DNA from: Microbacterium galbinum
Lineage (GTDB): Bacteria; Actinomycetota; Actinomycetes; Actinomycetales; Microbacteriaceae
Assembly (NCBI RefSeq): GCF_023101185.1
Contig: NZ_CP078077.1
Coordinates: forward strand, 372,001-436,000
Reading direction: 5' to 3'
Length of the DNA: 64,000 nt
The notes below the pieces were generated by a model. That model was not told where the DNA came from, made no database searches, and was given only the letters and a program-made list of their open reading frames with translations. Positions 1 to 64,000 of the stretch are shown here, in pieces; position 1 is the first letter of the stretch, and every line of letters starts with the position of its first letter. The translations under genes and the position numbers were made by a program.

Positions 1-1187
1 GGATCATCTCGCAGTACTTCGGCATCTACATCACGATCGCCCTGATCACGATCCTGATCGCCGCCCTCGCCACCCGCGGGCTCGTCACCCTCACCTTCCG
101 CCGGCTGGGACAGGTCGAGGCGACGGCCATGTCGATCGCCGCGGGTGACTTCAGCCAGAGACTCACCGATCTGGAGCCGACGACCGAGGTCGGTCGTCTC
201 AACACCGCGATCAACACGATGCTCGACCGCGTCGACCGCTCGCTCGCGCAGCGCGAGCGCACGGTGCGGCACATGCGCAGGTTCATCGGCGATGCGAGCC
301 ACGAGCTGCGCACGCCGCTGGTGAGCGTGCGCGGCTACGCCGAGCTGTACCGGATGGGTGCGATCCAGGGCGACGAGGACACCGCCCGCGCCATGGAGCG
401 CATCGAGAAGGAGGCGATCCGGATGGGTGTGCTCGTCGAGGATCTTCTCGCTCTCGCCCGTCTCGACGAGGAGCGCGAGCCGGAGATCGCCGCTCTCGAC
501 CTGCGCCCCGTGGCCCGCGACGCCGCCCTCGACCTGCGCGCGGCCGCTCCGGGACGCACCGTGACGGTCATCGACCGCACCGCCGAGACGAGCGACACCA
601 CGAGCGTGCGCATCGCCTCGGTTCCCGCACCCCCGCCGCCGCCCCGCGGGCTCTCGCGCGCGGCCCTCTCGCGTCTGCGACGGCGTCCGCGTTCGACACC
701 CACGCCGACCGAGCAGATCCCCGCGATCGACTTCTCGGAGACCCCCGACACCCCGGTCCGGACTCCCCCGATCGTGCTCGGCGAGGAGAACAAGGTGCGC
801 CAGGTCGTCACCAACCTGCTCGGCAACGCGCGCCGGTTCTCTCCCGAGGACGGTCCGATCGAGATCGTCGTCGACGCGAACCGCGTGCAGGGCACGGCGA
901 GCATCGCGATCGTCGACCACGGAGAGGGCATCCCTCCGCAGATCCGCGAGCAGATCTTCGAGCGCTTCTGGCGCGCCGACACGTCTCGCGCACGGGAGAC
1001 CGGCGGGTCGGGCCTCGGCCTCGCGATCGTCGCGTCGATCATGAAGGCGCTGCACGGCAGCGTCGCCGTCTCGGAGACCCCCGGTGGCGGCGCCACCTTC
1101 ACGGTGACCCTGCCCCTGGCACCGTCGCGCGCGACGCCCGCGCACCTGCTCGAGGACACGCAGCCGCTCGAGCCGCTCGACCTCTGA
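1..1187 (+). CDS. Sensor histidine kinase, 5'-truncated by window edge
   Basis: The reading frame is open from base 3, so the N-terminus lies upstream of the window. What is visible is the end of a transmembrane helix (ITIALITILIAALAT), a HAMP-like linker (MSIAAGDFSQRL, near base 129), the HisKA H-box IGDASHELRTPLVSVRGY around base 285-340, and a HATPase domain with N-box (NLLGNARRFS), G1 (DHGEGIP) and G2 (GGSGLGLAI). It is a membrane histidine kinase of the OmpR-partner type (MprB/TrcS-like); the cognate regulator is presumably just upstream. Odd: about 60 residues rich in Pro, Ser, Thr and Arg (roughly bases 590-770) are inserted between the dimerisation domain and the N-box. The signal sensed is unknown. 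Confidence 0.9.
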   Translation, partial: IISQYFGIYITIALITILIAALATRGLVTLTFRRLGQVEATAMSIAAGDFSQRLTDLEPTTEVGRLNTAINTMLDRVDRSLAQRERTVRHMRRFIGDASHELRTPLVSVRGYAELYRMGAIQGDEDTARAMERIEKEAIRMGVLVEDLLALARLDEEREPEIAALDLRPVARDAALDLRAAAPGRTVTVIDRTAETSDTTSVRIASVPAPPPPPRGLSRAALSRLRRRPRSTPTPTEQIPAIDFSETPDTPVRTPPIVLGEENKVRQVVTNLLGNARRFSPEDGPIEIVVDANRVQGTASIAIVDHGEGIPPQIREQIFERFWRADTSRARETGGSGLGLAIVASIMKALHGSVAVSETPGGGATFTVTLPLAPSRATPAHLLEDTQPLEPLDL

Positions 1188-1350
1188 CACGGCCGCGCCC
1201 GGCACACGCCACGTCGCGCCCGGCACTCGTCCTGCACGGACGGGCGATCGCACAGGTTCTTCCGCGACGCCGTCGAGCACGCGAATCGCGGGGACGGACG
1301 GGCGGATGCTCGGCCTAATCTCGGAACTCCCATCACGAAGGAGAATCCAG

Positions 1351-1638
1351 ATGTCCGTCTTCACCGTCGACACCGAGGCAGTCCAGGCAGCGAACAGCGC
1401 GGCCCGCGCCACCATGGAGCGCCTGCAGTCCGAATCGACCACCCTCATGGCGCAGCTCACGCAGCTGCAGTCGTCATGGGTCGGCAGCGCCTCGACCGCG
1501 TTCCAGGGATGTGCGGAGCAGTGGCGCACGGCGGCCCTGCAGGTCGAGCAGGTGCTCGACTCGATCGGCACCTCACTCGGTTCGGCCGCGATGCAGTACA
1601 GCGACGCCGACCAGTACTCCGCGAGCCTGTTCCGCTGA
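1351..1638 (+). CDS. WXG100 family (ESAT-6-like) small secreted protein
   Basis: A 95-residue protein starting MSVFTVDTEAVQAAN. It is almost entirely helical, with a central W-V-G (SSWVGSASTAF), the hallmark turn of WXG100 proteins, which form helical hairpin dimers exported by ESX/type VII systems. The ATG at 1351 is chosen because AAGGAG lies 6-11 bases upstream and because the family is about 95-100 residues; the longer frame opening at 1306 adds a non-conserved tail. No ESX secretion genes are in the window, so the exporter must be elsewhere. The C-terminal ALF-R end lacks an obvious YxxxD/E export signal (AMQYSDADQY is the nearest). A -10-like TAATCT is at 1316-1321, 30 bases upstream. 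Confidence 0.88.
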   Translation: MSVFTVDTEAVQAANSAARATMERLQSESTTLMAQLTQLQSSWVGSASTAFQGCAEQWRTAALQVEQVLDSIGTSLGSAAMQYSDADQYSASLFR

Positions 1639-1714
1639 TGCCCGTCGGCCGATGCTCGCCGGCCGACACCGACCTCCTGTGGACGGTGGTTCCTCCCCGC
1701 CGTCCACAGGAACG

Positions 1715-1748
1715 CAGAACGCCCCCGGCCGAAGCCGGGGGCGTTCTG
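1715..1748. terminator. Bidirectional intrinsic terminator between WXG100 gene and groEL
   Basis: A perfect 15-bp stem (1715-1729 with 1734-1748) with a CGAA tetraloop lies between the convergent WXG100 gene (stop 1638) and groEL (stop 1763), so it can serve both. There is no clear T-run on either side, as is common in high-GC actinobacteria. Confidence 0.8.
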
Positions 1749-1762
1749 TCATGCGCGATGGA

Positions 1763-3418
<1,656 letters not shown>

Positions 3419-3445
3419 TTAGCACTCAGAGTGAGAGAGTGCTAA
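3419..3445 (-). promoter_or_regulatory. CIRCE operator (HrcA-binding) upstream of groEL
   Basis: A perfect inverted repeat TTAGCACTC-N9-GAGTGCTAA, identical to the consensus for the HrcA heat-shock repressor. It sits just downstream of the predicted -10 box, so bound HrcA would overlap the transcription start. Confidence 0.97.
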
Positions 3446-3449
3446 CGCC

Positions 3450-3478
3450 ATTCTGGCACTCGACCCCTGCGAGTGCAA
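3450..3478 (-). promoter_or_regulatory. groEL promoter (-35 TTGCAC, -10 CAGAAT)
   Basis: Read on the minus strand, TTGCAC (3478-3473) and CAGAAT (3455-3450) are separated by exactly 17 bases and lead directly into CIRCE. This is a housekeeping sigma promoter; the start site should fall within the operator. Confidence 0.75.
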
Positions 3479-3506
3479 GCCGCGGGCGGAGGGTGCCCGA
3501 CGCGTC

Positions 3507-4079
3507 TCAGGGAGCGGGCGTCTCGGCCGAAGTCTCGGGCGCCGTGGCGGAGCGATCGAGGCCGACGACGATCGTGAGCTGCTTCGCCTCGCCGTCGTTG
3601 AGGTCGGCGTAGAAGTCGCTCTGCTCGACCGCCGCTCCCCCGATGAGATCGGCGACGCCGAGTGCGGCCGGACGATCGGCCTCGTCGACGTAATAGACCG
3701 TGGTGGTCTCGAAGTCCTGGCTGCCGCTGTCGCTCGCGTACACGGTGGCGAACCCGGCGTTGAGCAGGGTGTCTCGCATCTGCTCGTCGAGACCCTCATC
3801 GGGCGTCGCGTTGAGGATCGTCACCTCGAACGTCGTGTCGACCACACCCGTCTCGACCGGGGTCGGCTCGGCGGTCGGTACCGCTTCGGGGAAGAGGTCG
3901 ATCCGCCCCATCACGACCAGCGAGCCGAAGATGCCCACGATGATGAGCACGAGCGCCGCGACGAACGACCACAGCAGCACCACCCATCCGTTCATCCCCG
4001 GCGCTTCGGCGCGGTGCGCCCCGACGCGGCCGGATGAGCGGGGGACGTCGTCGAAACGATCACGGGTGGGCTTGGACAC
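3507..4079 (-). CDS. LytR C-terminal domain membrane protein
   Basis: A 190-residue protein with a polar N-terminus, one membrane helix at about residues 31-55 (WVVLLWSFVAALVLIIVGIFGSLVV), a Pro/Thr linker, then a LytR_C domain (TFEVTILNATPDEGLDEQMRDTLLNAGF...VYYVDEADRPAALGVADLIG...LTIVVGLD). It is anchored in the membrane with the domain outside. LytR_C domains accompany cell-wall ligases (LCP proteins), but no LCP domain is present here, and the function of stand-alone LytR_C proteins is not settled. It is downstream of, and co-directional with, the DUF3263 and DUF2332 genes (25-bp gap), suggesting one transcription unit. Confidence 0.88.
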   Translation of the reverse strand: MSKPTRDRFDDVPRSSGRVGAHRAEAPGMNGWVVLLWSFVAALVLIIVGIFGSLVVMGRIDLFPEAVPTAEPTPVETGVVDTTFEVTILNATPDEGLDEQMRDTLLNAGFATVYASDSGSQDFETTTVYYVDEADRPAALGVADLIGGAAVEQSDFYADLNDGEAKQLTIVVGLDRSATAPETSAETPAP

Positions 4080-4104
4080 CCCACGATGCTATCCGAGAGC
4101 GCGG

Positions 4105-4362
4105 TCAGCCCACGAAACCGGGCGTCCGTGCCGAACGGCGCACGACGCGCGCGTCGCGCAGACGCCGCAGCCGACGGATCAGCATCGGATCGAACTCGAG
4201 GGCGGCATCCGACTCGATCAGCCGGCCGAGGAGCTGGTAGTAGCGCGCGGCACTCATGCCCAGCTGCGCCCGGATCGCCTCCTCCTTGGCCCCGCTGTGC
4301 CGGGGCCAGACCGTCTCCAGCGCGAGGATCGCGCGGTCGCGCTCCGTGAGGTCACCGATCAT
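4105..4362 (-). CDS. DUF3263 domain protein
   Basis: An 85-residue protein, MIGDLTERDRAILALETVWPRHSGAKEEAIRA..., matching the actinobacterial DUF3263 family (small helix-turn-helix-like protein with the conserved pattern LTERDRAILA.E..W...G.KE.AIR...G.S..RYYQ.L). It is probably DNA-binding given the helical pattern and basic C-terminus (RRLRRLRDARVVRRSAR), but this is inference. It usually sits next to a LytR_C gene, as it does here. It is separated by 9 bp from the end of the upstream DUF2332 gene. Confidence 0.88.
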   Translation of the reverse strand: MIGDLTERDRAILALETVWPRHSGAKEEAIRAQLGMSAARYYQLLGRLIESDAALEFDPMLIRRLRRLRDARVVRRSARTPGFVG

Positions 4363-4371
4363 GTGCCCAGG

Positions 4372-5364
4372 TTAGGACGGGTGCGGCCGCTCGGCCGCGC
4401 GCCACTCCCACCACGCGCCGAGCGGGTCGGCCGCCGCACGCACCCGCCCGTCGAGTGCGACCGCGAATCCGGGCCACTCCTCCACGTCGATCGGCGGCTC
4501 CCAGACGTCCAGCAGCCCGGGCGGGTCGATCGTGACCCACCGCGCCGGGAGCTCACGGATGCGGGCGACCAGAGCCGACCGGGCGGCGCGCGGGATGTGC
4601 ACGAGCACGCCGGGGGTGGTGATCACGAGCGTCGCCCCGACCGGCGCCCGGGTGACGAGAGCATCGAGGCGTTCGAGCGCGTCGCCGGCTACGAGCATCG
4701 GCGGATCGGATGCCGCGATGTCGAGCGCCGCCGCGATCCGCTGCTCGCGGCCGGTCTCCCCCGGCCACACGAGCCCCTGCAACCACCGACGATCGTCGGT
4801 ATCGCGGGCATCGAGCGGTGCGAGATCGATCCCGGCGCGCCACACGATCTCGGGGAGCCGCAGCTCCGGAAGCTCCCCGTCGACCCGACTGGCGAGCACG
4901 ACCGGGGAGACCCCGTCGAGCGGATCGAGCGCCACCCGCAGCTCGCCATCGGAGCCGGTGAAGCGGTACGAGTAACGATCCGGGTAGAGGCAGAGGCCCG
5001 CGGATGCCCCGATCTCCAGCAGCGCGATCGGTCCGTCGATCTCCGACAGCACCGGGAGGAGCGCCGCGAGCCGGAGCGGCTCGTTGGTCTGCAGCGAGCG
5101 CGCGGAGCACTCGGCGACGACGGCATCCGCGTTCCGGAGCACGAAGTCCCGCCACACCGAATATCCCTCGAGCGCTGCTCCGAGAAGCCGGGTCACCGCG
5201 AAGACCAGCGGCGGCTGACGCCGGTTCTCGGGGATGCGCGCGAGCACGTCCTGCACCGGGCCGTCGCCGGCGACGCCCGCCGCCCACTCCGCGTACAGCG
5301 CGCTGCGACCGGGCGCCTCCTTCTCGGCGAAGCGCGCGTAGCGCTCGCGAACAGCATCCGTCAT
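4372..5364 (-). CDS. DUF2332 domain protein (SAM-methyltransferase-like fold)
   Basis: A 330-residue protein beginning MTDAVRERYARFAEKEAPGRSALYAEWAAGVA. The pattern SALYAEWA.GVA.D..v...l...P...RQPPLVFA and the central LLEIGASAGLCLYPDRY segment are typical of DUF2332. The LEIGASAGLCL stretch resembles the glycine-rich SAM-binding loop of methyltransferases, but the activity is unknown. It is divergent from msrB and is first in a probable three-gene unit with the DUF3263 and LytR_C genes. Confidence 0.88.
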   Translation of the reverse strand: MTDAVRERYARFAEKEAPGRSALYAEWAAGVAGDGPVQDVLARIPENRRQPPLVFAVTRLLGAALEGYSVWRDFVLRNADAVVAECSARSLQTNEPLRLAALLPVLSEIDGPIALLEIGASAGLCLYPDRYSYRFTGSDGELRVALDPLDGVSPVVLASRVDGELPELRLPEIVWRAGIDLAPLDARDTDDRRWLQGLVWPGETGREQRIAAALDIAASDPPMLVAGDALERLDALVTRAPVGATLVITTPGVLVHIPRAARSALVARIRELPARWVTIDPPGLLDVWEPPIDVEEWPGFAVALDGRVRAAADPLGAWWEWRAAERPHPS

Positions 5365-5435
5365 CCCTCCATTGTGGATGCACGCAGCCCGGCGCCCCGT
5401 GACAGGGGAGAATGGAGAGGACCCCAGGAGGACTC

Positions 5436-5846
5436 ATGTCGTACAGCGTGGAAAAGACCGAAGACGAGTGGCGCAAGGAGCTCGGCGACGACCAGTACGC
5501 CGTGCTGCGCCAGGCGGCGACCGAGCGCGCCTGGACCGGCGAGCTGCTCGACGAGGGACGCGCCGGCCTCTACACCTGCGGCGCATGCGGCGCCGAGCTC
5601 TTCCAGAGCGGCACGAAGTTCGACTCCGGCTGCGGCTGGCCGAGCTTCTACGAGTCGATCCGCCCCGAGGCCGTCGAGCTGATCGAGGACACCTCGCTCG
5701 GCATGGTCCGCACCGAAGTGCGGTGCGCGACGTGCGGGTCGCACCTGGGCCATGTCTTCCCCGACGGCTTCGGCACCCCGACCGGCGACCGCTACTGCAT
5801 GAACTCGCTGGCGATGAACTTCACTCCCGAGGCCCCCGAGGCGTGA
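5436..5846 (+). CDS. msrB: Peptide-methionine (R)-S-oxide reductase MsrB
   Basis: A 136-residue protein reducing methionine-R-sulfoxide in oxidised proteins. It has two zinc-binding CxxC pairs (TCGACGAELF and RCATCGSHLGH), the substrate motif SGCGWPSFYE, and the catalytic cysteine in RYCMNSLAM near the C-terminus. The start at 5436 (MSYSVEKTEDEW) is fixed by AGGAGG at 5426-5431; the in-frame ATG at 5412 has no such site. It overlaps the next gene by 4 bases (GTGA), so the two are translationally coupled; thioredoxin is the usual electron donor. Confidence 0.97.
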   Translation: MSYSVEKTEDEWRKELGDDQYAVLRQAATERAWTGELLDEGRAGLYTCGACGAELFQSGTKFDSGCGWPSFYESIRPEAVELIEDTSLGMVRTEVRCATCGSHLGHVFPDGFGTPTGDRYCMNSLAMNFTPEAPEA

Positions 5847-6424
5847 GCGCGCTCGACGCCGTCCGCTCGCGGCAGTCCTGGTCGAAGGTCACCGAGGAGG
5901 CGCCGTCCCGCGAGGAGCTCCTTCCGCTGATCGCCGCCGCCGGGCGCGTGGCCGACCATTCGTCGCTGCGGCCGTGGCGACTGATCGAGCTGCGCGGTGA
6001 CGACCGGCTCGCCCTGGGCGCCGCGATCGCGAAGGCCGAGGGCGAGAAGAAGCCGTCGACCAAGCCGCTGCGCGCGTCGCTGCTGATCGCGGTGGTCGGC
6101 AGCTATCGCACGAACCACAAGGTGCCGGTGTGGGAGCAGGAGGCGGTCGCCTCCGGTGTCGCGCACACGCTGAGCCTGCTGCTCGACGAAGCCGGGTGGG
6201 GCGTGTTCTGGCGCACCGGCGGATACACGCGGTCGAAGGCGGTCGCGCGAGCGCACGGACTGGCGAAGAACGAGGTGCTGCTGGGGTGGCTCTACGTCGG
6301 CGGCAAGCCGGCGAAGTCCCCGGGGCGGCGCACGCCCGTCGACGCCGACGCGCTGCTCACGCGGATGCCGCCGGACGGGGCGACGAAGGGCGAGAAGTCC
6401 GAGAAGAAGAAGAAGAACAAGTAG
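5843..6424 (+). CDS. Nitroreductase family protein (FMN-dependent oxidoreductase)
   Basis: A 193-residue protein with GTG start overlapping the msrB stop. N-terminal VRSRQSWSKVTEEAPSREELLPLIAAAGRVADHSSLRPWRL matches the nitroreductase signature (R.S...F....P....L..LL.AA..aP....RPW). Later GVAHTLSLLLDEAGWGVFWRTGGYT is the flavin-binding helix region, and the C-terminus is a lysine-rich tail (EKSEKKKKNK). It would bind FMN and use NAD(P)H; the substrate cannot be told from sequence. Coupling with msrB suggests a role in redox defence (inference). It is convergent with the transporter gene, whose stop abuts at 6425. Confidence 0.88.
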   Translation: MSALDAVRSRQSWSKVTEEAPSREELLPLIAAAGRVADHSSLRPWRLIELRGDDRLALGAAIAKAEGEKKPSTKPLRASLLIAVVGSYRTNHKVPVWEQEAVASGVAHTLSLLLDEAGWGVFWRTGGYTRSKAVARAHGLAKNEVLLGWLYVGGKPAKSPGRRTPVDADALLTRMPPDGATKGEKSEKKKKNK

Positions 6425-7372
6425 TCAGCGCCGTCGGCGCACGACCGCCACGAGCACGGATGCCGCGGCGATCACCACCATCGTGACGATCTGCCAGGTC
6501 GCGGGCCCCGCCTCGGTGGGCCAGATCAGGTCGATCGCGACCGCGGCGACGAGCTGCCCCAGCACCGATCCCAGTCCGAGCAGCAGCACGCCGGTGTGCG
6601 CGACGAGGAACGCCCCGAGGAAGATGTAGACGACGCCGAGGAAACCGCCCGTGTACAGCCACGGTTCGGCGGGCAGTCCGTGCGGGGCACCCTGCGAGAC
6701 GACGCTGATCGCGGCGGCGACGGCGAGCACGACCGTGCCGGCGATGAAGCTCGTCATGGTCGCCACCATGGGCGACGACACCCGCTGCGCCAGGCGTCCG
6801 TTCACGGCCTGCTGCCACGCGATGCCCACGCCGGCGGCGAACGGGAGCACGAGCATCCACAGCGGGGCGGTGCGCAGCACGTCTCCACCCAGCGAGACGC
6901 CGACGGCCACCAGCGCGAGCGCGGCACCGGCGACACGACCCATCGTCACGGCCACCACGCCCGCGGGTCCGAAACCGATCCGGTCGAGCACGAGTCCGTG
7001 CAGGGTCTGCCCCGCGACCACTCCCACGGTGAACAGCGAGACCCCGAGCACGGCGGCGGTGAGCCCCTGCGTCGAGACGGTGAGCGCGCCGCAGGCGCCG
7101 CCGAGGAGCATCCACGGCGGGATGGTCCTGGCTCGTACTCCGCGGACGAGCCGGACCATACCGGCGCGGCCGGACGGGAGGGAGGCGACGATGACGGCGA
7201 GGACGGCCGTACCGACGGCGAAGGAGACGAGACCGGCGACGATCCCATCGCCCAGACGGATGCCGAGGACGCCGTTGATGCGCGCCTGGATCGCGGTCAT
7301 GACGCCGATCGTCACGGCGCCGCCGATCGCGAGCGGCGCGGGGAGCGATCGGGTCGGAGTCACTCGTTTCAC
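6425..7372 (-). CDS. DMT superfamily transporter, YdcZ (DUF606) type
   Basis: A 315-residue integral membrane protein of about ten helices in two homologous halves. Each half begins with a helix carrying a Q.R.NG-type motif (GVMTAIQARINGVLG and GIAWQQAVNGRLAQ), typical of the DUF606/YdcZ branch of the drug/metabolite transporter superfamily. The substrate is unknown. The GTG at 7372 is chosen because GGGAGGGGG lies about 8-14 bases upstream; a second GTG three codons later is possible. Confidence 0.85.
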   Translation of the reverse strand: MKRVTPTRSLPAPLAIGGAVTIGVMTAIQARINGVLGIRLGDGIVAGLVSFAVGTAVLAVIVASLPSGRAGMVRLVRGVRARTIPPWMLLGGACGALTVSTQGLTAAVLGVSLFTVGVVAGQTLHGLVLDRIGFGPAGVVAVTMGRVAGAALALVAVGVSLGGDVLRTAPLWMLVLPFAAGVGIAWQQAVNGRLAQRVSSPMVATMTSFIAGTVVLAVAAAISVVSQGAPHGLPAEPWLYTGGFLGVVYIFLGAFLVAHTGVLLLGLGSVLGQLVAAVAIDLIWPTEAGPATWQIVTMVVIAAASVLVAVVRRRR

Positions 7373-7420
7373 GGTACCGGATCCCCCTCCCGCGCCCTGA
7401 CGGATGTCGGTGGCCCGGGC

Positions 7421-7426
7421 TAGCCT
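7421..7426 (+). promoter_or_regulatory. -10 box TAGCCT, probable leaderless start for SRAP gene
   Basis: TAGCCT fits the actinobacterial -10 pattern TANNNT and ends 6 bases before the ATG at 7433; CTGACG (7397-7402) is a possible -35 with 18-base spacing. There is no ribosome-binding site, so transcription probably begins at the start codon. Confidence 0.55.
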
Positions 7427-7432
7427 GTGGGC

Positions 7433-8086
7433 ATGTGCGCGAGCTATGGACTGGATCCCCGATTCACCGACGCCGAGCTGCTGGCCGAGGCCGACGCCGA
7501 CGTGCTCGACGGCCTGCGCCAGTGGGCGCAGCAGAACGCGGGTGAGACCCTGCGCCCGACCGGCAAGAACCTCCGCAACCTCAATCCCGTGGTCGTCGAC
7601 GCCGACGGTCAGACCACGCTCGAGCCCGCGTGGTGGGGGTTCCTCGTGAACGGCGAACCCGCGAAGTTCCCCTCGATCAACACCCGCTCCGAGCGCCTGC
7701 AGGAGCGCCCCGGCTCGCTCAAGACCCGCGCGCTGGTGCCGGCGACCGGCTGGTTCGAGATGAAGAAGCCCGAGCGCGTGTGGCACGAGTTCGGCATGGG
7801 CGAGGGCACCCTGTTCGGTATGGCGGCCGTCACGCAGCGCGGCCGCACCGCCGATGGCGAATGGTTCACCTGCTACTCGATCGTGATGCGCCCCGCGCCC
7901 GCCCATCTCGCCGACGTGCACGACCGCATGCCGGTCCTCATCCCGACCGCGTTCGCCCACGAGTGGCTCACCGCGCAGGGCGATCGCGAGCTCATCGACG
8001 AGGCGCTGCTGGCGGCGGCATCCCTCGACGATCGCGTCGCCGTCGCCGCGCGATCCGACGACAAGGGAACGGATCGGCTGTTCTGA
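7433..8086 (+). CDS. SRAP domain protein (YedK/HMCES-type abasic-site DNA crosslinking)
   Basis: A 217-residue protein starting MCASYGLDPRF. In SRAP proteins the cysteine immediately after the removed initiator Met forms a thiazolidine bond with abasic sites in single-stranded DNA; Cys2 is present, which also fixes the start at 7433. Other conserved parts are NLRNLNPVV, WWGFLVNGEPAKFPSINTRSERL, the glutamate-containing ATGWFEMK, and the histidine motif DVHDRMPVLI. It protects abasic sites at replication forks. It is probably transcribed leaderlessly (TAGCCT at 7421) together with the next gene 2 bp downstream. Confidence 0.95.
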   Translation: MCASYGLDPRFTDAELLAEADADVLDGLRQWAQQNAGETLRPTGKNLRNLNPVVVDADGQTTLEPAWWGFLVNGEPAKFPSINTRSERLQERPGSLKTRALVPATGWFEMKKPERVWHEFGMGEGTLFGMAAVTQRGRTADGEWFTCYSIVMRPAPAHLADVHDRMPVLIPTAFAHEWLTAQGDRELIDEALLAAASLDDRVAVAARSDDKGTDRLF

Positions 8087-8088
8087 CG

Positions 8089-8505
8089 ATGGATGCCGAT
8101 GCCCTCACCACCACGGCGGCCGAACGCGCCGAAGAGCTCGCCGGCGCCGAGCTGACCAACCCGTTCGGCCCCGAGTGGGACGTCTACAAGGTGCGCGGAC
8201 GCGTCTTCCTGCTCCTGCCCCTCGACGGCACGGGTCGGGTGACCGTCAAGTCGCATCCCGACGACGCGGTCGCCCTGCGCGAGACGTTCGCCGACATCCT
8301 GCCGGGGTACCACATGAACAAGAAGCACTGGATCTCGCTGCGCCCGGGCCCGTCGCTCGAGCCGGGACTCGTGACCGAGCTGGTCACCGAGTCGTACCTG
8401 CTGGTCGTCGAGAAACTGCCCCGAGCGCAGCGGCCCGTGGATCCCGAGCTGTTCGCGAGACCCGCCCCCGAGATCCCGCCGGTTCCAGATCCAGCCGGGT
8501 CCTAG
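8089..8505 (+). CDS. MmcQ/YjbR family DNA-binding-like protein
   Basis: A 138-residue protein beginning MDADALTTTAAERAEELAGAELTNPFGPEWDVYKVRGRVFLLLPL and containing TVKSHPDDAVALRETFADILPGYHMNKKHWISLRPG and ELVTESYLLVVEKLP. This fits the MmcQ/YjbR fold (WxVxKVxGKxFxxL...KxxPxxAxxLR.....I.PGYHMNKxHWxxV). The biochemical role of the family is unclear. It begins 2 bp after the SRAP stop, so the two are co-transcribed. Its stop codon lies in a 17-bp tandem repeat shared with the stop of the convergent regulator gene. Confidence 0.88.
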   Translation: MDADALTTTAAERAEELAGAELTNPFGPEWDVYKVRGRVFLLLPLDGTGRVTVKSHPDDAVALRETFADILPGYHMNKKHWISLRPGPSLEPGLVTELVTESYLLVVEKLPRAQRPVDPELFARPAPEIPPVPDPAGS

Positions 8506-8527
8506 ATCCAGCCGGGTCCTAGATCCA
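8487..8527. repeat. 17-bp tandem repeat spanning two convergent stop codons
   Basis: The unit agatccagccgggtcct occurs at 8487-8503 and 8504-8520, followed by a 7-base partial copy. The stop of the MmcQ gene (8503-8505) and the stop of the convergent LuxR regulator (8519-8521) fall on equivalent unit borders, because each junction reads CCTAGA. It looks like a recent local duplication at the gene ends. Confidence 0.9.
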
Positions 8528-9133
8528 CCCCTTGTCGCGGGCGATGCGGGCCGCCTGCGCACGGTTCTCGGTCGCCGTCTTGCCGATGGCCGACGACAGG
8601 TGGTTGCGCACCGTCCCGGCCGACAGGAACACCTCGGCGGCGATCTGCGCGATCGCGCGCCCGTCCGCCGACAGCCGCAACACCTGCTGCTCGCGCTCGC
8701 TCAGCGGGTTGGCGCCCTCGAACAGCGAGGCCTCGGCGAGCGCGGGATCCACGACGCGGAGCCCCTGATGCACCCGCCGGACCGCGTGCGCGAGTTGCGC
8801 GGCCGGAGTGTCCTTGGCGATGAAGCCGCTCGCCCCCGCATCCAGAGCCCGGCGCAGATACCCGGGACGCGCGAAGGTCGTCACGATCAGCACACGCGTC
8901 GACGGGCTCACCTCGCGCACGGCGCGCGTCGCGGCCACCCCGTCGACACCGGGCATCTGGATGTCCATCAGGCACACGTCGGGCCGCGCCTGCGCCGCTC
9001 GGTCCGCCGCTTCGGCACCGTCGGCGGCTTCCGCGACGACCGTCAGATCGTCCTCGAGCTCGAGGAGGGCGCCCATCGCGCCCCGCACGAGGGCCTGATC
9101 GTCGACGAGCAGCAGCCGGATCGGATCGGTCAC
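8519..9133 (-). CDS. LuxR/NarL-family response regulator
   Basis: A 204-residue protein with a receiver domain (IRLLLVDDQALVRGAM; phospho-acceptor Asp57 in DVCLMDIQMPG; Thr in VLIVTTF; Lys in GFIAKD) and a C-terminal LuxR helix-turn-helix (NPLSEREQQVLRLSADGRAIAQIAAEVFLSAGTVRNHLSSAIGKT). GTG start at 9133 overlaps the kinase stop by 4 bases. It is last in the operon ABC ATPase-permease-kinase-regulator, so it very likely activates that operon; a 7-11-7 inverted repeat at 11979-12003 is a candidate target. Confidence 0.95.
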   Translation of the reverse strand: MTDPIRLLLVDDQALVRGAMGALLELEDDLTVVAEAADGAEAADRAAQARPDVCLMDIQMPGVDGVAATRAVREVSPSTRVLIVTTFARPGYLRRALDAGASGFIAKDTPAAQLAHAVRRVHQGLRVVDPALAEASLFEGANPLSEREQQVLRLSADGRAIAQIAAEVFLSAGTVRNHLSSAIGKTATENRAQAARIARDKGWI

Positions 9134-10221
9134 CAGGTCACGCTCACTCTCGTCCCGCCGGTCGGGGCATCCTCCACGGCGAGCACGGCCCCCGCCGCCG
9201 CGGCGCGTTCGGCCATCCCGCGCAGACCGTTGCCCGCGGGCCCCCGTGCGCCGCGGCCGTCGTCCTCGATCGCCACCACACCGGGGGCCATCGTGATCCG
9301 CACCCGCCGCGCCTTCGCGTGGCGCAGGATGTTCGTGGTCGACTCCCGCACGATCCACCCGGCGGGCAGGGCCTGCGCGGGCGACAGCGCCGCCGCGTCT
9401 CCCTCGACGTCGACGTGCAGCCCCGCCGATTCGAGCGCGACCGTGCTCGCGTCGACCTGCTCCGCCAGGGCGACGCTGCGGATGCCGGTGACGGTGCTGC
9501 GCACGCCGGCGATCGCCTCGCCCGTGAGGTGCACGATCTGCGCGAGTTCGGCCTTGGCGCGCACGGGGTCGTGGTCGACGAGGCGTTCGGCGAGCTCGGC
9601 CTTGAGCTTCACGGCTGTGAGGGTGTGCCCGAGCAGGTCGTGCACGTCGCGCGCGATCGAGGTGCGCTCCTCGCTGGTGGCGAGGTCCATCCGCACCTTG
9701 TCGGCATCGACCGAGCGCCCGATCAGCCAGGTGTTCACGGTGTTCACCACCGCGATGAGCAGCACGATGACGAGGATCTGGAAGTGGTCGCCGAACCTCC
9801 CCGTCGCGACGATCGTGCCCGCCGCGATCGCGATCCCCGCGAGGGTCGTCACCCAGTGCCAGGCACCCCGCAGTCCGTAGCTGGCGTACGACATGAGGTA
9901 CGGGAGGAAACTGAGGGCGTTCGTCTCGATCGCCGGGATCGTCGCGAGCGCGCACGCGATCTGCACCCAGAACAGCGTGCGCACGATCGGGCGCGGTCGT
10001 CCCCACGACGAGCGCATCCCGATGACGAATCCGACCACGTACACGGTGGCGAATGCCACGAGTCCCGCCCATCCGAGCACGACCCATCCGGTCGCGGCAT
10101 CCGAGGCGAGCAGCGCCAGCACCGGGTAGACGAGGAAGACCATCCAGACGACGGCCATCAACCATCCCCAGCGCTCCCAGGGGCCGGTGTGCGCCGGGGT
10201 CGCGGCAGCCTCGGTGGTCAT
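9130..10221 (-). CDS. DesK-type sensor histidine kinase
   Basis: A 363-residue protein with about five membrane helices in residues 20-165 and little extracellular sequence, then a HisKA_3 dimerisation helix with the phospho-acceptor His194 in RTSIARDVHDLLGHTLTAVKLKAELAERL. The C-terminal ATPase domain has LPAGWIVRESTTNILRHAKA and VVAIEDDGRGARGPAGNGLRGMAERA. The lack of a sensor domain outside the membrane resembles intramembrane-sensing kinases that monitor a partner ABC transporter or envelope stress. It is 9 bp downstream of the permease gene and coupled to the regulator. Confidence 0.95.
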   Translation of the reverse strand: MTTEAAATPAHTGPWERWGWLMAVVWMVFLVYPVLALLASDAATGWVVLGWAGLVAFATVYVVGFVIGMRSSWGRPRPIVRTLFWVQIACALATIPAIETNALSFLPYLMSYASYGLRGAWHWVTTLAGIAIAAGTIVATGRFGDHFQILVIVLLIAVVNTVNTWLIGRSVDADKVRMDLATSEERTSIARDVHDLLGHTLTAVKLKAELAERLVDHDPVRAKAELAQIVHLTGEAIAGVRSTVTGIRSVALAEQVDASTVALESAGLHVDVEGDAAALSPAQALPAGWIVRESTTNILRHAKARRVRITMAPGVVAIEDDGRGARGPAGNGLRGMAERAAAAGAVLAVEDAPTGGTRVSVTW

Positions 10222-10230
10222 CGGCCCAGC

Positions 10231-10992
10231 CTAACGACGGCTGCGCGAGCGCATCACGCCGAGACGCACGAGCGCGGCGAACAGCACGGCCCAGACGACG
10301 ACGTTCAGCAGCACGGCCCAGAGCGGGTCGGCCCCGCCCGCCACGAGGGTGCCGTCGGTGGCCGGCCAGCGCACGAGCGCGACGTAGCCGTACATCGGGG
10401 TCCACTTCGCGATGTCGAGCATCACGCCGTCGAGCGGGATGAAGACGTTGCCGAAGAAGCCGAAGAAGGTGATCGAGATCGAGGCGAGAGCGGCCGCCGA
10501 GTCGGAGTTGAAGGCGAGGCCGACCCCGAGTCCGAACAGGCCGTAGATCAGCCCGAGCCCCAGGGTGGTTCCGGCGGCGGCGAACCAGCGCCAGGTGTCG
10601 GATGCCTCGGCACCCGTCGCGAGACCGGCCGCATAGACGAAGAGCACGGCGAGCGCCGAGAACGACACCGCGGCGAGCACCTTGGTCACCGCGTATCCCG
10701 CGGTCGAGAGCGGGGTGAGCGCGAGCTGACGCCCCCACCCCTGTCCGACCTCGGAGGCGGCGAGCGAGCACAGCGAGCTCATCGCGGTGGCCGTGCCGTA
10801 CGCCCCCATCGACACCATCACGTAGAACGAGACGTTCGCCTGGCCCACGCTCTGCGAGGCGTACGACATGCTCGCGCCGAAGAGCAGATACATGGCCACC
10901 GGCATCGCCAGGGTGAAGGCGAGCGTGTACGGGTTGCGGATCTGCCGCACGAGTTCGGTGCGGTAGAGCGCGGGGGCGACGAGCGTGGTCAT
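10231..10992 (-). CDS. ABC-2 type exporter permease
   Basis: A 253-residue membrane protein with six predicted helices and the ABC-2 layout (RTELVRQIRNPYTLAFTLAMPVAMYLLFG near the N-terminus, and a central FGLGVGLAFNSDSAAALASISITFFGFFGNVFIPLDGV). It is the membrane half of an exporter with the ATPase encoded immediately upstream (ATGA overlap). The family exports antibiotics, lipids or peptides; the substrate is not identifiable. Linked two-component systems suggest drug or envelope-stress efflux. Confidence 0.92.
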   Translation of the reverse strand: MTTLVAPALYRTELVRQIRNPYTLAFTLAMPVAMYLLFGASMSYASQSVGQANVSFYVMVSMGAYGTATAMSSLCSLAASEVGQGWGRQLALTPLSTAGYAVTKVLAAVSFSALAVLFVYAAGLATGAEASDTWRWFAAAGTTLGLGLIYGLFGLGVGLAFNSDSAAALASISITFFGFFGNVFIPLDGVMLDIAKWTPMYGYVALVRWPATDGTLVAGGADPLWAVLLNVVVWAVLFAALVRLGVMRSRSRR

Positions 10993-11936
10993 GACGGGTC
11001 CTCCGTGAGCGAGGTGAAGGCGGATTCGAGGGTGGGAGCGGTGATCTCGAGATCGCAGGCACCGAGCGACAGCAGCCGTCCGGCGAGCAGATCGGATGCC
11101 TCGGTGCGCACCGTGAGCCGATCGGCGTCGGTCGACACCTCGGCGACGGAGGCGTCGGCGCGGAGTTCCGCGGCGAGCGCAGCGATCCCGCCGGGGATCG
11201 CCGCCGAGACGATGCGGCCACCCAGTGACGCGCGCAGGCGGGCGGTGGCGCCATCGGCGACCACACGGCCGTGGTTCATGACGATCGTGCGCCGCGCGAA
11301 CTGCTCGGCCTCTTCGAGGTAGTGGGTGGCGAACACGATCGTGCGGCCGGCGTCGGCATCCGCCCGCATCGCCTCCCAGAAGCGGCGACGGGCGGTGACG
11401 TCCATCCCCGCGGTCGGCTCGTCGAGCACCAGCACGTCCGGGTCCGGCAGCAGCGCGAGCGCGAACTTCACGCGCTGCTTCTCGCCACCCGAGCATTTGC
11501 CGACGCGGCGACGCGCGATCGCGGTGAGGTCGGCGCGATCGATGACCTCGGCGATGCGACCGGAAGCGCCGTGCAGCCCGGCGACCACCGAGATCGTCTC
11601 GCGCACGGTCAGGTCGGAGAGCAGTCCGCCGGTCTGCAGCACCGCCGCGAGGCGCCCCGCCGTGACCGCGCGGTGCGGATGCGTACCGAGCACGCGCGCC
11701 GTGCCCTCGTCGGGTTCGGAGAGTCCGAGGAGCACGTCGATCGTGGTGGTCTTGCCCGCGCCGTTCGGGCCGAGCAGAGCGACCACCTCGCCGCGCTCGA
11801 TGCGGAGGTCGACATGATCGACCGCGACGATCCGATTCGCGCCGTGCCCGAAGCGTCGGACGATGCCGGTGAGATCGACGGCGGGCGCGGAGTCTGCGGG
11901 AGGGCGATCGGCGGGGGCGACGAGGGGCTGGCTCAT
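10989..11936 (-). CDS. ABC exporter ATP-binding protein
   Basis: A 315-residue ATPase with Walker A LLGPNGAGKTTTIDVL, Q-loop VLQTGGLLSDLTV, signature CSGGEKQRVKFALALL, Walker B VLVLDEPTAGMD, and switch His in FATHYLEEAE. A C-terminal extension of about 90 residues is typical of DrrA-like ATPases. The start at 11936 (MSQPLVAPAD) is preceded by GGGAG; an in-frame GTG/ATG 66 bases upstream lacks a site. It is first gene of the four-gene operon and is divergent from the DUF3616 surface-protein gene. Confidence 0.94.
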   Translation of the reverse strand: MSQPLVAPADRPPADSAPAVDLTGIVRRFGHGANRIVAVDHVDLRIERGEVVALLGPNGAGKTTTIDVLLGLSEPDEGTARVLGTHPHRAVTAGRLAAVLQTGGLLSDLTVRETISVVAGLHGASGRIAEVIDRADLTAIARRRVGKCSGGEKQRVKFALALLPDPDVLVLDEPTAGMDVTARRRFWEAMRADADAGRTIVFATHYLEEAEQFARRTIVMNHGRVVADGATARLRASLGGRIVSAAIPGGIAALAAELRADASVAEVSTDADRLTVRTEASDLLAGRLLSLGACDLEITAPTLESAFTSLTEDPS

Positions 11937-11978
11937 GCTCCCAGTGAAGCGCCGCGAGCACGGCCCGCACCGGAGGTC

Positions 11979-12009
11979 GATGTCACGCGGTGCGGATGAC
12001 ATCCGTCAT
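11979..12009. promoter_or_regulatory. Candidate operator: GATGTCA-N11-TGACATC plus ATGAC-N4-GTCAT
   Basis: Two nested inverted repeats share the TGACATC element: GATGTCA (11979-11985) with TGACATC (11997-12003), and ATGAC (11996-12000) with GTCAT (12005-12009). They lie 43-73 bases before the ABC-operon start, where an autoregulating LuxR-type response regulator would bind. Assignment to that regulator is inference. Confidence 0.45.
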
Positions 12010-12023
12010 GTTCCCGGTGCGCT

Positions 12024-12064
12024 GTTCGCCTGCCGTTCACCCCTGCGTCGGCATCCGTTCGTCC
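12024..12064 (+). promoter_or_regulatory. PHO-box-like direct repeats upstream of DUF3616 surface protein
   Basis: GTTCGCC (12024), GTTCACC (12035) and GTTCGTCC (12057) fall on one 11-bp register; the unit at 12046 is degenerate. The pattern is the same as the boxes before pstS and ppk in this window (GTTCAC repeated every 11 bp). It lies 50-90 bases before the start codon at 12114. Confidence 0.55.
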
Positions 12065-12113
12065 GCTTCCGTTTGTGTCGGATCGACCCGACCCCCGACC
12101 GGAGGTACTCGCC

Positions 12114-15014
12114 GTGCCCATCCCCCGCTCCCTCTCCTTCGGCCTCGCCGCGCTCGTCGCGGCGAGCGCGGCGATCGTCGCCCCGCAGGCGGCCGTCGCC
12201 GCCGATGCCCCCGCCGACCAGCTCGCCGTCTCGGTCGTCGGCGACGGCGCGACCACCGGCAACGACGCGGTTCCGGTCGCGATCCAGCTCCTCGACGGAC
12301 AGGGCGAGCTCGGCGACACGATCGCGCTGCCGACGACGGATGCCGGCGATCAGCACGCGTTCACCCTCGGGGCGAACCGCGACCAGCAGGGGGCACTGCA
12401 GCAGTCCGCCGATCACCGCTACGTGACGCTCGGCGGATACGACGCGGCCCCGGGATCGGGCTCGCTCAACGACACGGCCGCCCCCGACACGCTGCGCGTG
12501 ATCGCCCGGATCGGATCGGAGGGCGACGTCGACACCGCCACGACGCTCGCCGGAGGGTTCTCGCTGCGTCACATCCGGGGCACCGCCACGGTCGACGGCA
12601 CACGCTACTGGGCGGGCGGGCACGGCGGCGACTCCACGGCTCCCGCCGGCGGCGTCCTCACGGTCGAAGCCGGTGGGATCACCCCCACCGCCGTCGTCTC
12701 CGGCAGCAGCAACCTCAACAACGGCCGCGTGGTCGACATCCACGACGGCCAGCTCTACCTCACGAGCGACCGCAGCGGGTTCTCGGGGCTGAACACGGTC
12801 GGCACCGGCATCCCCACCGCCGCGGGAGCACCGCTCACGCTCGTGGCCGCGGCCCCGGCCGGGGCCTCCGTCGCGCACGACTTCGCCTTCGCCGGCGAAC
12901 ACCTGTACGTCGGCTACACGGAGGGGGCGAACGAGGGCATCGCGAAGTACCGCCGGACCGGTGCCACCTGGACCTGGGTCGACACCCTGCCGGGCGACTT
13001 CTGGGGCCTCGAGGCACGCCCGGCCGGCGACGATTCGGTGCTGTACGCCGTGCGCGGGCTCAACCAGGGCAACGAGATCGTGCGGATCGTCGATTCCGGT
13101 GACGACTCCGCGTTCACCGCGCAGACCGATGTGCTCGCGACGGCGGCGCCCCAGACCGCGTTCCGCGGTGTCGCCTTCGCGCCCGGGTTCGAGCCGGGCA
13201 CGGATGCGGTCGGCCCCATCCTCGCGAAGCCGACCCTGTCGTGGGACGTGCGCGTTCCCGGCGGTGCCGGCAGCGCCCTCGCCGCCGTGCTCGGGCAGGA
13301 CACCAACCCCGCGGCCACCGGTGTGATCGCCGATGCCGCCGGTGAGGCCGTCACGGCGACCGTGACCAGCAGCAACCCCGCGGTCGTGCCCGACGAGGCG
13401 ATCCGCCTCGACGTCGCCGACGACGGATCTTTCCGGCTCGCGGCGACACCCGCGACCACCGGCACCGCCGTGCTCACCGTGCATCTGCGCACCGATGACG
13501 GACGCACCGCGATCTCGCAGCTCCCCTACCGCGTCGCCCCGGCCTTCGCCGATGGCGGCGCTCGCGGGCACTTCGGCATGTCGGATGCCTCCGCCGCGAT
13601 CGACGCCGGGGACGGATACTTCTTCGCGGCCGACGACGACTCGAACGCGATCCGTCTCTTCTCGGAAGAGGGCGGAGAAGCCGTCGCGGCGTTCGACTTC
13701 AGCGATCGCATCGAGTTCGAACGCGCAGGTGAAGCCCACGACTTCGAGGCCGTCGCCCAGGCCGGCGACCAGGTCTTCTGGATCGGATCGACCGGCAACA
13801 CCCGCAGCGGCAACGTGCGACTCGACCGCGACATCGTTCTCCAGACGCGGATCTCCGGATCCGGCGCGGACGCGACGCTCACTTTCGTCGGCTACCGCAA
13901 CGTGCTGCGCGACGCGCTCGTCGCCTGGGACCACGAGGACCAGCACGGTCTGGGCGCCGACCGCTTCGGGTTCCTCGCGGCCACCCAGCCGGGGGTCTCG
14001 GCCGAGGGTCCCGACTCGCTCAACATCGAGGGAGCGGCGATCGCGCCGGACGGCACGACGCTGTGGCTCGGCTTCCGCTCGCCCGAGGTCGGCGACGACG
14101 CGGATGCTCTCATCGTGCCCGTCGCCGACATCGCCGACGTCGTCGCCGGGGCGGATGCCGTCGTCGGCGACCCGATCCTCCTCGACCTCGGCGGGCGAGC
14201 GATCCGCGACATGGCCCGCGCCGAGTCCGGTGACTACCTGATCGTCGCCGGCAGCGCCGACGACACCGGTCGCTTCGCCCTCTTCGGGTGGTCCGGCTCG
14301 CTGGACGACGCCCCGGTCGCGGCATCCGGCCCCCTCGGACTCGCGAACTGGCCCGGCTCCTACGAGGGCATCGCGGGCGTGCGCGACCTCGCCGACGGAA
14401 CCTCCGTGCGCCTGCTGCTCGATTCGGGAACGGTCGACATCTACGGCGACGGCACCGAGGCGCAGGACCTCTCCCCCGTCGAGTTCAAGCTCTTCCCCTC
14501 GCAGACCGTCGAACTGTCGTTCGGCACGGCGTTCACCGAGAAGCGGATCGCGGTCACGGGCGGCACCCTTCGAATCGGCTCGCCCTCCGAGATCACCGTC
14601 TCGGGCTTCGCGGAGGGCGAGCAGATCGAGCTCGTGCTGAACTCCGACCCGGTGCGCCTCGCGACCCTCACCGCGGGAGCCGACGGCACGGCACGCGCGG
14701 TCGTCGTTCCCCCGGCATCCGTCGCTCCGGGTGCGCACACCCTGACCGCCACGGCGGCCTCGGGCGTCGCCGAACTCGCGGTCACGGTGCTCGCCCCGGT
14801 CGCCGACGGCGGTGGCGGTGACGGCGGCAGCGGTGACGGCACGGACGGCGGCGACAGCGGTGCCGGAGCGGGATCCGGCGCAGGATCGGATGCCGGTGAC
14901 GCCCTCGCCACGACGGGGTCGGACTTCCCCGCGGGGCCGGTCGCGCTCGTCGCACTCGCGCTCCTCGCGCTCGGTGCGCTGGCGCTGCGCCGCAGGGGTG
15001 TCGCTTCGGAGTGA
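12114..15014 (+). CDS. Secreted DUF3616/phytase-like beta-propeller protein with LAxTG cell-wall anchor
   Basis: A 966-residue protein. The GTG at 12114 follows GGAGGT (12101-12106). It has a signal peptide (cleavage near AVAADAPA) and a first half with propeller-like repeats (LYLTSDRSGFSGLNT, EHLYVGYTEGANEGIAKYR, WGLEARPAG). A central segment matches DUF3616 (HDFEAVAQAGDQVFWIGSTGNTRSG..., SLNIEGAAIAPDGTTLWLGFRSPE). A Gly/Asp/Ser-rich spacer follows, then LATTG, a hydrophobic helix and RRRG. LAxTG is the motif read by class E sortases of high-GC actinobacteria, so the protein is probably covalently wall-linked. Relatives of DUF3616 include esterase-like phytase domains; phosphoester cleavage is only a guess, made more attractive by the PHO-like repeats upstream. 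Confidence 0.8.
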   Translation: MPIPRSLSFGLAALVAASAAIVAPQAAVAADAPADQLAVSVVGDGATTGNDAVPVAIQLLDGQGELGDTIALPTTDAGDQHAFTLGANRDQQGALQQSADHRYVTLGGYDAAPGSGSLNDTAAPDTLRVIARIGSEGDVDTATTLAGGFSLRHIRGTATVDGTRYWAGGHGGDSTAPAGGVLTVEAGGITPTAVVSGSSNLNNGRVVDIHDGQLYLTSDRSGFSGLNTVGTGIPTAAGAPLTLVAAAPAGASVAHDFAFAGEHLYVGYTEGANEGIAKYRRTGATWTWVDTLPGDFWGLEARPAGDDSVLYAVRGLNQGNEIVRIVDSGDDSAFTAQTDVLATAAPQTAFRGVAFAPGFEPGTDAVGPILAKPTLSWDVRVPGGAGSALAAVLGQDTNPAATGVIADAAGEAVTATVTSSNPAVVPDEAIRLDVADDGSFRLAATPATTGTAVLTVHLRTDDGRTAISQLPYRVAPAFADGGARGHFGMSDASAAIDAGDGYFFAADDDSNAIRLFSEEGGEAVAAFDFSDRIEFERAGEAHDFEAVAQAGDQVFWIGSTGNTRSGNVRLDRDIVLQTRISGSGADATLTFVGYRNVLRDALVAWDHEDQHGLGADRFGFLAATQPGVSAEGPDSLNIEGAAIAPDGTTLWLGFRSPEVGDDADALIVPVADIADVVAGADAVVGDPILLDLGGRAIRDMARAESGDYLIVAGSADDTGRFALFGWSGSLDDAPVAASGPLGLANWPGSYEGIAGVRDLADGTSVRLLLDSGTVDIYGDGTEAQDLSPVEFKLFPSQTVELSFGTAFTEKRIAVTGGTLRIGSPSEITVSGFAEGEQIELVLNSDPVRLATLTAGADGTARAVVVPPASVAPGAHTLTATAASGVAELAVTVLAPVADGGGGDGGSGDGTDGGDSGAGAGSGAGSDAGDALATTGSDFPAGPVALVALALLALGALALRRRGVASE

Positions 15015-15029
15015 CCCGTTCTCGTCGGC

Positions 15030-15035
15030 TACTCT
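15030..15035 (+). promoter_or_regulatory. -10 box TACTCT, probable leaderless start for cycA
   Basis: TACTCT ends 7 bases before the GTG at 15043 and no ribosome-binding sequence is present. It lies only 16 bases after the stop of the upstream gene, giving cycA its own promoter. Confidence 0.5.
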
Positions 15036-15042
15036 GCATCGG

Positions 15043-16491
15043 GTGACCGTGCAGAGTACCGACGAAGAACAGCACCTCCGGCGAGCGCTGAGCAACCGCC
15101 ACATCCAGCTCCTGGCGATCGGCGGTGCGATCGGGACCGGGCTCTTCATGGGCAGCGGCAAGACGATCTCGGTGGCCGGCCCCTCGGTGATCTTCGTCTA
15201 CATGATCATCGGGTTCATGCTCTTCTTCGTGATGCGCGCGATGGGCGAGCTGCTGCTGTCGAACCTCAAGTACAAGTCGTTCAGCGACTTCGCCAGCGAC
15301 CTGTTGGGCCCGTGGGCCGGGTTCTTCACGGGCTGGACGTACTGGTTCTGCTGGGTGGTGACGGGCGTCGCCGATGTCATCGCGATCGCCGGGTACACGA
15401 ACACCCTCATCCCCGGCATCCCGCTGTGGATCCCCGGTGTCGCCGTGGTCGTCATCCTGCTCGCGCTCAACCTCCCCACGGTCGCCGCGTTCGGTGAGAT
15501 GGAGTTCTGGTTCGCGCTGATCAAGATCGTGGCGATCGTCGCTCTCATCGTCACCGGTCTCGTGATGATCTTCACCGGCTTCGAGCACGACGCCGGTACC
15601 GCGTCGTTCGCGAACCTCTGGAGCCACGGCGGCATTTTCCCGCACGGGTTCATGGGGTTCGTGGCCGGTTTCCAGATCGCGGTCTTCGCGTTCGTCGGGA
15701 TCGAGCTGGTCGGCACCGCCGCCGCCGAGACGAAGGACCCGAAGCGGAACCTCCCCAAGGCGATCAACGCCATCCCGATCCGCATCCTGCTCTTCTACGT
15801 CGGCGCGCTGATCGTGCTGATGGCGGTGACCCCCTGGACCGAGTACGTCGCCGGGGAGAGCCCCTTCATCGCGATGTTCGCCCTGGCCGGCCTCGGCATC
15901 GCCGCGACCGTCGTGAACCTGGTGGTGCTGACCTCGGCGATGTCGAGCGCCAACTCGGGCATCTATTCCACCTCGCGCATGGTCTTCGGGCTCGCGCACG
16001 ACGGTGACGCGCCGAAGCTGTTCGGTCGCCTGTCGAAGCGCCGCGTGCCCCAGAACGCGCTGTTCCTCTCCTGCATCCTCCTGCTCTCGGGCGTCGTACT
16101 GCTCTACGCGGGCAAGGACATCGGCACCGCCTTCGACATGGTGACGACGGTCTCCGCCGTGTGCTTCATGTTCGTGTGGACGATCTTCCTGCTCAGCTAT
16201 GTGGTCTACCGCCGCCGGCGCCCGGAGAAGGCCGCGACCTCCGCCTTCCGGATGCCGGGCGGAGTGTTCATGGTCTCCGTCGTGCTGGCGTTCTTCGTCT
16301 TCATCCTGTGGGCGCTGACCACCCAGCCCGATACCCTCACGGCTCTGCTCGTGACGCCGATCTGGTTCGCGCTGCTCGTCGTCGCCTGGCTGTTCGTGCG
16401 CCGCTCGCCGAACCATCTGCAGCGGCACGCGGCCCACATCGCGCATCTGCGCAGCGACGACGAGGACGACGAGGACCAGTCAGCGGCGTAG
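15043..16491 (+). CDS. cycA: Amino-acid permease, CycA (D-serine/D-alanine/glycine) type
   Basis: A 482-residue APC-superfamily transporter with 12 membrane helices. It matches Escherichia coli CycA over long stretches that I recognise: NRHIQLLAIGGAIGTGLFMG, SGKTISVAGPSVIFVYMIIG, FTGWTYWFCWVVTGVADVIA and AVFAFVGIELVGTAAAETKDP. It imports small neutral amino acids with protons. The start is the GTG at 15043 (VTVQSTDEEQHLRRAL), 7 bases after a -10-like TACTCT; a second GTG is two codons on. The 3' end overlaps the convergent gene by 12 bp. Confidence 0.93.
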   Translation: MTVQSTDEEQHLRRALSNRHIQLLAIGGAIGTGLFMGSGKTISVAGPSVIFVYMIIGFMLFFVMRAMGELLLSNLKYKSFSDFASDLLGPWAGFFTGWTYWFCWVVTGVADVIAIAGYTNTLIPGIPLWIPGVAVVVILLALNLPTVAAFGEMEFWFALIKIVAIVALIVTGLVMIFTGFEHDAGTASFANLWSHGGIFPHGFMGFVAGFQIAVFAFVGIELVGTAAAETKDPKRNLPKAINAIPIRILLFYVGALIVLMAVTPWTEYVAGESPFIAMFALAGLGIAATVVNLVVLTSAMSSANSGIYSTSRMVFGLAHDGDAPKLFGRLSKRRVPQNALFLSCILLLSGVVLLYAGKDIGTAFDMVTTVSAVCFMFVWTIFLLSYVVYRRRRPEKAATSAFRMPGGVFMVSVVLAFFVFILWALTTQPDTLTALLVTPIWFALLVVAWLFVRRSPNHLQRHAAHIAHLRSDDEDDEDQSAA

Positions 16492-17016
16492 CTCTCCGCG
16501 GATCGCCCAACGCCCCGTCGCCTGGTGGAACTGCAGCTGTGCGAGCAACGGCGAGGCGTCGTACATCCGGATGTTGAGGCTCAGCCGCACTCCGAGGGCG
16601 GTGCGCACCGTGAGCATCGGCCCCTGATCCGAGCGCCGTACCGAGTAGTCGGCGATATCGGAGTAGCGGAAGCTGCGCGTGACACCCGCGAGCGTGCGGA
16701 AGGTCACCTCCTCGTCGCCGAACGCGACGTACCAGTTGCGGTACATGACGAGGAACAGGATGCCGCCGCCGAGGATCGCGAACGAGGCGATCGCCATGGC
16801 GGTGCGATCATCGTCGCGCGAACCGTCCGAGAGCAGGATCATGGGGATGCTGAGCAGGAGCAGGGTCCACCCGCCGATCGGCAGGATCTTCATCAGTCGG
16901 AGGCGGCGCGGATCGCGACGATCACGATTCGGATGCTTCCGGGCGTAGTGCGCGGCCTCGACGGCCAGCCACCCCGCGATCGCGGCGACCGCGATGTGCA
17001 CGACGACCGCCAGCAT
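16480..17016 (-). CDS. Hypothetical membrane protein
   Basis: A 178-residue protein with three predicted helices (MLAVVVHIAVAAIAGWLAVEAA; ILPIGGWTLLLLSIPMILL; AMAIASFAILGGGILFLVMYRNWYVAFG) and a C-terminal cytosolic domain (EEVTFRTLAGVTRSFRYSDIADYSVRRSDQGPMLTVRTALGVRLSLNIRMYDASPLLAQLQFH). The latter reads like a small PH-like beta domain. The ATG at 17016 is chosen for the GAGGAG just upstream. I do not recognise a named family. It ends inside the cycA 3' end (convergent overlap). Confidence 0.7.
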   Translation of the reverse strand: MLAVVVHIAVAAIAGWLAVEAAHYARKHPNRDRRDPRRLRLMKILPIGGWTLLLLSIPMILLSDGSRDDDRTAMAIASFAILGGGILFLVMYRNWYVAFGDEEVTFRTLAGVTRSFRYSDIADYSVRRSDQGPMLTVRTALGVRLSLNIRMYDASPLLAQLQFHQATGRWAIRGELRR

Positions 17017-17182
17017 CCGCTTCTCCTCTCCGGAGCGCGATGCGCTCCCCTTCTCCTTGACGAGTACTGCCCAGGAATCCGTCGGACACAGCCGGTAGAA
17101 TACTGGGTGTGCACGGTGCACGCTGCGGCCGGGACGACCCGGATCGCGTCATCACCCGGGGACGGCCCCGCGAAGGAACCGG

Positions 17183-18334
17183 ATGATGATCCCCACCGCT
17201 GTGAAGCAGTTCGTCGGACGACCCGATATCACCCGAATCGCCCTGGGCTGGGGCGCCTACATCCTGGTGCTGCTGGCGCACCCCCTGCTCGCGGCCCCTG
17301 TCGCAGTCCCCCTGCTGATCGTCGCCCTCGGGGTGATCATCGGTGTGATCCTGGTGTGCGCGTTCGGCGTGGTGAAGCAGGCCGAAGCCCTCGCCCACCG
17401 TTTGGGCGACCCCTACGGATCGCTCGTACTCACCCTGTCGATCGTGCTGATCGAGGTGATCCTCATCTCGGCCGTCATGCTCGGACCGGGCGACCATGCC
17501 ACCATCGCCCGGGATTCGGTGATGGCCGTCGCGATGATCATCCTGAACCTCGTGATCGGTCTCGCACTGCTGCTCGGCGGTCTCCGCCACCGCGGCATGG
17601 CGCACAACCGCACGGGAACCTCGGCCTACCTGGCGATGCTCGTGGTGCTCGTCGCGCTCGCGTTCGCCCTCCCGGCTCTCATCGGCCGCGACGGCTCGTA
17701 CACCCTCGGCCAGGAGATCCCGATCGTGATCCTGACCCTCGGGATCTACGCATTCTTCCTCTTCCGGCAGATGGGGGCGCAGGCGGGCGATTTCACCGAG
17801 GTCGACGAACGCCTGCGGCGACGGACGGATGCCGCCGACGCTGCGCCGCGCACGAGCATCCGCGAGACTCTCGCCGCGCACCGCACCGAGGTCCTGGTGC
17901 GCCTCGCCCTGCTCGTGGTGACGGTCACCCCGATCGTGCTGCTCTCGCACGACATGGCGGCGCTCCTCGACGACGGCCTCGGTCGTCTCGGAGCCCCGGC
18001 CGCACTTGCCGGCGTGCTGATCGCCGCGATCGTGTTCCTGCCGGAGTCCCTCACCGCGGTGCGGGCAGCTCTCGGGGGCGAGGCGCAGCGGGTGGTGAAC
18101 CTCTGCCACGGAGCGCTGGTGTCGACGGTCGGGCTCACGATCCCCGCTGTACTGGTCATCGGCATGCTCACCGGCCAGACCGTGGTGCTGGCCGAGTCTC
18201 CGGCGAACCTCCTGATGCTGGGTGTGACGCTGCTGCTCTCGGTGACCACGTTCGCGGCGAAGAGGGTGACGGCCATGCACGGTGCCGCGCACCTCGCGGT
18301 CTTCGCGGTGTACGTGATCGTGCTGTTCAGCTGA
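17183..18334 (+). CDS. Cation/proton antiporter, CaCA superfamily (ChaA-like)
   Basis: A 383-residue protein with about 11 membrane helices in two Na/Ca-exchanger halves. The alpha-repeat signatures are recognisable: GDPYGSLVLTLSIVLIEVILISAVML in the first half and AAIVFLPESLTAVRAALGGEAQRVVNLCHGALVSTVGLTIP in the second (conserved Glu in LIEV and LPES). This is the ChaA / 'ionic transporter y4hA' type, expected to extrude Ca2+, Na+ or K+ in exchange for H+. AAGGA lies 7-12 bases before the ATG at 17183. A TAGAAT -10 candidate is at 17096-17101. Confidence 0.87.
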   Translation: MMIPTAVKQFVGRPDITRIALGWGAYILVLLAHPLLAAPVAVPLLIVALGVIIGVILVCAFGVVKQAEALAHRLGDPYGSLVLTLSIVLIEVILISAVMLGPGDHATIARDSVMAVAMIILNLVIGLALLLGGLRHRGMAHNRTGTSAYLAMLVVLVALAFALPALIGRDGSYTLGQEIPIVILTLGIYAFFLFRQMGAQAGDFTEVDERLRRRTDAADAAPRTSIRETLAAHRTEVLVRLALLVVTVTPIVLLSHDMAALLDDGLGRLGAPAALAGVLIAAIVFLPESLTAVRAALGGEAQRVVNLCHGALVSTVGLTIPAVLVIGMLTGQTVVLAESPANLLMLGVTLLLSVTTFAAKRVTAMHGAAHLAVFAVYVIVLFS

Positions 18335-18354
18335 TCATAGACGTTCGATTTCTC

Positions 18355-18364
18355 CGTAATTACG
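18355..18364. promoter_or_regulatory. Palindrome CGTAATTACG in the winged-helix regulator promoter
   Basis: A perfect 10-bp palindrome lies 10 bases upstream of a -10-like TACGGT (18374-18379), which itself ends 7 bases before the start codon at 18387. The palindrome would sit in the -35/-10 spacer, a standard place for an autorepressor. It is unusually AT-rich for this genome. Confidence 0.5.
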
Positions 18365-18386
18365 AACTATTGCTACGGTTGCAGCC

Positions 18387-18929
18387 ATGGAACGTGACGC
18401 GCTGCACGCGATCGAAAGCCGGGTCGACACCCTCGAACGCGAACTCGAGCGTTTGCGTGCGCAGGTCGAGGAGCCGTCGGCCGACGCCTCGACCGCGACA
18501 CCGGAACCGGGGGCTGCGACATCGGACCCCGCCGCCGATCCGCTCTGGTTCGTCAATGAACTCGGACGCCGGGCTCCCGGCGCGGTGATGATGGCGGGTG
18601 CCGTCGAGGTACCGGCCGGGCCCATCCACTGGCAGTACGGCCTCTACGCGGAAGAGCTCCTCGGCAAGGACTGGGGCGAACTCGCTCGACCCCTCGAAGC
18701 ACTGGGGCACCCGGTGCGTCTCGAGCTCGTGCGCGTCATCCTCACCGGCACCCAGACCACCGCTGAGCTGCTCGAACTGGAGCAGTTCGCGTCGTCCGGC
18801 CAGCTCTACCACCACCTCCGCCAGCTCGTGAGCGCGGGGTGGCTGTCCTCCCCGCGCCGCGGGTTCTACGAGGTGCCGGGGGCGCGCATCGTGCCGCTCC
18901 TCGTCCTGACCATGATCGCCTCGAGCTGA
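18387..18929 (+). CDS. Winged-helix (ArsR-like) transcriptional regulator
   Basis: A 180-residue protein: an N-terminal coiled coil (residues 1-35, LHAIESRVDTLERELERLRAQVEE), a Pro/Ala/Thr linker, and a C-terminal winged helix (ARPLEALGHPVRLELVRVILTGTQTTAELLELEQFASSGQLYHHLRQLVSAGWLSSPRRGFYEVP) with the ArsR-type GHPVRLELVR...SGQLYHHLRQL pattern. No metal-binding cysteines are present, so the effector is not a classical ArsR metal site. It is followed 14 bp later by the beta-lactamase-fold membrane protein, which it probably controls; a palindrome in its own promoter suggests autoregulation. Confidence 0.85.
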   Translation: MERDALHAIESRVDTLERELERLRAQVEEPSADASTATPEPGAATSDPAADPLWFVNELGRRAPGAVMMAGAVEVPAGPIHWQYGLYAEELLGKDWGELARPLEALGHPVRLELVRVILTGTQTTAELLELEQFASSGQLYHHLRQLVSAGWLSSPRRGFYEVPGARIVPLLVLTMIASS

Positions 18930-18943
18930 GGAGCAGCCGCACC

Positions 18944-20464
18944 GTGACCTCCCCCACCCCCGCACTCACAGGCCCCGCCCCGACAGCGACGTCGCCCGCG
19001 CGACGCTCCCCCGGTCCCGTGCTCGGCCTCCTGGCGGGCGGCGCGGTCGCCGCGATCGCCCTCGGCGCGGCCGTCGGGCCGCAGCAGCAGACCGTGAGCT
19101 CGGCCTGGAGCGGTGACGAGACCCTGGCGGAGAGCATCCGCACTCTGCCCGGAGGCCTCGACGGATTCCGCTCGCTGTCGGTCGCGGAGATCGATCCGGA
19201 CGGCGTCGTCTTCGCCGGTCTCGGTGACGCCGATCCCGCACACCCGGAGGCACCCGGGCCCGACACCGTGTTCGAGCTCGGTTCGATCACGAAGACCTTC
19301 ACCGGAGCGCTGTTCGCCGACGCGATCGAACGCGGAGAGGTGGCCCCCGATGATCGCCTCGCGGAGCACCTCACGGCCCTCGAGGGAACGGATGCCGGCG
19401 ACGTCACCCTCGCGTCGCTGTCGCAGCACTCCTCCGGACTCCCCGGCCTGGGCGCGACGGCCGCCGACGGCGCGGTGACGAGCCTGATCCTCAACGACAA
19501 CGCCTACGCGTCGTCGACCACGGCGCAGCTCATCGCCGACGCGGCCATCGCCCCCGTCGACCCCGACCAGGGCGCCGTCTACTCGAACTTCGGCGTCTCG
19601 CTCCTCGGCACCGCACTCGTCGAGGCGGCCGGCGCCGACGACTATGCGACATTGCTCGACGAGCGCCTCACCGGCCCGCTCGGGATGGAGCACACCACGG
19701 TCGCGGCGACGGCCGCAGAGGTGCCGGTCGATGCGGTTCCGGGCTTCCTCCTCAACGGCACACCCGCACCGCGCTGGTGGGGGGAGGGATATCTGCCCGC
19801 GGGGTCGTCGACGTTCACCACGGCATCCGACCTGGCGATCTGGGCGCAGGCCAACCTCGACGGCTCGGCGCCGGGCGCAGCCGCACTCGAGCCGACCGCT
19901 CCCCTGGGAGCGGAGGGCGAGATCGGCTGGGGCTGGATCACCTCTGCATCCTTCGACGGCGCCGGCACTCAGACCTGGCACAACGGCGGCACAGCGGGCT
20001 TCCGCACGATCCTCACGATGGATCGCGACGCCGGCACGGCCTTCATCGCCCTGTCGAACACCGTCGCGACCGTCGACTACGTCGCGATGTCGTATCTCTC
20101 GGGTGCGCCGATCCCCGGCCCCGCCGAGCCGTATCTGATCCTGGGATGGTCGGTCTTCGGCATCGCACTGGCGCTCGGTGTCGTCGCGCTGCTCCGGGCC
20201 CTCCGCGCGAAGGCGCTGCTCCCCTCGCTCAGCGACCTCGTGTGGGCGCTTGCCGGGCTCCTGCTGCTCTGGCACAGCGGCCCGTGGTTCGCGGTCGGCG
20301 GTTGGGTGTGGGGCGTCGCTCTCGCGCCGACCTTGGCAGCGGTCGGACTGCTCGCGCTGCGCGGTCGCTCGCTGCCGTTCCTCCCCGCGCGTCGACGGTG
20401 GTTCTGGTGGCCGACCGCGGCCATCGGTGTCGCGGCCGCGGTCGGCGTCACCTTCCTCTGGTGA
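18944..20464 (+). CDS. Beta-lactamase-fold serine hydrolase with C-terminal membrane domain
   Basis: A 506-residue protein with a GTG start; GAGGAG overlaps the stop of the preceding gene. An N-terminal membrane anchor (VLGLLAGGAVAAIALGAAVG) is followed by a class C beta-lactamase/DD-peptidase-like domain with the catalytic SITK (S-x-x-K in FELGSITKTFTGAL), the tyrosine motif YSNF (Y-x-N) and the KTG-equivalent HNGGTAGFRT. Four further helices form the C-terminus (LILGWSVFGIALALGVVALLRAL to the end). The domain probably faces outside, acting on peptidoglycan, a peptide or an ester; resistance to beta-lactams cannot be inferred. Paired with the upstream regulator. Confidence 0.88.
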   Translation: MTSPTPALTGPAPTATSPARRSPGPVLGLLAGGAVAAIALGAAVGPQQQTVSSAWSGDETLAESIRTLPGGLDGFRSLSVAEIDPDGVVFAGLGDADPAHPEAPGPDTVFELGSITKTFTGALFADAIERGEVAPDDRLAEHLTALEGTDAGDVTLASLSQHSSGLPGLGATAADGAVTSLILNDNAYASSTTAQLIADAAIAPVDPDQGAVYSNFGVSLLGTALVEAAGADDYATLLDERLTGPLGMEHTTVAATAAEVPVDAVPGFLLNGTPAPRWWGEGYLPAGSSTFTTASDLAIWAQANLDGSAPGAAALEPTAPLGAEGEIGWGWITSASFDGAGTQTWHNGGTAGFRTILTMDRDAGTAFIALSNTVATVDYVAMSYLSGAPIPGPAEPYLILGWSVFGIALALGVVALLRALRAKALLPSLSDLVWALAGLLLLWHSGPWFAVGGWVWGVALAPTLAAVGLLALRGRSLPFLPARRRWFWWPTAAIGVAAAVGVTFLW

Positions 20465-20480
20465 GGACGCCGGTGTCCGC

Positions 20481-21434
20481 TCAGGCCTGAGCGGGAGTCC
20501 ACTCCGAGACGCGGTCGAGCGTCTGCACCTCGTCGGCGCTCAGCTCCAGGCGAGCGCCGGCGAGGAGGTCGGGAACCTGCTCGACCGTGCGGGCGCTCGC
20601 GATGGGGGCTGCCACCGTCGGCTGTGCACGCAGCCAGGCCAGCGACGTCGCGGCGATCGAGGCTCCGTGCGCGGAACCGATCTCCTCGAGGGCGTCGATG
20701 ATCTTCAGGCCCGCGGGAGTCGCATACTTGGCGGCGCCCTCGGCGCGGGGCGAGGACTGCCCCGCGGTCTCGGTGGAGCGGTACTTGCCCGTGAGGAAGC
20801 CGCTCGCCAGCGAGTAGTACGGCACGAGTCCGAGGCCGAACTCCTCGGCCACCGGGATGATCTCGTTCTCGACGTCGTTGCGGTGCACGAGGTTGTAGTG
20901 CGGCTGAACGGCGACGGGCAGCGCGGCGCCCGTGCGCTGCGCGATCTCGATCCACTCGCGGATTCGATCGGCGGAGTAGTTCGACACGGCCACGTTGCGC
21001 ACGAGGCCGTCGGTCACGAGCTGACCGAAAGCGCCGACCGTCTCCTCGAGGGGCACGCTCTCGTCGTCGAAGTGGGCGTAGTAGAGGTCGATCGCGTCGA
21101 CGCCGAGACGCGCGAGCGATGCCTCGGCAGCCTTGCGGATGTTCGCTGCGGCGAGTCCCCGGAACTCCGGGTGCGTGCTCACCTTCGTCGCGACCGTGAC
21201 GCCCTGCGGCTTGCGCGACGCCAGCCACTCGCCGATGATCGTCTCGCTCTCGCCGCCGGAGTTCCCGGGCACCCACGCGCTGTAACCGTCGGCGGTGTCG
21301 ATGAAGTCGCCCCCGCCCGCCACGAACGCGTCGAGCACGTCGAAGGACGTGTCGCGATCGGCCGTCCAGCCGAATACGTTGCCGCCGAGAGAGAGCGGGA
21401 AGACATCAAGGTCGCTGTTTCCGATACGAGTCAT
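20481..21434 (-). CDS. Aldo/keto reductase
   Basis: A 317-residue (beta/alpha)8 oxidoreductase beginning MTRIGNSDLDVFPLSLGGNVFGWTADRDTSFDVLDAFVAGGGDFIDTADGYSAW. The catalytic Asp and Tyr are in DTADGYS, the Lys in VTVATKVSTHPE and the His-equivalent region in IDLYYAHFDDESVPLEETVGAF; the C-terminal NADPH motif is PIASARTVEQV. It reduces an unknown carbonyl with NADPH. The ATG at 21434 gives the standard family N-terminus; the frame upstream is non-conserved. Confidence 0.93.
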   Translation of the reverse strand: MTRIGNSDLDVFPLSLGGNVFGWTADRDTSFDVLDAFVAGGGDFIDTADGYSAWVPGNSGGESETIIGEWLASRKPQGVTVATKVSTHPEFRGLAAANIRKAAEASLARLGVDAIDLYYAHFDDESVPLEETVGAFGQLVTDGLVRNVAVSNYSADRIREWIEIAQRTGAALPVAVQPHYNLVHRNDVENEIIPVAEEFGLGLVPYYSLASGFLTGKYRSTETAGQSSPRAEGAAKYATPAGLKIIDALEEIGSAHGASIAATSLAWLRAQPTVAAPIASARTVEQVPDLLAGARLELSADEVQTLDRVSEWTPAQA

Positions 21435-21491
21435 ACTCGTCGCAACCGATGGATCCCGTGGGGTATTTCCGATTCGGGATACTCTCACCGC

Positions 21492-21792
21492 ATGCATATC
21501 CTCCGCCGAGCATCCGTCGCCGTCGTCGCCGTCGCCCTCGCCGGGATGCTCGGCGAGTGCGCGGCATCCGTCCCCGACCCGCCCGCTGCGGTGGGCGAGA
21601 ACTGTCACCCTCACGAAAGCGGAGCAGACGGCGGGAACGAGTGCCTACACGGCAGCCGACCGCTCGGGCGAGGAGTGGCCCAGCCCCCTCATCATCGAGA
21701 TGGCCCGCGTCGATGACGCTGGTTCCGACGTCTGGCGGATCACGATGTGCGACACGGCGACCAACGCGCAGTCCGTGATCACCGTGAAATAG
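21492..21792 (+). pseudogene. Small lipoprotein gene with a +1 frameshift
   Basis: From 21492 the frame encodes a lipoprotein signal (MHILRRASVAVVAVALAGMLGEC, lipobox LGEC) and a short mature start (AASVPDPPAAVGEN), then runs into unlikely sequence and stops at 21716. In the next frame, from about 21595, a plausible mature domain continues (TVTLTKAEQTAGTSAYTAADRSGEEWPSPLIIEMARVDDAGSDVWRITMCDTATNAQSVITVK) to the stop at 21792. One extra base around 21590-21615 would explain this. It has a leaderless-type promoter (TACTCT, 21480-21485). It may be a decaying gene or a sequence error; with the frame restored the protein would be about 100 residues. Confidence 0.65.
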
Positions 21793-21795
21793 CAT
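21790..21795 (+). promoter_or_regulatory. -10 box TAGCAT overlapping a stop codon
   Basis: TAGCAT ends 6 bases before the ATG at 21802, and its first three bases are the TAG stop of the preceding gene. It suggests a leaderless transcript for the lipoprotein gene. Confidence 0.5.
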
Positions 21796-21801
21796 TCAGG
21801 A

Positions 21802-22284
21802 ATGCGCCGTTCTGCCGTCGTCCCCCTGATCGCTCTCGTCGCGCTGCTCGCGGGCTGCACGGGAACTCCGATCCCCGCATCCTCGGCGACGCCGGCTCCG
21901 ACGCGAACGGCGACCACCGCGCCCACGTCCACGGCCACGCCCGCTCCCTCGTCGAGCCCGTCCACGGCGCCCGCCCCCTCGTCGCCGCCGGTCGCGTCCG
22001 ATCCCACCGACGGCGAGCTCGTGACGATGTGCGTCGAGAAGGTCGATGCCTACGCGGGCGGCGCGACGTACGCGAGCGACCGGGGCACCGTCGAGTGGCT
22101 GGCCGAGCAGACGACCTGGTTCGTGGTCGTGCCCACGGATCGAGACGGCAACGAGGGCGCGGCCGTCTGCGGCATCGAGAAGACCTCCGCGGGTCCCGAC
22201 GTCACGACCTACGGCGAGACCATCCCGAGCGGCGTCGCCGATCAGCGTGCGGAGCTGCTGCGCGGAGAACACCCGCACGAGTGA
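21802..22284 (+). CDS. Lipoprotein with Pro/Ser/Thr-rich stalk
   Basis: A 160-residue protein with a lipoprotein signal peptide (MRRSAVVPLIALVALLAGC, lipobox LAGC at residues 16-19), a stalk of about 45 residues made almost only of Ala, Pro, Ser and Thr, and a C-terminal globular part (DGELVTMCVEKVDAYAGGATYASDRGTVEWLAEQTTWFVVVPTDRDGNEGAAVCGIEKTSAGPDVTTY) with two cysteines that could form a disulfide. I do not recognise the family. The composition (small lipoprotein, WFVVVP.....AVC.I) resembles that of the frameshifted neighbour, so the pair may be functionally related. Confidence 0.8.
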   Translation: MRRSAVVPLIALVALLAGCTGTPIPASSATPAPTRTATTAPTSTATPAPSSSPSTAPAPSSPPVASDPTDGELVTMCVEKVDAYAGGATYASDRGTVEWLAEQTTWFVVVPTDRDGNEGAAVCGIEKTSAGPDVTTYGETIPSGVADQRAELLRGEHPHE

Positions 22285-22308
22285 CCGCAGTCCCCTGCGA
22301 TTCCTGAG

Positions 22309-22381
22309 AGCCGACTACGGGACTCGAACCCGTAACCCCCGTATTACAAGTACGGTGCGCTACCAATTGCGCCAAGTCGGC
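22309..22381 (-). tRNA. tRNA-Thr (anticodon TGT)
   Basis: A 73-base cloverleaf on the minus strand: acceptor GCCGACT/AGTCGGC, D-stem GCGC, anticodon stem CCGTA with loop CTTGTAA (anticodon TGT, reads ACA), T-arm ACGGG-TTCGAGT-CCCGT. No CCA is encoded. Discriminator base is T. Confidence 0.97.
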
Positions 22382-22438
22382 GGGTGCCACCAGCTTAGCG
22401 ATGGTGGCGGAGGTCTCCCGACCTCTCGGGCTTCCGAC

Positions 22439-23386
22439 CTACTCGGCCGGAGTCTCGGTCGGTGTCGGCGTGGGCGTCGCGGTGGCCTGGTAGTACGCGT
22501 CGCTGGCGACCGTGAGCACGAACTGCGAGAACTCGGCCGGGTCGTCGAGCGCGCCGACGTATGCCTCGCCGTTGGCGACGATCATCGGGGTCGACGCGAG
22601 CACGAGGTCGTCGGAACCGGGCAGCGGACCCTCAAGTGCACGGGTCGTCGCCTCCTTGGCCCAGGTCAGGTAGTCGCCGTCCTGGATGCAGCTGCGCACC
22701 GTCTTGGTGTTGTCGACGCCGACGGCCCCCGCGAGATCCGCGAGTTCGCTGTCGGACAGCCCGTCGGTGTTCACCTCGGGCTGGTCGTCGAGCAGGTCGT
22801 GGTTGAAGGCGTAGAACTGGTCGGGCGAGTGCGTCGCGACGCAGGCGGCCGCAGCGGCGGCGCGCAGCGAGTACTTGGTGCCGTTGGAGCTCGCGGTGAG
22901 CAGGGCGACGGGGTGGTAGGTCACGGTGACCGCACCCTCGCTGATCCAGTTGGTGAGCTGGCGGGCGTTGGCGCGCTCGAACTCGCCGGCGTCATCCGAC
23001 AGGTAGTCCACGTAGATGTGGATGTCGACCTTCTGGGCCGTCGTCGGCTCGGCCGTCGGCTCGGCGGGGGCCTCGGCCTCGGAGGAGTCGGGGGTGGGCG
23101 TAGCCGTACCGGCATCGGATGCCGCAGATGCGGAGAGCTCGGAGACGACGACGCCGTCCCCGTGCATGCCGGTCGGCGAGAGCTGGGGCTTCGAGACCTG
23201 CGCCGACACCGCGAGAGTCACGGCGGTACCGATCGCACCGACGGCGACCACCGCGAGCGTCCCGATGATGATCCGTCGCATGATGCGCGCACGGGACTGC
23301 GCTGCATGCACTCGCTGTGCCTTCTCCCGCACAGCCTCGCGGGAGTTGCGAGGGGTGGGGACGTTCGGCGTTTCGTCGCTCGACAT
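22439..23386 (-). CDS. DsbA-like thioredoxin-fold membrane protein lacking CxxC
   Basis: A 315-residue protein with a basic N-terminus, one membrane helix (IMRRIIIGTLAVVAVGAIGTAVTLAVSA), an Ala/Pro/Glu linker and an extracytoplasmic DsbA-type thioredoxin domain (VDIHIYVDYLSDDAGEFERANARQLTNWI...VTVTYHPVALL...AAAAAACVATHSPDQFYAFNHDLL...STPMIVANGEAYVGAL, including the cis-Pro loop STPMIV). At the place where active DsbA has CPxC, this protein reads YLSDDAGEF, so it cannot act as a dithiol oxidase. ATG 23386 follows AGAGGAA. A chaperone- or scaffold-like role is possible. Confidence 0.87.
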   Translation of the reverse strand: MSSDETPNVPTPRNSREAVREKAQRVHAAQSRARIMRRIIIGTLAVVAVGAIGTAVTLAVSAQVSKPQLSPTGMHGDGVVVSELSASAASDAGTATPTPDSSEAEAPAEPTAEPTTAQKVDIHIYVDYLSDDAGEFERANARQLTNWISEGAVTVTYHPVALLTASSNGTKYSLRAAAAAACVATHSPDQFYAFNHDLLDDQPEVNTDGLSDSELADLAGAVGVDNTKTVRSCIQDGDYLTWAKEATTRALEGPLPGSDDLVLASTPMIVANGEAYVGALDDPAEFSQFVLTVASDAYYQATATPTPTPTETPAE

Positions 23387-23535
23387 CGTTCCTCTTGAAA
23401 GTCTCACGGGGGCAGGGTGGCCCCGATCATCGGATATCGGATAGGCGACGATCGCCGCGTTGCACGGCCGGATTCGATGTTAACCATCGCACCTGAGAAA
23501 TACCCAGATGCCGCGGTCCATGTCATACTGAGGGC

Positions 23536-23608
23536 GACCCAATGAGGGGTCACGGCGGGTCGAACCGCCGCATCCATCACTACGGATCGTCCGGCACGTA
23601 CCTGCCGG
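23536..23608 (+). promoter_or_regulatory. Structured 5' leader of the MsiK-type gene: three consecutive hairpins
   Basis: Three perfect hairpins follow one another upstream of the ABC ATPase gene: GACCC-6 nt-GGGTC (23536-23551), CGGCGG-6 nt-CCGCCG (23553-23570) and CCGGCA-6 nt-TGCCGG (23591-23608). The last ends a few bases before the ribosome-binding site AAGGAG. A conserved leader RNA called the msiK motif is known from actinobacterial homologues; whether this is an instance needs a covariance-model search. Confidence 0.5.
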
Positions 23609-23623
23609 TGAAGGAGAAACACA

Positions 23624-24727
<1,104 letters not shown>

Positions 24728-24741
24728 TCGCACACACCACT

Positions 24742-24776
24742 CGCGGCGCGGGTCGACTTCGGTCGCCCGCGCCGCG
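24742..24776 (+). terminator. Intrinsic terminator after msiK
   Basis: A 15-bp stem with one bulged base (24742-24757 with 24762-24776) capped by TTCG, located 15 bases after the msiK stop. Confidence 0.8.
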
Positions 24777-24807
24777 TCTGCGTCCACCCCGACTTCCCAG
24801 GAGCGCC

Positions 24808-26118
24808 ATGCAGGATTCGCTGCGCATCACCGCCAGCACCGTCGACCCCGGCCTCCTCGGCCTCCCCTGGTCGACGACGCTCGCCCGCTGGCCCTCCGAG
24901 CACATCGTCTCGCTCCCGAAGGGTCTGTCGCGGCACCTCGTGCGCTTCGCCGATCTGTCGGGACGGGTCGTCGCGGTGAAGGAGACCACCGAGGAGATGG
25001 CGCGCCGCGAGTACGAGATGCTCGGCAACCTCGCCCGCCTCGACGTGCCCTGCGTCGACCGGGTCGCCGTCATCGCCGGGCGAACGGATGCCGACGGCGA
25101 AGCGCTCCCGGCCGCCCTGGTGACCTCGCACCTGCGCTTCTCGATGCCGTACCGTGCGCTGTTCACCCGCGTGCTGCGCCCCGACACCGCCACTCGACTC
25201 GTCGACGCCCTCGCCCTCCTGCTGGTGCGCCTGCACAACGTCGGCTTCTACTGGGGCGACGTATCGCTGTCGAACACGCTGTTCCGCCGCGATGCGGGCG
25301 CGTTCGCCGCGTACCTCGTCGACGCCGAGACCGGCGAACTCCACGAGGAGGGGCTGACCGACGGGCAGCGCGCCTACGATCTCGATCTCGCCCGCACGAA
25401 CATCGCCGGCGAGATCATGGACCTCGCCGCCGGCGGGCGCCTCGAGAACGGTGTGGACGCGGTCGCGATCGCCGACGGCATCGTCTCGTCGTACCGGTCG
25501 CTCTGGGCCGAGCTGACCGCACAGGACTCCTTCTCGGCATCCGAGACCTGGCGCATCACCGAGCGCGTCGAGCGGCTGAACGCCCTCGGTTTCGACATCG
25601 ACGAGATGTCGATGACGACCACGGCCGACGGCGCGGTCGTCGAGATCCAGCCGAAGGTCGTCGATGCCGGCCACCACCAGCGGCGACTCATCCGCCTCAC
25701 CGGCCTCGACGTCGAGGAGAATCAGGCACGTCGCCTGCTCAACGACCTCGACGAGTTCCGCGCGCGTTCCACCAAGCAGTGGTCCGATGAGGAGATGTAC
25801 GCGCACGAGTGGCTGACGCGCGTCTTCGAGCCCGTCGTGCGCGCGATCCCCTACGACCTGCGCGCGAAGCTCGAACCGGCGGAGGTGTTCCACCAGGTGC
25901 TCGAGCACCGGTGGTACCTGTCGCAGGCGCAGGGACGCCCGGTACCGCTCGCCGAGGTGCTGACGAGTTATATCAACGAGGTGCTCCGCCACCGTCGCGA
26001 CGAGGCCACCATCATGGGGCCTCCCACCGAGACGATGAGCCTTCCCGTCATCACCGGCGCCACGCGCACCACCGACGAAGACGAGGACGGCGACATCGAC
26101 TGGCGCGATCTCGTCTGA
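24808..26118 (+). CDS. DUF4032 protein with kinase-like N-terminal domain
   Basis: A 436-residue protein. The N-terminal half is built like a lipopolysaccharide-kinase/RIO-type kinase: VVAVKETTEEMARREYEML (Lys and helix C Glu), then GFYWGDVSLSNTLFRRD (HxD-like catalytic loop with Asp and Asn) and AAYLVDAETGEL (DFG-like metal-binding Asp). The C-terminal half (DEEMYAHEWLTRVFEPVVRAIPYDLRAKLEPAEVFHQVLEHRWYLSQAQGRPVPLAEVLTSYINEVL) is the DUF4032 part. Substrate and function are unknown. It is common in actinobacteria. It follows msiK co-directionally but after a terminator, so it is probably separately transcribed. Confidence 0.88.
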   Translation: MQDSLRITASTVDPGLLGLPWSTTLARWPSEHIVSLPKGLSRHLVRFADLSGRVVAVKETTEEMARREYEMLGNLARLDVPCVDRVAVIAGRTDADGEALPAALVTSHLRFSMPYRALFTRVLRPDTATRLVDALALLLVRLHNVGFYWGDVSLSNTLFRRDAGAFAAYLVDAETGELHEEGLTDGQRAYDLDLARTNIAGEIMDLAAGGRLENGVDAVAIADGIVSSYRSLWAELTAQDSFSASETWRITERVERLNALGFDIDEMSMTTTADGAVVEIQPKVVDAGHHQRRLIRLTGLDVEENQARRLLNDLDEFRARSTKQWSDEEMYAHEWLTRVFEPVVRAIPYDLRAKLEPAEVFHQVLEHRWYLSQAQGRPVPLAEVLTSYINEVLRHRRDEATIMGPPTETMSLPVITGATRTTDEDEDGDIDWRDLV

Positions 26119-26145
26119 TCCTCGGGGCGCGATGCCCGTTCGCGG

Positions 26146-26787
26146 TCAGTAGCCGACGGTGAACCGCTCGCGGTGGTGGTTGCCCTGCTCGATCTCGTCG
26201 ACGACCGCGACGGCGAAATCCGCGCCCGAGATGTAGGACTTGCCGTCGGCGTCGCGCACGAGCACGTCTCCGCCGTCACGGTAATGGCCGGTGCGCTCCC
26301 CCTCGGCCCAGGGCCCGAAGACCTCCGCGGGGTGCACGAAGAACCAGTCGAGCGAGGCATCCGTGCTCTCGAGGAACGCGAGCGAGTCGATTCCCACCTG
26401 CGCCTCGTGCTTGTACTCCTCGGGGAAGTCCTGGTCGAACAGTCGCGGGCCGCCCGGGGCGACCAGGCTGCCGCCCGCTCCTCCGACCACGCCCAGGCGC
26501 GTGCCGGTGCCGCTGAGCTGTCGGGCCACGCCCTCGAGCGCGTCGAGCACGCGGTCCTCCATGTCGCCGCGCGGGGAGAGCGCGGAGACCACCGCATCCG
26601 CCCCCGCGAAGGCGCCGGCGAGAGGAGCGAGGTCCAGCACGGAGCCCTGGATGTACGCGACGCCCTCCACGGCATCCGTCGGCACCGAGCGCGACACCGC
26701 GACGACCTCGTGACCGCGGCTCACCGCCTCTGCGGCGATGTGACGACCGGCGTAGCCGGTCCCTCCGAGGATGACGATGCGACTCAT
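26146..26787 (-). CDS. NAD(P)H-binding oxidoreductase (atypical SDR)
   Basis: A 213-residue Rossmann-fold protein with the dinucleotide motif VILGGTGYAGRHIAAEAVSRGHEVVAVSR, then GSVLDLAPLAGAFAGADAVVSALSPRG and a C-terminal YISGADFAVAVVDEIEQGNHHRERFTVGY. This is the NmrA-like/YwnB-type 'NAD(P)-binding' family related to flavin reductases and regulators that sense NADP. No substrate is indicated. It is a monocistronic-looking gene convergent with the DUF4032 gene. Confidence 0.87.
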   Translation of the reverse strand: MSRIVILGGTGYAGRHIAAEAVSRGHEVVAVSRSVPTDAVEGVAYIQGSVLDLAPLAGAFAGADAVVSALSPRGDMEDRVLDALEGVARQLSGTGTRLGVVGGAGGSLVAPGGPRLFDQDFPEEYKHEAQVGIDSLAFLESTDASLDWFFVHPAEVFGPWAEGERTGHYRDGGDVLVRDADGKSYISGADFAVAVVDEIEQGNHHRERFTVGY

Positions 26788-26817
26788 GCGGGCTCTTCCC
26801 TTCGGATGCTGCGGCGA

Positions 26818-27822
26818 CTACTTCGTGGAGCGGATCGTCGCGACCTGGTACAGGGCGACGGAGGTGGCGATGCCGACGTTCAGCGACTCGGTGGCCGTGG
26901 AGATCGGGATCGAGACGATCTGATCGCAGGTCTCGCGAACGAGGCGCGAGAGGCCCTTGCCCTCGGCGCCGGCGACGATGACGACCGCGCGATCGGCGAG
27001 CTGGAGCGCGGGCAGATCGACGTCGCCGTCACCGGCGAGGCCGAGGATGAACACACCCTGCTTCTTGAACTCCTTGAGCTGGGTGGTCAGGTTCGTCGCG
27101 AGCGCGACGGGCAGACGCGCGGCGGCACCGGCGCTCGTCTTCCAGGCGGCGGAGTTCACCCCCGCCGAACGGCGCTGCGGCAGGATCACGCCGTGGCTGC
27201 CGAACGCGGCCGCCGAGCGGATGATCGCGCCGAGGTTGCGGGAGTCGGTGATGCCGTCCAGAGCGACGAACAGCGGGACCTGGCCCTTGTCGATCGCCTT
27301 CTCGAGCAGATCTTGCGGGTGCGCGTACTCGTAGGGCGGCACCTTGATGGCGACGCCCTGATGCACGCCGTCGAATCCGGCCATACGGTCGAGCTCCTGG
27401 CGCGTGACCTCGAGCACCGGGATGCCGCGGTGCGTCGCGATCGAGAGCATCTCCTTCACGCGGTCGTCCATCTCGACCCGCTGCGCGATGTAGAACGCCG
27501 TCGCCGGGATCTTCGCGCGCAGCGCCTCGAGCACCGAGTTGCGGCCGGTGACGACCTCGGTCTCCGTCGTGTTGTCCTTGGAGCGCGCCGAACGGTTCGG
27601 GTTGCCGCCGGCGGTCTGGCGCTGGCCCGGCTTGCCCTTGCCGCCGGACGCGGCGTAGCGCTCGGCCGCGGCCTTGCGCTTGCCGGCGGGGTGCCAGGCG
27701 CGGTCCTCGGCCTTCGGCGTGGGTCCGCGTCCTTCGAGCGCCTTGCGCCCGAGACCGCCGGTGCCCTTGGTGGGGCCCTTCTTGTTGCCCTTGTTCGCGC
27801 CGGGGCGCTGTGGCTTAGCCAT
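26818..27822 (-). CDS. rlmB: 23S rRNA (guanosine-2'-O-)-methyltransferase RlmB
   Basis: A 334-residue SPOUT methyltransferase. A basic, low-complexity N-terminus of about 90 residues (MAKPQRPGANKGNKKGPTKG...) typical of actinobacterial members is followed by the substrate-binding domain (VVTGRNSVLEALRAKIPATAFYIA) and the knotted SpoU domain with motif 1 DGITDSRNLGAIIRSAAAFG, motif 2 VIVAGAEGKGLSRLVRETCD and motif 3 IPISTATESLNVGIATSVALY. It methylates a guanosine of 23S rRNA. The start at 27822 overlaps the end of cysS by 8 bases; mycobacteria have the same order (Rv3579c-Rv3580c). Confidence 0.95.
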   Translation of the reverse strand: MAKPQRPGANKGNKKGPTKGTGGLGRKALEGRGPTPKAEDRAWHPAGKRKAAAERYAASGGKGKPGQRQTAGGNPNRSARSKDNTTETEVVTGRNSVLEALRAKIPATAFYIAQRVEMDDRVKEMLSIATHRGIPVLEVTRQELDRMAGFDGVHQGVAIKVPPYEYAHPQDLLEKAIDKGQVPLFVALDGITDSRNLGAIIRSAAAFGSHGVILPQRRSAGVNSAAWKTSAGAAARLPVALATNLTTQLKEFKKQGVFILGLAGDGDVDLPALQLADRAVVIVAGAEGKGLSRLVRETCDQIVSIPISTATESLNVGIATSVALYQVATIRSTK

Positions 27823-29224
27823 CGATACTCCAATGAGTTCCGGCCGGAGTATCCTCCAGCGTGATTCCTGCGGCTGCGATCGCGTCACGGATGCGATCGG
27901 CTGCCGCCCAGTCCTTGTCGGCACGCGCCTGTGCGCGCTGGGTGATCATCGTCTGGACGAGTGCGTCCAGTGCGGCGGCCTCGGCTCCCCCGCCGGTGCC
28001 GTTCCACTGCGAAGAGTGCGGATTGATCCCCAGGACGAGCGTCATCTGAATGACGTCCATCACGTCCTGCCTCGCCTCATCGTACTTGCCCGCGTCGAGG
28101 AGCGCATTTCCGGAGCGGATGCTCGTATGGATCGCGGCGAGCGCCCGGGGTACCGAGAGGTCGTCGTCCATGGCCTCGACGAACTCCTGCGGGAGTCCCT
28201 CCTTCGCCTGGCCCCAGCCCGGCTTCGCGAGCCGCTCGCCCCGTTCGAGGAAGGTGCGGATGCGTCCGAGCGCGGCCTCGGCCTCCGTCCACGACGACTC
28301 CGACAGGTCGAGGCTCGAGCGGTAGTGCGCCGCCGCGAGCGCGTAGCGCACGACGAGCGGATCGCGGGCGGCGAGGACGTCGGCGGCCAGGGTGAAGTTT
28401 CCGAGCGACTTCGACATCTTCTGCCCGTTCACGGTGACCAGGCCGTTGTGCACCCAGTACCGCGCGAACGCATCGCCCGCGGCCGTCGACTGCGCCAACT
28501 CGTTCTCGTGGTGCGGGAAGCGCAGGTCGAGACCCCCGCCGTGGATGTCGAACTCCGGTCCGAGATAGCGCTTCGCCATCGCGGAGCATTCGATGTGCCA
28601 GCCGGGCCGGCCTTCACCCCACGGAGACACCCATCGGGCATCCGCGGGCTCATCGCTCTTCGAGCCCTTCCAGAGGGCGAAGTCCTGGGGATTGCGCTTT
28701 CCACGGGGGTCGGCGTCCTCCGCCGCCTCCATCGCGTCGATCGACTGGTGCGTCAGCGCACCGTACTCGGCCCACGAGCGCACGTCGAAGTACACATCGC
28801 CCGAGCCGTCGGCGGCGGGGTACGCGTGGCCGCGATCGATGAGCAGCGCGATGAGCTCCTGCATCTGCGGGACGGATGCCGTCGCGCGCGGTTCGTACGT
28901 CGGGGGCAGGATGCCGATGCCGGCGTAGGCTGCGGCGAACTCCTGCTCGATCCGATAGGCGAGGGCCCACCAGGGCTCCGCGTCGGTGGCGTTCGCGAGC
29001 ACCTTGTCGTCGATGTCGGTCACGTTGCGCACGAAGGTGACGCGTCCGTGCCGCTTCTCGAGCCACCGGCGCAGCAGATCGAAGCTGAGCGCCGCGCGGA
29101 CGTGCCCGATGTGCGGACCGGACTGCACGGTCGGACCGCACACGTACATCGTGACGTTTCCGGGGTCGAGCGGCACGAAGTCGCGCAGGTCCTGCGCACG
29201 GGTGTCGTAGAGGCGGAGAGTCAC
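27815..29224 (-). CDS. cysS: Cysteinyl-tRNA synthetase
   Basis: A 469-residue class I synthetase with GTG start. It has the HIGH motif (GPHIGHVRAAL), the zinc ligands Cys in MYVCGPTV, Cys in HIECSAM, His and Glu in FPHHENELAQS, and the KMSKS loop (NGQKMSKSLGNF). Full length for the bacterial family. It charges tRNA-Cys in the cytosol. Part of the ispDF-cysS-rlmB run, as in mycobacteria. Confidence 0.98.
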   Translation of the reverse strand: MTLRLYDTRAQDLRDFVPLDPGNVTMYVCGPTVQSGPHIGHVRAALSFDLLRRWLEKRHGRVTFVRNVTDIDDKVLANATDAEPWWALAYRIEQEFAAAYAGIGILPPTYEPRATASVPQMQELIALLIDRGHAYPAADGSGDVYFDVRSWAEYGALTHQSIDAMEAAEDADPRGKRNPQDFALWKGSKSDEPADARWVSPWGEGRPGWHIECSAMAKRYLGPEFDIHGGGLDLRFPHHENELAQSTAAGDAFARYWVHNGLVTVNGQKMSKSLGNFTLAADVLAARDPLVVRYALAAAHYRSSLDLSESSWTEAEAALGRIRTFLERGERLAKPGWGQAKEGLPQEFVEAMDDDLSVPRALAAIHTSIRSGNALLDAGKYDEARQDVMDVIQMTLVLGINPHSSQWNGTGGGAEAAALDALVQTMITQRAQARADKDWAAADRIRDAIAAAGITLEDTPAGTHWSIDG

Positions 29225-29289
29225 CGCTCAAGCCTACTCGGCCCGCCCCCGCGCGCCCCGAGAGTGACGCGCAGGCCGCGGCCGGTGCG

Positions 29290-30507
29290 TCAGGGCGCCG
29301 TGGCCGGGAAGACGAGTGCGACCGCGGTCACGGCGATGCCCTCCCCGCGCCCCGGGAAGCCGAGCGCATCGGTGGTCGTCGCGGTCACCGAGACGGGGGC
29401 ACCGCCGAGCGCATCCGAGAGCGCCTGCTCGGCCTCGGCACGGCGCGCGCTGAACCGCGGACGGTTGCCCTGGAACTGCGCCGAGACGTTGCCGATCACG
29501 AAGCCCGCCTCACCGAGCAGTTCGCGGGTGTGCGCCAGGAAGACCGCGGCGTGCGCACCCGCGTACTCGGGATGCGCGGTGCCGAAGTGCTCACCGATGT
29601 CGCCCAGGCCGGCAGCACCGAGCAGGGCGTCGACGATGGCGTGCGCGACCGCGTCGCCGTCGGAGTGCCCCGAGAGCGCCGGTTCGCCGGGCCACCGCAG
29701 TCCGGCCAACCACAGGTCGCCCTCTCCGCCGAAGGCGTGGACGTCGGTGCCGAGGCCGACGCGCGGCAGGTTCGGGGCGGACGCCGGCACGTGCAGGGGC
29801 AGCGCGGGCGCCTCGGCGAGCAGCCGTCGCGCTCGGTCGAGGTCGTCCGGCGTCGTGATCTTGAAGGCGCGGGCATCGCCGGGGATGTGTCGGACGGTGT
29901 ATCCGGCGGCGGCGAACAGCGCGGCGTCGTCGGTGTACTCGATCCCCGCAGCGGCGGCGGCGTCGTACGCCGCCTCGAGCGCGGCGCGCGGGAAGCCCTG
30001 GGGGGTCTGCGCCGCGGCGAGCTCGGAACGATCGACCGGGGCGACGATGCTGTCGCCGTCGACCCGCTTGAGCGTATCGATCACCGGGAGCGCGGGGATG
30101 ATGCCGGTGCCCTCGGCGACAGCGGCGGCGACGGCGTCGATCTGCGCGGGCGGGGTCAGCGCACGGGCGGCGTCGTGCACCAGCACGGTGCGCACATCGC
30201 CCCAGAGCGCCGCGATCCCCGCCGCGACGGACTCCTGGCGCGTGTCCCCTCCCACGACGACCCGTGCGAGGTCGACGCGATCCCCGGCGGCCTCGCGCAC
30301 CTCGGTCTCGGCGTCGCCTTCGAAGCCCGCGGGCGCGACGACGATCACCTGCGCGGGGGCGGCGGCGAACACGCCGTCGAGGGCGTGGCGCAGGATCGAA
30401 CGCCCGTCGATTCCGACGAGGGCTTTCGGCGCGCCCGCCGCCAGGCGGGTACCGGATCCGGCGGCGACGACGATGACCGCGACGTGCGGCACGGGAAGCA
30501 GAGTCAC
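29290..30507 (-). CDS. ispDF: Bifunctional IspD/IspF (MEP-pathway isoprenoid synthesis)
   Basis: A 405-residue fusion. Residues about 1-235 are IspD (cytidylyltransferase: [54 protein letters not shown]). Residues about 245-405 are IspF (MEcPP synthase: [12 protein letters not shown] with metal Asp and His, [55 protein letters not shown]). Mycobacteria encode the two separately at the same place. The intermediate enzyme IspE is not in the window. A hairpin terminator separates it from carD upstream. Confidence 0.97.
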
Positions 30508-30536
30508 GTCTTCACGCTACCGCCTGCCGGGAACGA

Positions 30537-30572
30537 CGAAGGGGGCGGATGCCGAAGCATCCGCCCCCTTCG
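30537..30572 (-). terminator. Hairpin between carD and ispDF
   Basis: A perfect 16-bp stem (30537-30552 with 30557-30572) with a CGAA loop, 11 bases after the carD stop on the minus strand. It would end or attenuate carD transcription before ispDF. Confidence 0.75.
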
Positions 30573-30583
30573 GGAAACTCGGA

Positions 30584-31066
30584 TCAGGACGCGAGGACCT
30601 CGTCGAGCATCGCGCCCGCCTTGTCCTCGTCGGTCTTCTCCGCGAGCGCCAGCTCGGAGATGAGGATCTGGCGAGCCTTCGCCAGCATCCGCTTCTCTCC
30701 GGCGGACAGACCGCGGTCCTGGTCACGGCGCCACAGGTCGCGCACGACCTCGCTCACCTTGATCACATCGCCGGAGGCGAGCTTCTCGAGGTTCGCCTTG
30801 TAGCGGCGCGACCAGTTGGTGGGCTCCTCGGTGAACGGAGCACGCAGAACCTCGAACACGTGGTCGAGGCCCTCCTTGCCGATCACGTCGCGGACACCGA
30901 CCAGGTCGACGTTCTCGGCAGGAACCTCGATGATCAGGTCGCCCTGCGTCACATTGAGCTTCAGGTACTTCTTCGCCTCACCCTTGATGATGCGCTCCTT
31001 GACCTCGATGATGGTCGCAGCGCCATGGTGCGGATAGACGACGGTCTCGCCAACCTCAAAAAGCAT
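30584..31066 (-). CDS. carD: CarD family RNA-polymerase-binding transcription factor
   Basis: A 160-residue protein, [63 protein letters not shown]. The N-terminal Tudor-like RNAP-interaction domain is followed by the helical DNA-binding domain with the conserved Trp wedge ([21 protein letters not shown]) and [15 protein letters not shown]. It stabilises open promoter complexes, notably at rRNA promoters. The ATG at 31066 is preceded by AAGGA. The carD-ispD-ispF-cysS-rlmB order is conserved with Mycobacterium tuberculosis. Confidence 0.98.
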
Positions 31067-31200
31067 AAAAACGTATCCTTTCGGCAACCTCAAGGATACC
31101 ACAGGGGTTATGCGCTAAGGTTTGCGCCCCCTCGTCCCGAGGCGCGGTCCGCGTACCCGTAGAATGGTTGCGGATATCCCGTCGTACCCCAGGAGGACCC

Positions 31201-31674
31201 GTGAAATCGCGCCTTGTTGCGTCTGCTGCCCTCAGCGCCGTCGTTCTTCTCGGCGCGACCGGATGCACGTTCATCTCGCCGCAGGCGACGAAGATCGAGT
31301 ACTCCGCCTCGGACGGCGTGAACGTCTCCGACGCCGAGGGCCCGATCGACGCGCGCAACGTGTTCATCGTCGCGAACGAGGACGGCACGGTGGGCAACCT
31401 CATCGGCGCCTTCGTGAACCCGACCGACGACCGCGCGACCATCACCATCGCCTTCGCCGACAACGACGCGTTCACCATCACGGTTCCCGCGGGTGACAGC
31501 ATCAGCCTGGGCGCCGACGCCGAGCCGCTGCGCATCGTCGGCCTCGACTCGAAGCCGGGCTCCACGGTCGAGATCCACTTCCAGTCCGGTGACTCCACCG
31601 GCGTGAAGACGGCCATCCCGGTGCTCGACGGCGGCCTCCCCTACTACGCGGATCTGGTTCCCGAAGAGAACTGA
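31201..31674 (+). CDS. Secreted lipoprotein, LpqE-like by position
   Basis: A 157-residue lipoprotein with GTG start behind AGGAGG; signal peptide VKSRLVASAALSAVVLLGATGC with lipobox GATGC. The mature part is a beta-rich, acidic, Ig-like domain (NVSDAEGPIDARNVFIVANEDGTVGNLIGAFVNPTDDRATITIAFADNDAFTITVPAGDSISLG). It is divergent from carD exactly as lpqE (Rv3584) is in mycobacteria, and the fold resembles the DUF461/PCu(A)C-type lipoproteins, but I see no copper-binding Met/His cluster. A -10-like TAGAAT is at 31160-31165. Confidence 0.82.
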   Translation: MKSRLVASAALSAVVLLGATGCTFISPQATKIEYSASDGVNVSDAEGPIDARNVFIVANEDGTVGNLIGAFVNPTDDRATITIAFADNDAFTITVPAGDSISLGADAEPLRIVGLDSKPGSTVEIHFQSGDSTGVKTAIPVLDGGLPYYADLVPEEN

Positions 31675-31687
31675 TCCAGACGCACGC

Positions 31688-31719
31688 AGAAGGCCGGCTC
31701 CCTCGGGAGCCGGCCTTCT
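31688..31719. terminator. Terminator between the lipoprotein gene and regX3-type gene
   Basis: A 15-bp stem (31688-31702 with 31705-31719) with a very short loop lies between the convergent stops at 31674 and 31761; it can serve both strands. Confidence 0.75.
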
Positions 31720-31760
31720 CGCTGTCCGGAGACCGTCCGGTGCGCTCGGGACGCGGTGGC

Positions 31761-32444
31761 TCAGGCCTCGAAGCGGTAGCCGAGACCCCGCACGGTGACG
31801 AGCATGACCGGCTCGCTGGGGTTGACCTCGATGCGCGAGCGGATGCGCTTGATGTGCACGTCGAGGGTCTTCGTGTCGCCGAAGTAGTCGCTACCCCAGA
31901 CCCGGTCGATGAGCTGTCCGCGGGTGAGCACTCGACCCGCGTTGCGCATCAGCACCTCCAGCAGTTCGAACTCCTTCAGCGGCATGTTGATCAGCTGCCC
32001 CGCCACCGACACCGTGTGCCGGTCGATGTCGAGCGACACGCGCCCGCCGTCGAGCACGCGCTCGTCGAGCTCGCTGTCGGCCTGCACCACCCGGCGCAGC
32101 ACCGCCCGCATACGGGCGAGCAGCTCGCGCGAGGAGTACGGCTTCGTGATGTAGTCGTCGGCTCCGAGCTCGAGCCCCACCACGATGTCGACCTCGGAGT
32201 CCTTCGCCGTGAGCATGATGATCGGCACCGCCGACGACGAGCGGATCTGACGGCACACCTCCGTGCCCGGCATCCCCGGCAGCATCAGGTCGAGCAGAAC
32301 GATGTCGGCACCGCGCTCGCGGAACGCCGTGAGCGCCGTCGGGCCGTCCTCGGCGATCTCGACCTCGTACCCCTCCCGACGCAACAGGTACGCCAGCGGA
32401 TCGGCGAGATCGGGCTCGTCTTCGACGAGGAGGATGCGGGTCAT
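31761..32444 (-). CDS. regX3: Phosphate-type OmpR-family response regulator (RegX3/PhoP-like)
   Basis: A 227-residue protein: receiver domain (MTRILLVEDEPDLADPLAYLLRREGYEVEIAEDG; phospho-acceptor Asp52 in DIVLLDLMLPG; LTAKDSEVD; YITKPYSSREL) and winged helix (INMPLKEFELLEVLMRNAGRVLTRGQLIDRVWGSDYFGDTKTLDVHIKRIRSRIE). The sequence is very close to mycobacterial RegX3, which controls phosphate-starvation genes through PHO boxes. It is coupled to the kinase by ATGA. With phoU, ppk and pstSCAB nearby, a role as master phosphate regulator is well supported. Confidence 0.93.
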   Translation of the reverse strand: MTRILLVEDEPDLADPLAYLLRREGYEVEIAEDGPTALTAFRERGADIVLLDLMLPGMPGTEVCRQIRSSSAVPIIMLTAKDSEVDIVVGLELGADDYITKPYSSRELLARMRAVLRRVVQADSELDERVLDGGRVSLDIDRHTVSVAGQLINMPLKEFELLEVLMRNAGRVLTRGQLIDRVWGSDYFGDTKTLDVHIKRIRSRIEVNPSEPVMLVTVRGLGYRFEA

Positions 32445-33661
32445 GCGCGGTCACCTTTCCGTACGCGAACGGCGCCGGCCTTGGCGGCCTTCCGTTCGCG
32501 CTTCTTCTTGCTCTTCTTGCCGGCATCCGCCTTCGGCGGTGCGTCGATCAGGGGAAGCCGCATCGTGAACGTCGAGCCGCGCCCCGGGCGCGACCACAGG
32601 CGCACCTCGCCACCGTGCCGCTGCGTGGCGTGCTTGACGATCGACAGGCCGAGGCCGGTGCCGCCGGTGCGGCGCGAGCGCGCCTCGTCCGCGCGGTAGA
32701 AACGCTCGAAGATGCGCTCACGATCGGTCTCGGCGATGCCGATGCCCTGGTCCGACACCGCGATCTCCACGACGCCGTCCTCGGCGCGCACGCCGACCCC
32801 GACGCGGGATCCGCTCGGCGAGTACACGATCGCGTTCACGATGAGGTTCCCGACGGCTTCGACGAGGATCTGCGCGTCACCGCGCACCCAGATCCCGCGG
32901 TCGCCGCCGCGCGTGATCTCGACTCCCGCGGCATCGGCCTGCACGACGTGCGCCTCGATGGACTTCGCGATGACCTCGTCGATCGCGACGGGGGTGACGT
33001 CGCCCAGGCCGTCGTCGGCCTGGAGCCGGGAGAGGCTCATGATGCGACCGGTCAGCTGCGCGAGACGGCCCGCCTCCGCCGAGATGCGCGTCGCGAAGAT
33101 GCGCACCTGGGCCGGGTCGTCGGCGGCCGACTCGATCGCCTCCGCGAGCAGAGTCACCGCACCGACCGGGGTCTTGAGCTCATGGCTGGTGTTCGCGACG
33201 AAATCGCGCCGCATCTGGTCGAGGCGTTCCTGCTCCGTGACATCCCGGATGATCAGCAGGGTCAGACGCGGTCCGAGCACGCTCGCACGCGCCGAGACGA
33301 GACGCGGGTCGAGGCTCAGCCCCCCGCGGGTGATGCGCATCGACTCCGTCGCGGTGCCGCCGTCGGCGCGCACGCCGCGCACGAGCAGACGCAGTTCCGG
33401 GTTGTCGAGGGTCGAGCCCACGTCGATCCCGAACCGCGAGGCGGCGACCGATGCGGCGAGCACGAGCCCCGACGTGTCGACCACGCAGGCCGCATCGTCC
33501 ATGCTCGCGAGAACGTCGACGATCCCCTCGGGAACGGCGCTCGAGGTCTCCTCCGCGACACGGGCCCGCGCACGGTACGCCCAGGCGAGAAGGAGCGAGA
33601 GGCCGACACCGATCGCCAGGCCGACGGCCAGGGCGATCAAGGCGATCTGCGTCTCGGTCAT
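32441..33661 (-). CDS. senX3: Phosphate sensor histidine kinase (SenX3/PhoR-like)
   Basis: A 406-residue protein: one N-terminal helix pair (IALIALAVGLAIGVGLSLLLAWAYRAR), a cytosolic PAS domain (VLASMDDAACVVDTSGLVLAASVAASRFGI...LTLLIIRDVTEQE), HisKA with His160 (RDFVANTSHELKTPVGAVTLLAEAI), N-box VGNLIVNAIVYSPSG, G1 DQGIGI, G2 GGTGLGLSI, and a lysine-rich tail. In mycobacteria SenX3 reads phosphate status via PhoU and the Pst transporter; here phoU is divergent and next door. A GGAGA site precedes the ATG at 33661. Confidence 0.93.
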   Translation of the reverse strand: MTETQIALIALAVGLAIGVGLSLLLAWAYRARARVAEETSSAVPEGIVDVLASMDDAACVVDTSGLVLAASVAASRFGIDVGSTLDNPELRLLVRGVRADGGTATESMRITRGGLSLDPRLVSARASVLGPRLTLLIIRDVTEQERLDQMRRDFVANTSHELKTPVGAVTLLAEAIESAADDPAQVRIFATRISAEAGRLAQLTGRIMSLSRLQADDGLGDVTPVAIDEVIAKSIEAHVVQADAAGVEITRGGDRGIWVRGDAQILVEAVGNLIVNAIVYSPSGSRVGVGVRAEDGVVEIAVSDQGIGIAETDRERIFERFYRADEARSRRTGGTGLGLSIVKHATQRHGGEVRLWSRPGRGSTFTMRLPLIDAPPKADAGKKSKKKRERKAAKAGAVRVRKGDRA

Positions 33662-33733
33662 GTCTCCAGCGTAGAGTGCGTTCACCCTCTCTCCGGCGGG
33701 TTTCCGGGCCACAGCGGCAACGAGAGAAGTACT

Positions 33734-33766
33734 ATTCACGTGCTGGGCACCGTTCGTTAACCTTCG
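33734..33766. promoter_or_regulatory. Weak PHO-box-like repeats between senX3 and phoU
   Basis: ATTCACG (33734), GGGCACC (33745) and GTTAACC (33756) are spaced 11 bp apart and resemble GTTCACC. The third unit CGTTAACC also appears before pstS (42502). It lies in the divergent senX3/phoU promoter region. Each unit deviates from the consensus, so this is tentative. Confidence 0.35.
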
Positions 33767-33882
33767 GAGCAGACAATCGCTTCGGGCCTGTGCGGGAGCG
33801 CGGTCCTGCTCCTCCCGTGCGGACGACCCCGCCGTCTCGCGCTGACACCAGTCGAGATTCACATGAAAGGTTGCGCCCCACC

Positions 33883-34581
33883 ATGCGCGAAGTCTTCCAC
33901 CAGTCCCTCGAGGACCTGCAGTCCCGCCTCGTGGAGATCGCCGACCTCGTCACGGTCTCGATCGACAAGGCGACACGTGCGTTCGCGACGAGCGACGTCG
34001 CGTTGGCCGAAGAGGTCATCGCCGACGACGCCAAGATCGACGAGCTCGCCGTCGCCCTCGACGAGCAGGCCATCGAGATCCTCGCCCGTCAGCAGCCGGT
34101 CGCCCGCGACCTGCGCATCGTCGTCACGGCACTGCGCGTCAGCGCGTCGCTCGAGCGCATGGGCGACATGTCCGAGCACATCGCCCAGCTCGCACGCCTC
34201 CGCTTCCCGGAGCGCGCCATCCCGAAGGGCCTCAAGGGCACCTTCGTGAAGATGGGCGAGCTCGACGTCGAGATCTCGCGGACGCTCTCCGAGCTGCTGC
34301 GCACTCAGGACCTCCGTTTCGCCGACGCGATCCGCAATGCGGACGACGACGTCGACGAGTTGCACGCCACCGTCTTCGAGAAGGTGCTCAGCGACAACTG
34401 GAAGGGCGAGGCCACGGCCACGGTCGACGCCACGCTCGCCAGCCGCTACCACGAACGCTTCGCCGACCACGCCGTGGCCGTCGCGAAGAAGTACGTCTAC
34501 CTGTCGACCGGAGACTGGGCCGTTGCCGAGGACGACATCGCCCTCGCCGTCGAGCAGCAGCAGGAGCTCGGTCACGCCTGA
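33883..34581 (+). CDS. phoU: Phosphate signalling complex protein PhoU
   Basis: A 232-residue all-helical protein with two PhoU repeats (MREVFHQSLEDLQSRLVEIADLVTVSIDKATRAF... and GTFVKMGELDVEISRTLSELLRTQDLRFADAIRNADDDVDELHATVFEKVL). The metal-binding motifs appear as ADDAKIDEL and ADDDVDELH. It links the Pst transporter to the senX3-type kinase so that the regulon stays off in phosphate excess. Divergent from senX3; a terminator follows. Confidence 0.97.
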   Translation: MREVFHQSLEDLQSRLVEIADLVTVSIDKATRAFATSDVALAEEVIADDAKIDELAVALDEQAIEILARQQPVARDLRIVVTALRVSASLERMGDMSEHIAQLARLRFPERAIPKGLKGTFVKMGELDVEISRTLSELLRTQDLRFADAIRNADDDVDELHATVFEKVLSDNWKGEATATVDATLASRYHERFADHAVAVAKKYVYLSTGDWAVAEDDIALAVEQQQELGHA

Positions 34582-34595
34582 CCCGCAGCATCCCC

Positions 34596-34637
34596 ACGAC
34601 GAAGCCCCCGGCGCCTGAGCACCGGGGGCTTCGTCGT
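34596..34637. terminator. Bidirectional terminator between phoU and gpmA
   Basis: A perfect 16-bp stem (34596-34611 with 34622-34637) with a 10-base loop sits between the convergent stops at 34581 and 34652. Confidence 0.85.
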
Positions 34638-34651
34638 GTCGTGCGTGGAGG

Positions 34652-35401
34652 TTACTTCTTGCCCTGCGCGGCGACCGCAGCGGCACCGGCGGCGGCGGCC
34701 TCGGGGTCGAGGTAGCGGCCGGGACCGGTGGGCACGTTGTTCTCGTCGAGTTGGTAGACGAGCGGGATGCCGGTGGGGATGTTCAGCTCGGCGATGTCTT
34801 CGTCGCTGATGCCCTCGAGGTGCTTCACGAGGCCGCGGAGCGAGTTGCCGTGCGCCGTGACGAGCACGGTCTTGCCGGCCTCGAGGTCGGGGACGATCGC
34901 GCTCTCCCAGTACGGGAGGAGTCGATCGATGACGAGCTTGAGCGACTCGGTGCGCGGCACCTCGCCGTCGATGCCCGCATAGCGGACGTCGTGCACCTGG
35001 CTGAACTCGCTGTCGTCGTCGAGCACGGGCGGCGGAACGTCGAACGAGCGACGCCACAGCTGGAACTGCTCGGGACCGAACTCTTCGAGCGTCTGCGCCT
35101 TGTCCTTGCCCTGCAGCGCACCGTAGTGACGCTCGTTGAGGCGCCACGAGCGCGTCACCGGGATCCACAGCCGGTCGGCGGCGTCGAGGGCGATGTTCGC
35201 GGTCTGGATCGCGCGGCTCAGCAGCGAGGTGTGCAGCACGTCGGGCAGGATGCCGGACTCGGCGAGCAGCTCTCCGCCGCGGCGTGCCTCCTTCTGCCCC
35301 TGCTCGTTCAGGCGGACGTCCACCCAGCCGGTGAAGAGGTTCAGTTCGTTCCACTCGCTCCGGCCGTGACGGAGCAGGATGAGGGTGCGCTTCGCAGTCA
35401 T
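34652..35401 (-). CDS. gpmA: 2,3-bisphosphoglycerate-dependent phosphoglycerate mutase
   Basis: A 249-residue histidine-phosphatase-fold enzyme interconverting 2- and 3-phosphoglycerate in glycolysis. The catalytic His is in [20 protein letters not shown]; other conserved parts are [17 protein letters not shown] and the second His in [21 protein letters not shown]. It ends in a low-complexity Ala-rich tail ([16 protein letters not shown]). gpm next to senX3-regX3 is the same neighbourhood as Rv0489-Rv0491, with phoU added here. Confidence 0.97.
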
Positions 35402-35459
35402 GTCGTCAGTTTATCCGCCCGGACGGTGCGACCGAACAGGATGCTGGGAGGATGGAGAC

Positions 35460-36284
35460 ATGGCGTCATCTCCCCTCGGCAGGCCCACGCGCGGCACCAC
35501 CGGGACCAACCGGCTGCGGCGCAACGACCGCTGGATCGCCGCGAGCGACGCTCTCCGTCGAGCATCCGATCCCCTCGTCGTCGACCTCGGGTACGGGGCG
35601 AGCGGCGTGACCGCGTTCGAGCTCGCGACCCGCCTCGTGCGTGTGCGGCCCGACGTCGAGGTGCGCGGACTCGAGATCGATCCCGCGCGCGTCGCGAGCG
35701 CCGAGACGCAGCTCGCGGAGGTGCGCGCGGGCCGCACGCCGTTCGCCGCCGACCTTCCCGTCTCTTTCGGCCGCGGCGGGTTCGAGGTGCCGCTTCCCGA
35801 CGGACGCCGCGCGGCGGTCATCCGGTCGATGAACGTGCTCCGCCAGTACGACGAGCAGGACGTGCCGGATGCCTGGGCGCGCATGACCTCGCGCCTGGCG
35901 CCCGGTGGGCTGTTGTTCGAGGGCACGTGCGATGAGATCGGGCGCGTCGCGAGCTGGATCGACGTCGCCCCGGACGCTGCGCCGCTGCGCTTCACCCTCT
36001 CGCTCCGGCTCGCCGATCTCGACCGTCCGAGCATCGTCGCGGAGCGTCTCCCGAAGGCTCTGATCCACCGCAACGTCCCCGGCGAGCGCATTCACGCCCT
36101 CCTGACCGACCTCGACCGCGAGTGGGATCGGGCCGCCGGACTGTCGACGTTCGGGGCGACCCAGCGCTTCCTCGCCGCCGCGGGCGCGCTGCGCGCACAG
36201 GGGTGGCCCGTGCTCGGCGGCCGGACGCGGTGGCGACTGGGCGAGCTCACGCTGCCGTGGTCGGCGGTCGCGCCCGCGACCTGA
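35460..36284 (+). CDS. Class I SAM-dependent methyltransferase-like protein
   Basis: A 274-residue protein with a Rossmann methyltransferase core: LVVDLGYGASGVTAFELATRLVRVRPDVEVRGLEIDPARVASAE (motif I variant DLGYGASG and acidic loop LEIDP), VIRSMNVLRQYDEQDVPDAWARMTSRLAPGGLLFEGTCDEIGR. It starts with an Arg/Asn-rich segment (TNRLRRNDRWIAA). Substrate unknown. It is convergent with the ygfZ-type gene. Confidence 0.85.
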   Translation: MASSPLGRPTRGTTGTNRLRRNDRWIAASDALRRASDPLVVDLGYGASGVTAFELATRLVRVRPDVEVRGLEIDPARVASAETQLAEVRAGRTPFAADLPVSFGRGGFEVPLPDGRRAAVIRSMNVLRQYDEQDVPDAWARMTSRLAPGGLLFEGTCDEIGRVASWIDVAPDAAPLRFTLSLRLADLDRPSIVAERLPKALIHRNVPGERIHALLTDLDREWDRAAGLSTFGATQRFLAAAGALRAQGWPVLGGRTRWRLGELTLPWSAVAPAT

Positions 36285-36301
36285 ACGGGAGCCCGGTCGG
36301 T

Positions 36302-37423
36302 CTAGACCTGCGCGCGGGGGTCCGGTGCCGACGGGCGACGGGACAGACGGGTGAGGCGCGGGATGTCGGCCGTCGCACCGGCATCCGCCGGAACGATGAC
36401 CTGCTGCGAAGCCGCGATCTCGAGGCCGTTGGCTCGCACGACGAGGTCGCCGACCGGTGCGCGGCGGCTGAGGATCGCGAGCGCGATCGGCCCGTCCTCG
36501 AAGTGCCGGGCCACGGAGGTCAGGTGCCCGACCTCCTCGTCGCCCGCGAAGACGGATGCCCCGGCCTCCGGCAGCACCGCATCGCTGCCGTCGAGCTGCA
36601 GCGCGGCCAGACGCCGCGGCGGGTGCCCGAGGTTGTGCACCTTGGCGACCGTCTCCTGCCCGCGGTAGCAGCCCTTGTTCAGGTGCACGGCGCTGCGGAT
36701 CCAATCGGACTCGTGCGGCAGGGAGCGCTCATCGACCTCGGTCGCCCAGCGCGGACGCCAGGCGGCGACCCGCAACGCCTCTGCTGCGAGGAGCCCGGCC
36801 AGCGCGTCGCGATCGGCCGACACCGCGAGAGCATCCGCGGCCTCGGTCGTCAGCAGCGCGACCCGCCACGCGTAGTCGGCGGCGGGGTGCGCTGCGACCT
36901 CGGCGTACTGGTGTCCGCCCGCGGACACGTGCTGCCACGGATCGGCCCAGATCAGGGGCGCACCGCTCGGTGCGGCCGCCGCCGTGGCCACCGCCGGCGC
37001 GATCGCTCCGCCGTCGAGGAATCCGATCGGAACGAGATCCGGACGGATGCCGACGGAGGCCTGCGCGCGGAACTTCATGCGGGTCAGCCATCCGGCGAGC
37101 GCCTCGGCGTCACCGGCATCCGCCAGCAACCAGGTCGATGCGCCGTCGTCGAGGACTCCGGCCGCGTGCTCGACCCGACCCTGCGGGTCGAGGATCAGCA
37201 GCTCGGTGCTCTCACCCGGAGCGAGACGGCCGAGCGCCTGCGAGGTGATGGAGTCGAGCCAGCTCAGCCGCTCGGGCCCCGCGACCTCGATCACGACCCG
37301 ATCGCCGAGCGGGACGAAGGCAGCTCCCTCGGCGAGGCGGCGCTGCTCGCGGAACGCGTCGCCGAAGTGCGCGATCACGTCTCCGTCGGAGACGGCGCCG
37401 TCGATCTCGGCGAATGCGCCCAC
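36302..37423 (-). CDS. ygfZ: YgfZ/GcvT-domain folate-binding protein (Fe-S assembly)
   Basis: A 373-residue protein of the folate-dependent YgfZ family, which helps maintain iron-sulfur enzymes. The signature K-G-C-Y-x-G-Q-E is present (NKGCYRGQETVAKVHNLGHPPRRLAAL), with the GcvT-like N-terminal part (ERLSWLDSITSQALGRLAPGESTELLILDPQGRVEH). The upstream gene (nitrobindin-like) ends 2 bp before its start and is co-directional; together with the two small membrane-protein genes this forms a likely operon. Confidence 0.92.
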   Translation of the reverse strand: MGAFAEIDGAVSDGDVIAHFGDAFREQRRLAEGAAFVPLGDRVVIEVAGPERLSWLDSITSQALGRLAPGESTELLILDPQGRVEHAAGVLDDGASTWLLADAGDAEALAGWLTRMKFRAQASVGIRPDLVPIGFLDGGAIAPAVATAAAAPSGAPLIWADPWQHVSAGGHQYAEVAAHPAADYAWRVALLTTEAADALAVSADRDALAGLLAAEALRVAAWRPRWATEVDERSLPHESDWIRSAVHLNKGCYRGQETVAKVHNLGHPPRRLAALQLDGSDAVLPEAGASVFAGDEEVGHLTSVARHFEDGPIALAILSRRAPVGDLVVRANGLEIAASQQVIVPADAGATADIPRLTRLSRRPSAPDPRAQV

Positions 37424-37424
37424 G

Positions 37425-38027
37425 TCAGACCTTGGCCAGTCGCGCGGAGGCGTGCGAGCGCAACGGGGTGCCGAGGGCCGCGATGTCCCAGGCCCACAGC
37501 AGGTGGCCGTCTACCAGTCCGTACATCCGCGAGGAGGCGGTGTGCACCTTGGCTCCGGAGCTGCGAACCACGGCATCCGTGGCGATATCGATGCGCGGGC
37601 CGTTGATCTCACCCAGGTACAGCTCGAGCGCACCGTCGGCGTGGGCGAGCGACACCTCGATCGGGAAGCCGCCGCTCTCGGCGCGCAGCTCCTCGACGTC
37701 ATCGACCGTGCGGGCCACGGCGTCCGCAGTCGGGGGCAGCAGTGCCGGACCGGCATCCGCGTCCGTCGCCGGGCGCGCGAGACGCCAGAAACCGGTCTCG
37801 GCCAGCAGAGCGGAGGCCGGGGAGCCCTCCTCCGTGAGGAAGGTGGCGGTGGCCGAGTAGTTCAGGAACGGGCCGCCGTCATGGCTGAAGCTCACGCGAT
37901 GCGTGAACTCGCCCTGCAGCCGCTCATCTCCGACGGGGTAGTCGATGACCCCTGTTCCCTCCCAGACGCCGATCAGCCACGAGAGCGGGGCGAGGTCGGC
38001 CGGGAGGTCGGTGGGAAGCTCGAGCAC
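37425..38027 (-). CDS. Nitrobindin-type heme-binding beta-barrel protein (FABP family)
   Basis: A 200-residue ten-stranded barrel protein with the family signature G-x-W-x-G-x-G (LIGVWEGTGVIDYP), then FLNYSATATFLTEEGSPASALLAETGFWRL and a C-terminal HLLWAWDIAALGTPLRSHASARL supplying the heme-ligand His region. Nitrobindins bind ferric heme and isomerise peroxynitrite to nitrate. It is adjacent to the Fe-S maintenance protein YgfZ, consistent with a nitrosative/oxidative-stress theme (inference). Confidence 0.9.
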   Translation of the reverse strand: MLELPTDLPADLAPLSWLIGVWEGTGVIDYPVGDERLQGEFTHRVSFSHDGGPFLNYSATATFLTEEGSPASALLAETGFWRLARPATDADAGPALLPPTADAVARTVDDVEELRAESGGFPIEVSLAHADGALELYLGEINGPRIDIATDAVVRSSGAKVHTASSRMYGLVDGHLLWAWDIAALGTPLRSHASARLAKV

Positions 38028-38034
38028 GATCGGC

Positions 38035-38148
38035 TCAGCGCTGGCCGCGGAAGAGGTTGCGCAGCACGACCGCCGAGACGAAGACGATCGCGAGGCTCGC
38101 CAGACCCAGCAGGCCGATGAAGAAGAGTTCGAGCGCCATGAGATCCAT
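38035..38148 (-). CDS. Very small membrane protein (37 aa)
   Basis: MDLMALELFFIGLLGLASLAIVFVSAVVLRNLFRGQR: one membrane helix with a basic C-terminus, typical of single-span small proteins. GGGAG lies 3-7 bases before the ATG at 38148. It lies 7 bp upstream of the nitrobindin gene in the same direction. No family recognised; reality is supported by the clean hydrophobic helix, position and ribosome-binding site. Confidence 0.65.
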   Translation of the reverse strand: MDLMALELFFIGLLGLASLAIVFVSAVVLRNLFRGQR

Positions 38149-38180
38149 GGCTCCCACCCTACCGCGCGTGAGCGCGACTG

Positions 38181-38477
38181 TCAGGCGGAGGCGGTGGCGA
38201 GGGCGGCGAGCCCGAATCCGACCGAGATCACGCCCATGAGCAGCAGCGCGCCGATCACGCTCCCCGCCACCCGGAAGATGAATCCCTCGGTGCGGCCGTA
38301 CCAGAGCTGCACGGCGAACGAGAGGAGCACGGCGCCGCCGAAGGCCACCAGCATCCACGGGATGCGCCACTCCTCACCGACCAGGATGCCGATCGCCACG
38401 GCGCCCACCAGAGCGACCGCCCAGACGGCGACCACGCCGGCGAGCGGGCTGCGCGGAGCGAGTGCGGGTTGCGTCAT
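38181..38477 (-). CDS. Small membrane protein (98 aa, three helices)
   Basis: A 98-residue protein, MTQPALAPRSPLAGVVAVWAVALVGAVAIGILVGEEWRIPWMLVAFGGAVLLSFAVQLWYGRTEGFIFRVAGSVIGALLLMGVISVGFGLAALATASA, with three hydrophobic helices. I do not recognise the family. It is divergent from glnR and first in the run toward ygfZ. The start at 38477 gives a soluble Pro-rich lead followed by the first helix. Confidence 0.75.
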   Translation of the reverse strand: MTQPALAPRSPLAGVVAVWAVALVGAVAIGILVGEEWRIPWMLVAFGGAVLLSFAVQLWYGRTEGFIFRVAGSVIGALLLMGVISVGFGLAALATASA

Positions 38478-38550
38478 GCGTCCATTGTCACTCATCGACC
38501 CCGGTATTATTGCCGCACGGCGTTGACCCGCGCGCCGGTGAGGAGTACGC

Positions 38551-39234
38551 GTGCCCCAGATCCTGGTCTTGACGAATGCTCCTGCCGAGGAGTCGGTCCT
38601 GCCCGCGCTGGAGCTGCTCAGCCACACCGTCCGCCAGATCCCCGCAGAGCCCGCGCGGCTCGTGAGCGCCCCCGAGTACGACATCGTGATCGTCGATGCC
38701 CGCACCGACCTCGCGGGCGCCAAGTCGCTGTGCCGTCTGCTCCGCGCGACCGGCCAGGAGGCACCTCTGCTGCTCATCGTCACCGAAGGCGGCATGAGCG
38801 CCGTCTCCGGCGACTGGGGCATCGACGACGTGCTGCTCTCGACCGCCGGCCCCGCCGAGACCGACGCCCGCCTGCGGCTCGCGATCGCGCGCCGCGACGA
38901 CGCCGCGGCCCCGACGCGTGTGCAGGCATCCGGCGTCACGATCGACGAGCAGTCGTACTCCGCCAAGCTGCACGGCAAGCCGCTCGACCTCACCTACAAG
39001 GAGTTCCAGCTCCTGCACTTCCTCGCCACTCACCCCTCGCGGGTGTTCACGCGCGAGCAACTGCTCAGCGAGGTCTGGGGCTACGACTACTTCGGCGGCA
39101 CGCGCACGGTCGACGTGCACGTGCGGCGCCTGCGGGCCAAGCTCGGCGACGCCGATCAGATCATCGGAACGGTCCGCAACGTCGGCTACCGCTTCAACGT
39201 GTACGAGGACGACACCCTGGTGGGCTCGCGGTAA
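38551..39234 (+). CDS. glnR: Nitrogen-response regulator GlnR (atypical OmpR family)
   Basis: A 227-residue protein that I recognise as GlnR from its receiver ([63 protein letters not shown]) and winged helix ([73 protein letters not shown]). Asp49 is kept, but the usual receiver switch residues are missing and no kinase is adjacent, as in GlnR orthologues that work unphosphorylated. It controls nitrogen-assimilation genes. GTG at 38551 follows GGTGAGGAG; TATTAT at 38505-38510 is a good -10 candidate. Confidence 0.92.
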
Positions 39235-39246
39235 CCGAGGGCATCC

Positions 39247-39268
39247 GTTCACGCGCGTGTCACCTCTC
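39247..39268 (+). promoter_or_regulatory. PHO box upstream of ppk
   Basis: Two 11-bp units, GTTCACGCGCG and TGTCACCTCTC, follow directly on each other and end 5 bases before a -10-like TTAGAT (39274-39279), so the box covers the -35 region, as expected for an activator site of the RegX3/PhoP type. Confidence 0.72.
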
Positions 39269-39286
39269 GGTGCTTAGATGTACCCC

Positions 39287-41452
39287 ATGATGGATCCCGC
39301 TCTCGCCGACGCAGGTCTCGGCGACGCCGAAGACGACGACTTCGATGCCGTCGAGGCCCCCGACTCGCTCCTCCCGGACCACCGGTACCTCGATCGCGAG
39401 CTGAGTTGGCTCGCGTTCAACCAGCGCGTGCTCGAGCTGGCCGAGGATCCCTCGCTCCCCGAACTCGAGCGGGCGAACTTCCTGGCGATCTTCGCCAGCA
39501 ACCTCGACGAGTTCTTCATGGTGCGCGTCGCCGGCCTCAAACGGCGCATCATCACCGGCCTCGCCGTGCCGACCAACATCGGCCGCTCCCCCTCCGACGC
39601 CCTCGCCGACATCTCGCGCGAGGCGCATGCGCTGCAGCTGCGGCACGCGGATGCCTGGACATCGCTCGTGCGCCCCGCCCTCGCCGACGCCGGTGTCGAG
39701 ATCACGGAGTGGGACGAGCTGACCGATGACGAGCGCGCGGGCCTGACCGATTACTTCCAGGCCCAGGTGTTCCCGGTGCTCATGCCCCTCGCGGTCGACC
39801 CGGCGCATCCGTTCCCCTACATCTCGGGGCTGTCGCTCAACCTCGCGATCCGCATCCGCAACGCACGCACGGGTCGCCAGGAGTTCGCGCGCCTCAAGGT
39901 GCCGCCGATGCTGCCTCGGTTCGTGGAGGTGCCGGGCAACAGCGAGATCTCGCGCTACCTGCGCCTCGAAGAGCTCATCGCCAACCACCTCGGAGACCTC
40001 TTCCCCGGTATGGAGGTGCTCGACCACCACGCCTTCCGCCTCACCCGCAACGAAGACGTCGAGATCGAGGAGGACGAGAGCGAGAACCTCATCCAGGCGC
40101 TCGAGGCCGAGCTGCTGCGCCGCCGGTTCGGACCGCCGATCCGCCTCGAGATCACCGATGACATGGACGACGTGACCCTCGAGCTGCTGGTGAAGGAGCT
40201 CGACATCACCGACCAGGAGGTCTACCGCCTCCCCGGACCGCTCGACCTGCGCGGACTCTTCGGGCTCTCGCGCATCGAGCGCCCCGATCTGCGGTACCCG
40301 CCGCACGTTCCGACCACGGCCGTCGCGTTCCAGCCCGGCGACAGCAGCACGCGTGCCGACATGTTCAAGGCCATCCGCAAGTCCGACGTGCTCGTGCACC
40401 ACCCGTACGAGTCGTTCACCACGAGCGTGCAGGCGTTCCTCGAACAGGCTGCCCGTGATCCGCACGTGCTCGCCATCAAGCAGACCCTGTACCGCACCTC
40501 GGGAGACAGCCCCGTCGTGCAGGCGCTGATCGACGCCGCCGAAGCGGGCAAGCAGGTGCTCGCCCTGGTCGAGGTCAAGGCACGGTTCGACGAGGCGAAC
40601 AACATCGTCTGGGCGCGCAAGCTCGAGAAGGCCGGCGTGCACGTCGTGTACGGCCTGGTCGGGCTCAAGACGCACTGCAAGCTCGCCCTCGTGATCCGCG
40701 AGGAAGACGGCAAGCTCCAGCACTACTCGCACGTCGGCACCGGAAACTACAACCCGAAGACCAGCCGCATCTACGAGGACTTCGGGCTGTTCACCGCGGA
40801 CGCGCAGGTCGGAAAGGACCTCACCCGCCTCTTCAACGAGCTGAGCGGCTACGCGATCGAGAAGAAGTTCAAGCGTCTGCTCGTCGCGCCCCTGCACCTG
40901 CGCAAGGGACTCGTGCGCCAGATCGACAACGAGCGCGCCAACGCCGTCGCCGGCAAGCCCGCGCACATCCGCATCAAGGTCAACTCGATGGTCGACGAGG
41001 AGATCATCGACGCGCTCTACCGTGCCAGCGTGGCCGGGGTGAAGGTCGACGTGTGGGTGCGCGGCATCTGCAGCCTCCGCACGGATCTCGACGGCATCAG
41101 CGACAACATCACGGTGCGCAGCATCCTGGGTCGCTATCTCGAGCACTCGCGCATCTTCGCCTTCGAGAACGGCGGCGATCCGCAGATCTACATCGGCAGC
41201 GCCGACATGATGCACCGCAACCTCGACCGACGCGTCGAGGCGCTCGTCCGCGTCACCGAACCCGCGCATCTGAAAGAGCTCCTGGCGTTCTTCGACCTCG
41301 CGATGGATCCGGGGACGAGTTCCTGGCACCTCGGCGCGGCCGGCGTGTGGGAGCGCCACGCCGCGGATGCCGACGGCAAGCCGCTGATCGACCTGCAGGA
41401 TAAGACCATGGGTCAGATTCAGCGACGCCGGCGTGCGCGGGCGGTTCGATGA
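39287..41452 (+). CDS. ppk: Polyphosphate kinase 1
   Basis: A 721-residue enzyme that reversibly polymerises ATP gamma-phosphate into polyphosphate. Recognisable parts: N-terminal [22 protein letters not shown], the head domain [24 protein letters not shown], the catalytic half FVFK-equivalent [29 protein letters not shown], the autophosphorylated-His region [25 protein letters not shown], and [19 protein letters not shown] 39287 is 7 bases after TTAGAT, fitting a leaderless start; the ATG at 39278 overlaps that box. ATGA overlap couples it to the Nudix gene. A PHO box lies upstream. Confidence 0.96.
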
Positions 41453-42423
41453 CGGTCGGACAGACCTTCGCAGAGCGGTCGAAGTGGACGGACAAGGCCG
41501 TCTACGCGGCCGGTGCCGTCGTCTGGCGCATCGTCGACGGCAAGCTGCGCATCCTGCTGATCCACCGCACCAAATACCGTGACGTCACTCTGCCCAAGGG
41601 CAAGGTCGATCCCGGCGAGATGCTCGCCGAGACCGCCGTGCGCGAGGTGCAGGAGGAAACCGGCATCCGCGTCTCCCTGGGCGTTCCCGTGGGCGTGAGC
41701 CGCTACAACCTCGCGTCGATGAAGCAGAAGGTCGTGCACTACTGGGCCGCCGAGGCCACCGACGACGCGATCCGCGCATCGACGTTCGTGCCCAACCGGG
41801 AGATCGCGGCGATCGAGTGGGCCAGCGTGAAGAAGGCCAGGGAGCGCCTCAGCTACCCGGTCGACCACGAGATCCTCGACTTCTTCGCCCGCCTGGTCGA
41901 GGACGGCGCGCTGCGTACGTTCCCACTGATCGTGCTGCGGCACGCCAAGGCGTTGTCGCGTTCCGAATGGGACGGTACGGATGCCGAGCGCCCGCTCGCC
42001 GATCGCGGGCGCCGACAGGCGAAGTCGATCGTCGGCCCCCTGCGCGCCTTCGGCGTGCGGAAGATCGTGACGAGCGACGCCGTCCGATGCGTCGAGACCG
42101 TGAAGCCGCTCGCCAAGGCGCTCGATCGAAAGGCCGTGCGCACCGAGCTCATCAGCCAGGACGCCTGGGAGGACGGAACCTCCGATCTGCGCTCGGTGGT
42201 CGGGCGGCGCGTACGCTCCGGCAAGCCCGCCGTGCTCTGCAGCCACGGGCCCGTTCTGCCCGGCCTCCTGTCCGAGATCGCGCTCGCGACCGCCACGATC
42301 CAGGGCTCCTACCTCAGCAGCGCGGCCGACCTCGAGCCGGCGGCGTTCTCCGTGGTTCACCTCTCGGCCACGAACCCCGGATCCGGCATCATCTCGATCG
42401 AGACGCACATTCCGAAGGTCTGA
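41449..42423 (+). CDS. mutT1: Nudix hydrolase fused to histidine phosphatase (MutT1-like)
   Basis: A 324-residue two-domain protein. Residues about 10-150 are Nudix with a complete box, [23 protein letters not shown]. Residues about 160-324 are a SixA-like phosphohistidine-phosphatase domain with the RH(A/G) motif [30 protein letters not shown] and the second His in [14 protein letters not shown]. Mycobacterial MutT1 has this architecture, is encoded after ppk1, and hydrolyses 8-oxo-dGTP and diadenosine polyphosphates. Translational coupling to ppk suggests joint control with polyphosphate metabolism. Confidence 0.93.
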
Positions 42424-42468
42424 CGCGGCCCGGAATTCCGGGGGTAGCACCCCAGAGAGTCGACAGCC

Positions 42469-42490
42469 GTTCACCTTCCGTTCACCCGCG
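42469..42490 (+). promoter_or_regulatory. PHO box upstream of pstS
   Basis: Two perfect tandem 11-bp units, GTTCACCTTCC and GTTCACCCGCG. The first seven bases are identical (GTTCACC). A related GTTAACC follows at 42503 and a TANNNT -10 candidate (TAGCGT) at 42518-42523. This is the clearest phosphate-regulator site in the window. Confidence 0.88.
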
Positions 42491-42577
42491 CGGGAGAGTC
42501 TCGTTAACCGCCGCGCTTAGCGTCACTGTGTGCCCTGCACCGGGCCTCAACCCCTCCCACGATCGAACGGATCCACA

Positions 42578-43681
42578 GTGAAGATCTCCCGAATCGCTCG
42601 CATCGGCGCCATCGGCGCCGTCGCTGCTCTCGCCCTGGCCGGTTGCGCCGCGAACGAAGGCGGCACCGGCGGCTCGTCCGACGCCCCCTCCGACTCCACT
42701 CTCTCGGGCACCATCGACGCCACCGGCGCGTCGTCGCAGACCGCTGCGCAGGAGGCGTGGGTCGCCGCGTTCCAGACCGCGAACCCCGACGTCACCGTCA
42801 ACTACGAGCCCACCGGCTCCGGCACCGGCCGCGAGAACTTCCTCGAGGGCGGCAGCAACTTCATCGGCTCCGACCGTGCGTTCAACGACGAGGAGATCGC
42901 CGCCGGCGGCTTCGGCGCCTGCGTGACCGACGACATCGTCGAGGTCCCGCTCTACATCTCGCCGGTCGCCGTCGCGTTCAACATCGAAGGCATCGACACG
43001 CTCAACCTCGACGCAGCCACGATCGCGGGCATCTTCGCCGGCACGATCACCAACTGGAACGCTCCCGAGATCGCCGCGCTGAACGACGGCGTCGAGCTGC
43101 CCGACCTGGCGATCTCGCCGGTCCACCGCTCCGACCCCTCGGGCACGCAGGAGACCTTCACCAAGTACCTCTCGGCGACCGCCGGTGACGTCTGGACCTA
43201 CGAGCCGGCCGATGTCTGGCCGATCGAGGGTGGCGAGGCCGCTCAGGGCACCTCGGGTGTCGTCCAGGCCATCACCGCGGGCAACGGCGCGATCGGGTTC
43301 GCCGACGCCTCGCAGGTCGGCGACCTCGGCCAGGTGCACGTCGGCGTGGGCGGCGACTTCGTCGCCTACTCGGCCGAGGCCGCTGCCGCGCTCGTCGAGG
43401 GCTCGCCCCTCGTCGAGGGACGTGGCGCCGGAGACCTCGTCTTCGACGTCGACCCGGCATCCGCTGCCGAGGGTTCCTACCCGATCGCCCTGGTCAGCTA
43501 CCTGATCGCGTGCGAGCAGTACGAGGACACCAACGTCGCCGAGCTCGTCAAGGAGTACCTCACCTACATCGCCAGCGCCGAGGGCCAGGAAGCTGCCGCG
43601 GACAACGCCGGCAGCGCCCCGATCTCGGACTCGCTGCGCGAGCAGGTCCAGGCCGCGATCGACCTGATCCAGGTCGGCTGA
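42578..43681 (+). CDS. pstS: Phosphate ABC transporter substrate-binding lipoprotein PstS
   Basis: A 367-residue lipoprotein; GTG at 42578 (VKISRIARIGAIGAVAALALAGC, lipobox LAGC). The phosphate-binding loops are GTIDATGASSQTAAQEAWVAAF, GSGTGRENFLEGGSNFIGSDRAF (Thr-Gly-Ser-Gly motif TGSGTGR) and SPVHRSDPSGTQETF. It captures inorganic phosphate outside the membrane and hands it to PstCA. First gene of pstSCAB under a PHO box; a hairpin follows the stop. Confidence 0.97.
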   Translation: MKISRIARIGAIGAVAALALAGCAANEGGTGGSSDAPSDSTLSGTIDATGASSQTAAQEAWVAAFQTANPDVTVNYEPTGSGTGRENFLEGGSNFIGSDRAFNDEEIAAGGFGACVTDDIVEVPLYISPVAVAFNIEGIDTLNLDAATIAGIFAGTITNWNAPEIAALNDGVELPDLAISPVHRSDPSGTQETFTKYLSATAGDVWTYEPADVWPIEGGEAAQGTSGVVQAITAGNGAIGFADASQVGDLGQVHVGVGGDFVAYSAEAAAALVEGSPLVEGRGAGDLVFDVDPASAAEGSYPIALVSYLIACEQYEDTNVAELVKEYLTYIASAEGQEAAADNAGSAPISDSLREQVQAAIDLIQVG

Positions 43682-43705
43682 TCCAGCCGATCGACTGATG
43701 GCAGT

Positions 43706-43734
43706 GCCCCCGCGTCCCGATCGGACGCGGGGGC
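43706..43734 (+). terminator. Hairpin between pstS and pstC (attenuator or mRNA stabiliser)
   Basis: A perfect 12-bp GC-rich stem (43706-43717 with 43723-43734) with a 5-base loop and no T-run, in the 100-bp gap of the pst operon. Such a structure commonly makes the binding-protein message more abundant than that of the permeases. Confidence 0.6.
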
Positions 43735-43781
43735 TCCGCCCGGTCAGCCCCCGTTCCACCCCGCCCCGAAACAGGGAGACC

Positions 43782-44744
43782 ATGAGCACGACCGCGCAGG
43801 CGCCCGCAGCGCCGCACGCACCGATCAAGGCCAAGCAGCGTCTCGGCGACCGGGTGTTTTCCGGTACCGCTCTCGGAGCGGGGATCATCATCCTCGTCGT
43901 CCTCGCGCTGGTCGCCGCCTTCCTCATCATCCAGAGCATCCCGGCGTTCCAGCTCGACACCACCGGCAACCACATCCTCAAGGGCGAATCCTTCTGGGTG
44001 TACGTCTGGCCCCTCGTCTTCGGAACGCTCTGGGCCTCGTTCATCGCGCTGCTCATCGCCGCACCGATCTCCATCGGCATCGCGCTCTTCATCTCGCACT
44101 ACGCGCACCGTCGCCTCGCCGCCTTCCTCGGCTACGTGATCGACCTGCTCGCCGCGGTCCCCTCCGTCGTCTTCGGCCTCTGGGGCGGCCTCGTGCTCGC
44201 CCCCCTCCTCCAGCCGATCTACGCCTGGCTCAACACCCACGCCTCCTGGGTGCCGTTCTTCGGCGGCCAGGTGTCGTCGACGGGAAAGACGATCCTCACG
44301 GCATCCCTCGTGCTCGCCGTGATGTGCATCCCGATCATGACCGCCATCTGCCGCGAGGTCTTCCTGCAGACGCCGAAGCTCCACGAGGAGGCGGCGCTCG
44401 CGCTCGGCTCCACCCGCTGGGAGATGGTGCGAATGGCCGTTCTGCCGTTCGCCCGCGGCGGTATGGTCTCGGCGGCGATGCTCGCCCTCGGCCGCGCACT
44501 CGGCGAGACCATGGCCGTGACCATGGTGCTGTCGCCCTCGGCCGTCGTCAGCTTCCTCGTGCTCACCGCGACGAACCCGACGCCGATCCCCGCCAACATC
44601 GCCCTGGCCTTCCCCGAAGCGCACGGCACCGGAGTCAACACGCTCATCGCGACCGGCCTCATCCTCTTCATCGTGACCTTCGCGGTCAACGCGTTGGCGC
44701 GATGGATCGTCGCCCGCCGCGCCGAGTTCTCGGGAGCGAACTGA
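43782..44744 (+). CDS. pstC: Phosphate ABC transporter permease PstC
   Basis: A 320-residue permease with six helices and the binding-protein-dependent transport signature in the loop EEAALALGSTRWEMVRMAVLPFARGG (EAA motif). AGGGAG precedes the ATG. It pairs with PstA as the membrane channel; pstA begins 1 bp after its stop. Confidence 0.96.
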   Translation: MSTTAQAPAAPHAPIKAKQRLGDRVFSGTALGAGIIILVVLALVAAFLIIQSIPAFQLDTTGNHILKGESFWVYVWPLVFGTLWASFIALLIAAPISIGIALFISHYAHRRLAAFLGYVIDLLAAVPSVVFGLWGGLVLAPLLQPIYAWLNTHASWVPFFGGQVSSTGKTILTASLVLAVMCIPIMTAICREVFLQTPKLHEEAALALGSTRWEMVRMAVLPFARGGMVSAAMLALGRALGETMAVTMVLSPSAVVSFLVLTATNPTPIPANIALAFPEAHGTGVNTLIATGLILFIVTFAVNALARWIVARRAEFSGAN

Positions 44745-44745
44745 C

Positions 44746-45846
44746 ATGACCGTCCTCACCCCCACCCCGACCGCCGTCGCCTCGGCCCCGGCAGCGTCGC
44801 TCACCGCGGGCAAGCTCCCCCGGTGGACCCCATGGGCCCTGCTCGGCGGATCGCTCGCGGTCAGCGCCGCCGTCTTCGGCGTCGCCGCGATCGGCACCAG
44901 CCTCGCGGACTTCAACATCGCCGGCACCGTCATCATCGGGCTCCTGCTCTACATGGTGCTCATCACGGTCATCTCCTCGATCGTCGAGAGCCGCCGCAAG
45001 GCCGTCGACCGCCTCATGACGGCGCTCGTCGCGACCGCGTTCCTCATCGCGCTGCTGCCGCTGATCTCGCTGCTGTGGACGGTCGTCTCCAACGGCATCG
45101 AGCGCTTCGACGCCGAGTTCTTCAGCTACTCCATGCGCAACGTGATCGGCGACGGCGGCGGCATCGTCCACGCGATCTGGGGCACGCTCCTCATCACCCT
45201 CACCGCGACGGTCATCGCCGTGCCGATCGGACTCATGACCTCGATCTACCTCGTCGAGTACGGTCGCGGCAAGATCGCGAAGGCGATCACGTTCTTCGTC
45301 GACGTCATGACCGGCATCCCCTCGATCGTCGCGGGTCTGTTCATCTACGCGGTCTTCGCTCTGATCTTCAAGCCGGGCATCTCGATGGGCATCATGGGCG
45401 CCCTCGCGCTGGCCGTGCTGATGACCCCGGTCGTCGTGCGAGGCAGCGAGGAGCTGCTCAAGATCGTGCCGAACGAGCTCCGCGAGGCGTCGTACGCACT
45501 CGGCGTGCCGAAGTGGCTGACGATCCTCAAGGTCGTCCTCCCGACGTCGATCGCCGGCATCACGACCTCGGTCATGCTCGCGATCTCGCGCGTGATCGGC
45601 GAGACGGCTCCCCTGCTGCTCACCGCCGGGTTCACGCAGAGCCTGAACACGAACATCTTCAACGGCCAGATGATGACCCTTCCGGTGTTCGCCTACAACC
45701 AGTACATGAATCAGGGCACCAACCCGGACGCCTCGCTCGCCCGGGCCTGGGCCGCTGCTCTCACCCTCATCCTCATCGTCATGGTGCTGAACCTGCTCGC
45801 GCGCCTCGTCGCGAAGCTGTTCGCCCCGAAGACCTCCGGCCGCTGA
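44746..45846 (+). CDS. pstA: Phosphate ABC transporter permease PstA
   Basis: A 366-residue permease. Relative to the basic PstA fold it has an N-terminal extension with two extra helices ([21 protein letters not shown] and [21 protein letters not shown]). Core features are [39 protein letters not shown] and the EAA loop [30 protein letters not shown]. Forms the Pst channel with PstC. Confidence 0.96.
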
Positions 45847-45874
45847 GCGCCCGACCACTCAGAACAGGAAACAC

Positions 45875-46654
<780 letters not shown>

Positions 46655-46674
46655 TCTGACGCCGTCGGCCGTCT

Positions 46675-46710
46675 GACAGGGCTCGGGGACTTCGGTCCCC
46701 GAGCCCTGTC
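46675..46710 (+). terminator. Intrinsic terminator of the pst operon
   Basis: A perfect 16-bp stem (46675-46690 with 46695-46710) with a TTCG loop, 20 bases after the pstB stop; it also lies past the stop of the convergent pabC-type gene (46763). Confidence 0.88.
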
Positions 46711-46762
46711 GCGTGCCCTCCCCTCCCCGGCCCCGCACGACTTCGGGGACCTGGTGCCCGCC

Positions 46763-47647
46763 TCAGTCGCGGGGCGAGAGCAGGTACGTGTTCAGCTCGT
46801 CGGTCAGAGGCTGGTCGACCGGGAGAGGGGCGCCGTCGACGGCGCTGATCGCCGTCGCGAGACGCACGCTCGACACGAGCCACGCGGCATCCGCCCGGGG
46901 AAGATCGGATGCCGGGATCCGGTCGTACCCGACCTCGAAACCGCGCGCGGCGAGGTGCTCGTAGACGCTCAGCTGCGTGGTGCCGTGCAGGATGCCGCCG
47001 TTCGGCGCCGGCGTGACGAAACGGTCTCCGAACCGGAGGATCAGCGAGGCGGTCGGCGCCTCGAGCACGAAACCGTCGCTGGAGAGGAAGATCGCGTCAT
47101 CCGCGTCACGGCGGTGCGCCTCCCGCAGTGCGGCCATGTTCACGGCGTACGAGAGGGTCTTCGCCCCCAGCAGCAGCCACGGCGCCCGTTCGGCAGCGCC
47201 GAGGTCGTAGCCGCGGTCGAGGGTCACCACACGCACACCGTTCGCGCGCACGGCATGGAAGTCCGCCGCCGGGGCCGCGGTCACCCATGCCGTCGGCGTC
47301 GGTCCGTGCTCCACTCCCCTGCTGAGGATGAGCTTGATGACGGCCTCGCCCTCGCCGCACTCGTCGGCGGCCTGATCGATCGCCTGCCGCCACTGCGCCA
47401 GGTTCGGCGCGGGCAGGTCGCACAGGCGTGCGGAGTGCGCGAGACGCTCGAGGTGCGGCACGACCTCCTGGGCGTGGCCGTCGATAACTCCGATCGACTC
47501 GAACACGCCGTCGCCGCGCTGCGTGCTCAACTCGCCCACGCTGAGGGCGGGAGCCGCCGCGTCGACGTGGGTGAACGTGTCACCGTAGTCGGCACGCTGC
47601 TCGTCGGCGGTGACGGGATCGATCATGAGTGCGAAGCGCCGGTTCAT
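46763..47647 (-). CDS. pabC: Class IV aminotransferase / aminodeoxychorismate lyase
   Basis: A 294-residue fold-type IV PLP enzyme. The PLP lysine is in LLLGAKTLSYAVNMAALREAHRRDADDAIFLSSDGFVLEAPTASLIL; the N-terminal RGDGVFESIGVIDG is typical, and LHGTTQLSVYEHL forms the phosphate-binding part. The sequence suits 4-amino-4-deoxychorismate lyase (p-aminobenzoate/folate), though D-amino acid or branched-chain transaminases share the fold. A dedicated pabA/B partner is not nearby, so the specific activity is a moderate-confidence call. Confidence 0.85.
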   Translation of the reverse strand: MNRRFALMIDPVTADEQRADYGDTFTHVDAAAPALSVGELSTQRGDGVFESIGVIDGHAQEVVPHLERLAHSARLCDLPAPNLAQWRQAIDQAADECGEGEAVIKLILSRGVEHGPTPTAWVTAAPAADFHAVRANGVRVVTLDRGYDLGAAERAPWLLLGAKTLSYAVNMAALREAHRRDADDAIFLSSDGFVLEAPTASLILRFGDRFVTPAPNGGILHGTTQLSVYEHLAARGFEVGYDRIPASDLPRADAAWLVSSVRLATAISAVDGAPLPVDQPLTDELNTYLLSPRD

Positions 47648-47691
47648 GATCCGAGCCTAGAGCGCCGGGAATACCTTCGCTCGTCTCGCGT

Positions 47692-47697
47692 TACACT
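47692..47697 (+). promoter_or_regulatory. -10 box TACACT of the putative small RNA
   Basis: TACACT fits TANNNT and its 3' end is 6 bases before 47704, the first paired base of the RNA described next. No convincing -35 was seen. Confidence 0.45.
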
Positions 47698-47703
47698 GGT
47701 ACA

Positions 47704-47789
47704 GGCCGGGCCGCATAACCCCGGGCTCCATTTTTCGCCGCTGCGAGCGGCCTTCCGCCGAGAGGCGTTCTTGCGGCCCGGTCTTTTTT
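47704..47789 (+). ncRNA. Putative structured small RNA (about 86 nt), unnamed
   Basis: A non-coding stretch between two minus-strand genes folds on the plus strand. A closing helix of 11 bp (47704-47714 with 47773-47783, one G-U pair) is followed immediately by six T (47784-47789). Inside are a 6-bp hairpin (GCCGCT/AGCGGC, 47737-47751) and a 4-bp hairpin capped by the GNRA tetraloop GAGA (47756-47767). An unpaired CCCCGGGC and a T5 run lie between the closing helix and the first hairpin. A -10 box sits 6 bases upstream of the first paired base. There is no plus-strand gene upstream that would need a terminator here. It does not show the conserved loop of SRP RNA, nor 6C or tmRNA features. Confidence 0.5.
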
Positions 47790-47815
47790 CTTGCCCGGAC
47801 TTCTTGCCCGAACTT
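47790..47815. repeat. 13-bp tandem repeat after the putative small RNA
   Basis: The unit cttgcccg(g/a)actt occurs twice in succession (47790-47802, 47803-47815) with one mismatch, directly after the T-run. No function is evident. Confidence 0.6.
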
Positions 47816-47840
47816 CCCGCTCCGGGCCGCACTCGTCCGC

Positions 47841-48470
47841 TCAGGCCAGCGCGCCCGCCCGCCACAGCACACTCGCCGCGGAGAGGTCCTGCGCATAGCT
47901 GCTCAGTCGCAGCGCCCGGGTCGTCAGTTCACTGGCCCGCCCCGGCTCGGTCGCCTCGTAGTCGTCGGCCGTATGCGTCGCTCCGGACGCCTGTACGCGG
48001 CAGAACGCGGCCGCGCGCTCAAGCGCCACCGCGAAGTCGCCGCGGAACGCTCCGCGCAGAATCGTGTCGACCAGCGCGACGATCTCCTCCGGGCTCGCCG
48101 GGACCGGAGCACCGGCGATGGCGGCGTCGACCGAGGGAAGCTCGACGCGTCCGCGCTCGTACAGCAGCGCCGAGGTCTGCGGATCGGTGTGGATCGCCAA
48201 CTGCAGCAGGTACAGCCGCCAGAGCGCACCGGGAAGCGTGCGCGAGGGCGCCTTGGACCACAGTTCCGCGATCTCGTCGATGCCGTGTTCGGCCGTGAAG
48301 GCCACCAGGCGATCGGCGCTCACACCGCTCTCGTCGGCGCGCACCCGCGCCAGCAGGGCGGATGCCGTGGCGTGCGCGATGCGCGTCTCCTCGGCGGGAT
48401 CGTGCGCCCCGACGAGGTTGTCGAAGGAGGCGGAGGGGCGTCGCACGGGGCGGTGGTGCTGCTCGGGCAT
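47841..48470 (-). CDS. Hypothetical actinobacterial helical protein
   Basis: A 209-residue protein beginning MPEQHHRPVRRPSASFDNLVGAHDPAEETRIAHATASALLARVRADESG, predicted almost fully alpha-helical, with VAFTAEHGIDEIAELWSKAPSRTLPGALWRLYLLQLAIHTDPQTSALLYERGR and EEIVALVDTILRGAFRGDFAVALERAAAFCRVQASG. No catalytic motif or named family is recognised. Composition matches its neighbours. It ends 26 bases before the repeat that follows the putative small RNA, which is encoded on the opposite strand. Confidence 0.8.
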   Translation of the reverse strand: MPEQHHRPVRRPSASFDNLVGAHDPAEETRIAHATASALLARVRADESGVSADRLVAFTAEHGIDEIAELWSKAPSRTLPGALWRLYLLQLAIHTDPQTSALLYERGRVELPSVDAAIAGAPVPASPEEIVALVDTILRGAFRGDFAVALERAAAFCRVQASGATHTADDYEATEPGRASELTTRALRLSSYAQDLSAASVLWRAGALA

Positions 48471-48499
48471 CCCACCAGGGTACGCGCGATCGGTGACGC

Positions 48500-49300
48500 T
48501 CAGGCCGTGGGGATCGCGATGATCGGGTCGGTCGTGGGCAGGCCGCTCGGCGAGCCGCCCTCTTCTTCGACCGTGACGGCGATGACGTCGCCCTCGTGCA
48601 TCGAGCCGGAGAGCACGGCGGTGGCGGTCGTGCCATCGGCGTCGAACACACCGGCCGGAACCGGGGTTTCGCCGCGCACGAACCACATCTCGTACGTCTT
48701 GCCGTCGGCAGGAGCAGCGAGACCGTCGGTCACGAGCACGGCGGAGCCGAGCGATGCCGACCAGTGGGCCGTGGCCGTGGTGCCGTCGTCGAGCGTGACA
48801 CTCGCCTGCGCGGCATCCGACGCTCCCGTGATCTGCTCGAGGGCCACGACGCTCGCCGGACGGTTGAGGTAATCGTTCAGCGCGACAGAGCCGATGCCGA
48901 CGCCGACCAGAAGTGCGAGGCACGCCGCGAGCGCGAAGATCGCGCGTGACCAGCGGCGGGGCGGGCGGATGCTGTCGACCGTCGAGGTGTCGGCCGATCC
49001 GGAAGACGCTGCGGCAGGCGCGGCCTGCTCGTCGTCCGTGCGGCCGTCCTGCGGCGTCTGCGCGCCCTGCACCTGCGGCGTGTGCGCGATCTGCGAGAGC
49101 AGCGCGGCGCGGATGTCGGGCCGGGGCACTTCACCGGTGAACGGGGCCGAGAGTGTAGCGGCGGTGGCGGCATCCGCCTCGACGATGCGCTCCCACTCGG
49201 GGTGCTCGTCGAGGGTACGACGGAAGCGCGCCTCGTCCTCAGGAGAGAGCGCGTGCAGGGCGGCGCCAGCCGCGAGCTCTGCGAAGTCCTTCTCGTTCAT
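48500..49300 (-). CDS. rskA: Anti-sigma-K factor RskA
   Basis: A 266-residue membrane protein. The N-terminal cytosolic anti-sigma domain (MNEKDFAELAAGAALHALSPEDEARFRRTLDEHPEWERIVEAD) is followed by a linker, one membrane helix (AIFALAACLALLVGVGIGSVALNDYL) and an external RskA domain (ASVTLDDGTTATAHWSASLGSAVLVTDGLAAPADGKTYEMWFVRGETPVPAGVF). It holds SigK at the membrane until released, in mycobacteria under redox control through regulated proteolysis. The start overlaps the sigK stop by ATGA. Confidence 0.95.
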   Translation of the reverse strand: MNEKDFAELAAGAALHALSPEDEARFRRTLDEHPEWERIVEADAATAATLSAPFTGEVPRPDIRAALLSQIAHTPQVQGAQTPQDGRTDDEQAAPAAASSGSADTSTVDSIRPPRRWSRAIFALAACLALLVGVGIGSVALNDYLNRPASVVALEQITGASDAAQASVTLDDGTTATAHWSASLGSAVLVTDGLAAPADGKTYEMWFVRGETPVPAGVFDADGTTATAVLSGSMHEGDVIAVTVEEEGGSPSGLPTTDPIIAIPTA

Positions 49301-49896
49301 GCCATCACCCCCATCGCCGACCGGAGCCGGGTGAGTCCATCCCGCATCCGTGTCTTGATCGTCCCCAGCGGCGCCCCCAGGAGCGCCGCGATCTCGTTCT
49401 GACTGTAACCGCCGTAGTAGGCGAGGACGATCGCTTCACGTTGAGCTTCGGGTAGGCCGGAGAGTGCGCCGACGACGCGCTCACCTTCCATGCTCAACTC
49501 GACCTGCTCCGCCACGCTGTCGTGGGCCACCCCGATGTCCCGCAGTCCCGCCCGGACATCTCGATCCGAACTGGACTGCGAGGATCGGACGCGGTCCACC
49601 GCCCGGCGGTGCGCCATCGTCATGATCCATGTTCGTCCTTGCCCCTTGTTCGGAGCGAAGCGCGAAGCGGATTGCCAGATCTCGAGAAAGACCTCCTGGA
49701 GCACTTCCTCGCTCTGCGAGCGGTTCACGAGGACTCGGAGGATGAGCCCGAACACGCGGGAGGAGAGGAGGTCGTAGAGCTCCGCGAAGGCCCGCTGGTC
49801 GCCGGCGGCGATGGCGAGGAGGAGGTCGGCGACGGCATCCCGCGCCGTGCCGTCCTCGGGAACATCCATCCCATCGATGACCATCTCCATAAGCAT
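49297..49896 (-). CDS. sigK: ECF RNA polymerase sigma factor SigK
   Basis: About 199 residues. Region 2 is LLLAIAAGDQRAFAELYDLLSSRVFGLILRVLVNRSQSEEVLQEVFLEIWQSASRFAPNKGQGRTWIMTMAHRRAVDRVR; region 4 is ALSGLPEAQREAIVLAYYGGYSQNEIAALLGAPLGTIKTRMRDGLTRLR. The sequence is close to mycobacterial SigK. Alternative starts exist (49896, 49890, 49884, 49869); 49896 is kept because AGGAGG lies 13 bases upstream, though spacing favours none strongly. Its predicted target, the fasciclin lipoprotein, is divergent next door with a SigK-type promoter. Confidence 0.92.
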   Translation of the reverse strand: MLMEMVIDGMDVPEDGTARDAVADLLLAIAAGDQRAFAELYDLLSSRVFGLILRVLVNRSQSEEVLQEVFLEIWQSASRFAPNKGQGRTWIMTMAHRRAVDRVRSSQSSSDRDVRAGLRDIGVAHDSVAEQVELSMEGERVVGALSGLPEAQREAIVLAYYGGYSQNEIAALLGAPLGTIKTRMRDGLTRLRSAMGVMA

Positions 49897-50107
49897 GCCG
49901 TATTCCACCCCTCCTGCTCTGCATCCGACGCCCGATATCCGCTGATTCCTCGCGGAATTCTCGAAGATTCCGCGGCCCGCGCCCCGCATCACGATCGCGT
50001 CACGCTCGCGCGCGTGCTCCTTTTCCGTCGGATGTCGTTCGTGCTGGTGCGCCGATCGGATTGGCGGGGCCGTTCGAGACGGATCTCGAAGAAATCTCGA
50101 ATTCTTC

Positions 50108-50135
50108 CCATCCGATCGGCGAGGGGTTCCGAACA
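50108..50135 (+). promoter_or_regulatory. SigK-type promoter (CCATCC-N16-CGAACA) of the fasciclin gene
   Basis: CCATCC at 50108-50113 and CGAACA at 50130-50135, 16 bases apart, closely match the SigK promoter known from mycobacteria (CCATCC-N16/17-CGAATC). It lies 53 bases before the start codon of the fasciclin lipoprotein. Just upstream is a direct repeat atctcgaa at 50083 and 50094 (11-bp spacing). Confidence 0.72.
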
Positions 50136-50188
50136 CCTGTCAACGCCACGGAGAGGCCGTGGTGGTAGTTCATCTGAAGGAGCTCGAA

Positions 50189-50851
50189 ATGTTCAGCACC
50201 AAGAAGAAGGTCACCGCAGCACTGACGCTCACGGTGGCGAGCGCGTTCCTGCTCTCGGCATGTTCCATGGGCAGCGGCGAAAGCACCACCGAATCCGAGG
50301 AGCCCATGGCGCCGGAGAGCTCGCAGTCGTCCGAGCCCATGGAGATGGACCCCGCGGCCAACCTCGTGGGCCCCGGTTGCGCGGCCTACGCCGAGCAGGT
50401 TCCGGACGGCGCGGGTTCGGTCGAGGGCATGTCGAAGGACCCGGTCGCGGTCGCGGCATCCAACAACCCGATCCTCACCACGCTCACCGCAGCGGTCAGC
50501 GGACAGCTCAACCCCGACGTCGACCTCGTCGACACGCTCAACGGTGACGAGTTCACGGTCTTCGCACCGGTCGACGACGCCTTCGCGAAGATCGACCCGG
50601 CCACGATCGACGCCCTCAAGACCGACAGCGCCACGCTGAGCTCGATCCTGACGTACCACGTCGTCCCCGGCCAGATCACGCCGGACGACATCGTGGGCAC
50701 GCACCCGACCGTCAACGGAGCCGACCTCGAGGTCACCGGTAGCGGCGACGAGCTGCAGGTCAACGGCGCCAACGTCATCTGCGGCGGTGTCCAGACCGCG
50801 AACGCCACCGTGTACCTCATCGACACGGTGCTGATGCCCCCGGCTGAGTAA
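50189..50851 (+). CDS. Fasciclin-domain surface lipoprotein (MPT83/MPT70-like)
   Basis: A 220-residue lipoprotein: signal peptide [25 protein letters not shown] with lipobox LSAC, a Ser/Glu/Met-rich linker, then one fasciclin domain ([45 protein letters not shown]...[27 protein letters not shown]...[19 protein letters not shown]...[23 protein letters not shown]) with both FAS1 motifs ([11 protein letters not shown] and YHVVPG). ATG 50189 follows AAGGAG. This is the M. tuberculosis MPT70/83 type, the best known SigK target, and the gene sits beside sigK-rskA with a matching promoter. Confidence 0.95.
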
Positions 50852-50922
50852 GAGCGGGAGAGTGCCGATGGGGACCTCGGCACGACGACCTCCGTCATCC
50901 GGGGAGGGATGACGCGGGGCTG

Positions 50923-50964
50923 AAGAGGGCCGTTGACGATAGCTGTGTCGTCAACGGCCCTCTT
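50923..50964 (+). terminator. Terminator after the fasciclin gene
   Basis: A 17-bp stem (50923-50939 with 50948-50964) with an 8-base loop. A second hairpin with an 8-bp stem (50893-50900 with 50107+ register 50907-50914) precedes it. Confidence 0.85.
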
Positions 50965-50987
50965 TCTGCGCCCTAGACTGGGAGCAC

Positions 50988-51060
50988 GGGCCTCTAGCTC
51001 AGTTGGCAGAGCATCGGACTTTTAATCCGCGGGTCGTGGGTTCGAGCCCCACGGGGCCCA
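50988..51060 (+). tRNA. tRNA-Lys (anticodon TTT)
   Basis: A 73-base cloverleaf: acceptor GGGCCTC/GGGGCCC (one G-U), D-arm AGCTCAGTTGGCAGAGC, anticodon loop CTTTTAA (anticodon TTT), T-arm GTGGG-TTCGAGC-CCCAC, discriminator A. A -10-like TAGACT lies at 50974-50979. Confidence 0.98.
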
Positions 51061-51078
51061 CCGCATTCCCCGCACCGT

Positions 51079-51708
51079 TCATCGGTCGGGAGAGACCTTC
51101 CACGCATCCTCACCCGTGGCGATTCGCTTCGAGGCGTCGAGCCTCGCGGCGGCCGTCGCGGGTTTGCGCGCCGCCTGGTCGGCGATCGCGGCCGAGAACT
51201 CCTCGGCGAACGTCAACCGGGGCACCCGCCGCACGATCTCGGCGATGAGCTGCGCGTCCCACAGATCTGCGGCAGCGTGCGCGACATCGAGGCTGGTCGC
51301 CGCCTCCAGCAGGTGGCCCTCGGGATCCTCGTCGGCGTCGACGCTCACCCACATGTGCCGCTGGATTACCTGGCCGAGCCGCTCGCGGCGGTGCTGCGAC
51401 CACCCGGCTCCGGCGGCGAAGACCTCCGAGACCGCGGCCCCCGCATCTTCGAAGGCCACCGTGTGGCTGTCGAACGCGGGCACGATCCCGACGTCGTGCA
51501 GGACGGATGCCACGAAGAGCAGTTCCTCGTCGATCTCGAGGCCCCGCGACTCGGCGAGGGCTTTCGCCCAGACCCACGAACGCAGAGAGTGGTTCAGCAC
51601 GGCGGGCGTGCACCACTGCCGCGCGACCTCCAGCGCACGCTCCGACGCCGCGGTGGGCGGCACGAGCAGACGGTCGGCGAGAGCGGAGACGGGCGCGGGG
51701 GTCGACAT
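51079..51708 (-). CDS. HD-domain phosphohydrolase-like protein
   Basis: A 209-residue metal-dependent HD-fold protein: first His in AVLNHSLRSWVWAKAL, the HD pair in LFVASVLHDVGIVPAF, further ligands in VIQRHMWVSVDADEDPEGHLLEAATSLDV. The layout resembles cyanamide hydratase-like HD proteins (N-H-S-x-R-x-W...LHD-x-G). Substrate unknown. It ends 18 bp after the tRNA-Lys gene on the opposite strand. Confidence 0.88.
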   Translation of the reverse strand: MSTPAPVSALADRLLVPPTAASERALEVARQWCTPAVLNHSLRSWVWAKALAESRGLEIDEELLFVASVLHDVGIVPAFDSHTVAFEDAGAAVSEVFAAGAGWSQHRRERLGQVIQRHMWVSVDADEDPEGHLLEAATSLDVAHAAADLWDAQLIAEIVRRVPRLTFAEEFSAAIADQAARKPATAAARLDASKRIATGEDAWKVSPDR

Positions 51709-51749
51709 GGTGCGAGCCTAGCGGCGGCGTAACGGCCCGCACCCCGCCC

Positions 51750-52730
51750 TCACCGGTCCGTTCCCTCCAGAGCATCGAGCCCGTCGCGTGAACCGACGAT
51801 CGCGGTCGCGGGCAGTGCATCCGCCAGCTCTCGGCGCACCTCCTCGGTCAGCAGCAGGCCGGCAGCCGCCGCGTTCTCCTCGAGGCGGGTACGACGTCGC
51901 GTGCCGGGAATCGGCACCACGCCCTCCGCGATCACCCACGCCAACGCCACCTGCGCCACCGTGGCGCCGAGGCGCCGGGCGATCTGCTCGACCCGGGCGA
52001 CGAGCATCCGATTCGCGGCGAACGCGTCGGGGGCGAAGCGGGGCAGGTGCCGACGCGCATCGTCGGGGGCAAGATCGTCGAGGCTGCGGACGCCGTCGCT
52101 CAGCACACCCCGTCCGAGGGGCGAGAACGCCACGAAACCGATGCCCAGCTCGTCGGCGGTCGCCTTCTCGCCGTTGCGCAGCACGTCGCGGGAGAACAGC
52201 GAGAACTCCGACTGGATCGCGGCGATCGGATGCACGGCATGCGCGCGCCGCATCGTCGAGGCGGACACCTCGGAGAGTCCGAGGTGTCGCACCTTGCCCT
52301 CACGCACGAGGTCGGACATCGCACCGACGCTGTCCTCGATGGGCACGTTCGGGTCGGCTCGGTGCAGGTAGTACAGGTCGATGACGTCGGTGCCCAGATG
52401 CCGCAGCGAACGCTCGCACGCGCGACGGATGTAGGCGGGGCTCCCGTTGCGTCCATGGACGGTGCCATCGTCATCGGTCTCGGACGAGGCCTTCGTCGCC
52501 AGCGTGATCTCGTCGCGCCGTGCACCCAGCGCCCGGCCGATCAACCGTTCGTTCGTGAACGGGCCATAGGCTTCGGCGGTGTCGATGAAGGTGACGCCCA
52601 GGTCGACGGCGTGCTGCAGGGTCGCGATCGACTCCTGCTCGTCGCTCGGCCCGTAGAACGCGTTCATCCCCATCGCTCCGAGCCCGATGGACGACACGAC
52701 GAGTCCGTCGCCGAGAGCGTGCTGCTTCAT
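51750..52730 (-). CDS. Aldo/keto reductase (YajO/PhnD-type), MerR-linked
   Basis: A 326-residue NADPH-dependent reductase beginning MKQHALGDGLVVSSIGLGAMGMNAFYGPSDEQESIATLQHAVDLGVTFIDTAEAYGPFTNERLIG (catalytic Asp/Tyr in DTAEAYG), with Lys in ITLATKASSE, YYLHRADPNVPIEDSVGAM and C-terminal VVPIPGTRRRTRLEENAAA. AGAGGAA precedes the ATG. The start overlaps the stop of the MerR gene (ATGA), so the two form an operon; the enzyme is probably induced by, and detoxifies, a reactive carbonyl or similar compound (inference). Confidence 0.93.
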   Translation of the reverse strand: MKQHALGDGLVVSSIGLGAMGMNAFYGPSDEQESIATLQHAVDLGVTFIDTAEAYGPFTNERLIGRALGARRDEITLATKASSETDDDGTVHGRNGSPAYIRRACERSLRHLGTDVIDLYYLHRADPNVPIEDSVGAMSDLVREGKVRHLGLSEVSASTMRRAHAVHPIAAIQSEFSLFSRDVLRNGEKATADELGIGFVAFSPLGRGVLSDGVRSLDDLAPDDARRHLPRFAPDAFAANRMLVARVEQIARRLGATVAQVALAWVIAEGVVPIPGTRRRTRLEENAAAAGLLLTEEVRRELADALPATAIVGSRDGLDALEGTDR

Positions 52731-53143
52731 GATTCCTCTTTCTCGACCACCGCGCGATAGGCGGCGATCTTCTGTTCGATCGCGGCGAGATGTCGCCGAG
52801 TGCGAGCGATTTCGCGCTGCACCTGCCGACGATGCGCTTCGAAGAACGCGAGGCGCTCGGCCTCGGTTCCCGGGGTGCGGCTGAGCGCGGCGATCTCGCG
52901 GATGCCACTGACCCCCATACCCGTCTCCCGGAGCATGATCACTCCGGCGATCCACTCCAGATCCGAGCGCCCGTAGCGGCGTTGACCACCCGCATTGCGC
53001 GGCGTCTCCTCCCGCAGCAGACCCGCTCGATCCCAGTAGCGCAGAGTCTCCATCGGGATGCCGAGGGCAGCCGCGGCCTCCCCGATCGTGAAGCCACCTT
53101 CAGGGATGTCGACGGTGATGTCGGGCATCAGGATCTCGGTCAT
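52727..53143 (-). CDS. MerR-family transcriptional regulator
   Basis: A 138-residue regulator: MerR helix-turn-helix GGFTIGEAAAALGIPMETLRYWDRAGLLREETPRNAGGQRRYGRSDLEWIAGVIMLRETGMGVSGIREIAALSR, followed by a coiled-coil dimerisation helix (ERLAFFEAHRRQVQREIARTRRHLAAIEQKIAAYRAVVEKEES). No conserved metal cysteines, so it is of the organic-ligand type. The ATG at 53143 is preferred because a CACCAT -10 box ends 6 bases upstream (leaderless). It controls itself and the coupled reductase. Confidence 0.92.
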   Translation of the reverse strand: MTEILMPDITVDIPEGGFTIGEAAAALGIPMETLRYWDRAGLLREETPRNAGGQRRYGRSDLEWIAGVIMLRETGMGVSGIREIAALSRTPGTEAERLAFFEAHRRQVQREIARTRRHLAAIEQKIAAYRAVVEKEES

Positions 53144-53149
53144 GTCCCC

Positions 53150-53180
53150 ATGGTGCACCCCGGAGCGCGCTCCGGGTCAA
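53150..53180 (-). promoter_or_regulatory. MerR-type promoter with 19-bp spacer and palindromic operator
   Basis: On the minus strand, TTGACC (53180-53175) and CACCAT (53155-53150) are separated by 19 bases, and the spacer contains the perfect palindrome CGGAGCGCGCTCCG (53174-53161). An over-long spacer with a palindrome is the hallmark of promoters that MerR proteins distort to activate. Confidence 0.82.
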
Positions 53181-53309
53181 GCACGTCGATCCCGCCGCCG
53201 GGACCGTGCCGCTATCACCCCTGCCGCGCACTGGCCACCCCCTTCACGGCATCCGCCCCTCGCGGCAGAGTCGGAGCATCCACTTCCCCCTCCTGAAAGG
53301 ACGACGACC

Positions 53310-53858
53310 ATGGCGACTCTCACCGGAAACCGCGTGGCATTCCTGGCGACCGACGGCTTCGAGGACAGCGAGCTGACCAGCCCGTGGGAGGCGGTGACGG
53401 CCGCGGGTGCGAGCGCCACGTTGATCGCCCCGGCGGCGGGCAGCATCACCGGCAAGAACGGACACGAGCAGGCCGTCGACCTCATCTCCGGCGACACGAG
53501 CGCCGATGAGTTCGAGGCGCTCGTTCTGCCGGGCGGCGTCGTGAATGCCGACCACCTGCGGCTCGACGAGGCATCCGTCGCCCTCGCGAAGGAGTTCTTC
53601 GCACAGCACAAGCCCGTCGGAGTCATCTGCCACGGCGCCTGGATCCTCATCGAGGCGGACGTCGTCGACGGGCGCACGCTGACCAGCTACCCGAGTCTCA
53701 AGACCGACCTGCGCAACGCCGGAGCGACCTGGGTCGACGAGGAGGTCGTCGTCGACGCGGGCCTCGTCTCGAGCCGCACCCCGGACGACCTGCCGGCGTT
53801 CAACGCGAAGGTCGTCGAGGAGATCGGCGAAGGGCGCCACGAGGGCCAGACCGCCTGA
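53310..53858 (+). CDS. DJ-1/PfpI family protein (type 1 glutamine amidotransferase-like)
   Basis: A 182-residue protein: MATLTGNRVAFLATDGFEDSELTSPWEAVTAAGASATLIAP with the conserved Glu of DGFEDSE, and the nucleophilic Cys-His pair in KPVGVICHGAWILIEADVV. This is the PfpI/YhbO-type subfamily linked to general stress, glyoxalase- or deglycase-like activity. TGAAAGGA lies upstream. Divergent from the MerR operon and followed by a hairpin terminator. Confidence 0.93.
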   Translation: MATLTGNRVAFLATDGFEDSELTSPWEAVTAAGASATLIAPAAGSITGKNGHEQAVDLISGDTSADEFEALVLPGGVVNADHLRLDEASVALAKEFFAQHKPVGVICHGAWILIEADVVDGRTLTSYPSLKTDLRNAGATWVDEEVVVDAGLVSSRTPDDLPAFNAKVVEEIGEGRHEGQTA

Positions 53859-53872
53859 CTCGCATCACCATT

Positions 53873-53907
53873 GCGCCCGGGGCAGGATCAGGCACCTCCC
53901 CGGGCGC
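53873..53907 (+). terminator. Terminator of the DJ-1/PfpI gene
   Basis: A 10-bp stem GCGCCCGGGG (53873-53882) with CCCCGGGCGC (53898-53907) and a 15-base loop, 15 bases after the stop. Its right arm is also the start of the left 34-bp direct repeat. Confidence 0.7.
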
Positions 53908-53931
53908 GATGCCGTCGTACCGCGGCCCGGT
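53898..53931 (+). repeat. Left 34-bp direct repeat flanking the SGNH gene
   Basis: Matches 55645-55678 at 32 of 34 positions, same orientation; the core cgatgccgtcgtaccgc is identical. Read on the minus strand it encodes RAAVRRHRARG, the C-terminal tail of the CGNR zinc-finger protein at 55626-56156, although no such gene is present here. Confidence 0.9.
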
Positions 53932-54082
53932 CGCCTCGCCGAGATTCTCCTCGGCGCGTTTCCTCCATCAGAATGCTGCGCGTTGCGCGTGCCCCCGCAG
54001 AGACGCCCGTTATGCCAATATGCTTGCGGCGTTCTTGCATCGAGATGACCGTCACTTTCGTGACCCGGGGGGCAGTTCTAAT

Positions 54083-55633
54083 ATGACAGCGCAATCAACC
54101 GCGATCCGCAGACGGACGACTGCGATCGTCGCGGTACTGATTCTTGCGCTCGTAGCGATTCTGGAATCGAATGTCGCACACGCTGCGACCCCTGTTTCGC
54201 TCACGTTGAGCACGAGCGCCGAGAGCGTAACGTTTTCTCGCCCCCTGACTGTCACCGGCGTGGCCAGGACCGGCTCCGCCCCGCTTGTCAATGCCGAGGT
54301 GAAGATCGTCGGCCAGAATGTCAACGGGGTCTGGCGGATCCTCAGCACAACCAGGACTGACCCCTCCGGCGCCTACACGGCGACCTTCGCGCCCGTGGAG
54401 CAGTACCGGGTGAAGGCGGAGATTGCTGCGACGTCCACCACGGCGAGCGCCGCGAGCACATCGCGCACGATCACCGTGCAGCCCGGTGTCTACAATGCTG
54501 TGCCAGCACAAAATAGCTACGCAGTCGTGAACCTCTCCAAGCACGTCACCGGCAACCTGCACGGCGGGCTCGCGGGCAAGCGCGTCAAGCTGGAGCACCT
54601 CGTCGGCGGCGCCTGGACGACGGTGGCTCAGAGCTACGCCGCATCCGACGGATCCTTCTCCATGTCGTTCACACCGACCCGGACCGGGTCGACGCGTCTG
54701 CGTATCTACATTCCGGCTGGACAGGGCCTGCTGGGCAAAGCAGGCCCGAACACCGTGCTCACCACGCTCGGCTCGACCGCCGAACTGGCAGGACGCGGCC
54801 CCACCTGCTACGGCGTGATGAGCACGCTCACGCCCAACTGCGTCAATCCCGAGCTCGGCGGAGTCATCTTGCCAACGACCGTCGCCGAGGAGCTGCGTCT
54901 GGTAACAGGTGGCTCTTATGGGCCGGACTGCTGGCAATCCAACCCCACCGATAACGTGCGGATGTGCTCGTACGGGTCGACACGATCCGATGCAACACGA
55001 ATCGCGTTCGTCGGAGATTCTCATGCTGCTGGGTACATGGCGGGATTGCGACCCCGCCTGACAGCCGAGAATTGGCGAGTCGACACCTACTTCGGCGTGA
55101 GCTGCCGCTGGTTGGACTTCCCTGATGGCCACGGATGCAAACCGCGCGCCGTCGCGATCGAATCCGCGCTGCTCCACGGCGGCTACGATGCGATCGTCGC
55201 GACGGGGCTTCGCGAACCGAGCGCTGATCCCACCAGCGCCGAAGCGGTCTCCCAACAGTACGTACGGGCGTGGAGCCGCGCCGCCGCCGCCGGCATCCCG
55301 GTCATCGCGATCGGCGACTTCCCCTATCTGCCGCAGGCCGCAGTGGACTGCGTAACGAGATCACGGGGGATGGCCGCAGCCGGCTGCACCGCCGCGCGCT
55401 CAGAAGTCTTGGCCGGCATAGACCCGATGTACTCGGCCGCGCGGCAGACCCCCGGCGCTTCGTTCATCGACCTCAATCGCTACTACTGCGGACCCGATAC
55501 TTGCCCGCTCGTCACCGGCGGCATCGTGGTCTTTCGAGACCGTCACCACATCACCGGAACGTTCTCGGAGACCATGGGCGCCCACGTCGCTTATCGAATC
55601 AAGAAGCAACTCCAGGAACTCGGCATCAGGTGA
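54083..55633 (+). CDS. Secreted SGNH-domain protein with Ig-like N-terminal domains
   Basis: A 516-residue exported protein: signal peptide (TTAIVAVLILALVAILESNVAHA), two Ig/CNA-B-like beta domains at about residues 38-130 and 131-235 (SLTLSTSAESVTFSRPLTVTGVARTGSAPLVNAEVKI; VTGNLHGGLAGKRVKLEHLVGGAWTTVAQSYAASDGSFSMSFTPT), then an SGNH hydrolase domain of the type found at the end of OafA/OatA acyltransferases (RIAFVGDSHAAGY with the nucleophile Ser in GDSH; DRHHITGTFSETMG with the catalytic Asp-His). The membrane acyltransferase part is absent. Base composition and codons are more AT-rich than neighbours (for example tct, ata, aat, tta-like usage), suggesting transfer. It fills the space between two 34-bp direct repeats. 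It may act on cell-surface glycan esters. Confidence 0.85.
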   Translation: MTAQSTAIRRRTTAIVAVLILALVAILESNVAHAATPVSLTLSTSAESVTFSRPLTVTGVARTGSAPLVNAEVKIVGQNVNGVWRILSTTRTDPSGAYTATFAPVEQYRVKAEIAATSTTASAASTSRTITVQPGVYNAVPAQNSYAVVNLSKHVTGNLHGGLAGKRVKLEHLVGGAWTTVAQSYAASDGSFSMSFTPTRTGSTRLRIYIPAGQGLLGKAGPNTVLTTLGSTAELAGRGPTCYGVMSTLTPNCVNPELGGVILPTTVAEELRLVTGGSYGPDCWQSNPTDNVRMCSYGSTRSDATRIAFVGDSHAAGYMAGLRPRLTAENWRVDTYFGVSCRWLDFPDGHGCKPRAVAIESALLHGGYDAIVATGLREPSADPTSAEAVSQQYVRAWSRAAAAGIPVIAIGDFPYLPQAAVDCVTRSRGMAAAGCTAARSEVLAGIDPMYSAARQTPGASFIDLNRYYCGPDTCPLVTGGIVVFRDRHHITGTFSETMGAHVAYRIKKQLQELGIR

Positions 55634-56156
55634 CGAGGCGCTCGCCCCGGGCACGATGCCGTCGTACCGCAGCCCGGTTCGCGCATCGCACCGAACAGAA
55701 TCGTTGGCGGCCGTTCCGGGTGACGTCGGCGACGACGTTCGTGCAGGGGGATGCCGCGCAGCGGCCGAGCCTGCTCATGCCACGAGTGACGAGGTGGAGC
55801 GAGGTGCCCAGGTTGATGATCGCCCGCAGCACGTACGGAAGCGAGGGCACGTCGTCGCGATAGTGCAGGTGCCAGCCCTCTCCGTCGTGATTCGTGAGCC
55901 GCGGGTACGCGGCCGCCTCCGCGAGCTGGGCATTGAGGAGTTCTGCACGCGCGTCGGGGTCGGCTTCGTCGACGATCCGGAGCCACTCGTCGATGACGTC
56001 GCGCACGCGGGCGTGGTCGTCGGCGGCGGGCGGGAAGGTCATCGTCATGCCCATCTCGATCGTGCGCTCTTCGATCCCGGCACGGTCGGCGGGCCAGTCG
56101 TTGGCGAGCGAGGTCGCCAGGAGAACCGCGTACTCTCCGTAAGGGTTGAGATGCAT
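55626..56156 (-). CDS. CGNR zinc-finger domain regulator
   Basis: A 176-residue protein: N-terminal stress-induced-TF-like domain (YGEYAVLLATSLANDWPADRAGIEERTIEMGMTMTF...WHLHYRDDVPSLPYVLRAIINLGTSLHLVTRG) and a C-terminal zinc finger with four cysteines, RCAASPCTNVVADVTRNGRQRFCSVRCANRAAVRRHRARG. The family's CGNR motif reads CANR here. It probably binds DNA. Its last codons overlap the convergent SGNH gene by 8 bp and lie in the right 34-bp repeat; the final ERLVT lies beyond the repeat and is therefore encoded by sequence that may have come in with the SGNH unit. TGTAAT ends 6 bases before the ATG (leaderless type). Confidence 0.9.
   Translation of the reverse strand: MHLNPYGEYAVLLATSLANDWPADRAGIEERTIEMGMTMTFPPAADDHARVRDVIDEWLRIVDEADPDARAELLNAQLAEAAAYPRLTNHDGEGWHLHYRDDVPSLPYVLRAIINLGTSLHLVTRGMSRLGRCAASPCTNVVADVTRNGRQRFCSVRCANRAAVRRHRARGERLVT
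55645..55678 (+). repeat. Right 34-bp direct repeat flanking the SGNH gene (within CGNR 3' end)
   Basis: Second copy of the repeat at 53898-53931, 1,747 bp away in the same orientation. It forms codons for RAAVRRHRARG near the end of the CGNR gene, 11 bases after the SGNH stop codon. Confidence 0.9.
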
Positions 56157-56181
56157 AAGGGCATTACATCACGCTGGTGTC

Positions 56182-56421
56182 ATGACTTCCACGGACACCC
56201 TCCCGATCCCCCGACCGACCGCCGTCCCGATGGCGCACGAGCACTCCTGGCTCACCGAGTCCCGCCATCCGACAAGCGAGGGCGTCGTCGTCTACGTGCG
56301 GTGCGGGGCGTGCACCGCACGTCGCATCGATCTGCGCCCGTCGAGCGCTGCGCCGTCGACCTCTCTGCCGCCGATCGCGATGAGCCGCAGCGTCGGAGAG
56401 TCGCCGAACGTCAGGCCGTGA
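56182..56421 (+). CDS. Small conserved-looking CxxC protein (79 aa)
   Basis: A 79-residue protein, MTSTDTLPIPRPTAVPMAHEHSWLTESRHPTSEGVVVYVRCGACTARRIDLRP..., with a His-rich turn (HEHSW) and a CxxC pair (RCGACTARR) that could bind one zinc ion as H-x-H...CxxC. The pattern EHxWxxxSxHxTSEGxVxYxRCxxC is familiar from small uncharacterised actinobacterial proteins. Divergent from the CGNR gene; the 3' end overlaps the convergent DUF1697 gene by 11 bp. Function unknown. Confidence 0.75.
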   Translation: MTSTDTLPIPRPTAVPMAHEHSWLTESRHPTSEGVVVYVRCGACTARRIDLRPSSAAPSTSLPPIAMSRSVGESPNVRP

Positions 56422-56944
56422 GCTCTGCGAGCTTTCTCACGGTGCGCAGGTTCCGTGCCGTGCCGGCGACCCCCAGCGCGCGATCGAGAACGGCTTTCGT
56501 GAGCTTCGACGCATGCACTCCGGAGTCGGCGTAGGAGATCCACAGATCGTGCCCGACGAGGGCGATCTCCTCCCCCGGCACCAGACGCTCACGCAGCGCC
56601 GCGACCGCACCCTTCTGCGGAGCGCCCTCCAGGCACATCGCGTGCAACAGCTTCTCGACCGGATCGACGAACGGCTGCGTCGCGAGGGCTCGCGCGAGCG
56701 CATCGTGCGTGCGCAGGATCACCGGAGTGTCGACTCCGAACTCGTCATGGATGAGCGATCGCACGCGCGCGCAGGCCGCGACCGGATCGGATGGATGCCG
56801 ACACACGATGTTGCCGCTCGCGATGTACGTCGAGACGTCGTCGAGCACCCCGGCATCGTTCAGCGCCGAACGCAGCTCGGCCATCGGCACGCGATTGCGA
56901 CCGCTGACGTTCACGGCCCGCAGCAGCAGGACGCTGCGGCTCAC
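56411..56944 (-). CDS. DUF1697 domain protein
   Basis: A 177-residue protein, VSRSVLLLRAVNVSGRNRVPMAELRSALNDAGVLDDVSTYIASGNIVCR, with the DUF1697 pattern LLRAVNVGGxNxxxMxxLRxxLxxxGxxxVxTYIxSGNVVF and the C-terminal NLRTVRKLAELTA. The fold is ferredoxin-like; function unknown. GTG start overlaps the nicotinamidase stop by 4 bases, so it is translationally coupled. Confidence 0.92.
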   Translation of the reverse strand: MSRSVLLLRAVNVSGRNRVPMAELRSALNDAGVLDDVSTYIASGNIVCRHPSDPVAACARVRSLIHDEFGVDTPVILRTHDALARALATQPFVDPVEKLLHAMCLEGAPQKGAVAALRERLVPGEEIALVGHDLWISYADSGVHASKLTKAVLDRALGVAGTARNLRTVRKLAELTA

Positions 56945-57522
56945 ACCTCGGCGCTCACGACGAGCTCGGCGCCCGCGTGGGCGAGCTCGATCAGTGCCGC
57001 CTCGCTCGACTCGGCACCGACGCCCGCGACCAGATCGGTGAGCACCCGCACGCGCACCCCGTGGGCGACGGCATCCAGAGCGGATGCCCGGACGCAGTGA
57101 TCCGTCGCGATCCCCACCACATCGGCACTGATCACCCCGGCCGCCGTCAGCACGGCTCCGACCGTCTCGCCGGAATCCGTGACACCCTCGAACATCGAGT
57201 AGGCGGGCAGCCCCTGCCCCTTGCGCACGTGGTGGGTGACGGCATCCGTCTCGAGCAGCGGGTCGTACTCGGCGCCCGGCGTGCCCGCTACGCAGTGCAC
57301 CGGCCAGGAGTCGACGTAGTCGGGACTCTCGGCGAAGTGCCCGCCATTGTCACCCTCGGCGTCGTGCCAGTCGCGCGAGGCGACGATCACGTCGTAATCG
57401 CCGGTGTGGGCGGCGAGGTATGCCGAGACCGCGGCGGCGACCGCATCACCGCCCGCGACCGCCAGGGCACCGCCCTCGGTGAAATCGTTCTGGACATCGA
57501 CGATGAGAAGCGCTCTGCTCAT
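56941..57522 (-). CDS. pncA: Nicotinamidase / isochorismatase-family hydrolase
   Basis: A 193-residue protein with the PncA catalytic triad: Asp in LLIVDVQNDFTEGGALAV, Lys in THHVRKGQGLPAYSMF, and nucleophile Cys in VVGIATDHCVRASALDAV. The metal-binding pattern D-x-H is ASRDWHDAEGDNGGHF. The order of motifs and length match nicotinamidase, which hydrolyses nicotinamide to nicotinate in NAD salvage; other amidohydrolases of the family cannot be excluded. Confidence 0.92.
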   Translation of the reverse strand: MSRALLIVDVQNDFTEGGALAVAGGDAVAAAVSAYLAAHTGDYDVIVASRDWHDAEGDNGGHFAESPDYVDSWPVHCVAGTPGAEYDPLLETDAVTHHVRKGQGLPAYSMFEGVTDSGETVGAVLTAAGVISADVVGIATDHCVRASALDAVAHGVRVRVLTDLVAGVGAESSEAALIELAHAGAELVVSAEV

Positions 57523-57552
57523 GATTCGAGACTACGCCGCCGAGAAAAGGAA

Positions 57553-57585
57553 AGCCCCCGTGATGTTCTTCGCATCACGGGGGCT
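57553..57585 (-). terminator. Intrinsic terminator downstream of tRNA-Thr(CGT)
   Basis: A perfect 13-bp stem (57553-57565 with 57573-57585) with a 7-base loop; on the minus strand it is followed by TTTCCTTTTC. It lies between the tRNA gene and the end of the region upstream of pncA. Confidence 0.85.
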
Positions 57586-57590
57586 GTCGG

Positions 57591-57663
57591 AGCCGCTTGT
57601 CAGAATCGAACTGACGACCTTTTCATTACGAGTGAAATGCTCTGCCGACTGAGCTAAAGCGGC
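57591..57663 (-). tRNA. tRNA-Thr (anticodon CGT)
   Basis: A 73-base cloverleaf on the minus strand: acceptor GCCGCTT/AAGCGGC, D-arm AGCTCAGTCGGCAGAGC, anticodon loop CTCGTAA (anticodon CGT, reads ACG), T-arm GTCAG-TTCGATT-CTGAC, discriminator T. Confidence 0.97.
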
Positions 57664-57728
57664 GTGCGACGGACGAACCGGCGCGATCACTGATATTACC
57701 CTGTCTCGCGCTCGCTCGCGAATCGAGC

Positions 57729-57761
57729 GCGACTCACGCGCGTGTCACGCGCGTGAGTCGC
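57729..57761 (-). terminator. Hairpin terminator after the lipoprotein hydrolase gene
   Basis: A perfect 14-bp stem (57729-57742 with 57748-57761) with a 5-base loop, 5 bases past the stop of the gene at 57767 on the minus strand; the arms are made of alternating CG and ACTCA/TGAGT. Confidence 0.75.
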
Positions 57762-57766
57762 GGACG

Positions 57767-59326
57767 TCACTCGCAGCGGAGGCCGTCTTCGGGCACGACG
57801 TCGTCGAGGAAGAACGCCTCCACGGCGTTGTCGACGCATCCGTTGCCCTTGTTGTAGCCGGTGTGCCCCTCGCCCACGCGGGTGATGAGCACGCCCTCGT
57901 CGAGCTGATCCGCGAGCGCCTCCGACCACTCATAGGGCGTGGCCGGGTCGTTGGTCGTGCCGATGACGAGGATGGGTCCGGCACCCTCGGCCGTGATCTC
58001 CCCACGGGTTCCCGTGGGCGGGTAGGGCCACACCTCGCACGAGTCGGGGCCGGTCCAGTACGGCGCGATGGTCGGCGCACCCTCTTCGATCTTCTTCGTG
58101 GTCGCGGCTTCGGCGGCGGGGTCGTCTTCGACCGGGTAGTCCATACAGTTGTACGCGCGGAACGCCTCGGTCGAGTTGTCGGTGTACGAACCGGCCTCGC
58201 GGCCATTGTAGAAGTCCGCCAGCACGAACGCCGTCGACGGGTCGCCCTGCAGCGCCTGGTCGAGCGCCTGCGTGAGGAAGGTCCAGCTGTCCTGCGAGTA
58301 GAGCGCGGCGATGATTCCCGTCATCAGGGAATCCGCACCGAGCATCCGTCCGTCGCCGTTCTCGAGCGGCGTGCGATCGACGCTCGCGAGCAGCGCACCG
58401 AGATCCGCCATGGCGTCGTCCACCGAGCCGTTGAAGGGGCAGCTCCCGGAATCGAGGCAGTTCTGCATGTACGCGCGGAGCGCCGATTCGAATCCGAGAG
58501 CCTGCGTCGCACCGACCTCGAGCCCGGGCACCGACGGGTCGATCGCACCGTCGAGCACGAGGCGGCCGGCCTTCTCGGGGTAGAGGTTCGCGTAGGTCGC
58601 GCCGAGGAAGGTGCCGTAGGAGTAGCCGAGGTAGTTCAGCTGCGAGTCGCCGAGCACGGCACGGATCAGGTCCATGTCGCGTGCCGCGTTGATGGTGGTG
58701 ATGTACGGCAGGATGCCGTCGCTGTTCGCGTCGCACGCCTCGGCGAACGCCGTGTTGCGCTCGGTGAGCTCGGCTTCCCACTCGGCGCTGCCACGGGGCG
58801 AGGTCGGGACGTCGTAGAGGTAGGCGTCCATCTCGGCCGCGTCGAAGCAGCGCACCGCCGTCGACTCGCCCACGCCGCGCGGGTCGAAGCCGATCACGTC
58901 GTAGTTCTCGATGAGGTCGGCGCCGACCGCGTAGTCGAGGCTGTCGCGGATGAGGGCGACGCCACTGGCGCCGGGGCCGCCGGGGTTGGTGAGCAGGGAG
59001 CCCATCGGCGTCTGCTCGGCCTGGTGCCGGATGATGGAGAGCTCGATCTCGCCCTCTGCGGGGTTCTCCCAATCGAGCGGTGCGGTGACCGTCGTGCAGT
59101 CGAAGCCGGCGCTGCCGCAGGACTCCCAGGTCAGCTCCTGCGAGTAGAACGGAAGGAGCTCTTCGGATACCCCGTCGGTGTCGGGCGCACCGGTCGCCGA
59201 CGGGCGCGTCGCCGTCTCCTCGGGGATCATCGAGTAGAAGCAGCCGGAGAGCGCCACGGCGGCGACGGCGAGGCCGGCGACGAGTGCGGCGGCACGGCGG
59301 AGGCGGGAAGTCTTGCGGATGTTCAC
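57767..59326 (-). CDS. Secreted alpha/beta-hydrolase lipoprotein (TAP/SlpD-type peptidase)
   Basis: A 519-residue lipoprotein (signal ...AAALVAGLAVAAVALSGC, lipobox LSGC). Alpha/beta-hydrolase core: oxyanion region LLTNPGGPGASG, VIGFDPRGVGES, nucleophile Ser in LNYLGYSYGTFLGATYANLYPEKAGRLVLDGA, Asp in ILVIGTTNDPATPYEWS and His in ITRVGEGHTGYNKGNGCVD. The C-terminal TAP-like domain is typical of Streptomyces tripeptidyl aminopeptidases. It would cleave short peptides or esters outside the cell. GTG start overlaps the holB stop; an exported peptidase as last gene of a replication operon is a positional oddity shared by relatives. Confidence 0.93.
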   Translation of the reverse strand: MNIRKTSRLRRAAALVAGLAVAAVALSGCFYSMIPEETATRPSATGAPDTDGVSEELLPFYSQELTWESCGSAGFDCTTVTAPLDWENPAEGEIELSIIRHQAEQTPMGSLLTNPGGPGASGVALIRDSLDYAVGADLIENYDVIGFDPRGVGESTAVRCFDAAEMDAYLYDVPTSPRGSAEWEAELTERNTAFAEACDANSDGILPYITTINAARDMDLIRAVLGDSQLNYLGYSYGTFLGATYANLYPEKAGRLVLDGAIDPSVPGLEVGATQALGFESALRAYMQNCLDSGSCPFNGSVDDAMADLGALLASVDRTPLENGDGRMLGADSLMTGIIAALYSQDSWTFLTQALDQALQGDPSTAFVLADFYNGREAGSYTDNSTEAFRAYNCMDYPVEDDPAAEAATTKKIEEGAPTIAPYWTGPDSCEVWPYPPTGTRGEITAEGAGPILVIGTTNDPATPYEWSEALADQLDEGVLITRVGEGHTGYNKGNGCVDNAVEAFFLDDVVPEDGLRCE

Positions 59327-60480
59327 GGTGTCCTCCCGCTCGTGATTGTCACGAGCAAGCTCTCGAGGGCGAGCAGCGGTGCGACATTTCGCTCCAGCGC
59401 CTGCCGGGTGTCGGCGAGGTGGTCGAGTACGACCAGCGTACGGGTCTCGGGCCAGGCTTCGGCGAGCGCGCTCAGCTCGGCCCGGAGCTCACGGTTGATC
59501 AGTTCGTCGGTGCGGCCGAACTGCAGCATCACGACGTCGCGGAAGAGCGACTGCATGTCGGTGAGCACGCGGTCGATGCCGTCGCGCAGGCTGCGGGTGG
59601 CGCGCTTCTTCTGGTCGTCCTCCAGGGCCGAGAGCTGGGAGCGCAGTGCCGGGGGGACGGCCTGCCCTTCGGCGACGCCCACCATGCGCAGCAGGTTCGC
59701 CCGCTCGGCCGCGTCGCGCTCGGCGGTCAGGGCCTTCGCATCCTCGGTGGCGGCCTGGATGATACGCCCGGCGACCTCGACGGCATCGCCCACACCGCGC
59801 ACGCCGATCACCGAGCGGAGAGTGTCGTCGCGCCGACGACGGGCGGCCTCATCGGTGGCGAGTCGCTGCGCCATACCGATGTGTCGCTGGGAGTGGCGGG
59901 CGGCCTGCTCGGCCACGACCTCGTCGACGCCCGTACGCAGACTGATCAACCGCGCGACGTCCGCGACGTCAGGTTCGCGGAGCCGCAGCGAACGCACACG
60001 CGAGCGGATGGTCGGGAGCAGATCGGCCTCGCTGGGGGCGCAGAGGATCCAGACGGTCTTCTCCGGCGGCTCCTCGAGCGCCTTCAGCAGGACGTTCGAG
60101 GTGCGTTCGACCATGCGATCGGCATCTTCGACGACGATGACGCGGTAGCGCCCGGCCGAGGGAGCGAAGTACGAACGCTCGACCAGGGCGCGCGCCTCGG
60201 CGATGGTGATGATGACCTTGTCGGTGCGCAGCGCCGTCACATCGGGGTGTGTGCCCGCGAGAACCTGCCGCATGGTCGCCTCGTCATCGGGCCGGTCGGC
60301 GACCAGCGCCGCGGCGAAGGCGTAAGCGAGGGTGGAACGCCCGGACCCCGGCGGACCGGTGATCAACCAGGCGTGCGACAGCGCCGACGGATCGGATGCC
60401 GCGTCGCGCAGAGTCTCGACCGCGGCATCCTGCCCCCACACATCGGCCCACGGGAAAGGGGCGGCGATGGTCTCAGGCAT
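59323..60480 (-). CDS. holB: DNA polymerase III subunit delta'
   Basis: A 385-residue clamp-loader subunit: WADVWGQDAAVETLRDAASDPSALSHAWLITGPPGSGRSTLAYAFAAALVAD (P-loop GPPGSGRST), VEDADRMVERTSNVLLKALEEPPEKTVWILCAPSEADLLPTIRSRVRSLRL (sensor and SRC-like region), then the helical lid domain. The zinc-binding cysteines found in many delta'/tau proteins between these parts are not apparent. It works with tau and delta to load the sliding clamp. It is 68 bp downstream of tmk. Confidence 0.95.
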   Translation of the reverse strand: MPETIAAPFPWADVWGQDAAVETLRDAASDPSALSHAWLITGPPGSGRSTLAYAFAAALVADRPDDEATMRQVLAGTHPDVTALRTDKVIITIAEARALVERSYFAPSAGRYRVIVVEDADRMVERTSNVLLKALEEPPEKTVWILCAPSEADLLPTIRSRVRSLRLREPDVADVARLISLRTGVDEVVAEQAARHSQRHIGMAQRLATDEAARRRRDDTLRSVIGVRGVGDAVEVAGRIIQAATEDAKALTAERDAAERANLLRMVGVAEGQAVPPALRSQLSALEDDQKKRATRSLRDGIDRVLTDMQSLFRDVVMLQFGRTDELINRELRAELSALAEAWPETRTLVVLDHLADTRQALERNVAPLLALESLLVTITSGRTP

Positions 60481-60548
60481 GCACTCAGCCTAATCGGCAC
60501 CACCGACGCCGACCGCATGCGGTCGTGGCGCTGTGCAGAGGAGGGGGC

Positions 60549-61178
60549 TCAGGCCAGGAACGACGCGACCCGCGCACGGATCTCGCCGGCGATCACGTCG
60601 ACCGGCGAGGAGGCGTCGATCACGAGGAAGCGCTCCGGTTCTGCGGCGGCGAGCGCAAGGTACGCATCGCGCACGCGACCGTGGAACTCTGCCTTCTCCG
60701 CCTCGAGCCGATCGAAGGGCTTGTCGGCCGAATCGAGCCGGGTGCGGGCGGTCTGCGGGTCGAGGTCGAGCAGCACCGTGAGGTCGGGCAGCGCTCCCTC
60801 GGCGGCCCAGAGCGACAGGTCGCGGATCTCGGTCGCATCGAGCACCCGGCCTGCGCCCTGGTAGGCGACGGACGAGTCGAGGTAGCGATCCTGCAGCACG
60901 ATGTCGCCCCGCTCGAGCGCGGGGCGCACGACGGTCGCGACGTGATGCGCCCGGTCCGCCGCGTACAGCAGGGCCTCCGCACGCGGTGCGATGTCGCCGC
61001 GGTGGTGGAGCACGATGTCGCGGATCAGCTGGCCGACCTCCGACCCGCCGGGCTCGCGCGTGCGCACGACCTCGTGGCCGGTCTCCGACAGCCAGGAGGC
61101 GAGCAGGTCCGACTGCGTGGTCTTGCCCGAGCCGTCACCGCCCTCGAGCGTGATCCATCGACCGCGGCCTGCCGTCAC
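60549..61178 (-). CDS. tmk: Thymidylate kinase
   Basis: A 209-residue P-loop kinase phosphorylating dTMP: Walker A ITLEGGDGSGKTTQSDLLASWL, DR(Y) motif DIVLQDRYLDSSVAYQGAGR, lid-region LDSADKPFDRLEAEKAEFHGRVRDAYLALAA. GTG start overlaps the topA stop by 4 bases (GTGA). Confidence 0.97.
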   Translation of the reverse strand: MTAGRGRWITLEGGDGSGKTTQSDLLASWLSETGHEVVRTREPGGSEVGQLIRDIVLHHRGDIAPRAEALLYAADRAHHVATVVRPALERGDIVLQDRYLDSSVAYQGAGRVLDATEIRDLSLWAAEGALPDLTVLLDLDPQTARTRLDSADKPFDRLEAEKAEFHGRVRDAYLALAAAEPERFLVIDASSPVDVIAGEIRARVASFLA

Positions 61179-64000
61179 GAACCGGCCTTCTTCGCGGCGG
61201 CGTTCGCGGCGCGCGTCGCGGCCGCCTTCTTCGCCGCAGCCGAGCGTGCCGCCGCCTTCTCGGCATCCGTCGGAGCCTTCTTCGCTGCAGCCTTCTTCGC
61301 CGGTGCCTTCTTGGCAGGAGCCTTCTTGGCCGGCGCCTTCTTGGCCGGAGCCTTCTTGGCCGCCGCACGCGAGCCGCGCTTGGGAGCGGGGCCCTTCGCG
61401 CGCTTGTCGGCGAGCATCTGCACGGCGATCTCGAACGTAATGTCCTCGGGCTTCTGGCCGCGCGGGATCGTGACGTTGGTCTCCCCGTCGGTCACGTAGG
61501 CGCCGAATCGACCGTCACGAATGCGGATCGGCTTGCCACTGACCGGGTCGGCGTCGAACTCGGCGAGCGCGCTGGATGCCCGTCGGGCACCGTACTTGGG
61601 CTGCGTGTAGATCTCGAGCGCCTGCTCGAGAGTCACGTCGAAGATCTGCGCTTCGCTCTCGAGCGAGCGCGAATCGGCGCCCTTCTTCAGGTACGGACCG
61701 AAGCGGCCGTTCTGGGCGGTGATCTCGTCGCCTGATTCGGGGTCGACGCCGACGACGCGAGGCAGGGTGAGCAACTGCAGGGCGGTGTCGAGATCGATCG
61801 CGTCGACCGACATCGACTTGAAGAGCGATGCGGTGCGCGGCTTGGGCGCGGTCTCCTTCTTGGCACCGCGCTTCTTCGGAGCTTCGACGACCTCACCGGT
61901 CGTCTCGTCGACCGCGGCGTCCTCGGACACCGGGTCGTTCTCCTGCACGTACGGGCCGAAGCGTCCGTCCTTGACGACGACGATCTTGCCGTTCTCGGGG
62001 TTCTCTCCGAGCACGCGGTCGCCGGCGACCGGAGCGTCGATGAGCTCCTGCGCCTTCTCGGCCGTGAGCTCGTCGGGCGCGAGGTCTTCCGGAACGTTGA
62101 CGATGCGCGGCTTGGCCTCGGGGTTCTCGGGGTCGGCGACCTCGAGGTAGGGGCCGTACTTGCCGAAACGCAGGGTCGCGGTGTCGGTGATCGGCGTCGA
62201 GTTGAGCGCTCGCGCATCGATCTCGCCGAGGTTGTCGACGACCTTGCGCAGGCCGACGTGCGCGTCGGAACCGAAGTAGAAGCCCTTCAGCCACTCGACG
62301 CGGTCCTGCTCGCCGCGTGCGATCGTGTCGAGGTCGTCCTCGAGCGAGGCCGTGAAGTCGTAGTCGACCAGCTCGGCGAAGTGCTCTTCGAGCAGGCGGA
62401 CGACGCTGAAGGCGAGCCACGTCGGCACGAGCGCCTGGCCGCGCTTGACCGCGTAGCCGCGATCGAGGATCGTCTCGGGGATCGTCGCGAACGTCGACGG
62501 ACGCCCGATGCCCTTCTCCTCGAGCACCTTGACGAGCGATGCCTCGGTGTACCGCGGCTTCGGCGTCGTGCGGTGCCCCTTGGCCTCGGCTTCGGCGACC
62601 GACAGCTCATCGCCCACGGCGACGGCCGGGAGCGACTGGTTCTCGGCGGCATCCGCATCGCCGCGCTTCTCGTCGCGACCCTCTTCGTACGCCTCGAGGA
62701 AGCCCTTGAAGGTGTAGACGGTTCCGGATGCCGTGAACTCCGCGACCTGCCCGGCGGCGTTCACCGCGATCGTGACGGTCGTCGTCTCGTACTTCGCGTC
62801 GGCCATCTGGCTGGCGACGGTGCGCTTCCAGATCAGGTCGTAGAGGCGCTGTTCGTCGCGGTCGAGCTCGGACGAGAGCGACGCGGGGGTGCGGAAGTTG
62901 TCGCCCGAGGGACGGATCGCCTCGTGCGCCTCCTGCGCGTTCTTGCTCTTCGACTTGTACACGCGGGGCTTGAGCGGCACCGCGGAGTCGCCGTAGAGCG
63001 CGACCGCCTGGCTCCGCGCCGCCTGCACCGCCTGGGTGCTCAGCGACGTGGAGTCGGTACGCATATAGGTGATGTACCCCTTCTCGTAGAGGCGCTGCGC
63101 GACGCTCATCGCCTGCTTCGCCCCCATCGAGAGCTTGCGCCCCGCCTCCTGCTGCATCGTGGAGGTGGTGAACGGGGCGTAGGGGCTGCGGGTGCCGGGC
63201 TTGGCCTCGACCTTCGTCACCGTCCCGGCGCCGGCCGATTCGACCGCCTGGGCGAGGGCGTGTGCCTTGGCCTCGTCGAGGACGACGACGGCCTTCTTCA
63301 GGGCACCGCGGTCGTCGAAGTCGGTGCCGCGGGCGAGCTGCCCGCCGTCGACGCGCACGAGACGGATGCGGAACGACGTTCCGGTCGCGGCCGCAGCGGC
63401 GTCGACGTCCCAGTACTCGGCCGAGACGAACGCCATGCGCTCGCGTTCCCGGTCGACGATCAGACGGGTGGCAGCGGACTGTACGCGGCCGGCCGAGATG
63501 CCGGTCTTGACCTTGTACCAGAGGACGGGCGAGACATCCCAGCCGTACAGGCGGTCGAGGATGCGGCGGGTCTCCTGCGCATCGACGAGCGCGTGGTCGA
63601 GCTCGCGGGTGTTGCCGACGGCTGCCTGGATAGCGTCCTTGGTGATCTCGTGGAAGACCATGCGCTTGACGGGGACCTTGGGCTTGAGGGTCTCGAGCAG
63701 GTGCCAGGCGATCGCCTCGCCCTCGCGGTCCTCATCAGTGGCGAGCAGGAGCTCGTCGGCGGTCTTCAGGGCGCGCTTGAGTTCGGCGACCGTCTTCGTC
63801 TTGCGATCGGAGACGACGTAGTAGGGGTCGAAGCCGTTCTCGATGTCGATCGAGTACTTCCCGTAGGCCTCCTTGTCGGCGGCCGGGATGTCCCGCTTGT
63901 CGGCGAGGTCGCGGATGTGGCCGACCGAGCTGAGCACCTCGTAGCCGTCTCCGAGGTATCCCTGAATAGACCGCATCTTCGTCGGAGACTCGACGATGAC
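61175..64000 (-). CDS. topA: DNA topoisomerase I, 5'-truncated by window edge
   Basis: The frame is open to the window end and begins VIVESPTKMRSIQGYLGDGYEVLSSVGHIRDLA (Toprim start), so only a few N-terminal residues are missing. Visible parts: Toprim DxDxE in LLATDEDREGEAIAWHL, the active-site Tyr in KGYITYMRTDSTSLS, the GxGRPSTFA motif in KGIGRPSTFATIPETI, then four TOP-C-rpt repeats (each RFGKYGPYLE/GRFGPYV-like), and a basic tail with tandem KKAPA repeats (about 61270-61370). Actinobacterial enzymes lack zinc fingers and use such lysine-rich tails to bind DNA and stay processive. It relaxes negative supercoils. First gene of the topA-tmk-holB-hydrolase operon. Confidence 0.98.
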   Translation of the reverse strand, partial: VIVESPTKMRSIQGYLGDGYEVLSSVGHIRDLADKRDIPAADKEAYGKYSIDIENGFDPYYVVSDRKTKTVAELKRALKTADELLLATDEDREGEAIAWHLLETLKPKVPVKRMVFHEITKDAIQAAVGNTRELDHALVDAQETRRILDRLYGWDVSPVLWYKVKTGISAGRVQSAATRLIVDRERERMAFVSAEYWDVDAAAAATGTSFRIRLVRVDGGQLARGTDFDDRGALKKAVVVLDEAKAHALAQAVESAGAGTVTKVEAKPGTRSPYAPFTTSTMQQEAGRKLSMGAKQAMSVAQRLYEKGYITYMRTDSTSLSTQAVQAARSQAVALYGDSAVPLKPRVYKSKSKNAQEAHEAIRPSGDNFRTPASLSSELDRDEQRLYDLIWKRTVASQMADAKYETTTVTIAVNAAGQVAEFTASGTVYTFKGFLEAYEEGRDEKRGDADAAENQSLPAVAVGDELSVAEAEAKGHRTTPKPRYTEASLVKVLEEKGIGRPSTFATIPETILDRGYAVKRGQALVPTWLAFSVVRLLEEHFAELVDYDFTASLEDDLDTIARGEQDRVEWLKGFYFGSDAHVGLRKVVDNLGEIDARALNSTPITDTATLRFGKYGPYLEVADPENPEAKPRIVNVPEDLAPDELTAEKAQELIDAPVAGDRVLGENPENGKIVVVKDGRFGPYVQENDPVSEDAAVDETTGEVVEAPKKRGAKKETAPKPRTASLFKSMSVDAIDLDTALQLLTLPRVVGVDPESGDEITAQNGRFGPYLKKGADSRSLESEAQIFDVTLEQALEIYTQPKYGARRASSALAEFDADPVSGKPIRIRDGRFGAYVTDGETNVTIPRGQKPEDITFEIAVQMLADKRAKGPAPKRGSRAAAKKAPAKKAPAKKAPAKKAPAKKAAAKKAPTDAEKAAARSAAAKKAAATRAANAAAKKAGS

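Follow-up and report, generated by a model that had tools for sequence, protein, structure and literature searches.

The window considered here is a 64-kb stretch of the Microbacterium galbinum genome. Within it, the gene for PabC (matched by Aminotran_4 and by aminodeoxychorismate lyase models) starts at 47647 on the minus strand, and its right-hand neighbor, also on the minus strand (47841–48470), ends at 47841 and encodes a 209-aa protein to which no Pfam or NCBIfam model gave a match. Genes for an RskA-type anti-sigma factor and an ECF sigma factor (48500–49905, minus strand) adjoin this right-hand neighbor. The region between pabC and the gene of the 209-aa protein holds a folded RNA element of ~80 nt on the plus strand (47704–47783), built as a three-way junction with helices P1, P2, and P3. 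A preliminary description of the region had read an 11-bp helix with arms at 47704–47714 and 47773–47783, two enclosed hairpins, one of them with a GAGA tetraloop, and six T after the closing helix, with both neighbors on the minus strand. All of these are present: the closing helix, P1, extends to 12 bp once A47715–U47772 is counted and contains a single G-U pair at 47705/47782, the hairpins are P2 and P3, and the T run occupies 47784–47789. P1 renders the element nearly palindromic, and the free strand, CCCCGGGCUCCA, is unpaired in the consensus. The parts of the locus are as follows:

47667..47672, plus strand: GGGAAT, −35 box of a predicted SigR/SigH (ECF) promoter, kept in most of a 50-locus genus alignment
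47690..47692, plus strand: GTT, −10 element of the same predicted promoter, separated from GGGAAT by 17 bases
47692..47697, plus strand: TACACT, sigma-A-like −10 box overlapping GTT, read from counts of TANNNT upstream of P1
47704..47715, plus strand: 5′ arm of P1, the covarying closing helix, with 10 pairs counted class-wide
47716..47730, plus strand: free strand UAACCCCGGGCUCCA with core CCCCGG, unpaired in the RNAalifold consensus and conserved in sequence
47737..47751, plus strand: P2 hairpin, GCCGC-UGCGA-GCGGC, loop YNCGA, one pair changing from C-G to U-A in 14 sequences
47756..47767, plus strand: P3 hairpin, CGCC-GAGA-GGCG, from covariation and RNAalifold, with a double change in one sequence only
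47772..47783, plus strand: 3′ arm of P1, from the covariation count and RNAalifold
47784..47789, plus strand: TTTTTT, possible transcript end, unconserved beyond close relatives

The T run follows directly after the helix in this genome and in part of the genus and is absent in other families, so a terminator is not a conserved part of the element. A tandem repeat (TTCTTGCCCGAAC, 2.2 copies, 47788–47816) begins inside the same T run.

Energy alone proves neither the strand nor the fold. An 89-nt segment folds better than 199 of 200 shuffled sequences (z = −2.78), but the 124-nt plus strand gives a weaker result (z = −1.74, with 12 of 200 shuffles as good), the 124-nt minus strand also folds well (z = −2.76), and the middle pairing of the single-sequence energy minimum differs from the consensus. 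Both strand and fold are established by the strand scores of a covariance model (R1, built from 31 genus sequences), which gives 103 bits on the plus strand of the window versus 25.6 bits on the minus strand, together with covariation across relatives. A sample wider than the genus was needed for the latter, since double changes are absent within the genus, where all variants are of the G-U or U-G type and fit the plus strand. The alignment used, A4, consists of 80 non-redundant sequences out of 124, thinned at 0.93 similarity after omission of loci L147, L163, and the truncated L199.

In the three-helix structure, 98.6% of the 1517 cells of A4 are paired, compared with 87.7% in shuffles. Compensatory changes, which the preliminary description had proposed testing for in the closing helix and both hairpins, are absent within the genus but are found class-wide, with changes on both sides in 12 of 19 pairs (7.8 in shuffles) and in 153 cells (30.7 in shuffles). 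The covariation score is 0.356, compared with 0.131, and none of 500 shuffles reaches the observed value on any of these measures, although these counts are not a probability, since shuffles ignore relatedness. Sliding the partners by 1–3 columns keeps it, and paired cells then drop from 98.6% to 28–47%. All ten counted pairs of P1 covary, and P2 and P3 have one covarying pair each, that of P3 in just one sequence. The same 19 pairs come out of RNAalifold when it is run without a supplied structure. That the locus holds a real structured RNA can be regarded as practically certain.

Conservation takes a different form in different parts of the element. The columns of P1 vary in sequence and are kept in pairing only, whereas in the free strand and in the loops the sequence itself is conserved. 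For example, all 80 sequences agree at columns 24–26, 28, 29, and 34 of A4, which hold CCC, GG, and the last A of the free strand, and at the C and G of the P2 loop. The loops of P2 and P3 read YNCGA and mostly GNGA, respectively. The palindrome CCCGGG, which bears on an earlier suggestion that the free segment might be a dimerization site, occurs in 73 of the 80; in the other seven, a C run replaces the first G. The bases that follow CCCCGGG are CUCC in 42 of 80 sequences, UCCC in 15, and CCUC in seven, which are complementary to the Shine-Dalgarno (SD)-like sequences GGAG, GGGA, and GAGG. Exposure of the free strand is plausible rather than certain, given a mean unpaired probability of 0.54 in single-sequence ensembles (>0.5 in 57 of 80).

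The element is widespread. Within the genus, a DNA search with a 166-base region was positive for 288 of 295 genomes, or for 271 of 272 when only genomes ≥90% complete and ≤5% contaminated are counted, and it yielded one significant copy in the genome that contains the window. The preliminary description had considered the Microbacteriaceae; the element is present there, with R1 matches (E ≤ 0.01) in 232 of 249 genomes and 82 of 85 genera, but it is not limited to that family and is spread class-wide. In the order, R1 matches (E ≤ 0.1) occur in 244 of 248 genomes and 84 of 85 genera, including 226 of 230 genomes outside the family. In the class, 136 of 246 genomes match at E ≤ 1 (115 of 225 outside the order) and 130 of 246 at E ≤ 0.01, probably a lower bound since R1 is a genus model and the filters were strict. 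A second model, R2, built from 80 class-wide sequences, matched 22 of 296 genomes in a phylum sample, all 22 in the same class, with 254 of the misses not broken down by kinship.

In the family, 11 of the 17 misses are all the sampled genomes of three genera (g11, g14, and g82; 0.7–1.7 Mb) and the other six are single genomes of otherwise positive genera, four of them <90% complete. In a genus identified as Mycobacterium, the element is present in 45 of 98 genomes and missing in 53. These losses, together with those of the three small-genome genera, indicate that the element is dispensable. A pattern scan of named genomes matched at least 120 stretches, and of the 80 named loci listed, R1 recognizes 73 at E ≤ 1, including 72 at E < 0.001. 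The matching listed loci include Streptomyces, Kitasatospora, Nocardia, Gordonia, Williamsia, Geodermatophilus, Modestobacter, Cellulomonas, Arthrobacter, Rothia, Brevibacterium, Nocardioides, a [Mycobacterium], and many Microbacteriaceae; one match in the genus identified above as Mycobacterium (G1291:C195:3231–3313) has the same coordinates as named locus L173, which is the basis for that name. The seven listed loci that do not match R1 (Dyella, two of Methylobacterium, three other proteobacteria, and a Micrarchaeota bin) are taken as chance pattern matches.

Neighboring genes were examined in 26 chosen loci, with genes called by a G+C filter and several loci end-limited. The adjacency to pabC, by which the RNA had been placed at the outset, is found in the window and in one of the 26 loci (Microbacterium L219, 75.5% identity, with the same order of pabC, RNA, and neighbor), and fails in the other 25. 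Homologs of the 209-aa protein adjoin the RNA in nine of the 26, Nocardioides included; the homolog is upstream and co-directional in eight of these nine and convergent in Microbacterium, as in the window. This protein is a possible functional partner of the RNA. In six loci, a downstream gene on the same strand belongs to one family (with a weak DUF47/PhoU_div match, below cut-off), followed in four of the six by a PHO4-type phosphate transporter. In Streptomyces (L164), the RNA lies between a HelD-type gene, whose best models, HelR/HelD, score below cut-off, and a downstream gene for malic enzyme, all on one strand, and in Kitasatospora (L190), the same two genes flank an inverted RNA. Given this inversion and the changing orientation of the 209-aa neighbor, the RNA is a gene separate from its neighbors, with no neighbor-specific leader role.

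The −10 box TACACT at 47692–47697 is present as described earlier, but a −35 box that had been missed, GGGAAT, completes a predicted promoter of the SigR/SigH type, which TACACT overlaps. The preliminary description had also fitted promoter, fold, and terminator together, of which the fold is upheld by covariation and the −10 box stands with the −35 added, and the T run lacks conservation. The motif GGAA[TC]-N15–19-GTT occurs once on the plus strand of the 64-kb window, at the RNA, and four times on the minus strand, one of them with GGAAT. It was found in 125 of 199 upstream regions, which are the distinct ones with 75 bases available (L147, L163, and L199 omitted; L286, read on the wrong strand, included), and in none of the 199 on the reverse strand. 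As controls, 3498 windows from other parts of these loci gave a rate of 0.23%, and mononucleotide shuffles gave 0.6%. Among the 125 motifs, the spacer is 16 in one, 17 in 33, 18 in 74, and 19 in 17, so that 91 have a spacer of 18–19, and the GTT ends 8–13 nt before P1 in 116.

The ECF motif is far above chance but lineage-bound. By source, it was found in 46 of 48 regions from the genus, 24 of 28 from Mycobacterium, 31 of 71 from the named scan, and 24 of 52 other loci of the family, order, or class, so the pooled 125 of 199 leans to well-sampled genera; among the 80 non-redundant loci of A4, 29 have the motif and 51 lack it. A TANNNT 3–12 nt ahead of P1 is found in 78 of the 125 ECF-type regions, in 51 of the 74 others, and in 5.2% of shuffles. 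Copies from Micrococcaceae carry TTGAC-type −35 boxes by eye, and the strict pattern TTGAC-N17–20-TANNNT was found in none of the 199 upstream regions. Many other lineages appear to use a sigma-A-type promoter only.

The genome that contains the window encodes SigH (TIGR02947, 304 bits versus a cut-off of 251.55), and the best model for the gene that follows is the RsrA anti-sigma factor (TIGR03988, 59.5 bits, just under the cut-off of 62.5). This SigH gene is itself preceded by GGGGAATACC..GTT (spacer 18), whose counterpart at the RNA is GGGAATACC..GTT (spacer 17). When the upstream sequences of the SigH gene (GGAATACCTGTTGGCGCTCATCGGTT) and the RNA (GGAATACCTTCGCTCGTCTCGCGTT) are compared, the GGAAT..GTT before the SigH gene (L346, 1355–1380) has GGAATACC in common with the RNA promoter. 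The 3570-base SigH stretch has one more such motif, on its opposite strand. In the accessible text of PMC9205884, the SigR consensus is GGAAT-N18–19-GTT, and the spacer of 17 in the window is one short of this. On these promoter motifs, SigR/SigH probably controls the RNA in the ECF-type lineages.

R2 also detects relatives of 104–120 nt in large genomes, among them those of Streptomyces type. Across the 14 longer paralogs that were examined, P1 aligns, CCCCGGG is kept in all 14, a CGCCGAGAGGCG hairpin occurs in 13, a longer arm takes the place of P2, and the GGAA[TC]-N15–19-GTT promoter is found in 11. Both the longer paralogs and the RNA itself occur in tandem:

L147 976–1088, 1850–1965, and 2150–2269, minus strand: three longer paralogs, found with R2; further copies in L320–L330
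L146 892–973 and 1074–1155, plus strand: the RNA in duplicate, with a separate GGAA[TC]..GTT element for each copy

A search of Rfam, as proposed in the preliminary description, was run on release 15 and returned no family that reaches its gathering score at the element, whether in the window, in 20 class loci, or in 18 named loci; with the limit relaxed to E ≤ 1, three Streptomyces-like loci still gave no match. The best sub-threshold match in the window reached 12.4 bits versus 49.5. Together with the covariation, this agrees with the structured plus-strand RNA that had been predicted, as well as with the earlier remark that hallmarks of SRP, tmRNA, 6S, and 6C RNAs are lacking. Bacterial small SRP RNA was rejected, as there is no RF00169 match over the element and the SRP RNA of the genome lies elsewhere (C1:467124–467220, 59.2 bits), and tmRNA has no Rfam match over the element. 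Scr4115 (RF02829) lies elsewhere in three Streptomyces-type genomes. The 6C RNA (RF01066) resembles the element as an actinobacterial sRNA with C-rich unpaired stretches. It consists of two hairpins with C runs in their loops, whereas the loops of the element are YNCGA and mostly GNGA, and it gave no Rfam match. Ms1, a 6S-like RNA, was also considered, and the element is a ~80-nt three-way junction rather than a long rod of ~200–300 nt with a central bubble.

The reports cited from here on were accessible in part, and what is said of them extends to those parts. Ms1, found like the element in most orders of Actinobacteria, is scr3559 of S. coelicolor, an RNA of ~230 nt at another locus, between sco3558 and sco3559 (PMC9130861). 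By analogy with this position and name, the place expected for scr2952 is between SCO2951 and SCO2952. The former is one of two malic enzymes of S. coelicolor (PMC7494193) and the latter one of its four HelD proteins (PMC8655204), and their adjacent numbers fit the HelD-type and malic-enzyme pair of L164. The Streptomyces copies are therefore likely, though not proven, to be scr2952, a conclusion that rests on the genes flanking the Streptomyces copies and not on the S. coelicolor sequence. A confirmed S. coelicolor sRNA, scr2952 is conserved in over half of the tested Streptomyces, and the confirmed RNAs are said to be in Rfam (PMC8388888); unlike this statement, the Streptomyces loci of the element have no match in Rfam 15. 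An Rfam-based list for S. lividans does not include scr2952 (PMC8079986).

The earlier label of "undescribed" accordingly holds in that there is no Rfam family and no class-wide description was found in the literature searched, and it fails in so far as the Streptomyces copies lie where scr2952 should; one member, but not the family, has probably been seen before. In the accessible literature, no link of scr2952 to a class-wide family or to SigR was found, nor was 2952 found in HrdB-regulon work, or 2951/2952 in comparative Streptomyces ncRNA work. Likewise, this RNA was not found in the accessible parts of work on Corynebacterium glutamicum SigH/SigE, S. coelicolor SigE, or C. glutamicum sRNAs. 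SigH-driven noncoding transcripts are not new to the phylum as such, since SigH-type promoters were reported at 44 start sites of candidate small RNAs in C. glutamicum (PMC4046766); no link between these, known here by description rather than by sequence, and the element family was found. SigE sites near sRNAs are reported in S. coelicolor (PMC10771440). Such single SigH- or SigE-linked actinobacterial sRNAs (PMC4046766, PMC10771440) were nowhere found, in the parts accessible, to be described as class-conserved.

The reading preferred here, offered tentatively and with somewhat less than even confidence, is that of a ~80-nt junction RNA, transcribed in this genome by the thiol-stress sigma factor SigH/SigR, that acts in trans through its C-rich strand on G-rich ribosome-binding sites. 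Disulfide stress would free SigH from its anti-sigma factor and so switch on synthesis of the RNA, and some basal transcription by sigma-A may come from the overlapping TACACT. P1 would clamp and protect the RNA, and P2 and P3 would either keep the CCCCGGG-YYCCA strand open or serve to bind a protein. That strand might pair by a short seed with several messages and lower their translation, as stress-sigma sRNAs do elsewhere. Taken by itself, pairing of the C strand with messages comes close to an even chance. A single long target is unlikely, since a search of the genome for the 15-nt complement with ≤2 mismatches gave five further sites compared with four for a reversed control, and none of the five is at a gene start.

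The invariance of the loops and core could equally mean protein binding, which is the main rival to C-strand pairing and a real possibility, though less likely than not. In that case, the loops and CCCCGG strand would form the binding site of a protein, conceivably one associated with RNA polymerase, the ribosome, or an RNase, and the RNA would sequester or tune this protein and pair with no message. Consistent with such a role are the invariance of loop and core columns across all 80 sequences, the closed junction fold, the lack of a long complementary target, and a promoter type that differs by lineage while the RNA stays constant. However, no partner was found, the core is followed by bases that change from one SD-complementary form to another, and the RNA polymerase-binding Ms1 is a different RNA of ~230 nt at another locus (PMC9130861). 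A cis-acting leader or attenuator of the downstream gene is very unlikely: the DUF47-like gene downstream on the same strand in six of 26 loci and the malic enzyme of Streptomyces L164 fit it, but the downstream gene varies by lineage and is convergent in the window, and the RNA of L190 is inverted between the same neighbors.

Near universality in the order would suit a housekeeping RNA under another name (SRP, tmRNA, RNase P, 6C, or 6S/Ms1), an explanation made highly improbable by the absence of any Rfam match at gathering over the element in the loci searched and by the separate SRP RNA of the genome. A chance inverted repeat, a simple terminator, or a small coding gene can be set aside with near certainty. 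A T run does follow the helix in the window, and high G+C content gives strong folds on both strands, but covariation refutes a chance repeat, short of an alignment artifact, and the T run of a simple terminator is unconserved. That this is not a read-through terminator had been argued earlier from the two minus-strand neighbors. Relatives differ in element length (79–87 nt) and by one-base indels, which a conserved reading frame would not allow.

Turning back to the C-strand reading, the enterobacterial Sigma-E sRNAs MicA and RybB are similar in that a separate small RNA stands behind an ECF stress promoter. They silence messages in trans, which is only predicted for the element, and have a free 5′ seed, whereas the element is a closed junction. 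MicA and RybB are Hfq-dependent, and they are not known to share sequence or fold with the element; Hfq is not known in Actinobacteria, and no general RNA chaperone has been settled there. The CcsR/cuckoo RNAs of alphaproteobacteria are linked to stress sigma factors and carry a conserved C-rich anti-SD motif, although this motif (CCUCCUCCC in loops) and the fold are other than those of the element.

What emerges is a strongly conserved noncoding RNA that is near universal in one order, missing from Rfam, and also found in Streptomyces, Nocardia, Gordonia, and roughly half of the sampled mycobacteria. Its covariance model gives a family to one orphan Streptomyces sRNA, probably scr2952. If the promoter reading is true, the response to thiol stress would acquire a post-transcriptional side that is conserved, and the RNA would provide a tractable model for RNA biology in actinobacteria. 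A broader proposal, speculative and on balance unlikely, is that the RNA and its longer paralogs form an ancient noncoding branch of the response to disulfide stress that SigR/SigH governs in Actinomycetes, later rewired to the housekeeping sigma factor in part of one order. In this branch, an Hfq-free closed junction with an invariant CCCCGG would lower translation at G-rich ribosome-binding sites during thiol stress.

Other RNA features were noted in the window. A guanidine-II riboswitch (17129–17170, plus strand) scores 35.9 bits, just over its gathering value of 32. A tRNA-Ala called by ARAGORN (24605–24682, minus strand) is without an Rfam tRNA match at gathering and is possibly false. 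An msiK RNA (RF01747, 62.2 bits; 23565–23624, plus strand) lies just before an ABC ATPase-like reading frame, putatively msiK.
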